A stretch of DNA of 52,053 nucleotides from a virus. Below, piece after piece: positions 1 through 52,053 of the stretch. The translations under genes and the position numbers were made by a program. Location: IMG/VR virus record IMGVR_UViG_3300033552_000012, positions 1-52,053 of that record, one strand, 5' to 3'. The stretch's first letter is position 1; each line of letters opens with the position of its first letter. Under the pieces are notes generated by a model. That model was given only the letters and a program-made list of their open reading frames with translations. It did no database searches and was not told where the DNA came from.

Positions 1-233
1 TTTAATGGTTCTATTTCGTTTGTGAATTTATGACCTTGCTCTTGAAGGTATAATTCTAAAACTATAATTGATTTTTTTATATCGCTTATAAATTCTCCTT
101 TTTTTTCTGCTCTTTCTACACGTTTTACAATTTCAAAAAGATAGGAATTCCAACCTCTTTCGTTAGCTATTTTATACAAAGTACCTTTGGAATTGTCGTA
201 ATGTTTTGGGGTTTCTAGTTTAGATATTTCCAT
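1..233 (-). CDS. DUF3310-like small phage protein (crosses the contig junction)
   Basis: The ATG is at 233-231 and the frame is open to base 1. On the circle it continues at 51909 and stops at 51900, giving an 80-residue protein. The pattern PKHYDN near the start, then a helix containing KRVERAEKKGEFISDIKKS and a closing helix LELYLQ, resembles the DUF3310 family of small phage proteins, whose function is not settled. It sits immediately upstream (minus direction) of the gene at 51365-51895. The copy at the other contig end differs only at two third codon positions, which supports a real, selected gene. Family assignment is by eye. Confidence 0.7.
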   Translation of the reverse strand, partial: MEISKLETPKHYDNSKGTLYKIANERGWNSYLFEIVKRVERAEKKGEFISDIKKSIIVLELYLQEQGHKFTNEIEPL

Positions 234-237
234 AGTT

Positions 238-507
238 TTAAAAGTGAAGTCTGTTTCTTATTTTGTCTATTTCGTGTTGTTCTATAATTCCGCTTCCGCT
301 TAGTAAAAATCCAAGCCTAAAATTGCTGATGTAAGTAGATTTTGCCAATTTTTCCAAGTCAATGTTGTAGTATTCCATTTCGTGCTTTACTTGTTTCAAA
401 AATAAATCATCCGGAAACGTTGCAGAACTTTCTATAATCTCATAAAGCGATGTATCTTCTTTATTGATCTTACTCGAAATAGTATAGTAATCATTGTTTG
501 TATGCAT
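238..507 (-). CDS. Small protein with possible HTH
   Basis: 89 residues, not recognised by name. The C-terminal half, from about residue 47, reads as three short helices (LEKLAKSTYISNFRLGFLL, then IIEQHEIDKIRNRL), which recalls a Cro/XRE-type helix-turn-helix with its closing helix. This is a weak resemblance. It lies 4 bases upstream of the DUF3310-like gene and 18 bases downstream of the 526-717 gene, so all three are probably cotranscribed. It lies outside the cassette array. Confidence 0.6.
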   Translation of the reverse strand: MHTNNDYYTISSKINKEDTSLYEIIESSATFPDDLFLKQVKHEMEYYNIDLEKLAKSTYISNFRLGFLLSGSGIIEQHEIDKIRNRLHF

Positions 508-525
508 ATTTATCAGGTTTTAGTT

Positions 526-717
526 TTAAAAAGGGCAATATGGCTTTTTAGGTTTGGGCAGTAATGATGAATACTCACTTTTTATCTTTTCTGAAATTGC
601 CTCACGAATAAATTGAGCCACATTAATTTGATAGCTATCTAGTTTCTTTAAAGTCTGGTGTTGAACTTCGGTTATTTTAATTACCTTGACTTTAGTATAT
701 TTTAAAGGTGTTGCCAT
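526..717 (-). CDS. Ribbon-helix-helix-like DNA-binding protein
   Basis: 63 residues. A basic beta-strand-like segment (KVKVIKITEVQ, about residues 9-19) is followed by two helices (HQTLKKLDSY and NVAQFIREAISEKIK). This is the strand-helix-helix order of Arc/MetJ-type repressors. A proline-rich tail ends the protein. It is the last ordinary gene before the cassette array, and its start codon is 35 bases below the first recombination boundary at 752. A regulatory role is inferred from the fold alone. Confidence 0.6.
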   Translation of the reverse strand: MATPLKYTKVKVIKITEVQHQTLKKLDSYQINVAQFIREAISEKIKSEYSSLLPKPKKPYCPF

Positions 718-751
718 AATAAAGTAATACTTTTATAGGTTATAGCCAATA

Positions 752-758
752 GTTATAT
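752..758 (+). repeat. Left boundary of the cassette array (attI-like or degenerate site)
   Basis: GTTATATTC begins here and is followed by CA and GCTT. The flank of the first cassette's own R'' at 1019-1025, read in reverse complement, gives GTTATATTC, TCG, GCTT. The pairing and the internal CA/TCG mismatch match those of four other cassettes, so 752/753 is very likely the outer recombination point. No R'' arm is visible on its left. It could be an attI-like or secondary target, or the remains of an attC. The neighbouring sequence (CAATAGT at 748-754 and ACTATTG at 790-796) can form a separate hairpin. Confidence 0.6.
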
Positions 759-800
759 TCCAGCTTCGAGCAACTTTCTGGCGAAAGGTACTATTGCTTT

Positions 801-986
801 TTATTTACGCTTCTTTTTCTTTGAAATAAGGTGTGTCATTTTGTTTCTAATTTTCTTGTATTCAATATTTATTTCTGCTTTATACATCATAATATCATTT
901 GCATTACTTATACCCATAGGAACTATTACGGTAGAATAACTTGAAATAGTAATTCCTCTTTCTTTTCTTTCGTCGATTGGTTGCAT
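801..986 (-). CDS. Hypothetical protein, cassette 1
   Basis: 61 residues, not recognised. The N-terminal half is mixed (ERGITISSYSTVIVPMG), the second half is helical and strongly basic, ending in SKKKKRK, so nucleic-acid binding is possible. It is the only gene of cassette 1 (753-1149). Its leader shares 28 bases with the leader of the 4355-4603 gene (1003-1030 equals 4624-4651). Confidence 0.55.
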   Translation of the reverse strand: MQPIDERKERGITISSYSTVIVPMGISNANDIMMYKAEINIEYKKIRNKMTHLISKKKKRK

Positions 987-1018
987 AATATTTTATTTTA
1001 TCAGTCAAAAAGCCGAGA

Positions 1019-1155
1019 ATATAACATATGATACAATAGATTTTCGGCATTTTTGATTATTGATTTATCTGTCTGTACTTGTTATTATTTGTAATGGCCA
1101 GAAAGTATAGTTCTTGGCCATTCCGAAAAACCTCCCGTATCATAAGCCGTTACAA
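1019..1155 (+). repeat. attC-like site of cassette 1
   Basis: R'' is ATATAAC at 1019-1025 and R' is GTTACAA at 1149-1155. The inner arms pair through ATGATAC (left) with GTATCAT (right) and TTTTCGG with CCGAAAA. The loop contains a second hairpin, AATGGCCA with TGGCCATT. The next gene's stop codon follows 7 bases after R'. Confidence 0.75.
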
Positions 1156-1161
1156 GCAAGT

Positions 1162-1530
1162 TTAAACGAAAGTGCATTCAATCTCTTTTAGAATTAAAGT
1201 TGCATAATATTTACTATTCTCAATAGCATTTTTACCAGTAAGATTAAATTTTTTATAACTCTCAACCACTTCTTTTATAGTCTCGGTTGTTATCGTTGAA
1301 AATAAATTGGTGTCAAGTGCTTTTTCTTGCTCTTCTATAGCATCAATAATCTTTTGGCATTCCTCATAATTTTCATCAAATTCAAAATATTCTAAAACGT
1401 ATAGAACAGATAATATTCCATACATAAACATATACTTCCTATAAATTTTAGTGGAAGTCAAAAAACCTGCTTGTAACAGTGGTTTTGATAAAGCGGGTAT
1501 TGTTTTTGTGTTTAAATTATTTTTACTCAT
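1162..1530 (-). CDS. Hypothetical protein, cassette 2
   Basis: 122 residues, not recognised; mostly helical, with an acidic middle part (FDENYEECQKIIDAIEEQE). The first ~20 residues (TIPALSKPLLQAG) are encoded by the left arm of this cassette's attC-like site. The ATG lies in the attC loop. A start at Met33 or Met35 is possible, but the 5' part is open and in the same frame as the equivalent segments of cassettes 6, 8 and 11. Confidence 0.6.
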   Translation of the reverse strand: MSKNNLNTKTIPALSKPLLQAGFLTSTKIYRKYMFMYGILSVLYVLEYFEFDENYEECQKIIDAIEEQEKALDTNLFSTITTETIKEVVESYKKFNLTGKNAIENSKYYATLILKEIECTFV

Positions 1531-1601
1531 TTTATTATTTAGTTTACTTGTTATTATTTGTCTTAAATTTCCCGCCTTCTCAAAGCCACGAAACGTTAGC
1601 A
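1471..1601 (+). repeat. attC-like site of cassette 2
   Basis: R'' TTGTAAC at 1471-1477, R' GTTAGCA at 1595-1601. The arms GTGGTTTTGATAAAGCGGG and the reverse complement of CCCGCCTTCTCAAAGCCAC pair at 16 of 19 positions. The R' side has extra unpaired bases (CGAAAC) before GTTA, an asymmetry shared with the other long sites. Confidence 0.85.
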
Positions 1602-1607
1602 GGAATA

Positions 1608-1856
1608 CTATAATTCGTGCATTGAAGAAATATCGTTTCGAAAATCTTTTTCGCTTAGTATTTTATTTCTACATATAAAATCAAACAAATCTTTTACGTT
1701 TTTTAAATATTCCGTGTCTTTTCCCCGATGTTTAAATAATAACCAGTTCATTGTTGGGTGTTTTTCTAGCCTAAAATTTAAAATTTTAAAAGACCTTGGT
1801 TTTGCAATAAATCCTAATTGCAACATTATTTCTGTTGTTATTTTAGTGTTTTCCAT
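1608..1856 (-). CDS. Hypothetical protein, cassette 3
   Basis: 82 residues, not recognised. Begins MENTKITTEIMLQLGF, contains a basic aromatic patch (RPRSF-like KPRSFKILNFRLEK) and ends in an acidic helix. The stop codon lies 7 bases after R' of the preceding attC-like site and the ATG is 32 bases below its own R'', so the whole gene is outside attC arms. Confidence 0.6.
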   Translation of the reverse strand: MENTKITTEIMLQLGFIAKPRSFKILNFRLEKHPTMNWLLFKHRGKDTEYLKNVKDLFDFICRNKILSEKDFRNDISSMHEL

Positions 1857-1887
1857 AATAATATTTTGTTGTTAAAATCCGTACTCC

Positions 1888-2021
1888 TGCTAACACACGT
1901 CTGTAGCTATTGTGGAATTAGTGATTAATTTTTAATTGGTTTTGTTTCAGTATTATTTTAGCAACTCCGAAATATTACGCATTTTTGCCCCACAACAGCA
2001 ACAGGCGTGGGAACGTTAGCG
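1888..2021 (+). repeat. attC-like site of cassette 3
   Basis: R'' TGCTAAC at 1888-1894, R' GTTAGCG at 2015-2021. Inner arms: CACGTCTGTAGCTATTGTGG on the left pairs with CCACAACAGCAACAGGCGTG on the right with few mismatches. The flank of R'' (TCCTGCTAAC) is the exact reverse complement of the start of its own cassette at 1595-1604. Confidence 0.85.
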
Positions 2022-2255
2022 GTCATTGCAATTCGTTACATCTCCACATTTACTACAATAAGTACCTGTTCCGTTTTTATTACACATAGGCATATTCGCA
2101 TAAAGCAACGAACCGCTAACACATGATTGTAGTAATTGCATTTCTTGTGCTTGTTTAAATCCTTCCTTAAAGCCGTCTCTTTGCCCGCCAAAACTATTCG
2201 GGTTAGTACCATATCTTTTTTCCGATAACTCCTTTATTTCTTCAACTGTTTTCAT
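2016..2255 (-). CDS. Hypothetical protein with Cys cluster, cassette 4
   Basis: 79 residues. The N-terminal part (EEIKELSEKRYG..., then QRDGFKEGFKQAQEM) resembles a short motif common in Bacteroidetes phage proteins. The C-terminal part has four cysteines in MCNKNGTGTYCSKCGDVTNC and may bind zinc. The stop TAA is formed by R' at 2016-2018. The first ~45 codons lie in the loop and left arm of its own attC-like site, so the gene and attC overlap heavily. Confidence 0.6.
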   Translation of the reverse strand: MKTVEEIKELSEKRYGTNPNSFGGQRDGFKEGFKQAQEMQLLQSCVSGSLLYANMPMCNKNGTGTYCSKCGDVTNCNDR

Positions 2256-2316
2256 TCTTGTTTTTATTTGTGATTAATTTAATTATGCAACTACGACAAT
2301 CATGCGTCCGTTAGGG
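2114..2316 (+). repeat. attC-like site of cassette 4 (long loop)
   Basis: R'' CGCTAAC at 2114-2120, R' GTTAGGG at 2310-2316. Arms: CATGATTGTAGTAATTGCAT on the left against the reverse complement of ATGCAACTACGACAATCATG on the right, 18 of 20 positions paired. The 203-bp length comes from a long loop that codes for the N-terminus of the cassette protein. Confidence 0.85.
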
Positions 2317-2335
2317 TGCATAGCTACATTTTTCG

Positions 2336-2575
2336 CTACGAAAACTCTTTACCGCAAATATTACACCTCAATAAGTTACTCCCAATATAACTACTTTTTT
2401 CTCTTGGATGCGTACATTCTAATATCCCCAGTTCGTAAGCTTCTGATAAAGTTAATTCTCTACCATAGGTCATTCCTTTAAATTTATATTCTAAACTTAT
2501 TGATTCTCCAATAATAAAAACTTTTGCGGTAATATTAGTTTTTCCATCTACATGCTTTATAATAATTGTTTTCAT
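2336..2575 (-). CDS. Small putative zinc-binding protein, cassette 5
   Basis: 79 residues. A beta-rich N-terminal half (KTIIIKHVDGKTNITAKVFI) is followed by CTHPREK and, at the C-terminus, LRCNICGKEF. Cys, His, Cys, Cys could form one zinc site. Its stop codon is 20 bases after R' of the preceding site. It is the last of three genes in the longest cassette (2311-3077). Confidence 0.6.
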   Translation of the reverse strand: MKTIIIKHVDGKTNITAKVFIIGESISLEYKFKGMTYGRELTLSEAYELGILECTHPREKSSYIGSNLLRCNICGKEFS

Positions 2576-2580
2576 ATATT

Positions 2581-2760
2581 TTATTTGTAAATTGTAAATT
2601 CTATTGGATGTAATTTATATGTTTTATTGTAAAACCCTTTTTTTATTTCCCATTTATCCCATTTTTTAGTATTCCAAAAAAGTATAACTATTGAGATTTT
2701 TTTTATTTTTATCTCCACAAGAGGGAAATCCATGTATCTTTCTATAACTTCTATTTTCAT
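2581..2760 (-). CDS. Hypothetical protein, cassette 5
   Basis: A 59-residue ORF with ATG at 2760-2758 and TAA at 2583-2581. It is basic and aromatic (VIERYMDFPLVEIKIKK, then FWNTKKWDKWEIKKGFY). Its ATG overlaps the upstream ORF's end closely (TAGTTATG), and the next gene starts 6 bases after its stop, so the three ORFs of this cassette look translationally linked. Not recognised. Confidence 0.55.
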   Translation of the reverse strand: MKIEVIERYMDFPLVEIKIKKISIVILFWNTKKWDKWEIKKGFYNKTYKLHPIEFTIYK

Positions 2761-2762
2761 AA

Positions 2763-2918
2763 CTATATTTTTTTATTATTGTCTAAATATATTTTCATAG
2801 CTGTTGTTGTAACTTTATTAATTGCGGAATGATTATTCATTGTTAACCTCATAAATTCCTCCCAATCATAATATCCGTGCTTTTCAGCCGATAAATTCTT
2901 TGTTTTATTTATTGTCAT
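2763..2918 (-). CDS. Hypothetical protein, cassette 5
   Basis: A 51-residue ORF, ATG at 2918-2916, TAG at 2765-2763, with a typical A-rich leader. Helical, containing HGYYDWEEFMRLTMNNHS. It is the first gene of a three-gene cassette, and its start lies 33 bases below R'' at 2951. Not recognised; supported by tight spacing to the next ORF. Confidence 0.5.
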   Translation of the reverse strand: MTINKTKNLSAEKHGYYDWEEFMRLTMNNHSAINKVTTTAMKIYLDNNKKI

Positions 2919-2950
2919 AATTATATTTATTTTTAATTACCCACTACGCA

Positions 2951-3083
2951 CCCTAACACAGGTTTTGCCCCATTGCTTTTATTTGTACTTTTTTGGATTT
3001 ACGGTGTCGTATTTAAAGTTTAGTAATTTCTGATTTAACGGTGATTATCACCGCAACGATGGCAAAGCCTGATAACGTTATGC
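2951..3083 (+). repeat. attC-like site of cassette 5
   Basis: R'' CCCTAAC at 2951-2957, R' GTTATGC at 3077-3083. Inner arms pair through CAGGTTTTGCC with GGCAAAGCCTG and TTGC with GCAA. A perfect small hairpin CGGTGAT/ATCACCG sits in the loop. GTTAGGGTGC at the cassette start pairs with GCACCCTAAC at this R''. Confidence 0.8.
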
Positions 3084-3099
3084 GTTATTTAACAGAACG

Positions 3100-3525
3100 T
3101 TATCGATTAACAATTCTATTTAATTGCCGTTTGCACCATTCTTCAACTTCTTGAACATTTTTAGCGGGTGAAACTCTGCTTTTATCGTTTACTTCTTTTC
3201 GATACTCGTATTGTTCTTCGTAATTTTTAGAATAAATACTTTCTAGTAATTTTTCTACTTCTGGATATTTCTTGTTGTCAAACTCTTTCCAGAACTCTTT
3301 TAAAGTCCAATACGAAACTTTCAAAGCATCTTGATTGGTTTGGCAGTAGAAGCCCTTTTTATGATTAATACAAGAAGTCGGAGAGCAACATCCAGTTTCA
3401 CCACAACTTGAACAATAAGGACAGTAAACATCGTATTTTCTATTTCTAAAAATATGTTTGAATTTAGAAAAACAACGCATAACAGCGGTTTTGAGCAAGC
3501 GGGCTTTAGTCTTTAATTCACTCAT
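3100..3525 (-). CDS. Cysteine-rich putative zinc protein, cassette 6
   Basis: 141 residues. Residues ~35-65 hold a dense cysteine cluster (YCPYCSSCGETGCCS, then TSCINHKKGFYC), followed by a helical charged domain and a basic C-terminus. The start ATG is in the attC loop and residues ~5-16 (ARLLKTAVM) are encoded by the attC left arm. GTTATGC of R'' complement also offers an ATG at residue 16. Zinc binding is likely; role unknown. Confidence 0.6.
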   Translation of the reverse strand: MSELKTKARLLKTAVMRCFSKFKHIFRNRKYDVYCPYCSSCGETGCCSPTSCINHKKGFYCQTNQDALKVSYWTLKEFWKEFDNKKYPEVEKLLESIYSKNYEEQYEYRKEVNDKSRVSPAKNVQEVEEWCKRQLNRIVNR

Positions 3526-3606
3526 TTGGTGTGTTTTTATTATTAGTGATTAATTCAATTATTCGGTTTTATTTTTCCGCCTGCACAAAGCCACGAAACG
3601 TTATAG
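3477..3606 (+). repeat. attC-like site of cassette 6
   Basis: R'' GCATAAC at 3477-3483, R' GTTATAG at 3600-3606. Left arm GCGGTTTTGAGCAAGCGGG pairs imperfectly with the reverse complement of CCGCCTGCACAAAGCCACG. The flank ACAACGCATAAC mirrors the cassette start GTTATGCGTT at 3077. Confidence 0.85.
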
Positions 3607-3616
3607 CTTATGGCTA

Positions 3617-3850
3617 TTATTGGTTAATTAAGAAGTTTTCAATATCACCCAACAATGTGTCAATTTCTCCTTTTCTTTTTAGAATTTCATCGTATTCTTT
3701 TTTAGCAAGTTCATAATCTTCACTTTCTGGTTGGTCGGCATCTTCTTGCCATTGCATTGCCTCGTCATCAACTTCATCTGAATACTCTTGTCTTTTATCT
3801 TCTAAAAACTGTTTAAATTCGTTTAATGCTTCGTCTTTTGTTGTCATCAC
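3617..3850 (-). CDS. Acidic helical hypothetical protein, cassette 7
   Basis: 77 residues, very rich in Asp, Glu and Lys, probably one long helix or coiled coil (EFKQFLEDKRQEYSDEVDDE, later YELAKKEYDEILKRKGEIDT). Stop 11 bases after R' of the preceding site; start 27 bases below its own R''. Not recognised. Strong acidity is compatible with a DNA-mimic or adaptor role, but this is only a guess. Confidence 0.6.
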   Translation of the reverse strand: MMTTKDEALNEFKQFLEDKRQEYSDEVDDEAMQWQEDADQPESEDYELAKKEYDEILKRKGEIDTLLGDIENFLINQ

Positions 3851-3876
3851 GTTTTGTTTTAGTTACCCACCACAAG

Positions 3877-4011
3877 CTATAACAGCAATTTGTGGTAATT
3901 TGGGTATTAGTTATTAATTTTTTTTTTGGTCTTGTATTTGTAAAATCTGTCTTGAATCGGTACTTTAGGATTTATTTATCCCAAACTACCACAAGTTGCA
4001 GGGCGTTATGC
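3877..4011 (+). repeat. attC-like site of cassette 7
   Basis: R'' CTATAAC at 3877-3883, R' GTTATGC at 4005-4011. Left arm GCAATTTGTGGTAATTTGGG against right arm CCCAAACTACCACAAGTTGC pairs at 18 of 20 positions. Extra GGGC precedes R', as in Vibrio-type attC sites. The cassette start GTTATAGCTT at 3600 mirrors AAGCTATAAC here. Confidence 0.88.
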
Positions 4012-4275
4012 AACAGTTTCAGAACGTTCTCGTTTAAAAATTTCTAAAAGTTCTGAATCTGTCTTATTTGAATATTTACCGCTTGAATCAAAACGAGTGC
4101 TTAAAAACCAATTTGCAAAATCAATAGTCTGTTTATCTACTAATTCTTCTATTTTACAAATACATTCTTCGTGATTGTAAATTCTTTTTTCTAATAAACT
4201 CTTTAATTCATTTGATAAAACCGATTGCATAACAGCCGTTTTGCTCAATGTCGGTATTGTTTTATCTTTGTCCAT
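4006..4275 (-). CDS. Hypothetical protein, cassette 8
   Basis: 89 residues, helical and charged (LKSLLEKRIYNHEECICKIEELVDKQTIDFANW). The N-terminal ~15 residues (KTIPTLSKTAVMQ) come from the attC left arm; an alternative ATG lies in the R'' complement at Met16. TAA stop is supplied by R' (4006-4008). Not recognised. Confidence 0.6.
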   Translation of the reverse strand: MDKDKTIPTLSKTAVMQSVLSNELKSLLEKRIYNHEECICKIEELVDKQTIDFANWFLSTRFDSSGKYSNKTDSELLEIFKRERSETVA

Positions 4276-4360
4276 ATTGTTTTTAATTTAATTATTAGTC
4301 TATTTTTGTTATTATCCGTGTTGAATTTTCCGCCACTAAGCAAAGCAGCGAACGTTAGGG
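4227..4360 (+). repeat. attC-like site of cassette 8
   Basis: R'' GCATAAC at 4227-4233, R' GTTAGGG at 4354-4360. Left arm GCCGTTTTGCTCAATGTCGG pairs with the region CCGCCACTAAGCAAAGCAGC on the right. The flank GATTGCATAAC mirrors the cassette start GTTATGCAA at 4005 with the CA/TCG-type interruption. Confidence 0.8.
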
Positions 4361-4603
4361 AACATCTTCCTCAACTTTGTCGCCAAAAGTTTCGTTAAAA
4401 TAATCTTCTCTTTTATCGGATACCATTTTATCCCAGCTCATGGTCATAAATCCGTCGTTCCAAGTTTCTTTTAGTTGTTGTTTTTCTTTTTCTAAAAGTT
4501 TCTCCGCTTCAATTTGACAAAATCTTAAAAGTGTATTTGAAATATCACTTTCTTTTCGTTTGTCTTTAATAATTTCTATTAATTCTTGCAATGCTGTTTT
4601 CAT
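4355..4603 (-). CDS. Bacteroidetes-phage-type hypothetical protein, cassette 9
   Basis: 82 residues. The pattern ALQELIEIIKDK, then AEKLLEKEKQQLKETWNDGF and a closing YFNETFG is one seen repeatedly in small proteins of Bacteroidetes phages and prophages, of unknown function. Helical throughout. The stop TAA overlaps R' at 4355. That a phage-type gene sits in a cassette suggests cassettes were drawn from a phage gene pool. Confidence 0.65.
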   Translation of the reverse strand: MKTALQELIEIIKDKRKESDISNTLLRFCQIEAEKLLEKEKQQLKETWNDGFMTMSWDKMVSDKREDYFNETFGDKVEEDVP

Positions 4604-4639
4604 AATTTTATTTTTAATTTATTAGTCAAAAAGCCGAGA

Positions 4640-4700
4640 ATATAACATATGCTTGTAAAAATGGCTTTATCGCCACTATTACAAGCGTCCACCGTTATAC
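4640..4700 (+). repeat. Short attC-like site of cassette 9
   Basis: Only 61 bp. R'' ATATAAC at 4640-4646, R' GTTATAC at 4694-4700. Inner arms GCTTGTAA and TTACAAGC are perfect, followed by GGC/GCC. Its R'' flank is identical to that of the cassette 1 site over 28 bases, and does not mirror its own cassette start, so this site looks exchanged. Confidence 0.8.
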
Positions 4701-4919
4701 GTCAGCTTCTTTGGAATCGTCAGAAACATAATCTACATAAGGATATGTTTTATTTATAAAAGTTACAGTATAACTACAAGTTATACTGTTGCATTTATGT
4801 GGATATTGGGGTGGATGAGTTGTAAAACATTGTCCAGTTGGTCTTAAATAACCATCTTCACATTCAGGGCATTTAAAGTCTATTTTTACTGTTTTTACTT
4901 GTTTAATTTCTTGTGGCAT
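4695..4919 (-). CDS. Small zinc-ribbon-like protein, cassette 10
   Basis: 74 residues. CPECEDGYL at ~17-25, then HKCNSITCSY at ~42-51, gives two CxxC-like or CxxxxC pairs as in zinc ribbons. The stop TAA is in R' (4695-4697). The ATG is 45 bases below its own R'', fully outside attC. Function unknown. Confidence 0.6.
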   Translation of the reverse strand: MPQEIKQVKTVKIDFKCPECEDGYLRPTGQCFTTHPPQYPHKCNSITCSYTVTFINKTYPYVDYVSDDSKEADV

Positions 4920-4963
4920 AATTTTTTATTTTTTGATTAATATTTATTTTAACAAAGCCGAAC

Positions 4964-5040
4964 GCATAACAGCAGTTTTGACTTACCGCCAAAATCTCGC
5001 TGGTACAGAGGTGGCATTTCAAGGCTGCGAAACGTTAGTG
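4964..5040 (+). repeat. attC-like site of cassette 10
   Basis: 77 bp, the size of a typical short attC. R'' GCATAAC at 4964-4970, R' GTTAGTG at 5034-5040. Left arm GCAGTTTTGACTTACCGCC pairs imperfectly with right arm GGTGGCATTTCAAGGCTGC, with an unpaired R'-side spacer GAAAC. Confidence 0.85.
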
Positions 5041-5049
5041 ATAATACAC

Positions 5050-5298
5050 CTATCGCAATTGCATTTTGTTGTAAAACTCAAATTTATTATCCGTAAGACA
5101 TTCGTATTTTATGAGTTTCCATCCGTCTTTATTTGCAATTAATAACATTTCATTATCAATGTACTTCATATCTTTTTCATCCCAACTATTTGAGAATTTA
5201 CCATCATTAATATTTAGCCAGCAATAGCGAAAAGTACTATCACTAACAGCAGTCTTGAGAGATTGTGGTATCGGTGTGTTTTTGTCTATATTTTCCAT
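5050..5298 (-). CDS. Hypothetical protein, cassette 11
   Basis: 82 residues, mixed composition (CWLNINDGKFSNSWDEKDM, then NKDGWKLIKYECLTDN), possibly a small beta-rich fold. The first ~20 residues (TPIPQSLKTAVSD) are encoded by its attC left arm. Stop TAG lies 9 bases after R' of the preceding site. Not recognised. Confidence 0.6.
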   Translation of the reverse strand: MENIDKNTPIPQSLKTAVSDSTFRYCWLNINDGKFSNSWDEKDMKYIDNEMLLIANKDGWKLIKYECLTDNKFEFYNKMQLR

Positions 5299-5375
5299 AA
5301 TTTAATTATTAATGTTTATTTGTTGTTATTTGTCTTGAATAATCCACAACCTTGCAAGGTTGCGAAACGTTATAA
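5241..5375 (+). repeat. attC-like site of cassette 11
   Basis: R'' CACTAAC at 5241-5247, R' GTTATAA at 5369-5375. Left arm GCAGTCTTGAGAGATTGTGG pairs with right arm CCACAACCTTGCAAGGTTGC at most positions. The flank TACTATCACTAAC mirrors the cassette start at 5034 over 13 of 14 positions. Confidence 0.85.
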
Positions 5376-5384
5376 GTAATACTA

Positions 5385-5534
5385 TTATCTCTTTTCCATA
5401 ATTCCATATATCTCATTGTAAGCGTAATTTTCGCTAAAATCATTCAATGCATCTACAATGTCTTCCGCATCTACTGTTATGGTGTAATAACCATATTCTG
5501 TGTGTTCATAAAACACGATAAATTCTTTTTCCAT
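5385..5534 (-). CDS. Small hypothetical protein, cassette 12
   Basis: A 49-residue ORF from ATG 5534-5532 to TAA 5387-5385. Sequence begins MEKEFIVFYEHTEYGYYTIT and continues with an acidic helix (VDAEDIVDALNDFSEN). The leader has the usual A/T-rich form. It fills the last cassette (5370-5589). Not recognised, but codon pattern and position support it. Confidence 0.6.
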   Translation of the reverse strand: MEKEFIVFYEHTEYGYYTITVDAEDIVDALNDFSENYAYNEIYGIMEKR

Positions 5535-5554
5535 AATTACTTTTATTTTAAATT

Positions 5555-5595
5555 ACCCATTTCGAAAAACCACGCATAGTTGCGAGACGTTACTC
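5555..5595 (+). repeat. Right end of the array: attC right arm, left arm degenerate
   Basis: The right arm TTCGAAAAACCACGC then GTTGCGAGAC and R' GTTACTC (5589-5595) has the form of the other sites. A clear left partner is not found; the best candidate is AATAACCATATTCTGTGTG at about 5487. The R' supplies the stop of the 5590-6063 gene. Either a decayed attC or a single-sided junction with phage DNA. Confidence 0.45.
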
Positions 5596-6063
5596 TTTTT
5601 TGTATTTTTCAAATGCCAAAATAGCCTTTTCTTTTGCGTAATAACTAACGTTTCCGGAAAGTCTTTTCTTCTCTAATTTTTCCTTATCAGCGATATAAAA
5701 AGCCTTGAATGTATTGAAACCAAACATCGTCATTAATTCCTGGTTGCTGATATACATACTCATATCAACAGACTCTTTTTTACAGCTTAACAGCTCTTTT
5801 ATGTGTTCTAGGTTTTTAAGCGAATAATATGTGCTACTTCGGTTAAACTTTGGGGTATCGCCTAAAGTAGCAAACAGCCTTTTTAGTTTTACCGCCCCTA
5901 TATTATATTCTTCTCGCAAATAAACCGCACTGACATGATTTTCTACTTCGCTGTCTTTTATCCAACTGCCTTTTACTCTACATTGCCCTCGTTTTTCACT
6001 GTAAGGAACTGCTGTGGTGAACATCGTTATCGGGTTCAAGTTTTTCTTCCAAAATTCTACCAT
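5590..6063 (-). CDS. Hypothetical protein next to the cassette array
   Basis: 157 residues, not recognised. The C-terminal half (MYISNQELMTMFGFNTFKAF, then EKKRLSGNVSYYAKEKAILAF) looks like a winged or MerR-like helix-turn-helix. The middle (YLREEYNIGAVKLKRLFATL) is another helical segment. Its stop is made by the R' at 5589, and it lies 4 bases from the exonuclease gene. It borders the array, so a role in cassette exchange cannot be excluded, but no catalytic motif is visible. Confidence 0.6.
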   Translation of the reverse strand: MVEFWKKNLNPITMFTTAVPYSEKRGQCRVKGSWIKDSEVENHVSAVYLREEYNIGAVKLKRLFATLGDTPKFNRSSTYYSLKNLEHIKELLSCKKESVDMSMYISNQELMTMFGFNTFKAFYIADKEKLEKKRLSGNVSYYAKEKAILAFEKYKKE

Positions 6064-6067
6064 AATT

Positions 6068-6838
6068 TTATTTGTTGATTAGTTCAATTGCGGCTAAAAC
6101 TCTTTCGGTCAGAAAATCCTTGTCTGCCTGTGGGACTTCAAAACGGATGATATTTACACTATCTATTCCGCTTTCTTTATAAACATAAGGAAGTTCGCCT
6201 TCTTTGGCATATTCTACTTTCCAATATGGATTGTCAAGAGTAGTGTTATATGCTTTTATTTCAGCTAATTCTTCTAGGTAAGGCATAAAAATGATCAACT
6301 CGGCATATTTAGAGTTTAAAATAATAGAGTTGGAAACTAATTGCCAATAATATTTTTCGCCTTCTTTGGATTGTTTTCTAATTTGCTGAATTACTTCATC
6401 CCCGTTAAAACTTTCTTTTTTAGTAACAGTTAAACCATCAAAATCATAAATAAATTTAATCAAATTATAAAAGGCTTTCCTGGTTAAAGGACATTTTATA
6501 TCAGTGATTGTATCACAACAATCATTTATAATTACCTGACCGTCAGGAGTACCGCACCATTCTTGAATTTCAGGATGTGGATAGGTTATTTCAGACTGCA
6601 TAATGTAAGAAAGAGGTAATTTATCGTGTACAATAATCTCACACAGTTTACCCCAGCTAAAAGCCTTTACATCACTTTCCAATTCCAATTTATGCTTAAA
6701 AAAACGCTCCATTATACATTCGTCTACATAAGTGTAAAAAGGCGCACCAAAACTATCCTTTGTCCTTCCGTTGGAAACTAAAGAAACGATTTCAGATGAG
6801 GTGATATTTCCGATTCTAATATTTGATAATTCACTCAT
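6068..6838 (-). CDS. YqaJ/Cas4-like PD-(D/E)xK exonuclease
   Basis: 256 residues. Residues 62-70 (WGKLCEIIV) carry the early Glu, GTPDG at 96-100 holds the Asp, and DIKCP at 113-117 gives the D-x-K pair of the PD-(D/E)xK nuclease core. Such phage enzymes resect double-stranded DNA for recombination. The gene overlaps the annealing-protein gene upstream by 8 bases, the usual exonuclease/annealase pairing. Likely works on phage DNA in the cytoplasm during replication and recombination. Confidence 0.8.
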   Translation of the reverse strand: MSELSNIRIGNITSSEIVSLVSNGRTKDSFGAPFYTYVDECIMERFFKHKLELESDVKAFSWGKLCEIIVHDKLPLSYIMQSEITYPHPEIQEWCGTPDGQVIINDCCDTITDIKCPLTRKAFYNLIKFIYDFDGLTVTKKESFNGDEVIQQIRKQSKEGEKYYWQLVSNSIILNSKYAELIIFMPYLEELAEIKAYNTTLDNPYWKVEYAKEGELPYVYKESGIDSVNIIRFEVPQADKDFLTERVLAAIELINK

Positions 6839-7493
6839 GGTTCACATTTTTTAATAATTTAATTGCTTTTTCGTAACTTAATTTTTCTTTAGTGTCTATA
6901 ATTCTTTCGTAGTGCAATTGCTCCTCAGGACTGATGAATTCTTTTTTGATTTCGTAAATTTGTTTGAGTTCCGGCAAAGTATTTTCCAGTGCCACTTTCA
7001 CTTCTTTAAAATCTTCTTTATTATAAATATCATTAGCAATACCGATTTCGGCAGCACATTTTTTTAATGCGTCAGTAGATGCAGCTTTTAAATCATTTCC
7101 TATGGATAAAGGAATCTTATCAATTCCTTTTTGTATTTCATCTTGATTCTGCTTGCGATACATAATATCCTTGTTACCAAATTGCATTTTTATAATTGTT
7201 TTTCCTGCACTACGACACGTTAAACGCCCTTTTACAATTGCTTCACCGTGCAATATTTTTTCGTCTATAATTTCAAAATCCCAATCCCAACCAAACATTA
7301 AGTTCAGGCATTTTTTAACATAACCTCCCGTAACATATTCCCAAGTACCTCCGCCCTTCGCTGGACGTTGTTTTACGTACTGTTTTGGCGTTCTTTTCAG
7401 TATTAAAGCTAATTGGTTCGCATTTAAATTATTGTCCTCTACAAGGCTTAAATCACTAGCTTCAATTAAAGCTAATTCGTTATTGTTTTCCAT
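6831..7493 (-). CDS. Rad52-type single-strand annealing protein
   Basis: 220 residues. Residues ~36-60 (VKQRPAKGGGTWEYVTGGYV, then LNLMFGWDWDFEI), followed by a strand with RSAGKTIIKMQFG and SIGNDLKAASTDALKKCA, follow the Rad52/Sak-like pattern of phage recombinases. It should coat and anneal single strands made by the neighbouring exonuclease. The C-terminus is helical and charged. Strong context with the overlapping 6068-6838 gene. Confidence 0.8.
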   Translation of the reverse strand: MENNNELALIEASDLSLVEDNNLNANQLALILKRTPKQYVKQRPAKGGGTWEYVTGGYVKKCLNLMFGWDWDFEIIDEKILHGEAIVKGRLTCRSAGKTIIKMQFGNKDIMYRKQNQDEIQKGIDKIPLSIGNDLKAASTDALKKCAAEIGIANDIYNKEDFKEVKVALENTLPELKQIYEIKKEFISPEEQLHYERIIDTKEKLSYEKAIKLLKNVNHE

Positions 7494-7496
7494 AAT

Positions 7497-7715
7497 TTAA
7501 GAATTTAAGTATCTTTTAATCTCGGTTAATAATATTTTAGGTGATTTTCCTTGCATTACTTTAGCAATCAAACCACTATCCATATAAACATATAAGGTGC
7601 TGCGGCTAATGCCTAAAATTTCGCATGCTTCACTTAGAGAAACCGCTTCATTTTCTTCTTTTTTCTTTCTAATTTCTTCCAATATTTTTTTGGAAGATTC
7701 GCTATTCGTTTTCAT
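7497..7715 (-). CDS. Helix-turn-helix (HTH_17/excisionase-like) protein
   Basis: 72 residues. After a charged N-terminal helix, residues 26-50 (SLSEACEILGISRSTLYVYM, DSGLI) form the helix-turn-helix of MerR/excisionase-type domains, followed by a basic strand (KVMQGKSPKILL). It may act as a small regulator or DNA architectural factor for the recombination genes. No integrase is present, so excisionase function proper is not implied. Confidence 0.7.
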   Translation of the reverse strand: MKTNSESSKKILEEIRKKKEENEAVSLSEACEILGISRSTLYVYMDSGLIAKVMQGKSPKILLTEIKRYLNS

Positions 7716-7726
7716 TTTCTTTTTTT

Positions 7727-8011
7727 TTAGTTTTTCAATTCGTAATTGATTTCTAACTCCGCTAATTTTTTATCAAAATTTTCATCGTAAATCGGTCTGT
7801 TTTTATTCAGGGTAAAGATTAAACTATTTTCTTTTTCGTTCTGCTTTCGCCTTAATTCCATTTCGTAAATAAAATTAGCGTTTACTTTTTTGTATAATCC
7901 TAAGGCTTGTTCGGTAGAATTTCCGACGGTTAATAGTTCCGTTATTAAATCCAATTTACTTTTTTGCTCTATGCTATTGAAAATAGCCGATATTATTTTT
8001 TTTACACTCAT
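7727..8011 (-). CDS. Hypothetical protein
   Basis: 94 residues, helical, with EQKSKLDLITELLTVGNSTE and FIYEMELRRKQNEKENS. Not recognised. Sits 11 bases upstream of the HTH gene in the same operon. Confidence 0.6.
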   Translation of the reverse strand: MSVKKIISAIFNSIEQKSKLDLITELLTVGNSTEQALGLYKKVNANFIYEMELRRKQNEKENSLIFTLNKNRPIYDENFDKKLAELEINYELKN

Positions 8012-8024
8012 ATTCTTGATTTTA

Positions 8025-8384
8025 TTATTCGGTTGCTTTTTTGATTAGTAATTCAAAATAATTTACTTTTTTTCTGTAATTTTCTAGCACTTCAAATTCG
8101 GTAGTGCCATATAGCAATGTTATTGCTTCTTGTAAAGCAAATAACATTTCCGGGGCGCATGCTATTAGTTTTGCATTTGAAAGTTGTTCTAATTCGCAAT
8201 TATCCCTTATATACTTACTTCTTTCTCTCATTGATAACCAACTTTCGTTTTTCAGTCTTTCTTCATGCGTATCAGAATCATAAACACTCCATGCGGTAGC
8301 TAATAATCCTTTTACATTTATATTTTTAATTCCTTTCGTGTTTTCATCATAAAACCAATTCCCTTTTGTTCCTTTAAATTCCAT
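8025..8384 (-). CDS. Phage protein of the 'ACAPEMLxAL' type
   Basis: 119 residues. The segment NAKLIACAPEMLFALQEAIT (about 78-97) is a signature of a widespread phage protein of unknown function; the N-terminal GTKGNWFYDE part is also typical. Probably a small early protein. Function unknown. Confidence 0.7.
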   Translation of the reverse strand: MEFKGTKGNWFYDENTKGIKNINVKGLLATAWSVYDSDTHEERLKNESWLSMRERSKYIRDNCELEQLSNAKLIACAPEMLFALQEAITLLYGTTEFEVLENYRKKVNYFELLIKKATE

Positions 8385-8397
8385 AATTTCTATTTTT

Positions 8398-8496
8398 TTA
8401 AATAAATAATATTACTCCAGTGATTACCCATAATACAACAATTGTGATTCCAATTTTGTAATGGTATTTTGTAATGTAATTTTCAATTTTTTTCAT
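8398..8496 (-). CDS. Tiny single-pass membrane protein
   Basis: 32 residues, ATG at 8496-8494. A short basic N-terminus (MKKIENYITKYHYK) precedes one hydrophobic helix (IGITIVVLWVITGVILFI). Its ATG begins 1 base after the stop of the next upstream tiny ORF. Similar peptides occur at four more places in this operon. Confidence 0.55.
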   Translation of the reverse strand: MKKIENYITKYHYKIGITIVVLWVITGVILFI

Positions 8497-8497
8497 T

Positions 8498-8596
8498 TTA
8501 TTTATAGGGATTTGGGGTTATATGATGAACTATTATAATTAAAATAAAGGCTACTGCCCAAAATAAAATAACGGGTCTTAAAATCAATTTTTTCAT
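8498..8596 (-). CDS. Tiny single-pass membrane protein
   Basis: 32 residues, start ATG 8596-8594 overlapping the stop of the 8593-8811 gene (ATGA). Hydrophobic helix VILFWAVAFILIIIVHHI after a basic start. Tight coupling on both sides supports translation. Function unknown. Confidence 0.55.
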   Translation of the reverse strand: MKKLILRPVILFWAVAFILIIIVHHITPNPYK

Positions 8597-8811
8597 GGGG
8601 TTTGGTTTTGGTAGGTTTCAAATAATTCTAAAGTAGCAAATTTATTGGCGGGGGACAATCCATCTTTTATTTTGCCGGTATTGATTAAAACATTAAATGC
8701 GTTTTGCACTTTTTCAACGTTGGCGGGTTTTAGAAAAAACAATTTTTGCACAAAAGTAAGTTCTGTGAAAATTCCGCATTTTTTTAAATCTTCTTTGTAT
8801 ATTAATTTCAT
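8593..8811 (-). CDS. Hypothetical protein
   Basis: 72 residues, basic and helical (TFVQKLFFLKPANVEKVQNA, then ANKFATLELFETY). Not recognised. Leader AAACCTACCAAAACCA before its ATG is repeated 16 bases long near its own end, in front of the next ATG. Confidence 0.55.
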   Translation of the reverse strand: MKLIYKEDLKKCGIFTELTFVQKLFFLKPANVEKVQNAFNVLINTGKIKDGLSPANKFATLELFETYQNQTP

Positions 8812-8831
8812 GGTTTTGGTAGGTTTTTGGT

Positions 8832-8957
8832 TTATTTTTTGATTTTTTTGGCTTCCATTTCTTTGGCACGCATTAAAACGGTTTTGGCTTCTTCTTTTAG
8901 GCGGTGGTTAAACTCCCAAATTGTTTCTCTTTTGTCCGTAGGTGGATTTTTTCGCAT
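8832..8957 (-). CDS. Tiny basic hypothetical protein
   Basis: 41 residues, ATG 8957-8955, TAA 8834-8832. Sequence starts MRKNPPTDKRETIWEFNHRL and ends in a Lys/Ala-rich helix. No other start is available in frame. It fills the gap between two larger genes in the operon. Confidence 0.5.
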   Translation of the reverse strand: MRKNPPTDKRETIWEFNHRLKEEAKTVLMRAKEMEAKKIKK

Positions 8958-8992
8958 TTCGTGGGTTTTGTATTTTAGTTTTTTTAAATGGG

Positions 8993-9412
8993 TTAAATAT
9001 TCAGTTTAATTTCAAATTCCGTTAAGAGATTCTCTAATAAAATTTGACTTTCTTTTTCCATAATTTTAGAAAATCGGGTCAGAAATTGTTCCGAAATAAT
9101 AGAATTGTAATTTCCTAAAAGTTTTCGGTTTCTAATTTCTTCCATAATTTCATCGTCTTGAAAATCTTCGATTTGCTTTTCTTCGATATCATCTTCTTTG
9201 GTAAGGTCAAATTCATTACAGGCATACTCTTCTAAATTATCAGCACAAAGATTTGGAATTATTTCATCGTCCATCTTTAAAAACTGCCTATCATAATCCC
9301 TTCTTTTTTTATTATTCCCTTTTGGATCGCCTGAGATATATACTTCTAATGGTTTTATTGGTGGCAATTCAAAAAAACTTTCGTCGCTATAAATTATTTT
9401 TACAATTTTCAT
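8993..9412 (-). CDS. Hypothetical protein
   Basis: 139 residues. Acidic middle part (EFDLTKEDDIEEKQIEDFQD) and a long C-terminal helix (SRIMEKESQILLENLL-like FSKIMEKESQILLENLLTEF). Not recognised. Operon position suggests an early accessory protein. Confidence 0.6.
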   Translation of the reverse strand: MKIVKIIYSDESFFELPPIKPLEVYISGDPKGNNKKRRDYDRQFLKMDDEIIPNLCADNLEEYACNEFDLTKEDDIEEKQIEDFQDDEIMEEIRNRKLLGNYNSIISEQFLTRFSKIMEKESQILLENLLTEFEIKLNI

Positions 9413-9415
9413 GGT

Positions 9416-9595
9416 TTAATTTTTTAAAAATTCTTTACATAATTTTATAAATTTTATTTCGCTGGCGTGTAAGAGCTGCTCTTTTTCATTGGAATTGAAC
9501 CATAAAGAGGTGTTATTTCCATTTTTTATAACGTACATTTTTTGAAGGGGTTCGTAAATTAATTCGAATTTTCCTATTTTGCGAATAATTTCCAT
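9416..9595 (-). CDS. Hypothetical protein
   Basis: 59 residues, ATG 9595-9593, TAA 9418-9416. Begins MEIIRKIGKFELIYEPLQKM, continues with an aromatic turn (NTSLWFNSN) and a helix. Spaced 4 bases from the upstream stop and 4 from the downstream start, so it belongs to the same operon. Not recognised. Confidence 0.55.
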   Translation of the reverse strand: MEIIRKIGKFELIYEPLQKMYVIKNGNNTSLWFNSNEKEQLLHASEIKFIKLCKEFLKN

Positions 9596-9599
9596 TTTT

Positions 9600-9857
9600 T
9601 TATAAAATTTTAGCGATTTGCGTACTTACTTTATTGTATTGTTCTTCAAATTTTTCACGGGAACAGTCTTTTACATTATCCGTTGTCCATGCTAACCCCG
9701 CATGAGATTGGCTGATACTTAAACCTCCATTAAAATTGCAAACTTGGATACATTTCTCTTCGCTATACACTTTGTATGCGTGGCAACCGCCTATTCTATA
9801 AATTGGTAATTCAATTTTTACTTTTTCTTCGATAACTTTTCTTACTGTAATTTCCAT
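9600..9857 (-). CDS. Hypothetical protein
   Basis: 85 residues, N-terminus beta-rich (MEITVRKVIEEKVKIELPIY), then SEEKCIQVCNFNGGLSISQS. Not recognised. Normal leader. Confidence 0.55.
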   Translation of the reverse strand: MEITVRKVIEEKVKIELPIYRIGGCHAYKVYSEEKCIQVCNFNGGLSISQSHAGLAWTTDNVKDCSREKFEEQYNKVSTQIAKIL

Positions 9858-9869
9858 AATTTTGATTTT

Positions 9870-10106
9870 TTAATTTAGATTTTTAAAGGGATTGGTTAAA
9901 TTGTAAAGCATTAATTTAGTCAAACTATTGTCGTCCAATAATTCAAATTTGAAAGGGATTCTTATATGACTTGAAAAATACTTTTCGTGTATTTCTGCTT
10001 TGGCACTTTCAAGGCTGATAGATTCGATGTCGAAAATTTCAAAATCTTTCTCTATTTCTCCATCGATTACAAAACGATACCAAACTTGGATTTTATATTT
10101 TTTCAT
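9870..10106 (-). CDS. Hypothetical protein
   Basis: 78 residues. KYKIQVWYRFVIDGEIEKDF is strand-rich, followed by a helix (LESAKAEIHEKY). Not recognised. Confidence 0.55.
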   Translation of the reverse strand: MKKYKIQVWYRFVIDGEIEKDFEIFDIESISLESAKAEIHEKYFSSHIRIPFKFELLDDNSLTKLMLYNLTNPFKNLN

Positions 10107-10111
10107 AATTT

Positions 10112-10363
10112 CTAGTTATTATAATTTTTTAATTCTTTTTTGGTACAAGTTTTAAATCCGTAATAATTTAAAAAAGCGTTTATATGAGATGCAGTGGTTT
10201 GAGAATAATAACCGTTAACCTTCATTGTATTTTTTTCATCGTTATAATACGCAACTAGTAAATCATAGGAATAAAGGTAGCTTATGCGGTTTTCTTCGAT
10301 GACTTTGCATTTCCCGTAAAACGATTTTTTACCGTTTATGGGGTCTAATTCAAATGTTTTCAT
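10112..10363 (-). CDS. Hypothetical protein
   Basis: 83 residues, with GKKSFYGKCKVIEENRISYL and SYDLLVAYYNDEK; a C-terminal helix-turn (SHINAFLNYYGFKTCTKKEL). Members of this sort are common small phage proteins; function unknown. Confidence 0.55.
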   Translation of the reverse strand: MKTFELDPINGKKSFYGKCKVIEENRISYLYSYDLLVAYYNDEKNTMKVNGYYSQTTASHINAFLNYYGFKTCTKKELKNYNN

Positions 10364-10375
10364 AATTTGTATTTT

Positions 10376-10585
10376 TTAAAGTGTAAAAGTTGCTTTTGAT
10401 TTTCTTATTTTTTCGCCTATCATAATACTATTGTCTTTTTGTATCACGGAAACCGTATAAATATCGTTTTCCTGCTTTAAAAGGTAATTGGTAGTATTTA
10501 CTTTGCCCGAATATAATTTAGCTTTTAAAAGGGCTTTAATATGCGTTTTATTGGTAGAGGTTAAATGCCCCGTTAATGTTTTCAT
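10376..10585 (-). CDS. Hypothetical protein
   Basis: 69 residues, basic (SKVN-like YSGKVNTTNYLLKQEND, MIGEKIRKSKATFTL). Its ATG directly follows the stop of the upstream gene (10586). Not recognised. Confidence 0.5.
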   Translation of the reverse strand: MKTLTGHLTSTNKTHIKALLKAKLYSGKVNTTNYLLKQENDIYTVSVIQKDNSIMIGEKIRKSKATFTL

Positions 10586-10981
10586 TTAGCTTTTTAGTTT
10601 AGAGGTTAGAAAATCATAAATTTCACATGTATCAACATCATTAACGTGTTGTGCTATAATTACGGTTATTGCATCCAATAGTGTAAAAGGAATACTTTCA
10701 TCATAATCAGGATATTGCATGAAGTCCGCTTTCATCATTTCCTTTGCTTTTTCAATAATCAGATTTTCTATTTCCGGACCTTCGTTCATTTCGCTTTGTT
10801 CTTCCGCAATTTCTCGGAGTTCGTCGCTTAGTTGGTAAAAATCGCCTTCGACGTTATTTATAAGAATTTGCAATGCTTCCGCTTTACTCATGCTTTTTGT
10901 AAAACTATTGTATTGAATTTCTTCAAACGTATCCAAAAATGCTAATTCAAATTTTTCTAATTTTTGTTTTATAGTTTTCAT
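10586..10981 (-). CDS. Hypothetical acidic protein
   Basis: 131 residues, almost all helical (KQKLEKFELAFLDTFEEIQY, later IAEEQSEMNEGPEIENLIIE). Not recognised. The leader has an AATTTTACGATT A/T-rich pattern. Confidence 0.55.
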   Translation of the reverse strand: MKTIKQKLEKFELAFLDTFEEIQYNSFTKSMSKAEALQILINNVEGDFYQLSDELREIAEEQSEMNEGPEIENLIIEKAKEMMKADFMQYPDYDESIPFTLLDAITVIIAQHVNDVDTCEIYDFLTSKLKS

Positions 10982-10992
10982 AATCGTAAAAT

Positions 10993-11085
10993 TTAAAGGT
11001 TAAAAATAAGTGATGCAGCTATTCTAATTAAAAAATAGGAACCGATTAAGATTACTATTATGTATTGGGTTTTTATGGTTTTCAT
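10993..11085 (-). CDS. Tiny single-pass membrane protein
   Basis: 30 residues, ATG 11085-11083. After MKTIKTQ there is one hydrophobic helix (YIIVILIGSYFLIRIAAS). It starts 3 bases after the upstream stop and ends 12 bases before the next start. Function unknown. Confidence 0.5.
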   Translation of the reverse strand: MKTIKTQYIIVILIGSYFLIRIAASLIFNL

Positions 11086-11087
11086 GG

Positions 11088-11417
11088 TTATTTAGTTTTA
11101 TTTAATCGTTTTTTCTTCAATAATTGTTTTCCGTGAATTGATAATTTATATTTACCATCAATGTTTATGGTAAACTTTCCATACATTCCGCCGACTCTAT
11201 TAGTATTAAAAGAATTGCGTATATTTTTTAAATTCATACCATTCCATTTACTATTATAAACAGTAAAATAATGTTTATACTTACCTTTGAAGTTTTTTGG
11301 TAGTTGTATTGAGATAGGTAATTTTATTTTTACTTCTTCGGGCTTGCTATCTTGTCTTTTACATTGCTTTTCAAAACCTTTGTGTAGTTTAGATTTATGT
11401 TTGTCATTCATTTCCAT
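11088..11417 (-). CDS. Basic hypothetical protein
   Basis: 109 residues, strongly basic, with KSKLHKGFEKQCKRQDSK near the N-terminus and GKYKLSIHGKQLLKKKRL at the C-terminus. Could bind nucleic acid. Not recognised. Confidence 0.55.
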   Translation of the reverse strand: MEMNDKHKSKLHKGFEKQCKRQDSKPEEVKIKLPISIQLPKNFKGKYKHYFTVYNSKWNGMNLKNIRNSFNTNRVGGMYGKFTINIDGKYKLSIHGKQLLKKKRLNKTK

Positions 11418-11453
11418 GATTTTTGAGTTTTAAAATTGAGTAAAAGTGTTAAA

Positions 11454-11546
11454 TTAAATTTGAAACAAAACAGTAAGAACAACAAAGGCGAAAACCGATA
11501 AAATTACTTTACAGCTGTTTTGCGTGGGGTTTGGTTTTTGTCGCAT
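11454..11546 (-). CDS. Tiny single-pass membrane protein
   Basis: 30 residues, ATG 11546-11544. MRQKPNPTQNSCK then hydrophobic VILSVFAFVVLTVLFQI. It starts 4 bases after the upstream gene's stop. Function unknown. Confidence 0.5.
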   Translation of the reverse strand: MRQKPNPTQNSCKVILSVFAFVVLTVLFQI

Positions 11547-11549
11547 GGT

Positions 11550-11900
11550 TTAAAGTTCGTTAGTATAAATAATATTTTTACCTTTTGAAGTTAATATTTT
11601 TATAATACAATCCGTTAGAATTGAACCACCACCAAAAGAACGGGAATTGTAAACTAAAATAGGGTATTTTAAATCGTACGTACCATTAGAAAGTCCAATA
11701 GTGCCAGTAATGTCATAAACTTCATTCCAACTTTCATTATTTTTAATGTCCCCATAATCTAAAATAATTCTTTCATTATTTTCGATAAGATAAACAATTT
11801 TAGCAGCTAGTTTTTTAGGGGTATCATTACTGAAAACTATTTCGCCTCTATTGGATGAAATAGTATATTTGTTTTCTAAAATTTCGTTTTTAGTTTTCAT
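11550..11900 (-). CDS. Hypothetical protein
   Basis: 116 residues. The segment IILDYGDIKNNESWNEVYDI, then GTIGLSNGT and YPILVYNSRSFGGGSIL, looks like a small alpha/beta domain seen on Bacteroidetes mobile elements. Function unknown; not named with confidence. Confidence 0.6.
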   Translation of the reverse strand: MKTKNEILENKYTISSNRGEIVFSNDTPKKLAAKIVYLIENNERIILDYGDIKNNESWNEVYDITGTIGLSNGTYDLKYPILVYNSRSFGGGSILTDCIIKILTSKGKNIIYTNEL

Positions 11901-11940
11901 AATAAATAGATTTAGATTATTAATTTAGGTTAAAATTTGT

Positions 11941-11982
11941 GCCTTAATTCAATCAAATGAACACGTTTTAAACGTTTAAGGC
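11941..11982. repeat. Inverted repeat in the 11901-11995 gap
   Basis: GCCTTAA at 11941-11947 and TTAAGGC at 11976-11982, with an inner ACGTTT/AAACGT pair. Followed by TTTTT on the plus strand. It could be a plus-strand terminator protecting the early operon or a protein-binding site. Confidence 0.4.
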
Positions 11983-11995
11983 TTTTTAATGGTTA

Positions 11996-12325
11996 TTATT
12001 TACATTTGTTTGCAAAATCAGTAAGTAATTTATTTACTTTTTTTTCTTTTATTTTATAATCTAAATTATAATCAGTTACAATTTTTTGGGCTTTTAATTC
12101 ATACTTTTTAATTAGATTATAATCTACATTTGTACCAATTGGGGAATATCCAGTTGACAAACAAACGTTTTCTATTTCGTAATAATCACATGACCAACCG
12201 TTAATACCACGAGAATAAGCAAACGGGCTTTTATAGGATGTTAAGTATTGTATATCACAATATCCAATTGATATAATATTTATAAAATTGTCTTTTACTT
12301 GGGATTTTGTTACTTTAGTTTTCAT
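11996..12325 (-). CDS. Hypothetical protein
   Basis: 109 residues. MKTKVTKSQVKDNFINIISI, then an aromatic middle (SRGINGWSCDYYEIENVCLS) and a lysine-rich C-terminus. Proteins with this type of pattern occur near the start of phage early operons. Function unknown. Confidence 0.6.
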   Translation of the reverse strand: MKTKVTKSQVKDNFINIISIGYCDIQYLTSYKSPFAYSRGINGWSCDYYEIENVCLSTGYSPIGTNVDYNLIKKYELKAQKIVTDYNLDYKIKEKKVNKLLTDFANKCK

Positions 12326-12365
12326 AATATATTTATTTAAGGGATTGAATTAATAAGATTGAAAT

Positions 12366-12473
12366 TTAACGGTAACAACTTAGAGTATTAAAGTAAACTA
12401 AAACAACTGATACAACTACTATTAAAACAAATATTGATGCTTTAAAGTTTTGAGATAAGATAAGATTTTTCAT
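12366..12473 (-). CDS. Tiny single-pass membrane protein, first gene of the early operon
   Basis: 35 residues, ATG 12473-12471, TAA 12368-12366. A basic start then the helix ASIFVLIVVVSVVLVYF. It is the first ORF after the tRNA-like element, so it is likely the first translated early product. Function unknown. Confidence 0.55.
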   Translation of the reverse strand: MKNLILSQNFKASIFVLIVVVSVVLVYFNTLSCYR

Positions 12474-12509
12474 GGTATGGGGTTTTATTTGTTTTGCATT
12501 ATTGCAATT

Positions 12510-12563
12510 TGGTAACAGTTAAGGATTCGAACCTTATAAAATCTACCATTTAGATAACTGTTA
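12510..12563 (-). ncRNA. tRNA-like element lacking the anticodon arm
   Basis: Read on the minus strand: acceptor TAACAGT pairs with ACTGTTA (7 bp); linker TA; D arm TCTA-AATGG-TAGA (4 bp, loop with GG); a 5-base linker TTTTA; T arm TAAGG-TTCGAAT-CCTTA (5 bp, canonical T loop); then an encoded CCA. D-loop GG and T-loop TTC allow the usual elbow contact. The anticodon arm and variable loop are absent. If A is taken as discriminator, the acceptor is 6 bp plus a -1 pair. It heads the early minus-strand block. A decayed tRNA would not be expected to keep all remaining helices perfect. Confidence 0.75.
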
Positions 12564-12891
12564 AGTGTTATTTTTCGCATCGGCAAAATAACAAAACGGG
12601 TCTATGATTAACTTTTATAAACCAAAAAATTAGTATTGTTAAAATCTTACATGTGCGTTTTAACGGGTACACCACCAAAAACAATAACAGTGGGCCAACT
12701 TTACTTGGTGCGTTAATATCATTACAGGAATTGATAAGCTATATAAATGCGTATTGAATTTATAATAATGTATTTTTTACGTCAGCACCTTTTTTCGCAC
12801 CCAATTTATTAAATCTGATACTTGTGACTCAACGTTTCAATATGTCAATGAACTTGTAAAGAGCTAAAGGCTAATTCCCTTTTTGCTTACT

Positions 12892-12899
12892 CAAAGATA
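12892..12899 (-). promoter_or_regulatory. Possible early promoter -7 box
   Basis: CAAAGATA on the plus strand is TATCTTTG on the minus strand, fitting TAnnTTTG of Bacteroidetes vegetative promoters. No TTG at the expected -33 distance. It would give a leader of about 320 bases through the tRNA-like element. Confidence 0.3.
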
Positions 12900-13078
12900 C
12901 GTTACATTGTTTTAAATTGTGTACGATTGTATTGACTTTAACACTTATTTAACATAAAACAGCATAAAGAAAACTAAAAGTCTTACAAGAAATGATATAA
13001 AATGTAAGTAAAAGGCAAGAAGTGAACCAATGTAAAAAGACTATTAAAGTATACCGTTTTAAATAATGATTATTTATA

Positions 13079-13086
13079 TAACTTTG
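13079..13086 (+). promoter_or_regulatory. Promoter-like box for the small terminase gene
   Basis: TAACTTTG followed by TAAGGA, 43 bases before the ATG at 13129. Matches TAnnTTTG; the -33 position has TTT rather than TTG. First of five similar boxes ahead of late units. Confidence 0.45.
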
Positions 13087-13128
13087 TAAGGAATTAAACC
13101 GATAACCAATAACATCAAATAAAGACTT

Positions 13129-13656
13129 ATGAGCAATGAACAAACGAAAGAGATAGTAATAATTGAAAGAACAACTATAAGCAAGAATAGGCGAAGGAAT
13201 CAAGTAACTGGAGAGCTAATGACTATTGAAGACACGGACAAACAACTAATTAAGTCCTTTAATGAAGTATTAAACCTAATAGAGTCTAAAGGGTACGGAA
13301 TAGCCAAATCTTGCAGCCTAATTAATAACATCGATACTAAAACGTTTTACGATATAGTAAATTTTAACACCGCTTTTCTAAAACAATACGTGCAAAGTCA
13401 GGAGGTTAGAGCCGAAGTTATACTAGATAGAATGGATAAATACGTACATTCAACCACTAAAGATACCTATATCAATGAAAAGGGTATTGAGCTACCTAAT
13501 GCGGTTAAGGTTCAGCGTAATAGGCTCATGTATGACATGGATAAGTGGCACTTAAGTAAGCTTAACCCCAAGAAGTACGGCGATAACATAACTATTAAAG
13601 GTGATGCTGATAACCCTCTTCAAATAGTCGCCATTAAAGGAATGATAATTCAATAA
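13129..13656 (+). CDS. Terminase small subunit
   Basis: 175 residues. A helical DNA-binding N-terminal half (LIKSFNEVLNLIESKGYGIA) and the C-terminal signature KWHLSKLNPKKYGDNITIKG are typical of small terminases, which recognise the packaging site on phage DNA and dock with the large subunit. It is the first gene of the late block, followed by a 650-bp non-coding stretch and the large terminase. The region downstream may hold its binding site. Confidence 0.75.
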   Translation: MSNEQTKEIVIIERTTISKNRRRNQVTGELMTIEDTDKQLIKSFNEVLNLIESKGYGIAKSCSLINNIDTKTFYDIVNFNTAFLKQYVQSQEVRAEVILDRMDKYVHSTTKDTYINEKGIELPNAVKVQRNRLMYDMDKWHLSKLNPKKYGDNITIKGDADNPLQIVAIKGMIIQ

Positions 13657-14309
13657 TGCACGAACGTATTACGATACAAATGATACATATTGATTAAAAG
13701 TAACGCTAGAAGGACTCTTTGTGGACTTAACAAGGGTTAATGTGTAGTTAGTATGCATAACATAATACTCGTATCCATTGGCTTAAGACAAGAATAGCAC
13801 CGAGTGGAGACAAAACAGTATTCCGGGAACGTTAAGCGTTACTTTCCGGATGCAATAAAACAGTATTGATCTAATTCGATGGAGTAGGGGAGGGGTTCAA
13901 GTCAATAGTAGCAAAAGACAACGAGGGGTAAACAAAACGTATTTTACATAATGAAAGTTATATTGCATTTTATTGTAATACAATAACTATATTCTTATTT
14001 AGACTAATTAAAAATAGCACCCTACCCCCCAAGCAATAAAATAGCGAAATAGGGTAATGACCCTCCTCAATAATATTCCCCACTACGTGTTAAAAAAAAG
14101 TATCTATGGCATGTAGCACCACTGATAAGGGGGACGAATGGCTTGATTTTGAGGGTATATTAGCAACGTTAATATAAAAGTGGTAGATTTGTATTGTTAA
14201 AAGAGGATTAGGGCTGATTTGCTACGATGGGAAAGTGTAAAAAAATTTTCACTGTGTGGTTGTCAAAAAAAAAGTCCCTTCGGGAATGTATAACTTAAAC
14301 TAGGCGGAT
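13657..14309. other. Non-coding region between terminase genes; candidate packaging site
   Basis: No ORF over 25 codons fits (the best is 14106-14177, 23 residues). It contains the direct repeat AAAACAGTATT at 13812-13822 and 13857-13867 around a hairpin (TCCGG 13822-13826, CCGGA 13846-13850), the hairpin AGGGT-AATG-ACCCT at 14051-14064, G- and C-runs such as GGAGTAGGGGAGGGG, CCCTACCCCCC and AAGGGGGACG, and a TCCC/GGGA hairpin at 14275-14285. Its position beside the small terminase suggests pac/cos function. Confidence 0.45.
14184..14191 (+). promoter_or_regulatory. Promoter-like box before 14310 gene
   Basis: TAGATTTG followed by TATTG, about 120 bases before the ATG at 14310. TAnnTTTG form; no clear -33 TTG. 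Confidence 0.3.
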
Positions 14310-14672
14310 ATGGATATTAAAGAACTAAGGATTGGGAGTTTGATAAAATGGAAATCTACGGGTGATCTTGATTATGTAGTAAAAATAGATATTACTATTA
14401 AGAATGTTTGCGTGAATAATGTCAATATAGAAGATTGTGAAGCTGTTCCATTAGCAGAAGAATGGTTATTGAAGTTAGGGTTTAAAAAATATATAGGTTG
14501 GGATGATATGGATTTTTGGTGTTTACCAGATGAAGGCGGTAAATCTGACAGATTTGAATTATATGTTACTAATCAAGGTTTCGAGTCTCCAAGTGGTAAA
14601 ATTATAGAGTATGTTCATACTTTACAGAATTGTTATTTTTTTCATGAACTTTCCGGAAAGGAATTGTTGTAA
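14310..14672 (+). CDS. Bacteroidetes phage protein of unknown function
   Basis: 120 residues. The order ELRIGSLIKW, then PLAEEWLLKLGFKK, and YVHTLQNCYFFHELSGKELL is a recurring pattern of a small protein in Bacteroidetes phages and mobile elements. No known activity. It lies between the two terminase genes. Confidence 0.7.
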   Translation: MDIKELRIGSLIKWKSTGDLDYVVKIDITIKNVCVNNVNIEDCEAVPLAEEWLLKLGFKKYIGWDDMDFWCLPDEGGKSDRFELYVTNQGFESPSGKIIEYVHTLQNCYFFHELSGKELL

Positions 14673-14727
14673 AAACATATTTACAAAAAAAACTCACTAA
14701 ACCAATTAATGATTTAAACTGTGGGAT

Positions 14728-14946
14728 ATGCATAGAATTCGGAAGGTTACCGGTGGTAAGTTTGTTGTAGAGGTTTTAGTGTCTCGTTGGTCTTTATTTG
14801 GGCTTAGAAAGAAATGGATACCTTATGTCAAGAGTGCGGGTTTGGATTGCGCTTGGAAACATTCTTCTTACGATATGGCTTTGATGAATTACAAAAAAGA
14901 GATGCTTGATGAGATTTACGAACAAGATGATATTTTATGGATATAG
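14728..14946 (+). CDS. Hypothetical protein
   Basis: 72 residues, aromatic and basic first half (RWSLFGLRKKWIPYVKS), acidic second half ending in EQDDILWI. Its end overlaps the large terminase start by 10 bases, implying translational coupling. Not recognised. Confidence 0.6.
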   Translation: MHRIRKVTGGKFVVEVLVSRWSLFGLRKKWIPYVKSAGLDCAWKHSSYDMALMNYKKEMLDEIYEQDDILWI

Positions 14947-16286
14947 TACTCAATACGAATGGGAATGAAAAACAGAAGGATTGCGCCAGGGCTTGGCTTG
15001 ATGATAGCATTAGTGATATTGCGTATGGTGGTGGAAAAGGTGGTGGAAAGAGTTACATCGGTTGTTCGCTTATTGCGGGGGATGCCCTGATGTACCCCGA
15101 TACGTTTTATTTTGTGGCGAGAAAGAAGTTAGCGGATTTACGTAAGTTTACCCTACCCTCTTTTCAGGAAGTTTTTTCTGCGTTTGGGATCACAGAGAAG
15201 TACTACAAATTTAACGGACAGGATAATTATATTCAATTTTACAATAAAAGCCGGATTTACTTCTTAGATGCTAAGTTTCTGCCAAGCGACCCTCAGTATA
15301 TGCGCTTTGGTTCGATGCAGATGACACGGGGTTGGATTGAGGAAGCTGGGGAGTTTGAGTTGGAATGTAAGAATAACCTCCAAGCAAGTATCGGAAGGTA
15401 CAACAATATAAAATACAAACTATCTCCTAAACTATTGATGACGTGTAACCCTGCCAAGAATTTTTTATATCCGGATTATTATAAACCTCATTTCGAGAAC
15501 AAGATCGAAGACCACCGGAAATTCATTCAAGCATTGCCAAGTGACAATAAAATGTTACCCGAAAATTACGTGGCGGGATTGTTAAAGATTTTGAGTCCCA
15601 ATGAGATTCAGCGTTTGATTTATGGGAATTGGGAGTTTGACGATAACCCGTATTCGTTATTTGACTATACGGATATTTTAGGAATATTTACTAATGAGTT
15701 TGTATTGCCTACTGAGCAACGGTATATGACTTGTGATATTGCTTACACCGGAAGTGACAAGTTTGTGATTATTCTTTGGGCTGGATTTGTGGTAAAAAAA
15801 GTAATTGCTATTGATAAGATTGACGACACGATGGTCTCTAATAAAATACATGAACTTAGAATTCAGTATGGTATTCCTTTAAAAAACGTGATTTATGATG
15901 CTGATGGACTACAGACTTTTACCAGACATTCTACAAAATCAGGAAACCTATTAGGGGCAACTCCTTTTAATAACGGGGGAACTCCTGTAAAAGTATCGGG
16001 TAAGACGGAAAGTTTTAAGAACTTAAAGGCGCAATGTTACTATTTGTTTGCCGATGCCGTAAAAAACAACGAGCTTTTTATTGAGGACAAGACTTACAGA
16101 AAGCAGATTATCGAGGAATTGGAGCAGATTAACCGACAACCACTTCTCGACGATGGAAAGATTGCGATGGAGAAGAAAGATGATGTGAGAAAACGATTTG
16201 GACGTAGCCCCGATTTTGCCGATGCTTTGATGATGCGCTACTTCTTTGAGATAAAAGGCGTTAAGAAAGTTTCAATTGTATGGTAA
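14937..16286 (+). CDS. terL: Terminase large subunit
   Basis: 449 residues. Walker A GGGKGGGKS at 31-39, Walker B-like GWIEEAGE at 132-139, coupling motif LMTCNPA at 167-173. The C-terminal nuclease is marked by CDIAYTGSD around Asp267, IYDADGLQ around Asp321, and FADALMMRYF near the end. ATP-driven motor and nuclease that packages DNA through the portal. Length is normal for the family. Confidence 0.9.
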   Translation: MDIVLNTNGNEKQKDCARAWLDDSISDIAYGGGKGGGKSYIGCSLIAGDALMYPDTFYFVARKKLADLRKFTLPSFQEVFSAFGITEKYYKFNGQDNYIQFYNKSRIYFLDAKFLPSDPQYMRFGSMQMTRGWIEEAGEFELECKNNLQASIGRYNNIKYKLSPKLLMTCNPAKNFLYPDYYKPHFENKIEDHRKFIQALPSDNKMLPENYVAGLLKILSPNEIQRLIYGNWEFDDNPYSLFDYTDILGIFTNEFVLPTEQRYMTCDIAYTGSDKFVIILWAGFVVKKVIAIDKIDDTMVSNKIHELRIQYGIPLKNVIYDADGLQTFTRHSTKSGNLLGATPFNNGGTPVKVSGKTESFKNLKAQCYYLFADAVKNNELFIEDKTYRKQIIEELEQINRQPLLDDGKIAMEKKDDVRKRFGRSPDFADALMMRYFFEIKGVKKVSIVW

Positions 16287-16495
16287 AACCAAAAAGGAAA
16301 CCGCTAACCGAAGCCCAAAAAAAGTATATTCCGGATTTATTAGCCCCCGACACCATAGTTGAGGTGGTTAAAATAGACCGAGAAGGTGGAGCCATCAAGA
16401 AAGAGATGGAATACGGAAAGTGGAAGTTGTTAAAAAAACAAAAAGGGTTTACCTATAGGGCATATCAGAAAGGATTTTCGCAATTTATAACATAA
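16280..16495 (+). CDS. Hypothetical basic protein
   Basis: 71 residues, overlapping the terL end by 7 bases. Lys-rich (MVKPKRKPLTEAQKKYIPDL). Not recognised; a small accessory of the packaging or head module. Confidence 0.6.
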   Translation: MVKPKRKPLTEAQKKYIPDLLAPDTIVEVVKIDREGGAIKKEMEYGKWKLLKKQKGFTYRAYQKGFSQFIT

Positions 16496-16553
16496 AAATC
16501 ACAAGAAAATACTTGCAAAGTAATAATTTTATTAGTATTAATATTATTATTTA

Positions 16554-16561
16554 TATATTTG
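16554..16561 (+). promoter_or_regulatory. Promoter-like box for the head module
   Basis: TATATTTG followed by TAGTGA; TTA at 16532-16534 stands near the -33 position. The ATG of the next gene is 32 bases downstream. Good fit to the Bacteroidetes promoter form. Confidence 0.5.
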
Positions 16562-16592
16562 TAGTGAAATTAAGGTGAAAAAAAACTAAACT

Positions 16593-16850
16593 ATGTTCAA
16601 ACTCAAACTACCGATACTGTTGCACACCGAGCAGACAGAAAGAATGAAAGAATGGGATATAGAGGCGGATTATAACAACTGCCCTATCGAAACCATGACA
16701 TTTTACAGTATCAACGTGACGGGAACTTTCACGCAAAATGGCAGAGATTGGACTGAAATCCACAGCAACGGGGATATGTTCATTAGCCCTATGCTCGAAA
16801 AAGAAATAGAAAAACAAATCAGCACACAACATAATTTCACGCCCAACTAA
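16593..16850 (+). CDS. Hypothetical protein
   Basis: 85 residues, mixed fold (CPIETMTFYSINVTGTFTQN), ending 2 bases before the portal gene. Not recognised; head-module position. Confidence 0.6.
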   Translation: MFKLKLPILLHTEQTERMKEWDIEADYNNCPIETMTFYSINVTGTFTQNGRDWTEIHSNGDMFISPMLEKEIEKQISTQHNFTPN

Positions 16851-16852
16851 AG

Positions 16853-18496
16853 ATGATTATAAAAACGGATGCGGAAGCGGCAGTAATCCTTAAACTGCGA
16901 CAACAAATTACACCCGAATGGACGGCTAACCGGGAGTATTCAAGCGAACTAAAAGCCCTAGTCAACGGAGAAGGATTCATCGACGAATTGATTGATAAAA
17001 TCGATAACCTGGAGAGTGTCAATAAAGCAAATGCCCGTAAAAAATATTCCAGAAGCGTTCAAGATACCTTTACCCGACTTTTTCAACCGATTGAAAATAT
17101 TGGATTTGCCACAGGAGGAATGAAAGACTATGCCGTGGAAAACATGGAGGTAAAGAAAGAAATTCTTAAAAAAGTATCTAACATCAAGGACAACAAGCCT
17201 TTGAGCGAATGGATTCTAAGAAATGCGATTGACCTTATCAATACTGACCCGAATGGATTGATATTCCTAGAATACAAGACCAAGCCGGAAAAAGATATTT
17301 ACCCTACCTACAAATCAAGCAATAGCATACGCTACTACGAGCCTAATGGTCAGTTAGTTGAATATGTAATATTTGAGCCGTATACCGCAAACGAGAAAGA
17401 GCATTTCCGAATTGTGTGTGATAGCTTTGACCGAACCTTCAAAAGAGATGGGAATGAATTTCTAAAGGTTGAAGGACTTTCTTTTCAACATCCTTTTGGG
17501 CAATGCCCGGCAATTATCTGTTCTAATATTTCCTTTGCAGGGCAAAAGAATAAACTATCCGCCATTCATCCGGTTATTGGATTAGCAAAGGAATATGCCC
17601 GTGACCAATCATTTCTTACTTTATACAAGATTTATAAGGGTAATCCTATATTTTGGAGGTATGTTTCGTATTGTGGCGACTGTTCCGGATCGGGAAAAGT
17701 AAGCGATACTATTTGCACGAGTTGTGAAGGCAAAGGGAAGCACGTTTCTAAAAACGATGTGACCGATGTGGTAGAATTACCGATACCGGACGACAGGGAC
17801 GCTCCTATTATCGCTCCCAATATCGCAGGGTTTATTTCCCCTGATTTAGATGTTTGGGTGCAATACAATAAAGAACTAAATGGATTAGAGCAAAAATTAT
17901 ACAAGTCGCATTGGGGTACGATGTTTGGGATGCAGATTGAGTCGAGCAAAAACGCCAAAACAGCCACAGAGATTGTAGCGGATAAACAACCCTTGGAAAA
18001 CCAATTGAATAAGTATGCCGATTATATCGAGTATATCGAATGGAAATTATCGGAGTGGATTGTTAATTTCTACCACCGCAATAAAAAAAGAAATGATAAT
18101 GTAGTCACCATTAATTTAGGGCGTAGGTACATTATCGAGAGTTACGATATACTATTGGAACGCTACGAGAATAGTGTAAAAGCAGAAGATAATTCAGTGG
18201 TATTAGACAAGTTGTTCGTGGAATATTTGAACTCTAAATACCGAAGCAATGTTATTGACTTGCAGATTAACCTTACAAAAGCAAAGGTAGAACCGTACCT
18301 GCATATTACCCTTCAAAACGTAATTAAGGTATTGGGATTAGAAGAAGCACAACGTAAAATATTGTTCCCTAAATTTTGGCAAGGCGTAACGGAATTTAAC
18401 GACATTATTAAAATACAGAGCGATTTCGACACCTGGTTTGAGGCAAATAAAAAAGCACCGCCAGTAATTGAAGCAGTAAACCCTATAATTAAATAA
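16853..18496 (+). CDS. Portal protein with DnaJ-like zinc motif
   Basis: 547 residues. Size, position after terL and before scaffold and capsid, and the helical C-terminal half point to the portal, the dodecameric channel at the capsid vertex. Residues 274-295 contain CGDCSGSGKV and, after ten residues, CTSCEGKGKH: two CxxCxGxG-type repeats as in the DnaJ zinc domain (Cys274, 277, 288, 291). The motif is likely a zinc knuckle inserted in the portal wing or clip. Function assignment rests mainly on context. Confidence 0.7.
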   Translation: MIIKTDAEAAVILKLRQQITPEWTANREYSSELKALVNGEGFIDELIDKIDNLESVNKANARKKYSRSVQDTFTRLFQPIENIGFATGGMKDYAVENMEVKKEILKKVSNIKDNKPLSEWILRNAIDLINTDPNGLIFLEYKTKPEKDIYPTYKSSNSIRYYEPNGQLVEYVIFEPYTANEKEHFRIVCDSFDRTFKRDGNEFLKVEGLSFQHPFGQCPAIICSNISFAGQKNKLSAIHPVIGLAKEYARDQSFLTLYKIYKGNPIFWRYVSYCGDCSGSGKVSDTICTSCEGKGKHVSKNDVTDVVELPIPDDRDAPIIAPNIAGFISPDLDVWVQYNKELNGLEQKLYKSHWGTMFGMQIESSKNAKTATEIVADKQPLENQLNKYADYIEYIEWKLSEWIVNFYHRNKKRNDNVVTINLGRRYIIESYDILLERYENSVKAEDNSVVLDKLFVEYLNSKYRSNVIDLQINLTKAKVEPYLHITLQNVIKVLGLEEAQRKILFPKFWQGVTEFNDIIKIQSDFDTWFEANKKAPPVIEAVNPIIK

Positions 18497-18500
18497 AAGT

Positions 18501-18602
18501 ATGAGCGAATACAATACAATTGCAAACTTACTAATACTATCCCTGCTTAGTGGTTTTATAGGATTTACAACAGCAAAATTCTTTGATAAAAAAGAAAAAT
18601 AA
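18501..18602 (+). CDS. Tiny membrane protein
   Basis: 33 residues, ATG at 18501, TAA at 18600-18602. One hydrophobic helix (IANLLILSLLSGFIGFTT) with a basic tail. Good A-rich leader. Function unknown. Confidence 0.5.
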   Translation: MSEYNTIANLLILSLLSGFIGFTTAKFFDKKEK

Positions 18603-18640
18603 GACCAAAAAATAAATACAAACCAAATAAACAATTTAAA

Positions 18641-19165
18641 ATGAGCAATCAACATCAAATCATGGGCGTGTATACGCTGTACAAATTAGGAAGGGCATCA
18701 CAGAATCAGTTTGACGTAAAGGTCAAGTACTTGGAACGTGAGTTGCATATTATTCCAAATAGTTTTGCTGACGACACCAATGCTTTTTCGAATATTAACG
18801 GATTATTATACATAAAAGACGAAACTGCTACGGATAAGTATTTTCGTGGAGAAGAGTTCCAAAAACAGACCGAGTACACTGCTTTCGAGGAAGTAAAATC
18901 CCCTGTTATAGAAGTGGCAGCGGTAAAAAAAGCAGATGAAAAATGGGCTGATGCTGTAGAGGAAACGGTAGCAGAACCGGTAAAAGCAGCCTCAGATATT
19001 ATCGTAAACAAACCATCGGTATTAAAACCACTTAAAAAAGAGGATATTACGGAGAGCATCGAAGAGTTAAGAGCCTTGTTTACTGCGGAATCAGGTAAGA
19101 AACCACAGCCAATGTGGGGAAAAGTGCAATTAGTAAAAGAAATCAGTAAACTAAACAAAGACTAA
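18641..19165 (+). CDS. Hypothetical head-module protein
   Basis: 174 residues. A folded N-terminal part (MGVYTLYKLGRASQNQFDVK) and an Ala/Glu/Lys-rich low-complexity middle (AAVKKADEKWADAVEETVAE), then a helical C-terminus with FTAESGKKPQPMWGKVQLVK. May be an internal head or capsid accessory protein. Ends 1 base before the scaffold gene. Confidence 0.55.
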   Translation: MSNQHQIMGVYTLYKLGRASQNQFDVKVKYLERELHIIPNSFADDTNAFSNINGLLYIKDETATDKYFRGEEFQKQTEYTAFEEVKSPVIEVAAVKKADEKWADAVEETVAEPVKAASDIIVNKPSVLKPLKKEDITESIEELRALFTAESGKKPQPMWGKVQLVKEISKLNKD

Positions 19166-19166
19166 G

Positions 19167-19970
19167 ATGGCGATAGCAAATTTAACCGCAATAGAGGAAT
19201 CTTTAGGGATTGAGTCTGGGAAACTGACCGAAATGTTGTCGAGCGAAGAAGAGCATACGGTAGATTTAACCAAAAAAGTAATCTTGGACAAATCTGTTTA
19301 CGACGAGCGTATCTCCAATATCAAAAAAGACAGTTCGATTATGTCTAATGATATTTTTATCAAAGAACTCCGAAACGCTTTTGAATTGGAATTTGAGGGA
19401 AAGACCAAAGAGAATCTAATCGATGCTTTCAAGACTAAAATTGAGAAAGAGAAAGCCGAAGGAATTAAAGACCCGGAACAACGCTACACGACCTTAAAAA
19501 CAGACTTTGAAAAACTTCAAGCCAACTTCACGGCTAAGGATAAGGAAATTGAGGACATCAAGACTAGAAATAGCGAGAAGGAAAAAAGAAGCGTTATCGT
19601 AAATGAGGTATTCAAGTTCATACCGGACAACGCACTGGTTTCAAAAAACACTATTTTGATTGAAGCCGAGCAAAAAGGCTATAAATTTGACATCGATGAT
19701 GGAAAGACAGTAGTCCGTGATGAGTCAGGTGAAATCCTTAAAAACGAAACTACCTTATCTCCTAAATCCGTAAAAGAATTTATGGAAAGTTTTATTACGC
19801 CATTCTTACCTGCTGTAGAAGGCGGTGGAGGCGGAAAAGACGAAACAGGAGGCGGTAAAGCGGGAAGTTTTGATGCTTTTATGAAAGAGGCTGAAAAAAA
19901 CGGATGGGACAACGCCAAGGTGAATGAGGAAATAATGAAAAGGACTAAGGATGGAACTTTAAAATTGTAA
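19167..19970 (+). CDS. Scaffold-like protein
   Basis: 267 residues, mostly charged helices with a long coiled-coil (TTLKTDFEKLQANFTAKDKE), a glycine-rich linker (VEGGGGGKDETGGGKAGS), and a short helical C-terminus (AFMKEAEKNGWDNAKVNEEI). This layout and its place before the capsid gene fit a capsid scaffold, which shapes the procapsid and is then removed. Exact family not known. Confidence 0.6.
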   Translation: MAIANLTAIEESLGIESGKLTEMLSSEEEHTVDLTKKVILDKSVYDERISNIKKDSSIMSNDIFIKELRNAFELEFEGKTKENLIDAFKTKIEKEKAEGIKDPEQRYTTLKTDFEKLQANFTAKDKEIEDIKTRNSEKEKRSVIVNEVFKFIPDNALVSKNTILIEAEQKGYKFDIDDGKTVVRDESGEILKNETTLSPKSVKEFMESFITPFLPAVEGGGGGKDETGGGKAGSFDAFMKEAEKNGWDNAKVNEEIMKRTKDGTLKL

Positions 19971-19972
19971 CC

Positions 19973-20152
19973 ATGAGAGCCTTTCTGTACCAAACCTTAG
20001 AGTCTGTGCTAAAACTATTCTCTAACAAGAAAAAAGTTTCCAAGATAAAGCACGATATTCTCTATCAGAGAAAAATAGCCATCGAGACGTTTGAGAAAGA
20101 AAAGAAACACCTGCAATTCTACAGCGTCAAGAAACGATACAAAAAAGCATAG
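19973..20152 (+). CDS. Small basic hypothetical protein
   Basis: 59 residues, ATG 19973, TAG 20150-20152. Lys-rich (SNKKKVSKIKHDILYQRKIA), predicted helix. Not recognised. Followed at once by a terminator. Confidence 0.5.
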   Translation: MRAFLYQTLESVLKLFSNKKKVSKIKHDILYQRKIAIETFEKEKKHLQFYSVKKRYKKA

Positions 20153-20188
20153 AAAAAAACCCATTCATTAATTTGAGTGGGTTTTTTT
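20153..20188 (+). terminator. Terminator after the scaffold unit
   Basis: A7 (20153-20159), CCCATTCA (20160-20167), loop, TGAGTGGG (20174-20181, one G-U pair), then T7. Strong, bidirectional hairpin terminator closing the 16593-20152 unit. Confidence 0.75.
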
Positions 20189-20205
20189 ATTCAGCAACTT
20201 ATTTG

Positions 20206-20213
20206 TATATTTG
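20206..20213 (+). promoter_or_regulatory. Promoter-like box for the 20291 gene
   Basis: TATATTTG, 18 bases after the previous terminator's T run. Start of transcription would fall near 20218, exactly at the 5' arm of the leader stem. Confidence 0.5.
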
Positions 20214-20214
20214 A

Positions 20215-20275
20215 CATTCGCTACAGTAAAAAACATTAAACCCCTTTCATTTGTAGCGAGTGATAGGGGTTTTTA
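20215..20275 (+). promoter_or_regulatory. Structured leader with interleaved stems
   Basis: Stem 1: CATTCGCTACA (20215-20225) with TGTAGCGAGTG (20252-20262), 11 bp with one G-U. Stem 2: AAACCCCT (20238-20245) with AGGGGTTT (20265-20272), 8 bp, followed by TTATTTAAATT. The two overlap, so they are probably alternative. Stem 2 plus the T-rich tail looks like a terminator and stem 1 like its antagonist, i.e. an attenuator ahead of the 20291 gene. Confidence 0.55.
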
Positions 20276-20290
20276 TTTAAATTATTCATT

Positions 20291-20494
20291 ATGACATTAG
20301 AGTTTAAAAAATTAATCGTACTAGAAGTAGTAAAAACTGCATTACAATTGTTAGTTACTTACATATTATTACGATTAGTAGAACATTACTACAAACCTTT
20401 AGATTATGTTTTAATAGGAACAGGTTTTTTAATGTTCGCACTTTATCAAGGTATAGATTTCACTTCAAAAAACATAAAAGATAGAATTAAATAA
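20291..20494 (+). CDS. Small membrane protein
   Basis: 67 residues with two hydrophobic helices (VVKTALQLLVTYILLRLV and YVLIGTGFLMFALYQGIDF) and basic ends. It is transcribed alone: terminators lie on both sides and a promoter box is in front. Function unknown; a late membrane role such as lysis control or exclusion is possible. Confidence 0.6.
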   Translation: MTLEFKKLIVLEVVKTALQLLVTYILLRLVEHYYKPLDYVLIGTGFLMFALYQGIDFTSKNIKDRIK

Positions 20495-20553
20495 AATATT
20501 TCCATATTAGTTACTAATTTTCACTGCAACACAAAGATAGTATCTCGTATTAA

Positions 20554-20588
20554 AAACCCACAACTCTTACTTGTAAAGTTGTGGGTTT
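20554..20588 (+). terminator. Terminator after the 20291 gene
   Basis: AAACCCACAACT (20554-20565) pairs perfectly with AGTTGTGGGTTT (20577-20588); A-rich before and CTCTATTTTT after. Isolates the small membrane gene from the capsid unit. Confidence 0.75.
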
Positions 20589-20653
20589 CTCTATTTTTAG
20601 AAATAAATATTAATAAAAAGATTACAAATAATGCGTAGTATGGAATAATTTAA

Positions 20654-20661
20654 TACATTTG
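20654..20661 (+). promoter_or_regulatory. Promoter-like box for the major capsid gene
   Basis: TACATTTG followed by TAAGAT, after a terminator. Predicted transcription start near 20666, just before the folded leader. No TTG at -33. Confidence 0.45.
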
Positions 20662-20669
20662 TAAGATAA

Positions 20670-20824
20670 TTGACGGTAAAGTCGATAAGCATCGGGCGGT
20701 AATGTCCAAAACTAATAAAACACATTACACTTTTGCTATCCTTTTTGCCGTTAATTTTTGCGTTTAATTGGATAAGTGAATTGTAGACATAAAAACAACA
20801 ATTAATCTTAAACTAAAAACGCAA
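20670..20824 (+). promoter_or_regulatory. Folded 5' leader of the major capsid gene
   Basis: Nested pairs: TTGACGGTAAA (20670-20680) with TTTGCCGTTAA (20744-20754); GATAAGCA (about 20683-20690) with TGCTATC (20734-20740); GTAATGT (20699-20705) with ACATTAC (20722-20728). A separate stem TTGCGTTT (20758-20765) with AAACGCAA (20817-20824) reaches the first base of the ATG and could hide the start. May stabilise or regulate the capsid mRNA. Confidence 0.5.
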
Positions 20825-21861
20825 TGCCGAATCGCACCACTGCAAATTTATTGAAGGCACAAGCAAAGCTTGTCGCAGCCTTCCAATCTTCTGAACTTAG
20901 ATTCAGATACCCAGCAACTTATTTAGCTTTAAAGGCTAACTCCCCAATTATGTTTCCGAACTACGAATCACTTCGTACAAGAGAGGACAGAACATTGGAA
21001 ACATTGTTCAATACTAGAGCTAAACGTTCTTTAGGAACAGGCGGAAGAACCCACAACCATACAGGTGTAAAAGTAGACACAGCGACCTTGACTCCTACTT
21101 GGGCGCAATACAATGACAATTTCAATATGTCATTGAAACAAGCTGATAACTCGCACTACAACGAGCAAGAGCAAATGAACTCGGAGTTAATGAATATCAT
21201 GTCTAACTTCATGGAAGGATATGAGACATTATCTACAAATTACATTTTTGCTAACCGTTCAGGAGTAAATATCGCTACAGCAGAAGGAACTTTTAATGCA
21301 ACTAATAATGTATTTAAAATTGCGGTAGCTAATGAAGCTAGAGCGATTCAAATCACTAAAATTGCCGTAGACGCAAACAAGTACCCAGCAGGAGCGACTA
21401 TTTTCTGTGACAGTATTGCGTATGCTAAATTCCAATTTCAAGCAGCACAAGGAGCAGCTAACAACACTAATTTATCATTCCAATTCCAAGGCACTACTTT
21501 TGTTCACTCGGTTGAATTGGGCGCATTGGCGGGTGCTTTGTTAGAATCAACAGTTGCAGTGTACACTAAAGGATTTTGGCTTGTAATTCCTACAGGAACA
21601 GTAGCTACTTTACCTTGGATTCCGATTCAAAACAGAAGAGGTGTTGTGACTAAAGAGAATGAATATTCTAGTATTATCAACCCAGTAGATGGCGAAACTT
21701 ATGCGGTACACTCTTATGAGACTAGAGCAGACGATTCGGCAAACAACGGATATACTCAGGATGTGGTTACACAATATCAAATTTCTCAGGATTTAGCCTT
21801 TGCTAAAGCCCCACTAACAGTAGCCAATGAGACTACAATTTTAGCGTTCGCAATAGCATAA
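20824..21861 (+). CDS. Major capsid protein
   Basis: 345 residues. Position after scaffold, own promoter and leader, high content of Ala/Asn/Thr and the pattern of a capsid protein (NNHT-like THNHTGVKVDTATLTPTWAQ early, a long helical stretch with ADNSHYNEQEQMNSELMNIM, then beta-rich C-terminus with YAVHSYETRADDS) all support this. It should form the HK97-fold shell. The start is fixed by the leader structure and the AAAAACGCA leader. Confidence 0.75.
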   Translation: MPNRTTANLLKAQAKLVAAFQSSELRFRYPATYLALKANSPIMFPNYESLRTREDRTLETLFNTRAKRSLGTGGRTHNHTGVKVDTATLTPTWAQYNDNFNMSLKQADNSHYNEQEQMNSELMNIMSNFMEGYETLSTNYIFANRSGVNIATAEGTFNATNNVFKIAVANEARAIQITKIAVDANKYPAGATIFCDSIAYAKFQFQAAQGAANNTNLSFQFQGTTFVHSVELGALAGALLESTVAVYTKGFWLVIPTGTVATLPWIPIQNRRGVVTKENEYSSIINPVDGETYAVHSYETRADDSANNGYTQDVVTQYQISQDLAFAKAPLTVANETTILAFAIA

Positions 21862-22934
21862 TGATAAACATCAATAAAATACAAACAGCTATGTCAGGGC
21901 TTGTGGGGTTTAATCAACCGTACAACCCTGCCTATGCTATTGTAGATGTTGATAATCTTGCCAGCGAATCCGGTTACTTTGCTACCGACAACCCGTATGC
22001 CAAAATTGAATTTATAAAAGACAATCAGGATTACACTAACATTTCCAATACGAGCTTTAATTTGTTGCTAAAAAGCATCAAAAGAGCTTCGATAGCCAAT
22101 GTAGTCAATCAAGTATTTTCAGAATATGACTTCGTAGACAGGGCGGTTATGTATGCCAACGCTTCCAATAAAACGGAAATAGAGACATTGCCAATTGGTT
22201 TTGTGGGGTATAAAATAGAAGTGGGGAAAGAAAAAAATATAGCCTTTAAGATTAACCGAGTATTGCTTGATTTTCAAGGAACGGGAACTCTGACTATACT
22301 TCTTTGGAACACGGCTAAGAAAGACCCGATACAAACTAAAGCGGTCAACATCACCAGCGACCATCAGGTAGTAGAATTAAATTGGACAGTGGACAATTCG
22401 GACACCACTTACAAAGGGGATTATTACATTGGGTACAATACTCAAAACATCACCGTGAGTCCTTACAAAAGACAATTTAATAATGCCAATATAATGAGCC
22501 GATTCAGAGGGCTTTGTGTCGATAAAGTGGCGGTAAAAAACCACAGCACCAACCAATTATTTGATTTGCACGCTATTGTCGGGATGACAGAGGACTGCGG
22601 ATTGAATTTTGACATTAGCCTCTTTGAAGATTTCACTGATTTTGCCATCAACAACAAAATCCTTTTTTCACGTGCCATGCAACTTTCTATAATTATCAGT
22701 TGTATACAGATTTATATGGCATCGCTGCGAAGCAACGCCAATCAACAGCACGCCAATCAAGTCTACGAGAAGATTATGATTGAATTAGAAGGCACACGAG
22801 CAGAAAGCGTTATAAACATCAAGGGCTTAAAAAACCAATTGTTGAGCGAGATCAGTTCGGTAAAGATGGAGATAGCAAAACTCAAAATGGGATTTTCTAA
22901 AAAAGGGCAGATAATGGTTTCAACACTCAACTAA
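21861..22934 (+). CDS. Structural protein after the capsid gene
   Basis: 357 residues, starts in the stop codon of the capsid gene (TAATG). Beta-rich N-terminus, C-terminal helices with coiled-coil (LKNQLLSEISSVKMEIAKLK). Not recognised. Position suggests a head vertex, neck or connector component. Confidence 0.6.
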   Translation: MININKIQTAMSGLVGFNQPYNPAYAIVDVDNLASESGYFATDNPYAKIEFIKDNQDYTNISNTSFNLLLKSIKRASIANVVNQVFSEYDFVDRAVMYANASNKTEIETLPIGFVGYKIEVGKEKNIAFKINRVLLDFQGTGTLTILLWNTAKKDPIQTKAVNITSDHQVVELNWTVDNSDTTYKGDYYIGYNTQNITVSPYKRQFNNANIMSRFRGLCVDKVAVKNHSTNQLFDLHAIVGMTEDCGLNFDISLFEDFTDFAINNKILFSRAMQLSIIISCIQIYMASLRSNANQQHANQVYEKIMIELEGTRAESVINIKGLKNQLLSEISSVKMEIAKLKMGFSKKGQIMVSTLN

Positions 22935-23467
22935 TGAATCACTTAAAAATAAACCCGATAGGACTCGATGCTGTTATCCATAACGTACAGGTGAAACTGT
23001 ATGATAAGTTAACTGCATTGTGGGCTACGGATTTAGAGGGGTATCCTAGGTGTTACTCTATTAAGAGAAACGGGAAGAAAACCATCGAACATTACATAGG
23101 GAACGGAGAATACAAAAACCTCTTTTATGCCGAGGATAACAAATTTTTCACCACTGCGGAGGACAGTGAAGTTTTAGTCAAGAATGGAAATTACAAGACC
23201 AAAATCGAAATCTTTTTCATTTTAAATTTACAAGGCATAAAAGGGGATATTTTGCACCGTCCCGATAATGAAGCAAGAACCGATGTAGTGAACGTATTGG
23301 ACACTATTGACGAGATTGAGGTCAACCGTATTGATTACGGGCTAGACTCGATATTCAGTTACCTCGATTGGAATGTACCGGACGATATGCAACCGTACCA
23401 TTGTTTCAGAATAGATTGTAACGTATTAGATTACGAATTAAACAAAACATATTGTGATTTTAACTAA
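22934..23467 (+). CDS. Head-tail connector-type protein
   Basis: 177 residues, starts in the previous gene's stop codon. Mixed alpha/beta with a C-terminal acidic/aromatic part (FSYLDWNVPDDMQPYHCFRI). Likely one of the neck proteins that join head and tail; family not identified. Confidence 0.5.
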   Translation: MNHLKINPIGLDAVIHNVQVKLYDKLTALWATDLEGYPRCYSIKRNGKKTIEHYIGNGEYKNLFYAEDNKFFTTAEDSEVLVKNGNYKTKIEIFFILNLQGIKGDILHRPDNEARTDVVNVLDTIDEIEVNRIDYGLDSIFSYLDWNVPDDMQPYHCFRIDCNVLDYELNKTYCDFN

Positions 23468-23482
23468 AAAATAATAAAAGAA

Positions 23483-24403
23483 ATGGCTATACAATTAGGG
23501 CTTAATTGCCAAGCAGACAGAAGAAACATAGGGGTTGAAGCCTGTGTGGTAAAAGCAGGACAAAAGAAAGGACACATCCAAGTGCCACTTGACTGGTCGA
23601 TGAATGTTGCAACGGAAACGTTCAATAAACAGTATATCAATTCGCAAGTGCAAAAAGGTATTTTTAAGGTAATTGGTAATACTTATGCGGTGACTACCGA
23701 AACAGCAGAAGATACGACTCAAGAGAGTACTTCGGGTCAGTTATCAGTAGTACGTAAAGGACTTCCAATTGTAACAACTACCGTTAAAAAAGGGTATGAA
23801 GGACACGCTGGAATGTTTGATATGTCAGCCGATGGTATCTATGCCGTATTGGAAATATTTGAAACAGGCGTAATTGGCGCTGTGGTTTCTAAAGATGGAT
23901 TGACTATCTCAGGATTTGCCTGTGGTATGTACGAGGTTGCTACATTCATGGACAACAACGGTTCAGAATCATCTTCAACAATGATTAAATACCAATTAAC
24001 TGATGTAGATCAGTACAACAAACAAAGGGTATATTTAACCAATATGGACTTTAATCCAAATACCGAAATCTACAACATTGTGGATGTTACTTTATCCGGT
24101 AGAGCAGTAGTTACTGGAAACAAAATATTTGTCAAAGCATCTTGGTCAAGAAACTTAGGAGTATCTATCTTAGGATTAGCAGCAGCTAACTTTAAGGTGA
24201 GTATTAATGGGGTGGATTCTGTTATTACAGGTTCCGTTACCTATGATACCACAACAAAAGAGTATGCAATCACGCCAACGGCTACTTTAGCAGCTTCCAA
24301 TGTAGTAGTAGCGAAACTTTACGATGCAACGGCACTTGTTGATGTAGCAAAAGTGGGAACTAAATTCTACACGGGGTACACGCCAAGTATTGTGGCTGCG
24401 TAA
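23483..24403 (+). CDS. Tail tube-type protein with Ig-like tail domain
   Basis: 306 residues. Beta-rich N-terminal ~200 residues with LSVVRKGLPIVTTTVKKGYE and a C-terminal repeat of strand/turn (FKVSINGVDSVITGSVTYDT, AITPTATLAASNVVVAKLYD) resembling an Ig-like decoration domain. Followed by a strong terminator, as expected for a highly expressed tail tube. Assigned from position and fold. Confidence 0.6.
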   Translation: MAIQLGLNCQADRRNIGVEACVVKAGQKKGHIQVPLDWSMNVATETFNKQYINSQVQKGIFKVIGNTYAVTTETAEDTTQESTSGQLSVVRKGLPIVTTTVKKGYEGHAGMFDMSADGIYAVLEIFETGVIGAVVSKDGLTISGFACGMYEVATFMDNNGSESSSTMIKYQLTDVDQYNKQRVYLTNMDFNPNTEIYNIVDVTLSGRAVVTGNKIFVKASWSRNLGVSILGLAAANFKVSINGVDSVITGSVTYDTTTKEYAITPTATLAASNVVVAKLYDATALVDVAKVGTKFYTGYTPSIVAA

Positions 24404-24424
24404 GTAAAAGAGTATTAGATTCAT

Positions 24425-24457
24425 AAGGCGTAATATTAAGTTGTTACGCCTTTTTTT
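24425..24457 (+). terminator. Terminator after the tail tube gene
   Basis: AAGGCGTAA (24425-24433) pairs with TTACGCCTT (24444-24452), followed by more T. Simple hairpin terminator. Confidence 0.8.
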
Positions 24458-24478
24458 AAACCAAATAAAAACACCAAG

Positions 24479-24664
24479 ATGATTACAATATTCAACATAC
24501 AAATATTCGGGGACGATGCGCTTTATTTTTGTTCGCTATCCAAAAAAGACCAAACGATTTGGATTAAGGAATACACCAACCAAAAGTCGTCAGTTCTTAT
24601 CAAAGAATTTGTCGATGCTTTTGCTTTATTGGAAGTACCTTGTTTAGACTGCAACTGTCAGTAA
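24479..24664 (+). CDS. Hypothetical protein
   Basis: 61 residues ending in CLDCNCQ. Located between tail tube and tape measure. Not recognised. Confidence 0.55.
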   Translation: MITIFNIQIFGDDALYFCSLSKKDQTIWIKEYTNQKSSVLIKEFVDAFALLEVPCLDCNCQ

Positions 24665-24665
24665 G

Positions 24666-25118
24666 ATGGGAATTTCCGCTGCCGAAATGGGACGCAGGAT
24701 ACAGGCACTTGCTAAGATAACAGTACTTCGGGAAATGGTCAACGAGGAGCTGATAAAAGAAGAGGATACCTTGCGGATGTTAAAAGAGCAGGATTTCTTA
24801 GAAGGAGATATTTACGGCAACGGGGCAAAAGACACTTATGCGTCAAGTCTTTACTCCGGGTTTAAGAAAAAACAAAACCCGATAGCAGGAGGTAATGTCG
24901 ATTTAATCCTAACAGGCGCATTTATCGATAGTTTCAAGCTGAACAAACCCAAAGAAAACCGCTATTTATTCGGGGCGACAGACCCGAAGAAATCAATATT
25001 AGTAGGAAAATACGGAATTGACATTATGGGATTAAACCAAGAGGTATTTAATAAATTCCAGAAAGAGATTATTGCACCGAGATTTGTGCAAAAAATAAAA
25101 GACCAATTAAACCGATAA
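24666..25118 (+). CDS. Tail completion-type protein
   Basis: 150 residues. A coiled N-terminus (AAEMGRRIQALAKITVLREM), then VDLILTGAFIDSFKLNKPKE and a C-terminal helix. The pattern 'VDLILTGAF' occurs in Bacteroidetes phage proteins near the tail tube. Role unproven; may belong to tail terminator/completion proteins. Confidence 0.5.
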   Translation: MGISAAEMGRRIQALAKITVLREMVNEELIKEEDTLRMLKEQDFLEGDIYGNGAKDTYASSLYSGFKKKQNPIAGGNVDLILTGAFIDSFKLNKPKENRYLFGATDPKKSILVGKYGIDIMGLNQEVFNKFQKEIIAPRFVQKIKDQLNR

Positions 25119-25121
25119 CTG

Positions 25122-25730
25122 ATGCCAAAGTACCATTCGATACATAACATATCAGCCAAACTGTTTTTTGACATATTGGATAGCAAAGACTTTGAATTAT
25201 TGGAACGAAATACAGAATCCGAAGATTTAGAGCAGGTGTTTACGGCTATTTATGACGATTGGTTTGTGAAAAGCGAAAACGAGAAGTCAAAAGAATACCT
25301 TACGCTTCGAGAAAATATCGCTTTTATCACTTTTAAAATTGAAAGCGTGCGTCAGGTGATTGGATTTTTGTTTTTCAATAAAACCACAAAGGAAATGAGA
25401 ACAACGCTGTTAGAAGCTCTTATTTCTATTGGTATCAATATCAGTTTAGACAATGATTTTACCGAAGAAGTAACTAATATTTTACAGGTGGAGTTAGGCT
25501 GTATCGAAAACGACCTGAATATGATGAAGATGGAGGTGGAAACGATTCAGGATTCGCAAAATGACAGTGTGTTTAGTTTCTACGAGCATTTAATATCCTT
25601 GGAAAGCGCACACGAAAGAAGTTTGGATGACGCTATGGTTTTGGCTAAATTCATTGAATACGAAAAAATGGCTATAAAAAAAGCCAAAATTCAACAACAA
25701 AAGAACGCAAAATTTAATAACCAAAACTAA
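25122..25730 (+). CDS. Hypothetical protein in tail assembly chaperone position
   Basis: 202 residues, acidic and helical, with a Lys-rich end (MAIKKAKIQQQKNAKFNNQN). It directly precedes the tape measure gene (1-base overlap), where tail assembly chaperones usually lie. No second overlapping frame is open, so no frameshift product is supported. Confidence 0.5.
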   Translation: MPKYHSIHNISAKLFFDILDSKDFELLERNTESEDLEQVFTAIYDDWFVKSENEKSKEYLTLRENIAFITFKIESVRQVIGFLFFNKTTKEMRTTLLEALISIGINISLDNDFTEEVTNILQVELGCIENDLNMMKMEVETIQDSQNDSVFSFYEHLISLESAHERSLDDAMVLAKFIEYEKMAIKKAKIQQQKNAKFNNQN

Positions 25731-28700
25731 TGAGCGAATTTATAGAATTTATATCCCCCGAAGGCTTTGATAAACTATCGAAAGCAAAAGGGATGGTGGA
25801 TGAAATCGCTGCTTCGATAAAAAGCATAAATGATTTCAAAACATCAACCACTCCTAGCGGAGCTGACAAAACGATAAAAGAAATAAACTTAGCGTATAAA
25901 GAACGTGCTAACGCCTTAAAACTTGTTAAACAGGAGTTAGATAACGTTAATAATGCCGAGAAAAAAGCGGAACAGTTAAAGCAACAGCAACTCGCAACAA
26001 ATATAAAAATAGCCAGCGCAAAAAAAGCAGATATTGCCTTATCAGAGGCACAGAGAAAAGCGATGGAGGCCAGTTTAAATGCGGAGAAAAAAGCTTCGCA
26101 AAACGCTATAAGCGAGATAAAAAAACGATTATCCACTATATCTTCTTTAAATAAGCAACGTTTTACAGAAGAAGAAAAATTACGTAACGATGCGGACAAG
26201 GCTGCTTTATACAAGCACGAACAAGAATTAAAAAGGGTACGTGAAGTAATAGCAATGCGGGCATCTCTTAATGCGCAACAGCAGAAAGAGGCAAAGCAAA
26301 GTTTTAACAACTCCCAGTACGGAGCTTCATCGGTAATTCCTGGAATGTCAGGAAAAATAGCCAACGAAAAAGAAGCACAAAGAGCGACATTAGCGAACGA
26401 AAAGCTATCACGAGCCTACAATATATTAGCAGCACAACATACTAAAGCCAAGCAGACCTTACAGGATTTAGTAGCTGAGGGACGCAAAGCAGATCAAAGC
26501 CAATCGCAGTATAACGCCACGTTGAGAACTGCCCAAAAGGAATTTACCGTATTGGACGCACGTATTAAAAAAGCGGATGTGGCGGTAGGTAATTTCTCCC
26601 GTAACGTAGGGAATTACAAGAGTGCCTTATCCGGTGCTACGCAATTAATGGGAGCGTTTGGCATCGCAACCGGATTGTATTTAGCAGTAGATATTGTCAA
26701 GAACATTTACGAGACAACTAAGCAACTCCAATCGATGGATTTGGCATTGAAAATGGTTTCGGGTACACAAGCTGAATTTGCCGTTAATCAAGCGTTCGTA
26801 AAGAATTTAGCGGAGCAGTATGGTATTGAAATCAAAGGACTTACTAAGAATTTCACCGAGTTTTGGGTAGCTTCCAAAGGAAAGTTAGAAGCCGAACAGA
26901 TAAAAGGAATATTCACCAGCATATCTAAATCAGTTGCGGTAATGGGATTGTCCATCGAGCAACAAGATAGTGCGTTCCTTGCCTTGCAACAAATGATGTC
27001 TAAAGGAACCGTGCAAGCAGAGGAATTGAAAAAACAATTGGGTAATGCACTTCCTGGAGCTATGAAAGCCGCTACCATGGCATATCAAGCCTTGCATCCG
27101 GAGATGAAAGTTACCGAGGCGTTATTTATGGCTCAAATGAAAGCAGGAAAAATACTTTCCTCTGAGTTACTACCGGAATTGGCAAAACAATTTGAGAAGT
27201 TATACGGTATTGAAAACGTAAAACGTGCGGAGACCTTACAAGCAGCACAAGAGCGTTTGTCCAATACTTGGGTAGAGATGGTTCGTTCAATGAACTCTAG
27301 TGAGACAGGAGGAATAAGTGCGTTTTTTAGCCTTATAGTGAGTGGAGCTACCGAGGCAATGAAATTTTTAGTTAGATTAAACTCTACTAAAGAAGATTTA
27401 ACAAAATCAGCAAGAGATAAAGGGAATTCAAGAGGTGCTGAATCGTATAAAAAACAATTGGACGAATTAGTTGGCGATAAGCTATCGGATAAACAAAGAA
27501 TAGAAATTAGAAAGCAAATAAAAAATGTTGAAGAACAAATTAAATTAGGATACGATTTAGATGAAGCAGGAGAGAAAAACCAAGAAAAATTAAGAAGGTT
27601 AAATCAAGCAATGGGTACAGGAAGTGCAGAAGACGCTAACCTAACACTACGAACAAATGCCTACCGAAACATAGTTATACAGCAGAAAAAACTAAATGAA
27701 TTAAAAGCAGAAACAGATAATTATTCTTTATTGACTGGAGGTAAAGGTGGTAGAGGAATGACTGCTATAGATAAGGATAGGGAAAAAGCCAATGAGTTAC
27801 TAGGTTATTACGAAGCAATTACTAGGTCTGCTATTAATTATAAAGAAGAGGTAAGAAAAACACCTCCACCAGTAGGTGAAACAGAAACAGAACGCAGGAA
27901 AAGAGAAGCTGCTGAAAAGAAAGAAGCTAAAGATATGGAGCAAATCCGTAAAGAAGCGTTTGAAGCAGAATTGTCCAATTTTAATAAAAGGAAGGAATTA
28001 TTATCCGACCATTTAAGCAACGCTCAAAACTTCAATTCAGAAGAATTATCTGACTTTAAATTAGGGGTGGATAAAAAAATACGCTACGCCAATCAACTTG
28101 CCATTGCTGAGATTGCGATTGCGGAATTAGTACACAAGGAAAAAACGAGAATTGCAAATAAAGATATCAAAGACCGTGGTTTAAACCAAGAGCAAGGGCG
28201 AAACTTACTAATACCTATTGACAACGAACTTCAAAGAACAAAAGGAGATGTAGAACAAGCAAGGCTAAAACAAGCCTCAGGAGCTTTTAAAGATTATTTC
28301 AATGCTATTGAAAATGCCATCCCTAAAGATTGGGAATCAAGAACTCCAGCGATGTGGACAAAGGAGCAGATGAAACAAGCGGAGGAGGATTTAGAAAAAG
28401 CAGAGAAATTACGCCAAAAAGCAATTGAAGATGTTAAAAACTACATTAGCTCTTTTCAAATAGAATTAGGACATAATTTAGGATTTGATGAGACTGCTGA
28501 TTTCTTTCTTAAAATGGATGAGGACGGTAAGACGATGTTTGATAAACTAGATGCTATGGCTGATGGTTCCAAAGAGAAGCAGATAGCTACTTTTCAAGCC
28601 ATAGCGGAAAGCGCACAAGAAATGTTTAATTTTATAGCCAATGCCTCACAAGCCAATTTCCAAGGGGAGTATGAACGATTAGAGAAACAGAAAAACATTG

Positions 28701-29374
28701 CCATCGGATTTGCCGGTGATAGTGACGCTGCCAAAAAGAAAATTGAGGAGGACTACGAGAAAAGAAGAAAAGAAATAGCGGTACGAGAATTTAAGGCAAA
28801 ACAAAAGATTGCTATGGTGAATATTGCCATTGATACGGCACAGGCTATAGCAGCAACGATAGGAAAAACAGGTTTTGCAGGAATACCATTAGCGGTAATT
28901 GTAGGGGCTTTAGGGGCAGTTCAATTAGCTATTGTAGCCTCGCAGAAAGTACCGCAATACTGGACAGGAACCGATAATGCAGAGGCGGGAGCCGCATGGA
29001 CGCAAGAGCGTGGTAGAGAGATTATCACCGACAACAAAGGAAACATCAAGGATTTCGGTTCTAATAAAGGGGCAAGGTTGACGATGATGGAGAAAGGAGA
29101 TAAGGTATTTAATGCCGAAGATACCCGCAGGATGATGTTTGACAGTGATTTGAACGGATTGATGATGGATAACGGGATTGCAAGTCCAAAAGTAATTGTT
29201 AATGCTGGGGTTACTCCGGCTCAGATGCGAGAAATAATGCAGGACACTTTGGGAGGGCAAACTAAACAGAACATTAGTTTTGATAAAAATGGATTTGGAA
29301 CTTATGTTTCCAAAAATGGAAACATTACCAGAAGAAGCGAAGATCGTGGAAATGGAATTGGATTAACACTGTAA
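25730..29374 (+). CDS. Tape measure protein
   Basis: 1214 residues, the longest gene. Long coiled-coil N-terminus (YKERANALKLVKQELDNVNN), a hydrophobic patch around 300 (LMGAFGIATGLYLAVDIV), then helical domains and another hydrophobic segment (GIPLAVIVGALGAVQLAIVA) near 1050. Sets tail length and helps DNA pass the membrane. Length would fit a siphovirus tail of moderate size. Confidence 0.85.
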   Translation: MSEFIEFISPEGFDKLSKAKGMVDEIAASIKSINDFKTSTTPSGADKTIKEINLAYKERANALKLVKQELDNVNNAEKKAEQLKQQQLATNIKIASAKKADIALSEAQRKAMEASLNAEKKASQNAISEIKKRLSTISSLNKQRFTEEEKLRNDADKAALYKHEQELKRVREVIAMRASLNAQQQKEAKQSFNNSQYGASSVIPGMSGKIANEKEAQRATLANEKLSRAYNILAAQHTKAKQTLQDLVAEGRKADQSQSQYNATLRTAQKEFTVLDARIKKADVAVGNFSRNVGNYKSALSGATQLMGAFGIATGLYLAVDIVKNIYETTKQLQSMDLALKMVSGTQAEFAVNQAFVKNLAEQYGIEIKGLTKNFTEFWVASKGKLEAEQIKGIFTSISKSVAVMGLSIEQQDSAFLALQQMMSKGTVQAEELKKQLGNALPGAMKAATMAYQALHPEMKVTEALFMAQMKAGKILSSELLPELAKQFEKLYGIENVKRAETLQAAQERLSNTWVEMVRSMNSSETGGISAFFSLIVSGATEAMKFLVRLNSTKEDLTKSARDKGNSRGAESYKKQLDELVGDKLSDKQRIEIRKQIKNVEEQIKLGYDLDEAGEKNQEKLRRLNQAMGTGSAEDANLTLRTNAYRNIVIQQKKLNELKAETDNYSLLTGGKGGRGMTAIDKDREKANELLGYYEAITRSAINYKEEVRKTPPPVGETETERRKREAAEKKEAKDMEQIRKEAFEAELSNFNKRKELLSDHLSNAQNFNSEELSDFKLGVDKKIRYANQLAIAEIAIAELVHKEKTRIANKDIKDRGLNQEQGRNLLIPIDNELQRTKGDVEQARLKQASGAFKDYFNAIENAIPKDWESRTPAMWTKEQMKQAEEDLEKAEKLRQKAIEDVKNYISSFQIELGHNLGFDETADFFLKMDEDGKTMFDKLDAMADGSKEKQIATFQAIAESAQEMFNFIANASQANFQGEYERLEKQKNIAIGFAGDSDAAKKKIEEDYEKRRKEIAVREFKAKQKIAMVNIAIDTAQAIAATIGKTGFAGIPLAVIVGALGAVQLAIVASQKVPQYWTGTDNAEAGAAWTQERGREIITDNKGNIKDFGSNKGARLTMMEKGDKVFNAEDTRRMMFDSDLNGLMMDNGIASPKVIVNAGVTPAQMREIMQDTLGGQTKQNISFDKNGFGTYVSKNGNITRRSEDRGNGIGLTL

Positions 29375-29377
29375 TCA

Positions 29378-31978
29378 ATGGCTAACGAAAAGTTTTATTT
29401 AGATTTTATTTCTGACGGATTCGGAAAAGTATATATAGACGAACCATTCGGTTTTAATTCTGTTTCTTTTGACCTAAACCAAAAAGAAAAAGGAATGAGT
29501 CGTGATGTGCAGTTCAACGGTGGTGAATCTCAGTTTGAGTTTACCCATATGCGTAATCACTACTTAGATAAAATATTGTATTACCATCAAAAATACGGGT
29601 TTGAGTCCAAAGTAATTCTCGGTATTGAAATTAAGGGTTTTCCTACTATATTAGGCGACTTGGATTTTGCTAAATGTATCACTGATGGAATAGAATATTT
29701 CAAGTGTAAAGTGATACAACAAAGTGATTTACAAATAATCAAGCGCAGAAAATCGGTTAAAGTTGACGTTTTCTCTGATAAGGATTTGGATGGTAATCCG
29801 ATTACCCCTCTTGTAACGGAGAATATGTTATTTAAGGCAAAGCCTGTTTTTCAAACCAGTAAATGGGAACAGTCAGGTGATTTTAATGAACGATTAGTGA
29901 GTTTTGGTATTGATTATTATTATTTTAACCCCGCCATTAACCAAACGCAATCAGAGATAGAAGACACGTTGGGTTTCTTTGAAGTTTTGGTTAAAAACAA
30001 CACTGCCGATACTTTTTCTGTTTTGAAAGCAAAAAATCCGCTTAAAAAAATACAAATAGACATCAGCGATGTTTTGATTCATTTTGATACCGATGTAGCG
30101 AATGGAGGAAACGGATATGCTGAACTTAGCCTTGTGATTAAAAAAGGAAAAGAATTTGCTACAGCAGAAAAAACAACTTTATTTTCAGCTATTAGATATG
30201 AAAACGAAAGCTATGATTTTAGCGGTGGATTCCTACAGACCATAGAAAGCGTAGACAGAGGCGAGAGCGTGTGGGTATATTTTGAATTAAAAGTTCGGGA
30301 AAGCACTACATTAGGAACTGGTTTTGAACGTTTTGAGTGCCGTATTTCATTGGCTAATATCAAGATGAAGATCACAGCAGAAAGCACCGCCTACAATTCG
30401 ATTGTTCCTTCTTTTCGATTAGTAGATGTGATGCGACAAGTAATCAAATCCATATCCGGTAACGCTATTTCCGCACCCCGTTTCGATGTTGCAGGGCAGT
30501 TTTATGACAACCGTTTATTTAACGGTAATTTCCTCCGAAATGTACTCACGGTTAATGACAACGGAGTGACTAAGACCAAACCATTCCTTATTTCGTTAGA
30601 GGACATCGAGCAATCTATGGTAGAGATGAAAGGGGATTATGAGGTAAATGACCCTGTATTTTTCGGAATCGAGAAAGACTACTATACCAATATCGAAAGC
30701 GGTTTTTTTGACGATACGCAGTTTAGTAAAATGAACAAGGTTTTCAATGATGAGTACTGTGTTATTTCGATGAAATACGGCTATAAGAATTACCAGGCAT
30801 TAAAAGAGATTTCAGAACCCAACTCGGCTGATGTAGTGCATGGCATGGCAGATATGCTCTTGGCGAACAAAATGGTGGAGAACAAAAAAGAGGTTGTAGT
30901 GGAATGGAATCGAGATTCGTTCTTAGGCGAATCGAGCCGTAGAAAAGGTTTTGAGATTGCGTCGAACACTTCAGCTCAGGAAGATGACAGTTTGTTTTGT
31001 TGGGATACCGTAAAGACCGTTGGTGACCAATCTTTTGAGGAAGTATCGGAGTTTAAGCACGAATATAATGCAGCCACTAGTAAATTATCACTCAGGATAT
31101 TAGATGTTAACCTTATTATTTTAGGGATAGAAGTGGGTACTCCTTTGGTGATATATAATGATTTGAACCAAGGCAGCTATATCGTATTTAGTATTACGCC
31201 AAATGAATTGATGCTGACGAAAACAACCGGTACAATCAGTGCGTCAAATGACGGGGTGCGGGTGACAAAATACGCCTACACTTTATTAGAGTCTAAAATA
31301 CCATTTACGAATTACACGAACCAGGGATTCACCGAGATATCGAACTTGAATGGGAAAGACAGTTATAGTAACTTACGGTATTCGGTAAAAAGAAACGTCG
31401 AAAATTACTACAACAGTTATTTAGCTACTTGTAACCTTTACCATAAAGAAAAAGCAATTACCGTTACCGATTACAAAAACAATGGGCTGTGTTCTACTAC
31501 TTATTTAGGAAAAAAAATCGTGGAGAACGCTCCGTTTGTACCTAGCAACCCAATACTTAGCCCGATGCTGTTTAATGATGTGGTATTTGCCAATGTGGAA
31601 TTTGCGGATTTCATTGCCTTACAGAATAATATCCGAAGCCAAAGAGGGTATATCCGAAGCATCGACAATACTGGAAACGTGATAAAATTGTACCCAAAGA
31701 AAATGAGTTATGAGAATCTAAGCAAGGAACTGACTATTGTGGGTGAAGAAAAATTTGAACCTATCGGAATCACTATCGTTAAAAAAGACGGACTTATCGA
31801 AATTAATTCAGAGACAATTCTTACAAAATTAATTTACAAAATAACAGGAGAAATGCTGTATTTATACGACCTCAACAACTACCGATTGTACAATTCAGTC
31901 TATATAAACAAAGTAAGTATCAATGGGTCACTGTATGAGACCGAAAAACAATTGGACGATTCGTTAAAATTATTATAA
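29378..31978 (+). CDS. Tail tip/baseplate protein
   Basis: 866 residues, beta-rich. Position after the tape measure and the N-terminal layout (KVYIDEPFGFNSVSFDLNQK, then FEFTHMRNHYLDKILYYHQK) suit a distal tail/tail-associated protein that anchors fibres. No lysin motif is visible. Family not named. Confidence 0.6.
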   Translation: MANEKFYLDFISDGFGKVYIDEPFGFNSVSFDLNQKEKGMSRDVQFNGGESQFEFTHMRNHYLDKILYYHQKYGFESKVILGIEIKGFPTILGDLDFAKCITDGIEYFKCKVIQQSDLQIIKRRKSVKVDVFSDKDLDGNPITPLVTENMLFKAKPVFQTSKWEQSGDFNERLVSFGIDYYYFNPAINQTQSEIEDTLGFFEVLVKNNTADTFSVLKAKNPLKKIQIDISDVLIHFDTDVANGGNGYAELSLVIKKGKEFATAEKTTLFSAIRYENESYDFSGGFLQTIESVDRGESVWVYFELKVRESTTLGTGFERFECRISLANIKMKITAESTAYNSIVPSFRLVDVMRQVIKSISGNAISAPRFDVAGQFYDNRLFNGNFLRNVLTVNDNGVTKTKPFLISLEDIEQSMVEMKGDYEVNDPVFFGIEKDYYTNIESGFFDDTQFSKMNKVFNDEYCVISMKYGYKNYQALKEISEPNSADVVHGMADMLLANKMVENKKEVVVEWNRDSFLGESSRRKGFEIASNTSAQEDDSLFCWDTVKTVGDQSFEEVSEFKHEYNAATSKLSLRILDVNLIILGIEVGTPLVIYNDLNQGSYIVFSITPNELMLTKTTGTISASNDGVRVTKYAYTLLESKIPFTNYTNQGFTEISNLNGKDSYSNLRYSVKRNVENYYNSYLATCNLYHKEKAITVTDYKNNGLCSTTYLGKKIVENAPFVPSNPILSPMLFNDVVFANVEFADFIALQNNIRSQRGYIRSIDNTGNVIKLYPKKMSYENLSKELTIVGEEKFEPIGITIVKKDGLIEINSETILTKLIYKITGEMLYLYDLNNYRLYNSVYINKVSINGSLYETEKQLDDSLKLL

Positions 31979-31982
31979 ATAA

Positions 31983-31996
31983 GTAGTACTTTTACG
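31983..31996 (+). promoter_or_regulatory. Repeated motif GTAGTACTTTTA, promoter candidate
   Basis: GTAGTACTTTTACG lies 31 bases before the 32028 gene and recurs at 44157 as GTAGTACTTTTATCG, before the metallophosphoesterase gene. TACTTTTA is a variant of TAnnTTTG. Confidence 0.35.
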
Positions 31997-32027
31997 ACTG
32001 TTATTGTTGTGAAACAAAAATATAAAA

Positions 32028-32936
32028 ATGACGAAACCAGTAATAAACATCTTCCGCACGCTGCCCGAAGCCCTTTCTGTTAAAAACAGTCAGGTAAATC
32101 GGTTTTACAAAAACTTTGGCGTTCAGTTGCTTCCCAATAATCCTTACCCTTACATTCAGGTTACAGACACCCCTTTAGGACTACACTTAGAAGATTGGAC
32201 GGTTATGGCTGTGTCTTTATGCAAGGGTACTCAGATAAACCTTACCAGTTACTTTATGGTGGAAAGTCGCACAAATTCAGACAACGGCAACCCACAAATC
32301 ATATGGAGTTTGACTAACGTACCCATTGATTTAGGTATTAATCCTATCTATCTAAAAATCACTCAGGCAGTAGGAGAGACGTTTTACACCCAACCTTTTT
32401 TACTTACGGCTTATGCAAAGGAAAAAACTACGCAATATCATTATAAGGCTAAAAGAGACGATGCTTATCAGTCTATTGGTTTTAAAAGTTGGTTTCGCCA
32501 GGATGATGAGAAAATAGAACTGACTACCTATTATGAGACTTCTACACAAAAAACAGTGACTCAGGCAGTGAAAGTGAACGAATTGGAATTGCACCGTACC
32601 GAACCAATGAGTATAAATAACCTGAAACATCTTACGAAAGTATTGAGAAGTCCGTACTTATATGCGGATTTAATCCGATGCAGTTTGTTTGATGCCACAG
32701 AAATTCCAAAAATGACCGCAGAGGAAAATTTTGGTAAAATGGATTTTAGTTTATCATTTAAGGAAGACGTTATCTATCCAAAATTAGAAGTGGTTTCTAC
32801 ACAGGGCGATTTTCTTTCTACGGACTTTTTAGCTACCGATTTTAAAATATATACACAACAAATTGTTGTAAATACAACGCCACAAGTGCCTATCGGCAAA
32901 AAACACAGTAGTAAATTTAACTTGAAATTCAACTAA
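32028..32936 (+). CDS. Baseplate/tail protein
   Basis: 302 residues, beta-rich (MTKPVINIFRTLPEALSVKN; KSWFRQDDEKIELTTYYETS). Lies between tail tip and fibre genes. Not recognised. Confidence 0.5.
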   Translation: MTKPVINIFRTLPEALSVKNSQVNRFYKNFGVQLLPNNPYPYIQVTDTPLGLHLEDWTVMAVSLCKGTQINLTSYFMVESRTNSDNGNPQIIWSLTNVPIDLGINPIYLKITQAVGETFYTQPFLLTAYAKEKTTQYHYKAKRDDAYQSIGFKSWFRQDDEKIELTTYYETSTQKTVTQAVKVNELELHRTEPMSINNLKHLTKVLRSPYLYADLIRCSLFDATEIPKMTAEENFGKMDFSLSFKEDVIYPKLEVVSTQGDFLSTDFLATDFKIYTQQIVVNTTPQVPIGKKHSSKFNLKFN

Positions 32937-32937
32937 A

Positions 32938-33654
32938 ATGACACGACCAGAATTAAATACTTCTATCGATACTGTTTTCAGTGATTCTATCGCTGATGCG
33001 AGTTTGACCCCCTCAATGGAAGGAATACAATTAAAAAAAGTAGCTGATTATACTGACCAAGAAGTAGCGGTTATAAGTAGTTCTTTGGGAAATAAAGTAG
33101 ACAAGGTAACAGGCAAGAGTCTTATCCTAGATACAGAGATAACAAGACTATCTACTGTTACTACGGTTGATGTTTCAGGTAAAGAAAATACCTCAAACAA
33201 GTCTATTAATATAACTACTGATGCAACAAGTGATGTAAAGTACCCCAGTGTTAAAGCAGTAAAGACCTATGTAGATGCACATCCTACACCTTTATATTAC
33301 AATTCAAGATATGCCCAATCAGGTACAAATGCTCCTTCGGCACAAGTGACTTATTCTAATACCCTGTTGGTTGGTAACTACACAATGGGAGACAACTACA
33401 GAGATATAAAAATATCAAGAATAGATGTAGGAACTTATTATTTTGATATCGTCTATAAATCAATAGCTACTAATCCGCAAAAAGCAATGTTAATGTGTGG
33501 TTCTGGTCAATGCCAAGTTTCAGGAACTCTAACAGGAATAGTAAGTGGGGAGAGCTATATTAGATGGGTAGTTGAAACAAGAAACTCTACAGGAACGTTG
33601 GCAGATGGACAGATGAATGGAAATATACCTATAACAATAACATTATACCCTTAA
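32938..33654 (+). CDS. Short tail fibre protein
   Basis: 238 residues. Residues ~52-75 (NKVDKVTGKSLILDTEITRL) are a fibre-type repeat also found in the 34181 gene. The TSDVKYPSVKAVKTYVDAHP segment is a typical fibre trimerisation/linker element. C-terminal beta domain likely contacts other fibre parts. Confidence 0.65.
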   Translation: MTRPELNTSIDTVFSDSIADASLTPSMEGIQLKKVADYTDQEVAVISSSLGNKVDKVTGKSLILDTEITRLSTVTTVDVSGKENTSNKSINITTDATSDVKYPSVKAVKTYVDAHPTPLYYNSRYAQSGTNAPSAQVTYSNTLLVGNYTMGDNYRDIKISRIDVGTYYFDIVYKSIATNPQKAMLMCGSGQCQVSGTLTGIVSGESYIRWVVETRNSTGTLADGQMNGNIPITITLYP

Positions 33655-33660
33655 AAAATA

Positions 33661-34176
33661 ATGGCAACAAGAGCAGAGAAAATAGCAATGATTGCAGCAA
33701 TAGGAACAGGAGAGCCGAATACCGCCTTAGAGTTTAGAAACTTACTCACTGCCTTATTAGACCCAAATGCAGGAACTATTATAACCAAAGATGTTTCCAA
33801 TGCGTACATCACGGCTAATTTTGATGGTACAGGATTGGGTATTAATGAGGAATTAGGGTATGCGATATGCAACGGGGCAAACGGGACAAGAGAACATAAT
33901 GGTAAAGTTATGGTGGCTTACGGGACTTTATTTCCTGTTATGGGAGCTAGTGGTGGTTCGCCACACACAGTTGTAGTAGCACATACTCATACCACTAGAA
34001 TATCAAACGTTACAGGAACAAACAACAATACTATGACTGCTGTAAATGGAGGAAGCGGTGGTGGAACAAGTGCTAATAACGGTAGCGGTATTGTAAACGT
34101 ATCGGAAACCGGAGAATTGGGAACGAACAAAAATATGCAACCTTACACGGTTGTATTAGTAACGATGAAACTTTAA
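33661..34176 (+). CDS. Tail collar-type protein
   Basis: 171 residues. GYAICNGANGTREHNGKVMV (about 69-88), a His/Gly-rich loop (HTHTTRISNVTGTNNN; NGGSGGGTSANNGSG) and the end NMQPYTVVLVTMK form the phage tail collar pattern, in which a metal-binding His loop caps a trimeric fibre. Confidence 0.75.
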   Translation: MATRAEKIAMIAAIGTGEPNTALEFRNLLTALLDPNAGTIITKDVSNAYITANFDGTGLGINEELGYAICNGANGTREHNGKVMVAYGTLFPVMGASGGSPHTVVVAHTHTTRISNVTGTNNNTMTAVNGGSGGGTSANNGSGIVNVSETGELGTNKNMQPYTVVLVTMKL

Positions 34177-34180
34177 ATAC

Positions 34181-36958
34181 ATGGCGACACTTTTAATAAC
34201 TAAAAAACCATCTAACGAATATTCCTTTATTGTAAACGGGAATACTTCGGATGAGATATTGAATCTAAGAAATGACCTTACGGTGGTGGGGAACAAATGC
34301 CATTTTAAGACTTCCAACGGAGCGAATTTAATTAAGGAACAGAATATTACCTTTAGTGATGTGACGCTAGTGGCGACAGGTACATTCACCTTTGTATCGG
34401 TTTATGCGTTGTTTTCTAAATTAAAAGAAGTTGGTTTTTTCGATTGGATAAGCGGTAGCGGGACTATTGGTGGCGCTACTAAATTCTCAGCTCTTGACGA
34501 CACTTTTGCGTATTTCGGTAAAGCTGGAAAAGCAGTGGTGGTTTCCAATGATGAATTACGCCTTGAAACAATAACCATTCATAATTACAGGAAATTTGTT
34601 GACTTGGAAGATACTTTTGATGTGATTGTACCCAATAAGATGCTTGTCACAGACAGCGCTGGGACGGGCATTATTCTACGGGATATTCCGCAAAGCCAAG
34701 TTGACAACCTTCCGTTTAACAATAGGATAAAGACCAAGACAGGATTTACTTTAGTGGGTCGTGATTTAACGGTTAATCCATCATGGGAGTGGGCATTGCA
34801 AGGAATAGATTACATAAATCTAGAATCACAAGTTGTTACCTTTCCCTATTCAGCAACCGGACTTTCAAGAATTGATTATGTAGTTCCCAATAATACTAAT
34901 GGTTTCAACAGGATAATAGGTCAGGAAAGCACAACTCCTGTAGCTCCGCAAATACCATACGAGGGGATGTATGTCACTTTTGTATTAGTAACTGATGCTA
35001 GTGTGGATTCAAATGGAGAGCCTGATTTAAGTGCTTACGCTACTACGCAATATGTGGATGGAAAAGATGCGCAGAAAGTAGATAAAGTAACAGGGAAAAG
35101 TTTACTTTTAGATACCGAAATCACACGTCTTGCTACATTGGCGAACTACACGCATCCTGCCAACCATCCGCCAAGTATCATTACCCAAGACGCAAGTAAT
35201 AGATTTGTGACAGATGCGGAGAAATCAACATGGAACGCTAAACAATCAGCATTAGGGTTTACACCTGAAAATGTAGCCAATAAAAACATAGCGAGTGGAT
35301 ATGCAGGATTAGGGGTTGATGGAAAACTTCTCTCTGCACAACTCCCCAGTATCACTATTTCAGACACTTTTGTAACAGCTTCGCAAGCTGCTATGCTTGC
35401 TGTTATAGCGCAGACAGGAGATGTAGCAGTACGAACCGATTTAAACAAAACATTTATATTAAAGGGTATAGACCCTACATTACTATCAGATTGGCAGGAA
35501 TTACTAACACCGACAAGTGCAGTAACGACTGTTTTTGGACGTAATGGAGTAGTTACCTCACAACTTGGAGACTACACAGCAGACCAAATAAATGAAACTG
35601 CTACTAGGGTGTTTCAAACAGTTGATCAAAGAACGAACAACGATGCAACAAGTCCGATACAGGCTCAAATAAATTTAAAAGCACCTTTAGCATCACCGGT
35701 ATTAACAGGAACACCAACAGCACCGACAGCCACAGCTGGAACAAACACCACGCAATTAGCAACAACAGCTTTTGTAACAGGTGCGGTAAGTAGCGCTAAT
35801 GGGAGTTTTGTTACATTAACTGGTAACGAAACGATAACTGGTCAAAAAACTTTTACTAACGCAAGTCCTATTTTATTAACTCAAAATGCGGTAGCTAAAG
35901 CTATTAGAGAGGTAAATGGGCAGGCTGGATTTAGCGTACAGGGTGGGAATGCCTCTCTCGCTAATGGAATGTTTAATACCTCCATGGATAGGGGCATATC
36001 TTTTTCTGCTTACGGAAACCCAAGTAGCTCAGGTAGGGCGTTTTATGCACAACTAGACCCAAGTAGTACGGTCATACCTTTTCAAGTTAATTTTAATGCG
36101 GCTACAACTTTTACACTTACAAAAGAAGGAGCAACAACAGCTTCATCATTTATAAAATCAGGTGCAACAACTACAGATGCATTATTAGCGGGCGGGACTA
36201 CCTTGGCTAATCCGATAAGTGGCACAGGAACAAACGGCAATATCGTAAAGTGGACAGCAGCAGGAACGCAAGGTAATAGTATAATGCAAGAAGTGGGCGC
36301 TGAAATACAAGTTAACGGAAATATTAAAGGAGGTTCAGCTACCTTCTCATCAAGTGTAACGGCAAATGGGGATGGTAGTTTTAACATCAAAAGGGCAAGC
36401 GACGATTTAACAGTAGCTTCTTTAAGCATTAATACAATTACTTCTGTAGCAAAATTAAATACTGCGTATTCTTTTCTTTCTTTTGAAACAGACAATATTG
36501 AAAGGGCGAGATTTTTCAATGGGAATTTATTAATAGGAAGTTCCACCAATGACGGATTTAATAAACTACAAGTGACTGGTAGTGCAAAAATAACATCACT
36601 AGGAGGCACAGGCTCACGAGTAGTTACAGCGGATGCAAGTGGGAATTTAAGTGCTACTAATACGTTAGATAATTTGACCATTATTCCAATAGAACTTGGA
36701 ACAGCCACAACCTTATCATCTACCCATAACGGATTGCCTTTGATTATAACAGCAAGTTGTACTATAACAATCCCAAATGGATTAGCAGCTGGGTTTAATA
36801 CTTCTATAATTACTTTAGCGGGCGTTACTGTTACTATTGCTTTGGGTAGTTCAGTTGTATTATTTAACAATACGGGTTTGACAATGCCTGAAAAATTAAG
36901 TTTCACTTTACAAGCAAGAACGACAACAAATAATTATATCACAACGGGTAACCTTTAA
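34181..36958 (+). CDS. Large tail fibre
   Basis: 925 residues, rich in Thr, Asn, Gly and Ala. Contains the shared VDKVTGKSLLLDTEITRLAT element (about 304-323), TPTAPTATAGTNTTQLATTA and GNETITGQKTFTNASPI, which are typical fibre shaft repeats. The C-terminal part (IVKWTAAGTQGNSIMQEVGA; GLTMPEKLSFTLQARTTT) is beta-helical in character. Receptor-contact fibre or its support. Confidence 0.75.
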   Translation: MATLLITKKPSNEYSFIVNGNTSDEILNLRNDLTVVGNKCHFKTSNGANLIKEQNITFSDVTLVATGTFTFVSVYALFSKLKEVGFFDWISGSGTIGGATKFSALDDTFAYFGKAGKAVVVSNDELRLETITIHNYRKFVDLEDTFDVIVPNKMLVTDSAGTGIILRDIPQSQVDNLPFNNRIKTKTGFTLVGRDLTVNPSWEWALQGIDYINLESQVVTFPYSATGLSRIDYVVPNNTNGFNRIIGQESTTPVAPQIPYEGMYVTFVLVTDASVDSNGEPDLSAYATTQYVDGKDAQKVDKVTGKSLLLDTEITRLATLANYTHPANHPPSIITQDASNRFVTDAEKSTWNAKQSALGFTPENVANKNIASGYAGLGVDGKLLSAQLPSITISDTFVTASQAAMLAVIAQTGDVAVRTDLNKTFILKGIDPTLLSDWQELLTPTSAVTTVFGRNGVVTSQLGDYTADQINETATRVFQTVDQRTNNDATSPIQAQINLKAPLASPVLTGTPTAPTATAGTNTTQLATTAFVTGAVSSANGSFVTLTGNETITGQKTFTNASPILLTQNAVAKAIREVNGQAGFSVQGGNASLANGMFNTSMDRGISFSAYGNPSSSGRAFYAQLDPSSTVIPFQVNFNAATTFTLTKEGATTASSFIKSGATTTDALLAGGTTLANPISGTGTNGNIVKWTAAGTQGNSIMQEVGAEIQVNGNIKGGSATFSSSVTANGDGSFNIKRASDDLTVASLSINTITSVAKLNTAYSFLSFETDNIERARFFNGNLLIGSSTNDGFNKLQVTGSAKITSLGGTGSRVVTADASGNLSATNTLDNLTIIPIELGTATTLSSTHNGLPLIITASCTITIPNGLAAGFNTSIITLAGVTVTIALGSSVVLFNNTGLTMPEKLSFTLQARTTTNNYITTGNL

Positions 36959-36968
36959 CTTTTAAATT

Positions 36969-37334
36969 ATGATACAGACTAAAGCAGCATTTTTCTACGA
37001 GGACAGAGGGGACAAGATCGCAAAGATAAAAATTGAAATAGAATCCTTTATTATGGACTTCAACGGGGCAACCTATAAGGTAAATGATTGGGCAATTGCA
37101 GAAAATGGCACTAAAACACTTTATAAAACAAAAGAGGTACGCTACACCAATGAAACCATCAATAATTTAGACGCTCATATTGTATCGACTAATGATTTTA
37201 CGGGAATGAGCAAGACTCAAATTGAATGGAAGAAAATGCAACTTGCACTGATGATGGACACGAAAACGAATTTACTCGCAAGCGGAACGACTATTTACAG
37301 ATTAAACCCTACGGATTGGGAGTTTATGGTCTAA
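36969..37334 (+). CDS. Small tail-associated protein
   Basis: 121 residues, beta-rich (KIAKIKIEIESFIMDFNGAT), following the fibre gene. Not recognised. Ends TAATG, overlapping the next start. Confidence 0.55.
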   Translation: MIQTKAAFFYEDRGDKIAKIKIEIESFIMDFNGATYKVNDWAIAENGTKTLYKTKEVRYTNETINNLDAHIVSTNDFTGMSKTQIEWKKMQLALMMDTKTNLLASGTTIYRLNPTDWEFMV

Positions 37335-37657
37335 TGGGTTTTGTATTGTTTTTAATTGCATACAGTTTTTTTTTACCATTAACCATTATCAATTATTGCG
37401 TGGTAAAAAACAAAAAAGGGTATTTTAAATCATCTGCTATCAATTTGGATAAGTTTGGAAATAGAGAATTTAGGACATTGTTAAATCTGACTTTAAGAAC
37501 GCAAAAAGGCTATGAGTTTGGTAATATGAACGAAACCATATCAGGCGTTTTAGGAAAAAATGAAAGGGATAACACCTTGACAAAAACAGGTAAAACAGTA
37601 GTTTGGATTTTAGATAAATTAGACAATAACCACGCGCAAAAAAGCATTGACAAATGA
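37334..37657 (+). CDS. Membrane-anchored hypothetical protein
   Basis: 107 residues from the ATG that overlaps the previous stop (TAATG). An upstream in-frame extension to 37226 is open but lies in the previous gene. N-terminal hydrophobic helix (MGFVLFLIAYSFFLPLTII), then a soluble part with NREFRTLLNLTLRTQKGYEF. Ends 1 base into the next gene. Function unknown. Confidence 0.55.
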   Translation: MGFVLFLIAYSFFLPLTIINYCVVKNKKGYFKSSAINLDKFGNREFRTLLNLTLRTQKGYEFGNMNETISGVLGKNERDNTLTKTGKTVVWILDKLDNNHAQKSIDK

Positions 37658-39168
37658 ACTTAGTAACACGGCAGATTTACGGACTAAAAAAAATAAGCTC
37701 ACCCAACACCTTTATAGGCGGGGTTTCTCCAACTATTGGAACGGCTCAATTGTTAGCTACTGCCTTGGCTATTAACGTAAGTATGATTACAAATTTCTCA
37801 GTTGTAGGGAGTGATATTAAATGCCGTATTACGGGCAGTTATGTGATTCCTGGGAATTGTTTTTTAAACAGTACCTCTATTACTTCTTTTATAGATAAAG
37901 ATAATTTAGTTACTAATATTGGTGAAAGTTCTTTCCGTAATACAACACTTATTTCAGAGCTTAATTTTGAGGGAGTCATTACTCACTCAGCACCCTTTTC
38001 TAATCGAAACTCTAACGTAAAGAGAGTAATATTAAAAAATTGCACCGCTATCACCGCAGGTACTTTTTATACGGACTCCTCTATAATGGAGTTTTATTAC
38101 ATCGCAAGGGCAACAACTCTTGGAAACACAGTTGGGGACGAAGGTATTTTTTATAATGCAAGCACCTATCCTGCTACGATTATCTATACCAACCCTTTTT
38201 TACAGACGAATAATGCGGGGAGTGAAGATGGAGATATTGCTTATGCACGTTCTAAAGGTTGTGTTATAAGGTATGTAACAAGCTTCACTGCTCCAAATCC
38301 AGTGACTACATTAACAACGGGAACGATTTATAACACGGCAATACAGTTGAATTTCACCCCGCCAAGCAGTGCCAATGCCATTGATTATTATGAATGTTAT
38401 GCTAATGGTGTTTTTTACAAAATAGGTGCAAGCGGAGATTACGTGACAAAATTAACAGCTTCAACTTCTTATGTTTTTACGATTTATGCAAGAGATATTT
38501 TTTATAATTTATCTTTAGTTTCAAATTCAATTACTCAATCGACAAATACAACTAATCCATCAGTTCCTACAACGGGTTTAGTTTCTTACTTCAAATTTGA
38601 TTCAAACTCAAACGACAGCTACGGTTTAAATAATGGGGTTGATACCTCCGTTACTTATGGTGTTGGAAAAATAGGAAACGCAGTGGTCTACAACGGTAGC
38701 ACGTCTAAAACCGTTATCGGAAATCCAGCTAATTTACAATTATCACAAGGTACTGTTTGTGCGTGGATAAAGACAAGCGGTGCGGGGAGTAGTTATAGAT
38801 GTATATTTTCAAAAGAAAATGCGTATGCCTTATTTTTAGTTGATGGGGTATTAATGTTTTACAACTGGGGGACTTTCGGGGCTGTTGGAAATAAATCGAC
38901 AGGAATAAACCTAAACGATGGCTTATGGCATCACGTAGCGTTAGTTTTTGAAAACGGAACGGCAAACAATTACATTTATATTGACGGGGTTTTGAAATTG
39001 ACTTTTTCAATGGGGGTCTTAAATCAGACCTCCCCATTTCAAATAGGGCAAAATTCAGGAACGCAATTTATAAACGCAACAATTGACGAAATGCCTATTT
39101 ATAGCACGAAATTAAAGCAGTTCCAAATAGATTTGATTTACAACGCAGGTACAGGAACAACATTATAA
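37654..39168 (+). CDS. Receptor-binding protein with FN3 and LamG-like domains
   Basis: 504 residues. The N-terminal ~200 residues have leucine/Asn-rich ladder character (FRNTTLISELNFEGVITHSA). About 210-290 fit a fibronectin type III domain (APNPVTTLTTGTIYNTAIQL). About 305-504 fit a concanavalin/LamG jelly roll (GLVSYFKFDSNSNDSYGLNN; DGLWHHVALVFENGTANNYI; IDEMPIYSTKLKQFQIDLIY). Such lectin-like folds bind glycans, so it is a good host-recognition candidate. Confidence 0.75.
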   Translation: MNLVTRQIYGLKKISSPNTFIGGVSPTIGTAQLLATALAINVSMITNFSVVGSDIKCRITGSYVIPGNCFLNSTSITSFIDKDNLVTNIGESSFRNTTLISELNFEGVITHSAPFSNRNSNVKRVILKNCTAITAGTFYTDSSIMEFYYIARATTLGNTVGDEGIFYNASTYPATIIYTNPFLQTNNAGSEDGDIAYARSKGCVIRYVTSFTAPNPVTTLTTGTIYNTAIQLNFTPPSSANAIDYYECYANGVFYKIGASGDYVTKLTASTSYVFTIYARDIFYNLSLVSNSITQSTNTTNPSVPTTGLVSYFKFDSNSNDSYGLNNGVDTSVTYGVGKIGNAVVYNGSTSKTVIGNPANLQLSQGTVCAWIKTSGAGSSYRCIFSKENAYALFLVDGVLMFYNWGTFGAVGNKSTGINLNDGLWHHVALVFENGTANNYIYIDGVLKLTFSMGVLNQTSPFQIGQNSGTQFINATIDEMPIYSTKLKQFQIDLIYNAGTGTTL

Positions 39169-39236
39169 TGAAAACTTTAACAATAGCAACACTAATAGCA
39201 ATAATAATAGTAACAATTTTAATTTATATTTTATGA
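39168..39236 (+). CDS. 22-residue hydrophobic peptide
   Basis: ATG in the previous stop (TAATG), TGA overlapping the next start (ATGA). Sequence MKTLTIATLIAIIIVTILIY then IL: one membrane helix. Coupling on both sides supports translation; may tune lysis. Confidence 0.5.
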   Translation: MKTLTIATLIAIIIVTILIYIL

Positions 39237-39460
39237 CAAAATTTTCAACAAAGGCAATCGTTTTAGAAACTCCAAGATGGGCTAAAATAATGTTTAGGAT
39301 TGTATTTCTAATCACCACCGCTTTGACTTTGTTTATTATGGGGACTACCTTGATGGAAGAAAATGCAAAGTATGAATTAATGCTTGCCGTTAAGTCTTTA
39401 GATGTTTTGATTTATGGAATTAGTAAAATGTTTGGTATTGAGAAAGAAGAAATAGCCTGA
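39233..39460 (+). CDS. Holin-like membrane protein
   Basis: 75 residues with a hydrophobic helix (IMFRIVFLITTALTLFIMGT) and a weaker second one (LMLAVKSLDVLIYGISKMFG). Sits just before the lysis genes. Holin role inferred. Confidence 0.55.
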   Translation: MTKFSTKAIVLETPRWAKIMFRIVFLITTALTLFIMGTTLMEENAKYELMLAVKSLDVLIYGISKMFGIEKEEIA

Positions 39461-39519
39461 CAAATCTGATTGACATAAACCCCATAATTAAGTTATAACC
39501 TACAAATACCATATTACGC

Positions 39520-39819
39520 ATGAGTTCAATAATAGAAGATAAAATAGACAAATTAGAAAGTCATTTTAAGGAGTTTCGTAAGGATGCAAATGAAGATCGG
39601 GTTTTATTACAGAATATGAGTTATTCTTTGTTAGGCAGTGCTTTTAATGGAAATAAAGGGGTTATTTCCTTTTTAGAAGATTTTGAGAAGCGGATACAAG
39701 TATTAGAGGACAAGCAAATATTAGCAGACGAGAAAGCAAGTAACATGAAGTGGTTTGAGCGAGGTGTAATAGGTGTCATCTTCACTTATTTAGCCTATTT
39801 AATAACACATATAAAATAA
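39520..39819 (+). CDS. XhlA-like lysis protein
   Basis: 99 residues. A coiled-coil N-terminal half (IEDKIDKLESHFKEFRKDAN) and a C-terminal membrane helix (ERGVIGVIFTYLAYLITHI), the layout of XhlA-type holin partners. Directly upstream of the lysin. Confidence 0.6.
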   Translation: MSSIIEDKIDKLESHFKEFRKDANEDRVLLQNMSYSLLGSAFNGNKGVISFLEDFEKRIQVLEDKQILADEKASNMKWFERGVIGVIFTYLAYLITHIK

Positions 39820-39825
39820 AATACT

Positions 39826-40371
39826 ATGGGCTTGCAGGAAAAATATAAGACATTACTCGAATCATATTCTGTCAATACACCTTTAAGACAGGCACATTTT
39901 TTTAGCCAAATGGAACATGAGTCTGGTTTAAAACCTATTGGTGAAAATCTTAATTATGGAATAGGGGGATTATTAAGTACCTTCTCTAAATATTTTACAG
40001 AAGATACGGCTAAAATTTACGCTAGAAAACCGGAAAAGATTGCTAATAAAGTGTATGCTAATAGAATGGGTAACGGAAACGAGGCAAGCGGTGATGGTTG
40101 GAAATACAGAGGAAGAGGATTTATTCAGATAACAGGTAAAAATAATTACATCATATTATCTAAAGATACTAAAATTGACTTTGTAAACAATCCTGATTTA
40201 CTCTTAACGGAAGTCAATTCCATGATTTCTGCTTTGTGGTATTGGAATAAAAACGCATTAAATGCTTTGGCGGATGAAAATGATGTCAAAGGCATCACAA
40301 GAAGAATAAACGGAGGGTATAACGGATTAGAACACCGTAAAGAGTTACTTGCTAAATACCTTAACAAATAA
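39826..40371 (+). CDS. GH19-type endolysin
   Basis: 181 residues. AHFFSQMEHESGLKPIGENL (23-42) contains the catalytic Glu region of glycoside hydrolase family 19, followed by GDGWKYRGRGFIQITGKNNY (about 87-106), the family signature. Cleaves peptidoglycan glycan strands at the end of infection. No signal peptide, so it needs a holin. Confidence 0.85.
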   Translation: MGLQEKYKTLLESYSVNTPLRQAHFFSQMEHESGLKPIGENLNYGIGGLLSTFSKYFTEDTAKIYARKPEKIANKVYANRMGNGNEASGDGWKYRGRGFIQITGKNNYIILSKDTKIDFVNNPDLLLTEVNSMISALWYWNKNALNALADENDVKGITRRINGGYNGLEHRKELLAKYLNK

Positions 40372-40441
40372 AAAAACAAAACCTAACACACCTGTCAATT
40401 TGGCTTTTTGCCTTGGCGATGGGTATTTTAAACCAATAATT

Positions 40442-41173
40442 ATGAAACCGATAAACTTTGAATTAATACAGAAAACGGTCTTTAAATTACTGCCGTACAT
40501 TGGGATTTTGATACTTTCGACGATGATTTACTTTAAGATGAATGAAAACTCTAAGTTGAAAGTGGAAGTAAAAACACACAAAGAGCAAGCTAAAGTATAC
40601 GTAGAAACCGCCAAAGGATATGTGAAAGAATCAGACGAGTTAAAAAAACAAGTGCCAAAGCTGAAATCAGACGTTACTGCCCTTGAAAAAAATAGCCGTT
40701 TGAAAGACTCAGAGATTGACTTACTAAAAAAAAAGGTTAAAGCTAAATTAGACATTGTAAGCACGTATAATTCAAACGACATTGCTTTATACTACCAAAG
40801 CCGATACAACGATAAAAAAGGGGTTGTTTTGACCCAATACGGGGTGGCTTTAGTAGATACGATAGCTAAGAGAAATATTTCGGAGCTTACCTTATTTGAC
40901 GGGGCAAAAAAGGAATTGGTTTTAACTAACGAAAAACTAAGCACCACAGAAAAAATAGTAGTCTTGAAAGATACGATTATCGCCAATGTAGAAAAACAGA
41001 ATGACAAATTATCACTTGCTATAGCTGAAAACAATAAGGCTTTATACAAAAAAGAGGAGGTTATCAAAGACACCGAGAAAATGTTCAGGCGGGAACGCAA
41101 TAAAAAGAATTTTTGGAAAGTGGCGACCACCACAGTAATAGCCGGAGCAAGTTATTTATTATTAATACAATAA
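40442..41173 (+). CDS. Spanin-like coiled-coil membrane protein
   Basis: 243 residues from the ATG at 40442 (an in-frame extension to 40349 overlaps the lysin gene and is unlikely). N-terminal helix (LLPYIGILILSTMIYFKM), long coiled coil (VPKLKSDVTALEKNSRLKDS), and a C-terminal hydrophobic segment (ATTTVIAGASYLLLIQ). Placement after the lysin suits an i-spanin-type role linking inner and outer membrane. Confidence 0.55.
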   Translation: MKPINFELIQKTVFKLLPYIGILILSTMIYFKMNENSKLKVEVKTHKEQAKVYVETAKGYVKESDELKKQVPKLKSDVTALEKNSRLKDSEIDLLKKKVKAKLDIVSTYNSNDIALYYQSRYNDKKGVVLTQYGVALVDTIAKRNISELTLFDGAKKELVLTNEKLSTTEKIVVLKDTIIANVEKQNDKLSLAIAENNKALYKKEEVIKDTEKMFRRERNKKNFWKVATTTVIAGASYLLLIQ

Positions 41174-41179
41174 TCTAAA

Positions 41180-41518
41180 ATGGACAAACTGATAGCAGAT
41201 CACAAAAGAGGCACGACATGGGACGGGATTAGTTTTCTATTTGAAGAACCACAGCCAAACGGTACGTATTTACCTACTAATTTAACAGGGGTAAAAATTA
41301 TAATTGATTTCCTATGGGTTAAAAATGGAGAACCGGTGTTTTCGTTTAGCACATTGAATGGTACTATAACTATTCCTAATCCGTTGAACGGAGTTGTATT
41401 TATGCAAAGTAGATTAATAACAGTTCCTGAAAACAGATACATGTTTGACGTGAAATTAACCTTAGCAAACGGGGATATAAAAGAGCCTATTTCTGACTAT
41501 TGGACAATTATCTCATGA
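41180..41518 (+). CDS. Small beta-rich tail/baseplate protein
   Basis: 112 residues; DKLIADHKRGTTWDGISFLF then TGVKIIIDFLWVKNGEPVFS and a C-terminal KEPISDYWTIIS. Resembles N-terminal baseplate modules in general form. Its stop overlaps the next ATG. Confidence 0.55.
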   Translation: MDKLIADHKRGTTWDGISFLFEEPQPNGTYLPTNLTGVKIIIDFLWVKNGEPVFSFSTLNGTITIPNPLNGVVFMQSRLITVPENRYMFDVKLTLANGDIKEPISDYWTIIS

Positions 41519-42081
41519 GAATAACAGCGATACAAAATATAAAACAATATACCGTTACTGCAAATCAAACTATTAAACAAGTTCGTGTGGTGGTTAATCC
41601 TGCGGTGCAAAAAGTTACTAAAATTACCGTTGCCCAATTAGGAGAAAGAGGCTATACAGGAATTTCTGCTTATGAAATAGCGGTAAAAAATGGTTTTGTA
41701 GGAACAGAGGCGCAATGGTTGGACAGTTTGAAAAATAAACCTACTGTTAAGATAGCAGGGGAATCAATTCCAAGTCATACCGCAATCGCCTTATTTGACA
41801 ATAAAGCCTATAAACTAGACCCGTCAAATGTAGCGCATCAATTTGCTTTTATTGGATTTAGTTTGAATGGGGCTTTAATAGGACAAGAATGTATAATTAA
41901 AGAAGTTGGCGAGGTTTATTTAGCAGGTTGGGGCTTAGTGCCAAATCAACATTATCTAGCGGGAATCAACGGTACTTTAATAACGAACAATAGTAGCACT
42001 ACTAATTTCACCAAGGTTATAGGATATGCAACAACAGCAGACTCCTTAAAAATAGTAACATCACAAACAACTAATAAATAA
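41515..42081 (+). CDS. Tail protein with collagen-type phage motif
   Basis: 188 residues from ATG 41515, which overlaps the previous TGA; a TTG start 15 bases earlier is less likely. ISAYEIAVKNGFVGTEAQWL (about 51-70) is a motif common in phage tail fibres. C-terminal beta domain. Confidence 0.65.
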   Translation: MRITAIQNIKQYTVTANQTIKQVRVVVNPAVQKVTKITVAQLGERGYTGISAYEIAVKNGFVGTEAQWLDSLKNKPTVKIAGESIPSHTAIALFDNKAYKLDPSNVAHQFAFIGFSLNGALIGQECIIKEVGEVYLAGWGLVPNQHYLAGINGTLITNNSSTTNFTKVIGYATTADSLKIVTSQTTNK

Positions 42082-42087
42082 AAACAA

Positions 42088-42594
42088 ATGGCAGTACACA
42101 AGGTTATCCAAATCAGCTCTACAGGAGCGCACTCAGAGTATTCAGGAAAAGCAACATCAGCAGGGGCAGGTGACGCAGGGGAATTTATTATTTTAGCCGC
42201 AGATGGTAAACTAGACGCAACGGTACTCCCTAACGGAGTAGGCGCAGATGCAAATACACTTGTCGCAGGGGAAGCATTAGCAGCGGGTGATTTTGTATAT
42301 GTTTTAGCGGGCGGTACGGTGATGAAAGCAGATGCTACAGCCTTTGCCAAAAGAGCAATGGGTTACGTTATTACTTCGGTATTAAACGCAGGAAATGCAA
42401 CGGTTTTTTACGATGACAGCAACTCCGCACTATCAGCCCTTACGCCTGGAACAAACTACTATCTTAGTGCAACACCTGGATTAGCTACAGCAACAGCTCC
42501 AACCACAGCAGGTCAATTTGTACAAGAGCTAGGATTTGCTTCGAGTGCCACAAGTTTACACGTAAGTATTAAAACGACTGTATTAAGAGCGTAA
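42088..42594 (+). CDS. DUF2190-like decoration/cement protein
   Basis: 168 residues, Ala/Gly-rich. The order GEALAAGDFVYVLAGGTVMK, DATAFAKRAMGYV, and PGTNYYLSATPGLAT matches DUF2190-type capsid cement proteins. Here it lies in the tail-fibre region, so it may be a fibre tip module. Confidence 0.6.
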   Translation: MAVHKVIQISSTGAHSEYSGKATSAGAGDAGEFIILAADGKLDATVLPNGVGADANTLVAGEALAAGDFVYVLAGGTVMKADATAFAKRAMGYVITSVLNAGNATVFYDDSNSALSALTPGTNYYLSATPGLATATAPTTAGQFVQELGFASSATSLHVSIKTTVLRA

Positions 42595-42597
42595 AAA

Positions 42598-42921
42598 ATG
42601 GCAAAAGTACTAACTATAAGTGTACTTGGTAGAACTGAAGCAGTAGACGATAGAATTGTCGCTGCTTTAAGTACTCAAAGTATTACAGCGGGTAATTCGT
42701 CTAGCACGGACTATGTTTTCTTATGTACGGGAATATGTACTGTAACTTTACCTACAGCAGTAGATAATTTTAATAAGTACACCGTAAAACGACTAACAGC
42801 CACAATCACTATAAACACAACCTTATCGCAAACAATTGATGGATCGACTTCGGCTCAATTGTTAGTAGACAATCAAAGTGTAGATATAATATCCAACGGG
42901 ACTAACTGGCTAATAATTTAA
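42598..42921 (+). CDS. Small structural protein
   Basis: 107 residues, beta-rich (VDNFNKYTVKRLTATITINT; DGSTSAQLLVDNQSVDIISN). Short intergenic spaces on both sides link it to its neighbours. Fibre component likely. Confidence 0.6.
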   Translation: MAKVLTISVLGRTEAVDDRIVAALSTQSITAGNSSSTDYVFLCTGICTVTLPTAVDNFNKYTVKRLTATITINTTLSQTIDGSTSAQLLVDNQSVDIISNGTNWLII

Positions 42922-42924
42922 AAT

Positions 42925-44013
42925 ATGGCATACAACCCAACAAACCCGAACGGTCAGGCACTAATGGCAAATAGTGCGCCTGTAGTTATAGCAAGTAATC
43001 AATCTGCTATACCTGTTTCATTAGCAACAAATACACCCGATGTTACAGATAGAGCCGCAAGATTATTAGGAGTTACTTCAATACGAGGATTAGCAATTGC
43101 TAATCAATCAACTCCTTTTGCGGCAGCAGCGGTAGGTTCAACAGTAGGGCTTGATGTATCAGCAGCGGCAAATATTACTTTTATAGTAAAAAATACGGTA
43201 GCTGCAACCGCTTGGACAGGAACTCCTGTAATTGTTTTTGAACAATCAGACGATAACGTTTCGTGGGCAGTGCTTGTAGTAGTAAGAAATGACACATCAT
43301 TAGCAGCATCGACACATACTTTACCAGCCAATACTGCAAATACATCATATATGTTTGATGCGGCAATGGAAGGGGCAACTTTTACTAGAGCAAGAGTAAC
43401 TACAGGTACAACAGCAAATGGAATGACCATAGTTGTTCAACCGGGAAGCCTTTCTTTTTCTCCGACAGTTACCGCAATGCTAAATACTGAAACAACAAAA
43501 GTAATAGGAACTGTAAATTTACCATCCCCTGCAATCACCTATTCAGCGGTGGCAAACGGAATAGTACCTGCGACAGCAGCTACGGATTTAGTAACGATAT
43601 ACGGATCAGCGACTAAAACCATAAACATATTGAATGTGTGGGTCACAGGGGTACAAACCACGGCAGGACAAGCTCAGGTTTTATTAATTAAACGTTCCAC
43701 AGCTAACTCAGCAGGAACATCGACAGCACCCGTAAAAATCCCTTATGACTCTAACGATGTAGCAGCTACCGCTACTTTTCTAGCCTACACAGCGAACCCA
43801 ACACTAGGAACCGCAATAGGAAACGTAAGGGGTGATAGGGCATTTTTACCGGGTGCGGCAAGTGCCTCGGATGCACAAGGATTGACTTGGAGTTTTATTA
43901 ACGGTAAAAATATGATATTAAGGGGAGTCGCTCAGGGTATAGCAATCAACTTAAACGCTGCAACATTAGCGGGAGGTTCAATAAATGTGACTATAGAATG
44001 GACAGAAGTGTAA
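42925..44013 (+). CDS. Tail/fibre structural protein
   Basis: 362 residues, Ala/Thr-rich beta protein. NSAPVVIASNQSAIPVSLAT near the N-terminus is a frequent beginning of phage tail/fibre proteins. Ends the fibre block and is followed by a terminator. Confidence 0.65.
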   Translation: MAYNPTNPNGQALMANSAPVVIASNQSAIPVSLATNTPDVTDRAARLLGVTSIRGLAIANQSTPFAAAAVGSTVGLDVSAAANITFIVKNTVAATAWTGTPVIVFEQSDDNVSWAVLVVVRNDTSLAASTHTLPANTANTSYMFDAAMEGATFTRARVTTGTTANGMTIVVQPGSLSFSPTVTAMLNTETTKVIGTVNLPSPAITYSAVANGIVPATAATDLVTIYGSATKTINILNVWVTGVQTTAGQAQVLLIKRSTANSAGTSTAPVKIPYDSNDVAATATFLAYTANPTLGTAIGNVRGDRAFLPGAASASDAQGLTWSFINGKNMILRGVAQGIAINLNAATLAGGSINVTIEWTEV

Positions 44014-44067
44014 ATATAGACATAAAGATTAAATAGTTTTGGTTTCTATTTATTTGGTTAGTAGGGA

Positions 44068-44099
44068 AAAAGGCGGTGCGAAAGTGCTGCCTTTTCTTT
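44068..44099 (+). terminator. Terminator after the fibre block
   Basis: AAAAGGC (44068-44074) pairs with GCCTTTT (44089-44095), extended inward by weaker pairs, followed by CTTTT. Closes the late tail unit. Confidence 0.7.
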
Positions 44100-44156
44100 T
44101 GTTATGGGGCAAAATAGTATTTAAAACGGTTTGTTTATCAATAGTGTACAAAAAAT

Positions 44157-44171
44157 GTAGTACTTTTATCG
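44157..44171 (+). promoter_or_regulatory. Repeated motif GTAGTACTTTTA, promoter candidate
   Basis: GTAGTACTTTTATCG, 42 bases before the 44213 gene, after a terminator; second copy of the motif at 31983. The position makes a promoter likely. Confidence 0.4.
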
Positions 44172-44212
44172 TCATAAAATTCTTGTTATTATAAACTTAA
44201 CCCCAAATAAGT

Positions 44213-45409
44213 ATGAGTAAATGGAGAATCTATGACGATGTCATTAAAACTATATTGCTGAATAATGAGGAATTATCAGACTGGAAGGTTTCTCAGATTG
44301 TCCTTAAAGCAGAAAGACCAACAACAGAATCAGACTTACTTCGGACTTATATCAAAAGGAATCGAAAAAGGCTATTAGATAAATTTGAAGGCAATTACAC
44401 CGCTACAGACGCGCTCGACATCGACAATACCACGGTAAAACACATGTGGGTAAAGAATAAAGAAGCTTCTTTATTTGTCAAAAACCCAAATTTTATTCCT
44501 CAGACAGAATCTGAAACCGACAACTTCAAGACTTTAAGCGATGCTTTAATTTATGACTTGAAGAACTACTCCCCCATTTTTAAAAAAATAGAATATGTAG
44601 AAAGTACTGATTCCTATTTATTAGTAGTTGACCCCGCAGATGTTCATGTAGGTAAATTATGTAGTGATTTTGAAGTTGGACAATCTTACAATAATCAAAT
44701 AGCGGTACAAAGAGCATTAGAAGGGGTTCGTGGATTATTGCAAAAAGCAAAAGGGTTTCATATAGACCAAATACTCTTTATAGGAGGAAACGATATTTTA
44801 CATATTGACAGCCCTGCCAGAAAAACAGCAAATGGAACACCACAAGACACGGACGGTATGTGGCACTCTAATTTTCTGATAGCCAAACAACTTTATGTTG
44901 ATATTTTAGAAATCCTTCTTGCCGTGGCTCCGGTTCATTTTGATTTTAATCCAAGCAATCACGACTATACCAACGGTTTCTTTTTATCTCAGGTTATAGA
45001 GGCTTATTTTAGACATTGCAAAGAACTTACTTTCAATACTTCAATCGCTCACCGAAAATACTACAAATACCATAAAAATCTTATCGGAACTACCCACGGA
45101 GACGGTGCAAAAATGACTGACTTACCGATGCTTATGGCTACTGATAAACCTGTTGAATGGGCTGAAACAACACACCGATATGTTTATGTACATCATTTAC
45201 ACCACAAATGGAGTAAAGATATTTTTAGTGTTTGTGTAGAGGGATTAAGAAGTCCAAGCGGTACGGATTCCTGGCATCACCAAAAAGGATTTGAACACGC
45301 ACCGAAAGCGGTTGAAGGATTTTTGCACAGTAAAAATAACGGACAAATCGCCCGTTTAACCCATATTTTTAGCTTATTATTCATTGTTTTTTCGTATATT
45401 ACAGTATGA
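44213..45409 (+). CDS. Calcineurin-like metallophosphoesterase
   Basis: 398 residues. PADVHVGKL (D-x-H), GGNDILH (GND), NPSNHDY (NHD), THGDGAK and YVHHLHHK are the ordered metal-ligand motifs of this superfamily. An N-terminal helical region (about 1-130) may bind DNA. The last residues (FSLLFIVFSYITV) are unlike a normal end of the family and abut the GIY-YIG gene, so the 3' end may have been changed by its insertion. Substrate unknown; phage DNA processing or defence evasion is possible. Confidence 0.75.
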   Translation: MSKWRIYDDVIKTILLNNEELSDWKVSQIVLKAERPTTESDLLRTYIKRNRKRLLDKFEGNYTATDALDIDNTTVKHMWVKNKEASLFVKNPNFIPQTESETDNFKTLSDALIYDLKNYSPIFKKIEYVESTDSYLLVVDPADVHVGKLCSDFEVGQSYNNQIAVQRALEGVRGLLQKAKGFHIDQILFIGGNDILHIDSPARKTANGTPQDTDGMWHSNFLIAKQLYVDILEILLAVAPVHFDFNPSNHDYTNGFFLSQVIEAYFRHCKELTFNTSIAHRKYYKYHKNLIGTTHGDGAKMTDLPMLMATDKPVEWAETTHRYVYVHHLHHKWSKDIFSVCVEGLRSPSGTDSWHHQKGFEHAPKAVEGFLHSKNNGQIARLTHIFSLLFIVFSYITV

Positions 45410-46044
45410 TAGGAATATATAAAATTACAAATCCAAACGGAAGAGTTTACATAGGGCAAAGTATCAATATAGAAAGACGTTTTGATTCTTATTCAAGATG
45501 TGATTGCAAAGGACAAACCAAAATATACAACTCGATAAAGAAACATGGGTTTTTAAAGCATAAGGTAGAAGTTCTTGTTTATTGTGATATATCTGAATTA
45601 AATGAAAAAGAGGCTTATTATATAGAATTATATAATTCAAATAGCAGTTCTGATTTAAATTGCGGAGTTCCTAGATATTTAAATAAATCAGGATATTTAT
45701 CAGAAGAGACAAAAGCTAAAATGACATTAGCACAAACAGGCAATAAAAAATGGCTAGGTAAAAAACATAAAGAATCTACTAAGATTAAAATGTCAATAGC
45801 TCAGATGGGAAAAAAAGTAAGTAAAGAAACTTGTCTTAAAATATCTGAATCTAAAAAAGGTATTAATCCAAAGCATTTTGTAGAAATTCATCCAAACGCT
45901 AAAATAGTTTTAAATTTATCAAATGGAGTTTTTTATAAAAGTTTAAAAGAAGCTTCTTTAGATTATAATATTAATTACAATACATTAAAAAGTTATCTAA
46001 GTGGTAACATAAAAAAAAATAAAAGTGATTTAATTTACGCGTAA
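45406..46044 (+). CDS. GIY-YIG homing endonuclease
   Basis: 212 residues. GIYKITNPNGRVYIGQS (3-19) gives the GIY and YIG motifs, with Arg24/Arg25 and a Glu in EKEAYYIELY. The C-terminal half has NUMOD3-type repeats (LSEETKAKMTLAQTGNKKWL; KHKESTKIKMSIAQMGKK) and a NUMOD1-like end. Free-standing selfish gene, overlapping the phosphoesterase stop (ATGA). Base composition is more AT-rich than its neighbours. Confidence 0.88.
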   Translation: MIGIYKITNPNGRVYIGQSINIERRFDSYSRCDCKGQTKIYNSIKKHGFLKHKVEVLVYCDISELNEKEAYYIELYNSNSSSDLNCGVPRYLNKSGYLSEETKAKMTLAQTGNKKWLGKKHKESTKIKMSIAQMGKKVSKETCLKISESKKGINPKHFVEIHPNAKIVLNLSNGVFYKSLKEASLDYNINYNTLKSYLSGNIKKNKSDLIYA

Positions 46045-46064
46045 TTGCATCCGTTTATTTTTTA

Positions 46065-46091
46065 GTCACAAATTGTGTGTTAATTTGTGAC
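46065..46091 (+). terminator. Hairpin after the GIY-YIG gene
   Basis: GTCACAAATT (46065-46074), loop GTGTGTT, AATTTGTGAC (46082-46091), 10 perfect pairs, with TTTTTT before and AAAATAAAA after. May end transcription or, read as operator, control the next small gene. Confidence 0.6.
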
Positions 46092-46140
46092 AAAATAAAA
46101 ATGTAAAATTCATATATTAACAAACAAAAATAACTTAGCT

Positions 46141-46266
46141 ATGACTTTAGAAGAAGAATTGCAGAAGAATTATACAAAAAGAGAACGGTTGTACAACAAA
46201 GGTTGCAATGATGAGAAGTTGAACGATAAAATACGGGAATTGCAAAAATTAATACGTGACCGCTAA
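46141..46266 (+). CDS. Tiny charged protein
   Basis: 41 residues, ATG 46141, TAA 46264-46266. MTLEEELQKNYTKRERLYNK then a helix (LNDKIRELQKLIRD). Good A-rich leader (AACAAACAAAAATAACTT). Last plus-strand ORF. Confidence 0.5.
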   Translation: MTLEEELQKNYTKRERLYNKGCNDEKLNDKIRELQKLIRDR

Positions 46267-46343
46267 TACCTACTTAAAATAATCGCCAATTAAGTTTGGC
46301 GAGGCGAATACCGAAGCATTGTTTGGGGATTTCTAACAAAAAA

Positions 46344-46377
46344 AGCCCCGAACTCCCTAATAAAAGGGGTCGGGGCT
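46344..46377 (-). terminator. Terminator of the early minus-strand block
   Basis: AGCCCCGA (46344-46351) pairs with TCGGGGCT (46370-46377), with an inner CCC/GGG stretch. Read on the minus strand it is followed by seven T, so it ends the early transcript; it may also stop plus-strand readthrough. Confidence 0.8.
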
Positions 46378-46383
46378 ATGGGT

Positions 46384-46539
46384 TTATTTTTGAATAATAA
46401 CGATTTCAGCGTCAATAACTTTTATATCGTGCAGGGCAAAAAATGCGTTCTGCAACTTGAATTGTCGTTTTTGGTGTTTTCTGTGCTTGGATTTATCTAA
46501 TCCTTTAATGTAGGCTTTTTGCTCCGGATTTAATTTCAT
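46384..46539 (-). CDS. Small basic hypothetical protein
   Basis: 51 residues, ATG 46539-46537, TAA 46386-46384. LNPEQKAYIKGLDKSKHRKH then KRQFKLQNAFFALHDIKVID. Last gene of the early block, 3 bases from the upstream gene. Not recognised. Confidence 0.55.
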   Translation of the reverse strand: MKLNPEQKAYIKGLDKSKHRKHQKRQFKLQNAFFALHDIKVIDAEIVIIQK

Positions 46540-46542
46540 ATT

Positions 46543-46731
46543 TTATTCTTTAAAGGTTATGTTTTGTATGAATTCCTCGGATAATTCGACAGGAACGGTA
46601 CTGATGTCAATTTGGTAGCCAATGGCTAGTTTTTTATAGGATATTTGGGGATTTGATTTTAACCAAACACCTACTTTTTTGTAATGCTCTTTCTTAGCTT
46701 CCGATGGTTTGTAAACTCCTAATGACTTCAT
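46543..46731 (-). CDS. Hypothetical protein
   Basis: 62 residues; helical with a HTH-like centre (EAKKEHYKKVGVWLKSNPQI). Start overlaps the previous stop (ATGA). Not recognised. Confidence 0.55.
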   Translation of the reverse strand: MKSLGVYKPSEAKKEHYKKVGVWLKSNPQISYKKLAIGYQIDISTVPVELSEEFIQNITFKE

Positions 46732-46979
46732 ATTGTGTTAATTAATCGTTCATAAAAAGTAGCAGGACATTCATACTCGCTACACGGTGCGGGTTTTCCA
46801 AAGTTGTTGTCAAATATATAATGTTCAATGTGACTGAAATTATTTTCATCTTTGGGAAAATGTATGTGCAACAAGGCTAGAATCCCTCGGATGTGTTTGT
46901 GGGTTTTGTTATCCTCCACTAAAACCAGTAAGAACTCGATATAGTGAAGGTATTGAACAAACTTTTCTTTTTCTATCAT
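46728..46979 (-). CDS. Hypothetical protein
   Basis: 83 residues from the ATG at 46979, which overlaps the upstream stop (TAATG); a start 9 bases earlier is possible. VQYLHYIEFLLVLVEDNKTH and HIEHYIFDNNFGKPAPCSEY. Not recognised. Confidence 0.55.
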   Translation of the reverse strand: MIEKEKFVQYLHYIEFLLVLVEDNKTHKHIRGILALLHIHFPKDENNFSHIEHYIFDNNFGKPAPCSEYECPATFYERLINTI

Positions 46980-47173
46980 TAATCGCACCTTTCGTTTAAT
47001 TCACCGAGCTTAAATTGATATTCTGCGTGAAGTTTAAGAACCGCAGCAGTATTGCCTCCTGAACGAAAGATAGCGTCTTGGTATTTCTTGGTTAACTCGG
47101 TAATTTCCTCATCGCAGTTCTTGTCGCAGGACAAAATAAAAAATAAAACGGGTAATAACAATAATTTTTTCAT
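46979..47173 (-). CDS. Putative lipoprotein
   Basis: 64 residues. MKKLLLLPVLFFILSCDKNC is a lipoprotein signal with Cys16 as the lipidated residue; the mature part is a short charged helix with Cys near each end. Phage lipoproteins of this size often act in superinfection exclusion or as outer spanins; neither is shown here. Confidence 0.65.
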   Translation of the reverse strand: MKKLLLLPVLFFILSCDKNCDEEITELTKKYQDAIFRSGGNTAAVLKLHAEYQFKLGELNERCD

Positions 47174-47193
47174 AATAAATATATTTAGGTTAA

Positions 47194-47826
47194 TTAATAA
47201 ATTCCTATTTGATGATTAAATTGTTTTCGTAGATCGAGTCTTTCGGGGGCGTTGTATATCCGGTCTTGCAGTTGCAACCACTTTACAATTCCGTTAGCGA
47301 TACTTATTTTTTCTTGATATTCATCTTTAGCCATTTTAAGCAACGGATATTTCGCAACGATGTCAAACTTTACATATTCCCAATAATCCTTGCTGTATCG
47401 CTTTATTAGCCCTAGATCGTATTGCTGTATATTACCTCCTTTGGCACAATTGCAATTATAATCTTGCAGGTGCAAATTATCTAGATTGAACCGGATGGAA
47501 GGATTTGATTTTACAGTATGAAAATGTCCTGCTTGTGGCGTAGTGTTTCCGTTACAGGAAATACAACCCGATTTTAGGTCGATAAGACAGCAAATCTTAT
47601 TAATTGGTTTTTCAAGGTCTTTTTGCCAATCAGTGAGTGTTTTTAACTTGTCCTTAATAAGGACTTTTTCTTTGTTCCAATCCTGTTTTACTTTCTTTTC
47701 CTTATCGACTTTTTGCTTGGCTACAACTCCCATGGAATAGGAAACTTTGCATTCAATTTTATCACAATGTTTTTGCAAAAAATATTTGGGTTCAAACTTA
47801 TCAGAACATATTTTACACCTCGGCAT
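47194..47826 (-). CDS. ninG: NinG-like recombination protein
   Basis: 210 residues. Two Cys motifs near the N-terminus (CKICSDKFEPKYFLQKHC), a long coiled middle, then CISCNGNTTPQAGHFHTVKS and LHLQDYNCNCAKGGN, which are the NinG/HNH-like zinc and histidine elements. In lambda NinG (Rap) resolves recombination junctions. Works with the exonuclease/annealing pair encoded at 6-7.5 kb on the same transcript. Confidence 0.8.
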   Translation of the reverse strand: MPRCKICSDKFEPKYFLQKHCDKIECKVSYSMGVVAKQKVDKEKKVKQDWNKEKVLIKDKLKTLTDWQKDLEKPINKICCLIDLKSGCISCNGNTTPQAGHFHTVKSNPSIRFNLDNLHLQDYNCNCAKGGNIQQYDLGLIKRYSKDYWEYVKFDIVAKYPLLKMAKDEYQEKISIANGIVKWLQLQDRIYNAPERLDLRKQFNHQIGIY

Positions 47827-47830
47827 AGGC

Positions 47831-48274
47831 TTAGTTTTTTATGAAGGTTCCATCAACTGTTTTTCCTTTTCGGTCTTTTATCTCGTTCCAGGCTAAATTA
47901 GCACATTCTAACAGGTTGTATCCTAATTTATCACAAATATCTGACAAATACGAAATACTAAAATAATAATTATTCCCTTGTAAAATATATCCAAATAAAA
48001 CATGGTATTCTAATGCGCCACTATTTACGAAAACACTTTTGTCATCGATAGCTATATCTTCTTTTAACTGCTCGGCTAAAATAATTAACACCACGAAAAT
48101 ATCCCCTAATCCGTCCTTTATTTCATCGGGTTTATTCTTTAGTATTGCTCCGGAAGTTTCGCCTATTTCCTCTAAAAGTTTTAATCGTTGCTTGGGTGCG
48201 TTTTCTAAGTTTAGTAAATTCTTTTCATCCGCCCATGCTAAAATTAGGGATTGTAACTCTTGTAATGTTTTCAT
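47831..48274 (-). CDS. MazG-like nucleotide pyrophosphohydrolase
   Basis: 147 residues from ATG 48274. RLKLLEEIGETSGAILKNKP and IKDGLGDIFVVLIILAEQL supply the E-E and D-x-x-D metal ligands of the MazG/all-alpha NTP-PPase fold. The frame is open further to 48397, but that extension crosses the left boundary (48353) of the solitary cassette and is unlikely to be native. May hydrolyse non-canonical or alarmone nucleotides. Confidence 0.7.
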   Translation of the reverse strand: MKTLQELQSLILAWADEKNLLNLENAPKQRLKLLEEIGETSGAILKNKPDEIKDGLGDIFVVLIILAEQLKEDIAIDDKSVFVNSGALEYHVLFGYILQGNNYYFSISYLSDICDKLGYNLLECANLAWNEIKDRKGKTVDGTFIKN

Positions 48275-48353
48275 TTTTGGTTTGGTTTTAAAATTTAATT
48301 GTAATTCTGTGGTATTCAATTGTTTGCATAATTTAGTAGCGACAGTTAGATAG

Positions 48354-48768
48354 TTGTAGGTAAGTTTGCCCAACTTTGTAGCCAAAGTTACGCTCACAGT
48401 TTTTTTACGTCTGATTGTAGTCTTTCAAAATAATCGATTCTTGAACCAGCATAGCCATCTTGGTTATCAAATTCTTTAAGTTCAATTATTGTTTTATGGA
48501 TGTGAATTAAAACACATTGTCTAGCAGTATCAAAACACATAGGGTATTTATGTAATCCATCAATCGGGTGCATAAATTCTAAAATTAATGCTCTTGCTTC
48601 TATTTCGGTATCTCTCATAATTCGTGATTTAAAAAACCTACCTACAACAATATATTGTAGCAATTAAGGCTTTGGTTATTAATTTATTTATTGGGTATGT
48701 ACTTGTTTTAATTAGGGCGAATTCGCCACAATTAGAATTCTTAGCCTTAACTGCAACAATAATGAACG
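48354..48768 (+). mobile_element. Solitary integron-like cassette
   Basis: Starts at G^TTGTAGGTAAGTTT (48353) and ends at G^TTAGTT (48768). The start mirrors the flank of its own R'' (AAACCTACCTACAAC before 48649) at 14 of 15 positions, with A against G at position 11, the same layout as in the main array. It carries one minus-strand gene (48394-48618) and one attC-like site. Its presence between the MazG-like gene and the 48773 gene suggests insertion of a single cassette at a secondary site. Confidence 0.75.
48394..48618 (-). CDS. Hypothetical protein of the solitary cassette
   Basis: 74 residues from ATG 48618; the frame is open up to 48663 but the extension enters the attC arm. RDTEIEARALILEFMHPIDG then CFDTARQCVLIHIHKTIIEL: a short helical protein similar in style to small Bacteroidetes phage proteins. 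Function unknown. Confidence 0.6.
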   Translation of the reverse strand: MRDTEIEARALILEFMHPIDGLHKYPMCFDTARQCVLIHIHKTIIELKEFDNQDGYAGSRIDYFERLQSDVKKL

Positions 48769-48774
48769 TTAGTT
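48642..48774 (+). repeat. attC-like site of the solitary cassette
   Basis: R'' CTACAAC at 48642-48648, R' GTTAGTT at 48768-48774. Inner arms TGTAGCAATTAAGGCT (48656-48671) and AGCCTTAACTGCAACA (48733-48748) pair at 14 of 16 positions. The R' side carries the longer spacer, as in the array. Confidence 0.8.
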
Positions 48775-49486
48775 AAAATTTATAATCTCCTTTTATCTGT
48801 AGTCTTTTTTCTTTAAGCAATTGAATGTATTCTTTTTTTATAGGATCGTGACTCCATTCTGTAATTAGTTTCTCTAAGGCAACCCTGTCAATTCCATTCG
48901 TTATCTTATCGATGTAGATGACTACTTTTTCCCTTTGAATGTTTTTTTCTTTCCGGAGCTTCCGTAATTCGTAAAAGCTCGTAGCGTTCTCTAGCGTGTC
49001 GATTTTCTTTTTAGAGAGTAAATGTTCGTTTTCTCTAAATTCAGCCTTTAGATTCAAATAATCGGGTATCCACTTATGGAAAACGGTCTGAGAATCGAGT
49101 TTAAAATCTTTTCCGTCGCCAATTTTGCCTTGACGAGCCAATTTAAACATCAAAACCACATCCTCTAAAGTTTCGTAACTGAATACTTCAATCAAGTCAA
49201 ACGCCATTACTATTGCTTGCTCCTCGGTGAATTTTTTACCCACGTTAAAGTTATCAGAAAGTCTAGTAGTCAAGAATACTAAGGCTTTAACTGTGTTTTT
49301 TTGGTCAATTAATTTAGTGAGTTTGCGAAGTGATGTTCCCTCTGATGCCGAAGCTAACGTCAGCTCGTTTTCAAGATAGGCTAATTCCCCTTCGTTTTTT
49401 CTAACTAAAATACTTATCAACTTTTGCGTTAATACTTTCCCAACGCTCATCGATTGGCTTTGGCTGATTATTATTTCCGTTTCCAT
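48773..49486 (-). CDS. Replication-associated hypothetical protein
   Basis: 237 residues, overlapping the upstream gene by 86 bases; starts at Met1 or Met13 are both possible. FTEEQAIVMAFDLIEVFSYE, then EDVVLMFKLARQGKIGDGKD and TVFHKWIPDYLNLK resemble a family found next to replication initiators in Bacteroidetes mobile elements. May load helicase or act as initiator partner. Not certain. Confidence 0.6.
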   Translation of the reverse strand: METEIIISQSQSMSVGKVLTQKLISILVRKNEGELAYLENELTLASASEGTSLRKLTKLIDQKNTVKALVFLTTRLSDNFNVGKKFTEEQAIVMAFDLIEVFSYETLEDVVLMFKLARQGKIGDGKDFKLDSQTVFHKWIPDYLNLKAEFRENEHLLSKKKIDTLENATSFYELRKLRKEKNIQREKVVIYIDKITNGIDRVALEKLITEWSHDPIKKEYIQLLKEKRLQIKGDYKF

Positions 49487-50273
49487 TTGTGTTGTTTTTA
49501 TTTAGGTTATCTATCCAAACGTGTTTGAAGCCCGACCAACTGTTTTTAACGCATTCTGCGAGCATTTCGTTGTAATTACATTCCTTACTCTCAATTTCAG
49601 AAATAAATGCCTTAAAAGCCGTCTCTGTGTTTGATGCTTTTTTGTTTTTACGAACCGTCAACCAATCATCGGTTAGATTTTGTTCAAATCCGTAATCTAA
49701 AAGACTTTTCCTGAAATTGAATTTTTTGTTTTCGGGCGAAGCCCCAATACATACTTCTTTTGTTTTATCTTCTATTATTTCATTTACTTTACTATACTCT
49801 ACTTTACTTTGTGTATTATTGGGGTTGTTTTGAGCACTGAAACTAAGTTTAGGGGTACTTTTTAAGGGTTTCCGTACCCCTAAACCCTCTAATAGTTGGA
49901 GTAATGAATTTCGGTCAATGCATTTATTTTTTCTTTTTAAGTATGCATCTTGAATACTGTCTATAAAATCTTGACACCAAATAATCCTATTTTCATCCCA
50001 TAATTGCAGGTCGAATTTATCTAAGTCAACTAAGTCATTTATTATTAAAATTAAGGTTTCTTTTGAAACTTTACATTTAGCACTTAAAAACATGATTGTT
50101 GTGTTTTTAGAAAGGTCTAAATAATGATTGTCGGTTCTAGCTAACTCTTGAAGTAATTTTATAAAAGTAGCATAACCATCATTTCCGTAAGTTTCCTCAA
50201 TATAGTACATTTTTTTCCCTTGTTCACAATCTAACGGGAAGTAGGTTACGGTGTTTTTTTGAGGTCTTGCCAT
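49401..50273 (-). CDS. Lin1244/Lin1753-like (DUF4373) replication protein
   Basis: 290 residues. TYFPLDCEQGKKMYYIEETY then GNDGYATFIKLLQELARTDN is the N-terminal domain of DnaD-like phage replication initiators. The middle is low complexity (NKNNTNGNGNNNQPK). It likely binds the phage origin and works with host replication proteins. Confidence 0.75.
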   Translation of the reverse strand: MARPQKNTVTYFPLDCEQGKKMYYIEETYGNDGYATFIKLLQELARTDNHYLDLSKNTTIMFLSAKCKVSKETLILIINDLVDLDKFDLQLWDENRIIWCQDFIDSIQDAYLKRKNKCIDRNSLLQLLEGLGVRKPLKSTPKLSFSAQNNPNNTQSKVEYSKVNEIIEDKTKEVCIGASPENKKFNFRKSLLDYGFEQNLTDDWLTVRKNKKASNTETAFKAFISEIESKECNYNEMLAECVKNSWSGFKHVWIDNLNKNNTNGNGNNNQPKPIDERWESINAKVDKYFS

Positions 50274-50464
50274 TATCGTACGCTTTTAAGTTTAGCCTGG
50301 ATAGTCAGTAAAACTCCGATAAGGTCGAAAAGGTTTTCTTTAGACAAAGAAATGTCGCAAGTTCCTGTGGTAGGGTTTGAGGTTTGAAAAGTGATTAGGT
50401 GCTTTTCTTGAAAAACTTGCAATAGGTAGTTTGGGTCGGTAACATCAGTAAATTTTAAAATCAT
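50273..50464 (-). CDS. Hypothetical protein
   Basis: 63 residues, beta-rich then helical (TGTCDISLSKENLFDLIGVL). Shares one base with the replication gene. Not recognised. Confidence 0.55.
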   Translation of the reverse strand: MILKFTDVTDPNYLLQVFQEKHLITFQTSNPTTGTCDISLSKENLFDLIGVLLTIQAKLKSVR

Positions 50465-50530
50465 AGGTTAAGGTATTTAGTTAAAAAGTAAAATTTCAAT
50501 AAGTAGGCGATAAAATGTATATAAGTTTAG

Positions 50531-51169
50531 TTATTTAATTTTTGATTGTTTTATTTCTATTCCTTTTAATTTAGAATCATGTCTTATTATTTTATAACAT
50601 TTATTAATAAAATCTTTAATATCTAAAGATCCTTTCATTTGGTTGCATGTTTTGCATGACGAAGTAATATTTACGGGAGTGTTTAAACCCCCTTTTGATA
50701 TTGGTATTAGGTGCTCTAAATGCCATATTTTACTACTGATAGGTTCCGAACAATAGTAACATCTAAAAGAACTTCTTTTTAAACAATTCAAAACATCATC
50801 AGATGTTATTGTTTCGATATAATTAACTCTTCTATTATTTGAGTTTGCTTTTTCGCTGCATTTATATTTAAACATATTAATAACGTCTAATTCTTCATCT
50901 TTAGAAACGTACCTTATTTTTATATTTTTAATAGGAATTCTATCATTTTCAATTTTAAATGATGTTTTATAAATAGGCGTTTTTAAGTCAACAAAGTATT
51001 CAATCATTAATAAAACTAAATTTAATTTTAAATCTTCTATTTTAACTCTAGGAACTCCGCTAATTATTTTTAATGGAATAATTTCTTCTTTAAGTCCAGA
51101 AGTTCTAAAACAATACCCTTCTGATGAAATGAAATAACGTGATGTGTTTTTTAGCTGTTTAACCATCAA
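50531..51169 (-). CDS. HNH endonuclease
   Basis: 212 residues. CYYCSEPISSKIWHLEHLIP and ISKGGLNTPVNITSSCKTCN give the Cys pairs and HxxP-N-H core of HNH nucleases. N-terminal domain (YFISSEGYCFRTSGLKEEII) may recognise DNA. Either a homing nuclease or part of phage DNA processing; set apart by AT-rich gaps on both sides. Confidence 0.8.
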   Translation of the reverse strand: MMVKQLKNTSRYFISSEGYCFRTSGLKEEIIPLKIISGVPRVKIEDLKLNLVLLMIEYFVDLKTPIYKTSFKIENDRIPIKNIKIRYVSKDEELDVINMFKYKCSEKANSNNRRVNYIETITSDDVLNCLKRSSFRCYYCSEPISSKIWHLEHLIPISKGGLNTPVNITSSCKTCNQMKGSLDIKDFINKCYKIIRHDSKLKGIEIKQSKIK

Positions 51170-51364
51170 ATAAAGTGTTAAATAAAATAAGCCCTCAATT
51201 TCCCCGATGCAGCAGGTACTTTTGAAGGCTATTTAATAATGTCTTGTAAATATAGTGAAACCTGCATGAATAACTATTCTGTAAAATTAACAATTTTAGT
51301 AATATAATAACATACTAATTCTTATTAATTATAAAATAATTGTAAGTTGTTGTTTGTTAATAAG
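51170..51364. other. AT-rich intergenic region
   Basis: No ORF. Contains ATTAACAA (51286-51293) and TTGTTAAT (51354-51361), an inverted repeat spaced 60 bases, and a shorter CAGGT/ACCTG pair. Probably the leader or a control site of the HNH gene. Confidence 0.4.
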
Positions 51365-51895
51365 TTAAGAATGCTTCTTAATGATTCTGGAGCATGTGGC
51401 TATTATAGTTTCTTTATCGAGGTTGTAGGCACAAATAATTTGGGATAGAATTACTTTTGCAGGAACTCTAAAAGTAGCAATATTGCGGATAAGGTGTTCA
51501 AATTCCTTGATTATTTCGTTTGTTTCATTGATTTCTCTATCGCCTTTGTTTCCGTTATCATAAACGACCTTAAAATCTTTTTCAATAGGTTTGGAAAGTG
51601 TTTTCTTGACCACTGAAATAGCGGTTTTTATAGGAGTCAAATTACCATAATAATTTTTATCCATTTGGTCGATATTTTCTAAAATCATTTGACTAAGAAT
51701 AATATGCTCTAAAACCAATAACAATTCATCTTCGTATTCTAAATCTAAAATCTTTCTATGAGTCGGTGTTATTTCTAAAAACTCCTCGTCTCCTATAAAA
51801 ATAATTCCGTTTTTAAGTATAGCTCTTTTTGTTTTTACGAGGAACATTATTAATCCTTTCTCTTTTTCAATATCGTGTACTTCTTCGGTTGTCAT
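51365..51895 (-). CDS. Hypothetical protein
   Basis: 176 residues, helical (EYEDELLLVLEHIILSQMIL; VKKTLSKPIEKDFKVV) with a closing IRNIATFRVPAKVILSQIIC. Not recognised. Start ATG is 5 bases after the stop of the DUF3310-like gene across the junction. Confidence 0.6.
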   Translation of the reverse strand: MTTEEVHDIEKEKGLIMFLVKTKRAILKNGIIFIGDEEFLEITPTHRKILDLEYEDELLLVLEHIILSQMILENIDQMDKNYYGNLTPIKTAISVVKKTLSKPIEKDFKVVYDNGNKGDREINETNEIIKEFEHLIRNIATFRVPAKVILSQIICAYNLDKETIIATCSRIIKKHS

Positions 51896-51899
51896 AATT

Positions 51900-52053
51900 T
51901 TATTTGTTATTTAATGGCTCTATTTCATTTGTGAATTTATGACCTTGCTCTTGAAGGTATAATTCTAAAACTATAATTGATTTTTTTATATCGCTTATAA
52001 ATTCTCCTTTTTTTTCTGCTCTTTCTACACGTTTTACAATTTCAAAAAGATAG
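51900..52053 (-). CDS. 3' part of the DUF3310-like gene (second copy at contig end)
   Basis: Same gene as 1-233, here with its true 3' end: stop TAA at 51902-51900. The 5' part is cut by the contig end. 51910-52053 repeats 1-144 with two synonymous changes (51918 against 9, 51927 against 18). Confidence 0.7.
   Translation of the reverse strand, partial: YLFEIVKRVERAEKKGEFISDIKKSIIVLELYLQEQGHKFTNEIEPLNNK

Follow-up and report, generated by a model that had tools for sequence, protein, structure and literature searches.

Organization of the array in the phage window

The window, by which we mean the whole stretch of 52,053 nt analysed here, is an IMG/VR virus record (IMGVR_UViG_3300033552_000012) with DNA similarity to Flavobacterium and Polaribacter phages. 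Positions 753-5589 contain 12 tandem units, in which 11 attC-like sites are complete and one is a half site. The initial annotation had proposed an integron-like array of twelve units over this interval, and both the extent and the number of units held up, the first and last G|TTA being read from the sequence at 752/753 and 5589/5590. All units share one plan: from G|TTA, through mostly one small minus-strand gene, to nnnnTAAC, then a hairpin site that closes with the CG|TTA of the following unit. The features are as follows.

752..753, plus strand: left array boundary G|TTATATTC; no attC arm on the left side, attI-like end (from the sequence and Baltic phage equivalents)
753..1149, minus strand: cassette 1; gene 801-986(-), site 1022-1152 (from the sequence and the site scan)
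1150..1595, minus strand: cassette 2; gene 1162-1530(-), site 1474-1598, start codon in site
1596..2015, minus strand: cassette 3; gene 1608-1856(-), site 1891-2018
2016..2310, minus strand: cassette 4; gene 2016-2255(-), site 2117-2313, start codon in site
2311..3077, minus strand: cassette 5; ORFs 2336-2575, 2581-2760 and 2763-2918 (-), site 2954-3080
3078..3600, minus strand: cassette 6; gene 3100-3525(-), site 3480-3603, start codon in site
3601..4005, minus strand: cassette 7; gene 3617-3850(-), site 3880-4008, 18/20 arm pairs
4006..4354, minus strand: cassette 8; gene 4006-4275(-), site 4230-4357, start codon in site
4355..4694, minus strand: cassette 9; gene 4355-4603(-), short site 4643-4697; hybrid, judged from its ends
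4695..5034, minus strand: cassette 10; gene 4695-4919(-), short site 4967-5037
5035..5369, minus strand: cassette 11; gene 5050-5298(-), site 5244-5372, start codon in site
5370..5589, minus strand: cassette 12; ORF 5385-5534(-), R' half site only, end at G5589
5590..6063, minus strand: first gene beyond the right end of the array, with the TTA of the last GTTA as its stop codon TAA

Sites were located by scanning for TAAC...GTTA pairs and scoring the complementarity of their arms, with a threshold score of at least 18. Ten sites reached this score within 740-5700, none did in the remaining part of the 52 kb record, and 10 dinucleotide-preserving shuffles of the array region gave a mean of 0. 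Site 2117-2313 was gained when longer sites were permitted, hence the total of 11 complete sites; unit 12 ends with an R' half site only. Measured from TAAC to GTTA, the window sites span 55-197 bp. The inner arms of about 20 bp with up to 18 of 20 pairs described in the initial annotation were recovered (site 3880-4008). The two short sites that it gave as 61 and 77 bp also exist, but are 55 and 71 bp from TAAC to GTTA, longer core boxes having been counted. All cassette genes of the window lie on the minus strand, that is, against the polarity of the sites. A start codon falls within a site in five cases, and the TTA of GTTA supplies the stop codon (TAA on the gene strand) of four cassette genes and of the right flanking gene.

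An Rfam scan of the window gave 0 matches, and searches of the cassette proteins against Pfam and PHROGs found no confident function; the two PHROG matches, at about 2.5e-5, both lack one.

A family of covarying hairpin sites

Sites of this family also occur in further flavobacterial phages and on Flavobacterium chromosomes, where they follow an integrase gene. In seven of the nine window cassettes tested, the two ends are complementary over the full 5 nt beyond GTTA/TAAC; for the two ends of one array site the count is 0/9. The corresponding counts are 73/91 against 5 in other phages and 56/66 against 4 in bacteria. Complementarity of a cassette's own ends, and not of the ends of an array site, is the pattern expected if the units were once circles that carried their own site. 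Cassette 9 departs from it: its two ends are non-complementary and the right one is a copy of the right end of cassette 1, from which we take this cassette to be a hybrid.

Covariation was analysed in the 58 phage and 93 bacterial sites with common spacing. Most of the variable stem positions pair at 0.8-1.0, compared with 0.3-0.6 expected, and the arms covary as a stem of ~20 bp with two fixed mismatches, positions 6 and 15 being mispaired in nearly all sites (T.G and A.C, top strand). Spacers of 1 and 5 nt occur in 58/94 phage sites and 93/105 bacterial sites, and the median site length is 126 in both. As the single canonical yardstick we used the class 1 attC of aadA1, whose sequence was confirmed by exact plasmid matches; it has spacers of 5/6 nt and its bulges on the other arm. 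A Vibrio repeat, tried as a second canonical yardstick, gave no match in the phage collection. In the present sites the bulge is mostly on the L' side, so that the class 1 placement, on the L'' arm, is not met. Asymmetric spacers had been noted first in the window; they measure 1/5, and what makes the sites asymmetric is a pair of fixed mismatches together with a bulge, which lies on the other arm.

Single-strand folding, which the initial annotation had suggested as a check, gave a divided answer: z was below -2 for five of nine window sites, whereas sites 3480, 4230, 4967 and 5244 folded no better than shuffles. For this reason the structural claim rests on covariation.

Such repeats, set between small early genes, could instead be regulatory hairpins or terminate transcription, their cassette-like flanks being coincidental. 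They do sit between genes or at 5' ends, and in the phages their loops form A-rich leaders on the gene strand, in which a search for a promoter motif revealed no clear one. However, several sites contain start codons, complementarity joins cassette ends and not ends within one site, and entire units are gained, lost and moved among isolates (see later). This reading, already disfavoured, retains hardly any plausibility.

Movement of whole cassettes among isolated Baltic phages

The 15 isolated Baltic phages have array flanks in common but differ in whole cassettes, which have been inserted, deleted or moved, and the crossovers fall within CGTTA. The 36 nt at the left boundary are the same in 15/15 isolates; after them come seven different first cassettes, every one beginning at G|TT, and the cassette maps show left ends that vary and right-end cassettes that are largely constant. 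This variable left end resembles, at the level of sequence, insertion at an attI end. Differences between isolates were scored as the gain or loss of single cassettes, and the direction of change was not resolved.

Several pairs illustrate these changes. Over long stretches, phages filifjonk9-1 and mumin9-1 show about 99.9% identity; the former additionally carries a 412-bp unit, located at G|TTATAAG, and a three-unit block of 1.58 kb with the crossover within ACGTTA. A 439-bp unit, with 6 nt (CGTTAT) common at the junction, distinguishes sniff9-1 from hemulen6-1; this cassette is also absent from sniff9-2, and lillamy9-1 has it as the eighth cassette but lillamy9-3 as the first, with genomes of equal length. 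Finally, snork6-1 and snork6-2 differ in their first cassette. Judged by genome comparison, with no assay, the integron criterion of whole-cassette mobility with crossover at G|TT is fulfilled. Gain, loss and movement of whole cassettes in isolated phages are the shuffling in relatives for which the initial annotation had called, and they support its proposal of a way for phages to exchange genes.

Cassettes are also found in more distant company. The body of cassette 2 is 92% identical to a cassette of IMG/VR 3300043409_002136, which answers the expectation that the same cassettes recur in other phages; the neighbours differ, and although the body is common to both phages the site loop is not. 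Conversely, site 4230-4357 of cassette 8 is 85% identical to a site of Flavobacterium phage 6H that stands on a different gene. Both cases suggest exchange near R'', and exchange at the R'' end is not explained by simple R' recombination.

These two exchanges, near R''-L'', resemble exchange in a conserved arm, as would be left by homologous or annealing recombination between similar repeats without any site-specific recombinase. A Rad52/22-family protein (PF04098) that could serve such a process is encoded just right of the array (window 6831-7493), and phages of this kind are mosaic. Against this explanation, the insertion junctions have only about 4-8 nt in common around GTTA, the left boundary is entirely without an arm, and the insertions are whole cassettes, one of which was relocated at equal genome length. 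We therefore consider it improbable as the account of the array as a whole.

Phage cassettes are inverted relative to their bacterial counterparts

Polarity was taken from the site itself, and intervals longer than 2.5 kb or without a dominant ORF were left out of the tally. Phage genes oppose the site polarity in 59/60 units, whereas bacterial genes follow it in 37/38 (Fisher p 1e-24). For one site (L034, 6093-6223) the spacer score gave the wrong polarity; by eye, it is like the others. Junction evidence agrees on the polarity: the variable end of the phage arrays is at the left, which corresponds in bacteria to the side of the recombinase and the candidate attI. The uniform inversion of the phage cassettes against site polarity allows them to constitute a pool distinct from that of the host. 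No protein was shared between the phage and bacterial pools at E<=1e-5, in a small sample of 109 and 60 units.

A candidate host recombinase in Flavobacterium

In Flavobacterium and relatives, a gene for a tyrosine recombinase immediately precedes the bacterial arrays and has the same direction. At 20 such loci we observed 32 matching sites downstream and 1 upstream, compared with 1 site in 20 control XerC/D loci. These 20 recombinase loci also contain 10 candidate attI, 102-123 nt past the stop codon, and further ones were found besides. The candidate attI reads ..TATATACnA|GTTA-like and is complementary to the first R''. Homologues of the recombinase (E<=1e-60) are present in 77/150 Flavobacterium genomes (species). 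Matches to the site motif occur in 32/77 recombinase-positive and 13/73 negative genomes, and three or more matches in 16 positive and 2 negative ones; co-occurrence of recombinase and sites across the genus is only partial.

Profile, pairwise and spacing evidence indicates that this recombinase lacks about 43 residues of the IntI-specific region. Positions ~180-238 of the TIGR02249 profile are unmatched, the alignment to 2a3v leaps from 178 to 243 while the recombinase advances from 272 to 294, and the conserved K-to-H spacing is only 64-69 residues in 16 recombinase proteins. The I2 helix thus appears to be missing. The best family match is XerA (NF040815), for which the F. sedimenticola protein scores 228.5 bits (cut-off 220). 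An AlphaFold model of one recombinase, made without an alignment, had a mean pLDDT of 44 and was set aside. As a counterpoint, published IntI work ties single-strand recombination to the I2 helix, which the host enzyme appears to be without.

No tyrosine recombinase (PF00589) was detected in the window phage, P12002L or the muminviruses mumin9-1 and filifjonk9-1, and the window gave no match to TIGR02249 (IntI) either, in agreement with the initial view of an integron-like array in a phage without its own integrase. Because the window phage and several array phages lack such an enzyme, recombination of their sites is best explained by the host enzyme working in trans. A phage or prophage recombinase, or ordinary host XerC/D, might act in place of the array-associated host enzyme: five IMG/VR array phages (one barely above the cut-off) and 6H do encode a tyrosine recombinase, and XerC/D-like proteins occur in the bacterial genomes examined. 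We regard this too as unlikely, given the four phages without a tyrosine recombinase and the near absence of sites at XerC/D loci. That the array-associated host enzyme performs the recombination is itself inferred; there is no assay, and the recombinase has not been shown in any phage host. The genome of LMO6, which with LMO9 is among the hosts of these phages, was sought among 400 Flavobacterium genomes through prophage laban6-1, but the best match, at 67% identity, is not the host.

Comparison with known systems

The initial annotation knew of no described case. However, clusters of attC were already known from virulent phages, Polaribacter phage P12002L among them, through the work of Qi et al. 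2023, in which IntI1 recombined five of the six phage attC sites tested, at G|TTRRRY (PMC9892861). Their clusters have at least 2 attC, two of the phages show the typical gene direction, and Flavobacterium is unmentioned in the main text (PMC9892861). Our scan found sites of the present type in P12002L. Like these phage-borne CALINs (attC clusters lacking an integrase), the present arrays are attC-like clusters in virulent phages without an integrase; they differ in having 10-15 cassettes with uniformly inverted genes, in the cassette movement seen among isolates and in the identification of a matching host recombinase.

With sedentary chromosomal integrons, such as those of Vibrio and Treponema, the system shares an integrase, attI, tandem attC cassettes, insertion at the attI end and crossover at G|TT, and the Treponema integrase is also codirectional with its cassettes (PMC3607928). 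By contrast, the Flavobacterium recombinase lacks the IntI-specific region, the asymmetry of the sites is built otherwise, and in the phage arrays the genes are inverted and an integrase is absent. XerA-type recombinases (NF040815; PDB 5hxy) are the best-matching family and align contiguously, but the Flavobacterium enzyme carries about 74 additional aa at its N terminus and is placed before a cassette array.

Three of the tested criteria for an integron array are fulfilled, namely tandem ORFs with R''/R' cores, a hairpin of variable sequence and conserved structure and, by comparison of isolates, whole-cassette mobility with crossover at G|TT; class 1 spacer and bulge placement, gene orientation with the site (in phages) and an own integrase are not. 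The attC identity first assigned to the sites stands as regards hairpins, G|TT and cassette mobility, while spacers of 1/5, the bulge arm and the gene direction are atypical. The host recombinase, as far as its sequence can tell, fails the criterion of the IntI additional domain and satisfies that of adjacency to attI and array. This domain was regarded as defining in Archaea and in earlier surveys (PMC9668308, PMC2426708), and IntegronFinder 2.0 gives Salinibacter as the complete Bacteroidetes integron (PMC9024848). Our search of open-access papers, which did not extend to subscription papers and preprints, turned up neither inverted phage cassettes nor integrons of Flavobacterium. As far as that literature shows, the inverted cassettes, the record of natural shuffling and the link to an unusual integrase are new.

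Proposed mechanism and biological meaning

Overall, the earlier interpretation is supported. We propose, with a probability of roughly 80%, that the region is a mobile cassette array working in an integron-like manner, with a recombinase most likely provided in trans by the Flavobacterium host. A site in single-stranded DNA would fold into the ~20-bp stem, and the tyrosine recombinase would join two sites at G|TT, so that whole cassettes are excised, inserted or moved, with changes preferentially at the left end. The phage would supply sites and cassettes, the host most likely the enzyme, and the inverted phage cassettes could make up a pool separate from those of the host. The single-stranded substrate, movement during infection and a benefit of shuffling to the phage are inferences.

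We also lean, if only slightly, towards a broader hypothesis: that Flavobacteriia possess a distinct integron class, with a XerA-like recombinase without the I2 region and single-stranded hairpins polarised by fixed mismatches, which lytic phages, with inverted cassettes as a pool of their own, exploit in trans to exchange, for example, methyltransferases during infection. The host recombinase bears on an open question in integron evolution, that of the I2 helix as a requirement for recombining single-stranded attC hairpins, which a published model of IntI evolution asserts (PMC7790495). A system with the other integron features but without this helix would make the requirement directly testable.

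Several DNA methyltransferases are found among the cassettes, whose cargo includes genes thought to protect phages from host restriction. Nilsson et al. 2020, with no mention of cassettes, traced a difference in plating between two hosts to one methyltransferase, plating on LMO6 being reduced when this specific enzyme is missing (PMC7077304); its gene may be among the mapped cassettes. It appears that phages trade genes by means of a bacterial system for swapping them. If true, this would be a site-specific route by which phages swap accessory genes singly, present in isolates that can be grown in the laboratory.

Cassette variation and neighbouring genes

Over a 40-bp stretch at their ends, cassettes 9 (window 4612-4651) and 1 (991-1030) share 95% identity, and because of this shared stretch we regard cassette 9 as a hybrid. 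Annealing recombination could possibly be supplied by the Rad52/22-family protein encoded beside the array, one of three genes located in the window as follows:

6831-7493, Rad52/22-family protein gene (PF04098), immediately right of the array
45406-46044, GIY-YIG/NUMOD3 homing-type endonuclease gene
50531-51169, HNH homing-type endonuclease gene

Several cassettes of the Baltic phages (L105-L117, L012 and L013) carry a DNA methyltransferase annotation; poor plating on one host has been reported for phages lacking a specific methyltransferase (Nilsson et al. 2020, PMC7077304).

Related arrays in bacteria

Integrase-attI-cassette arrays are present in the chromosomes of Flavobacterium and relatives (L085, L081, L076, L079, L089 and L118-L137), with >20 sites in some of these genomes. 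An array of the same type, in canonical orientation, was also seen on a contig labelled Candidatus Staskawiczbacteria (L052), a label that may reflect misbinning. The integrase of the chromosomal arrays of Flavobacterium and its relatives lacks the IntI-specific region, and these arrays have possibly been overlooked by tools that require it.
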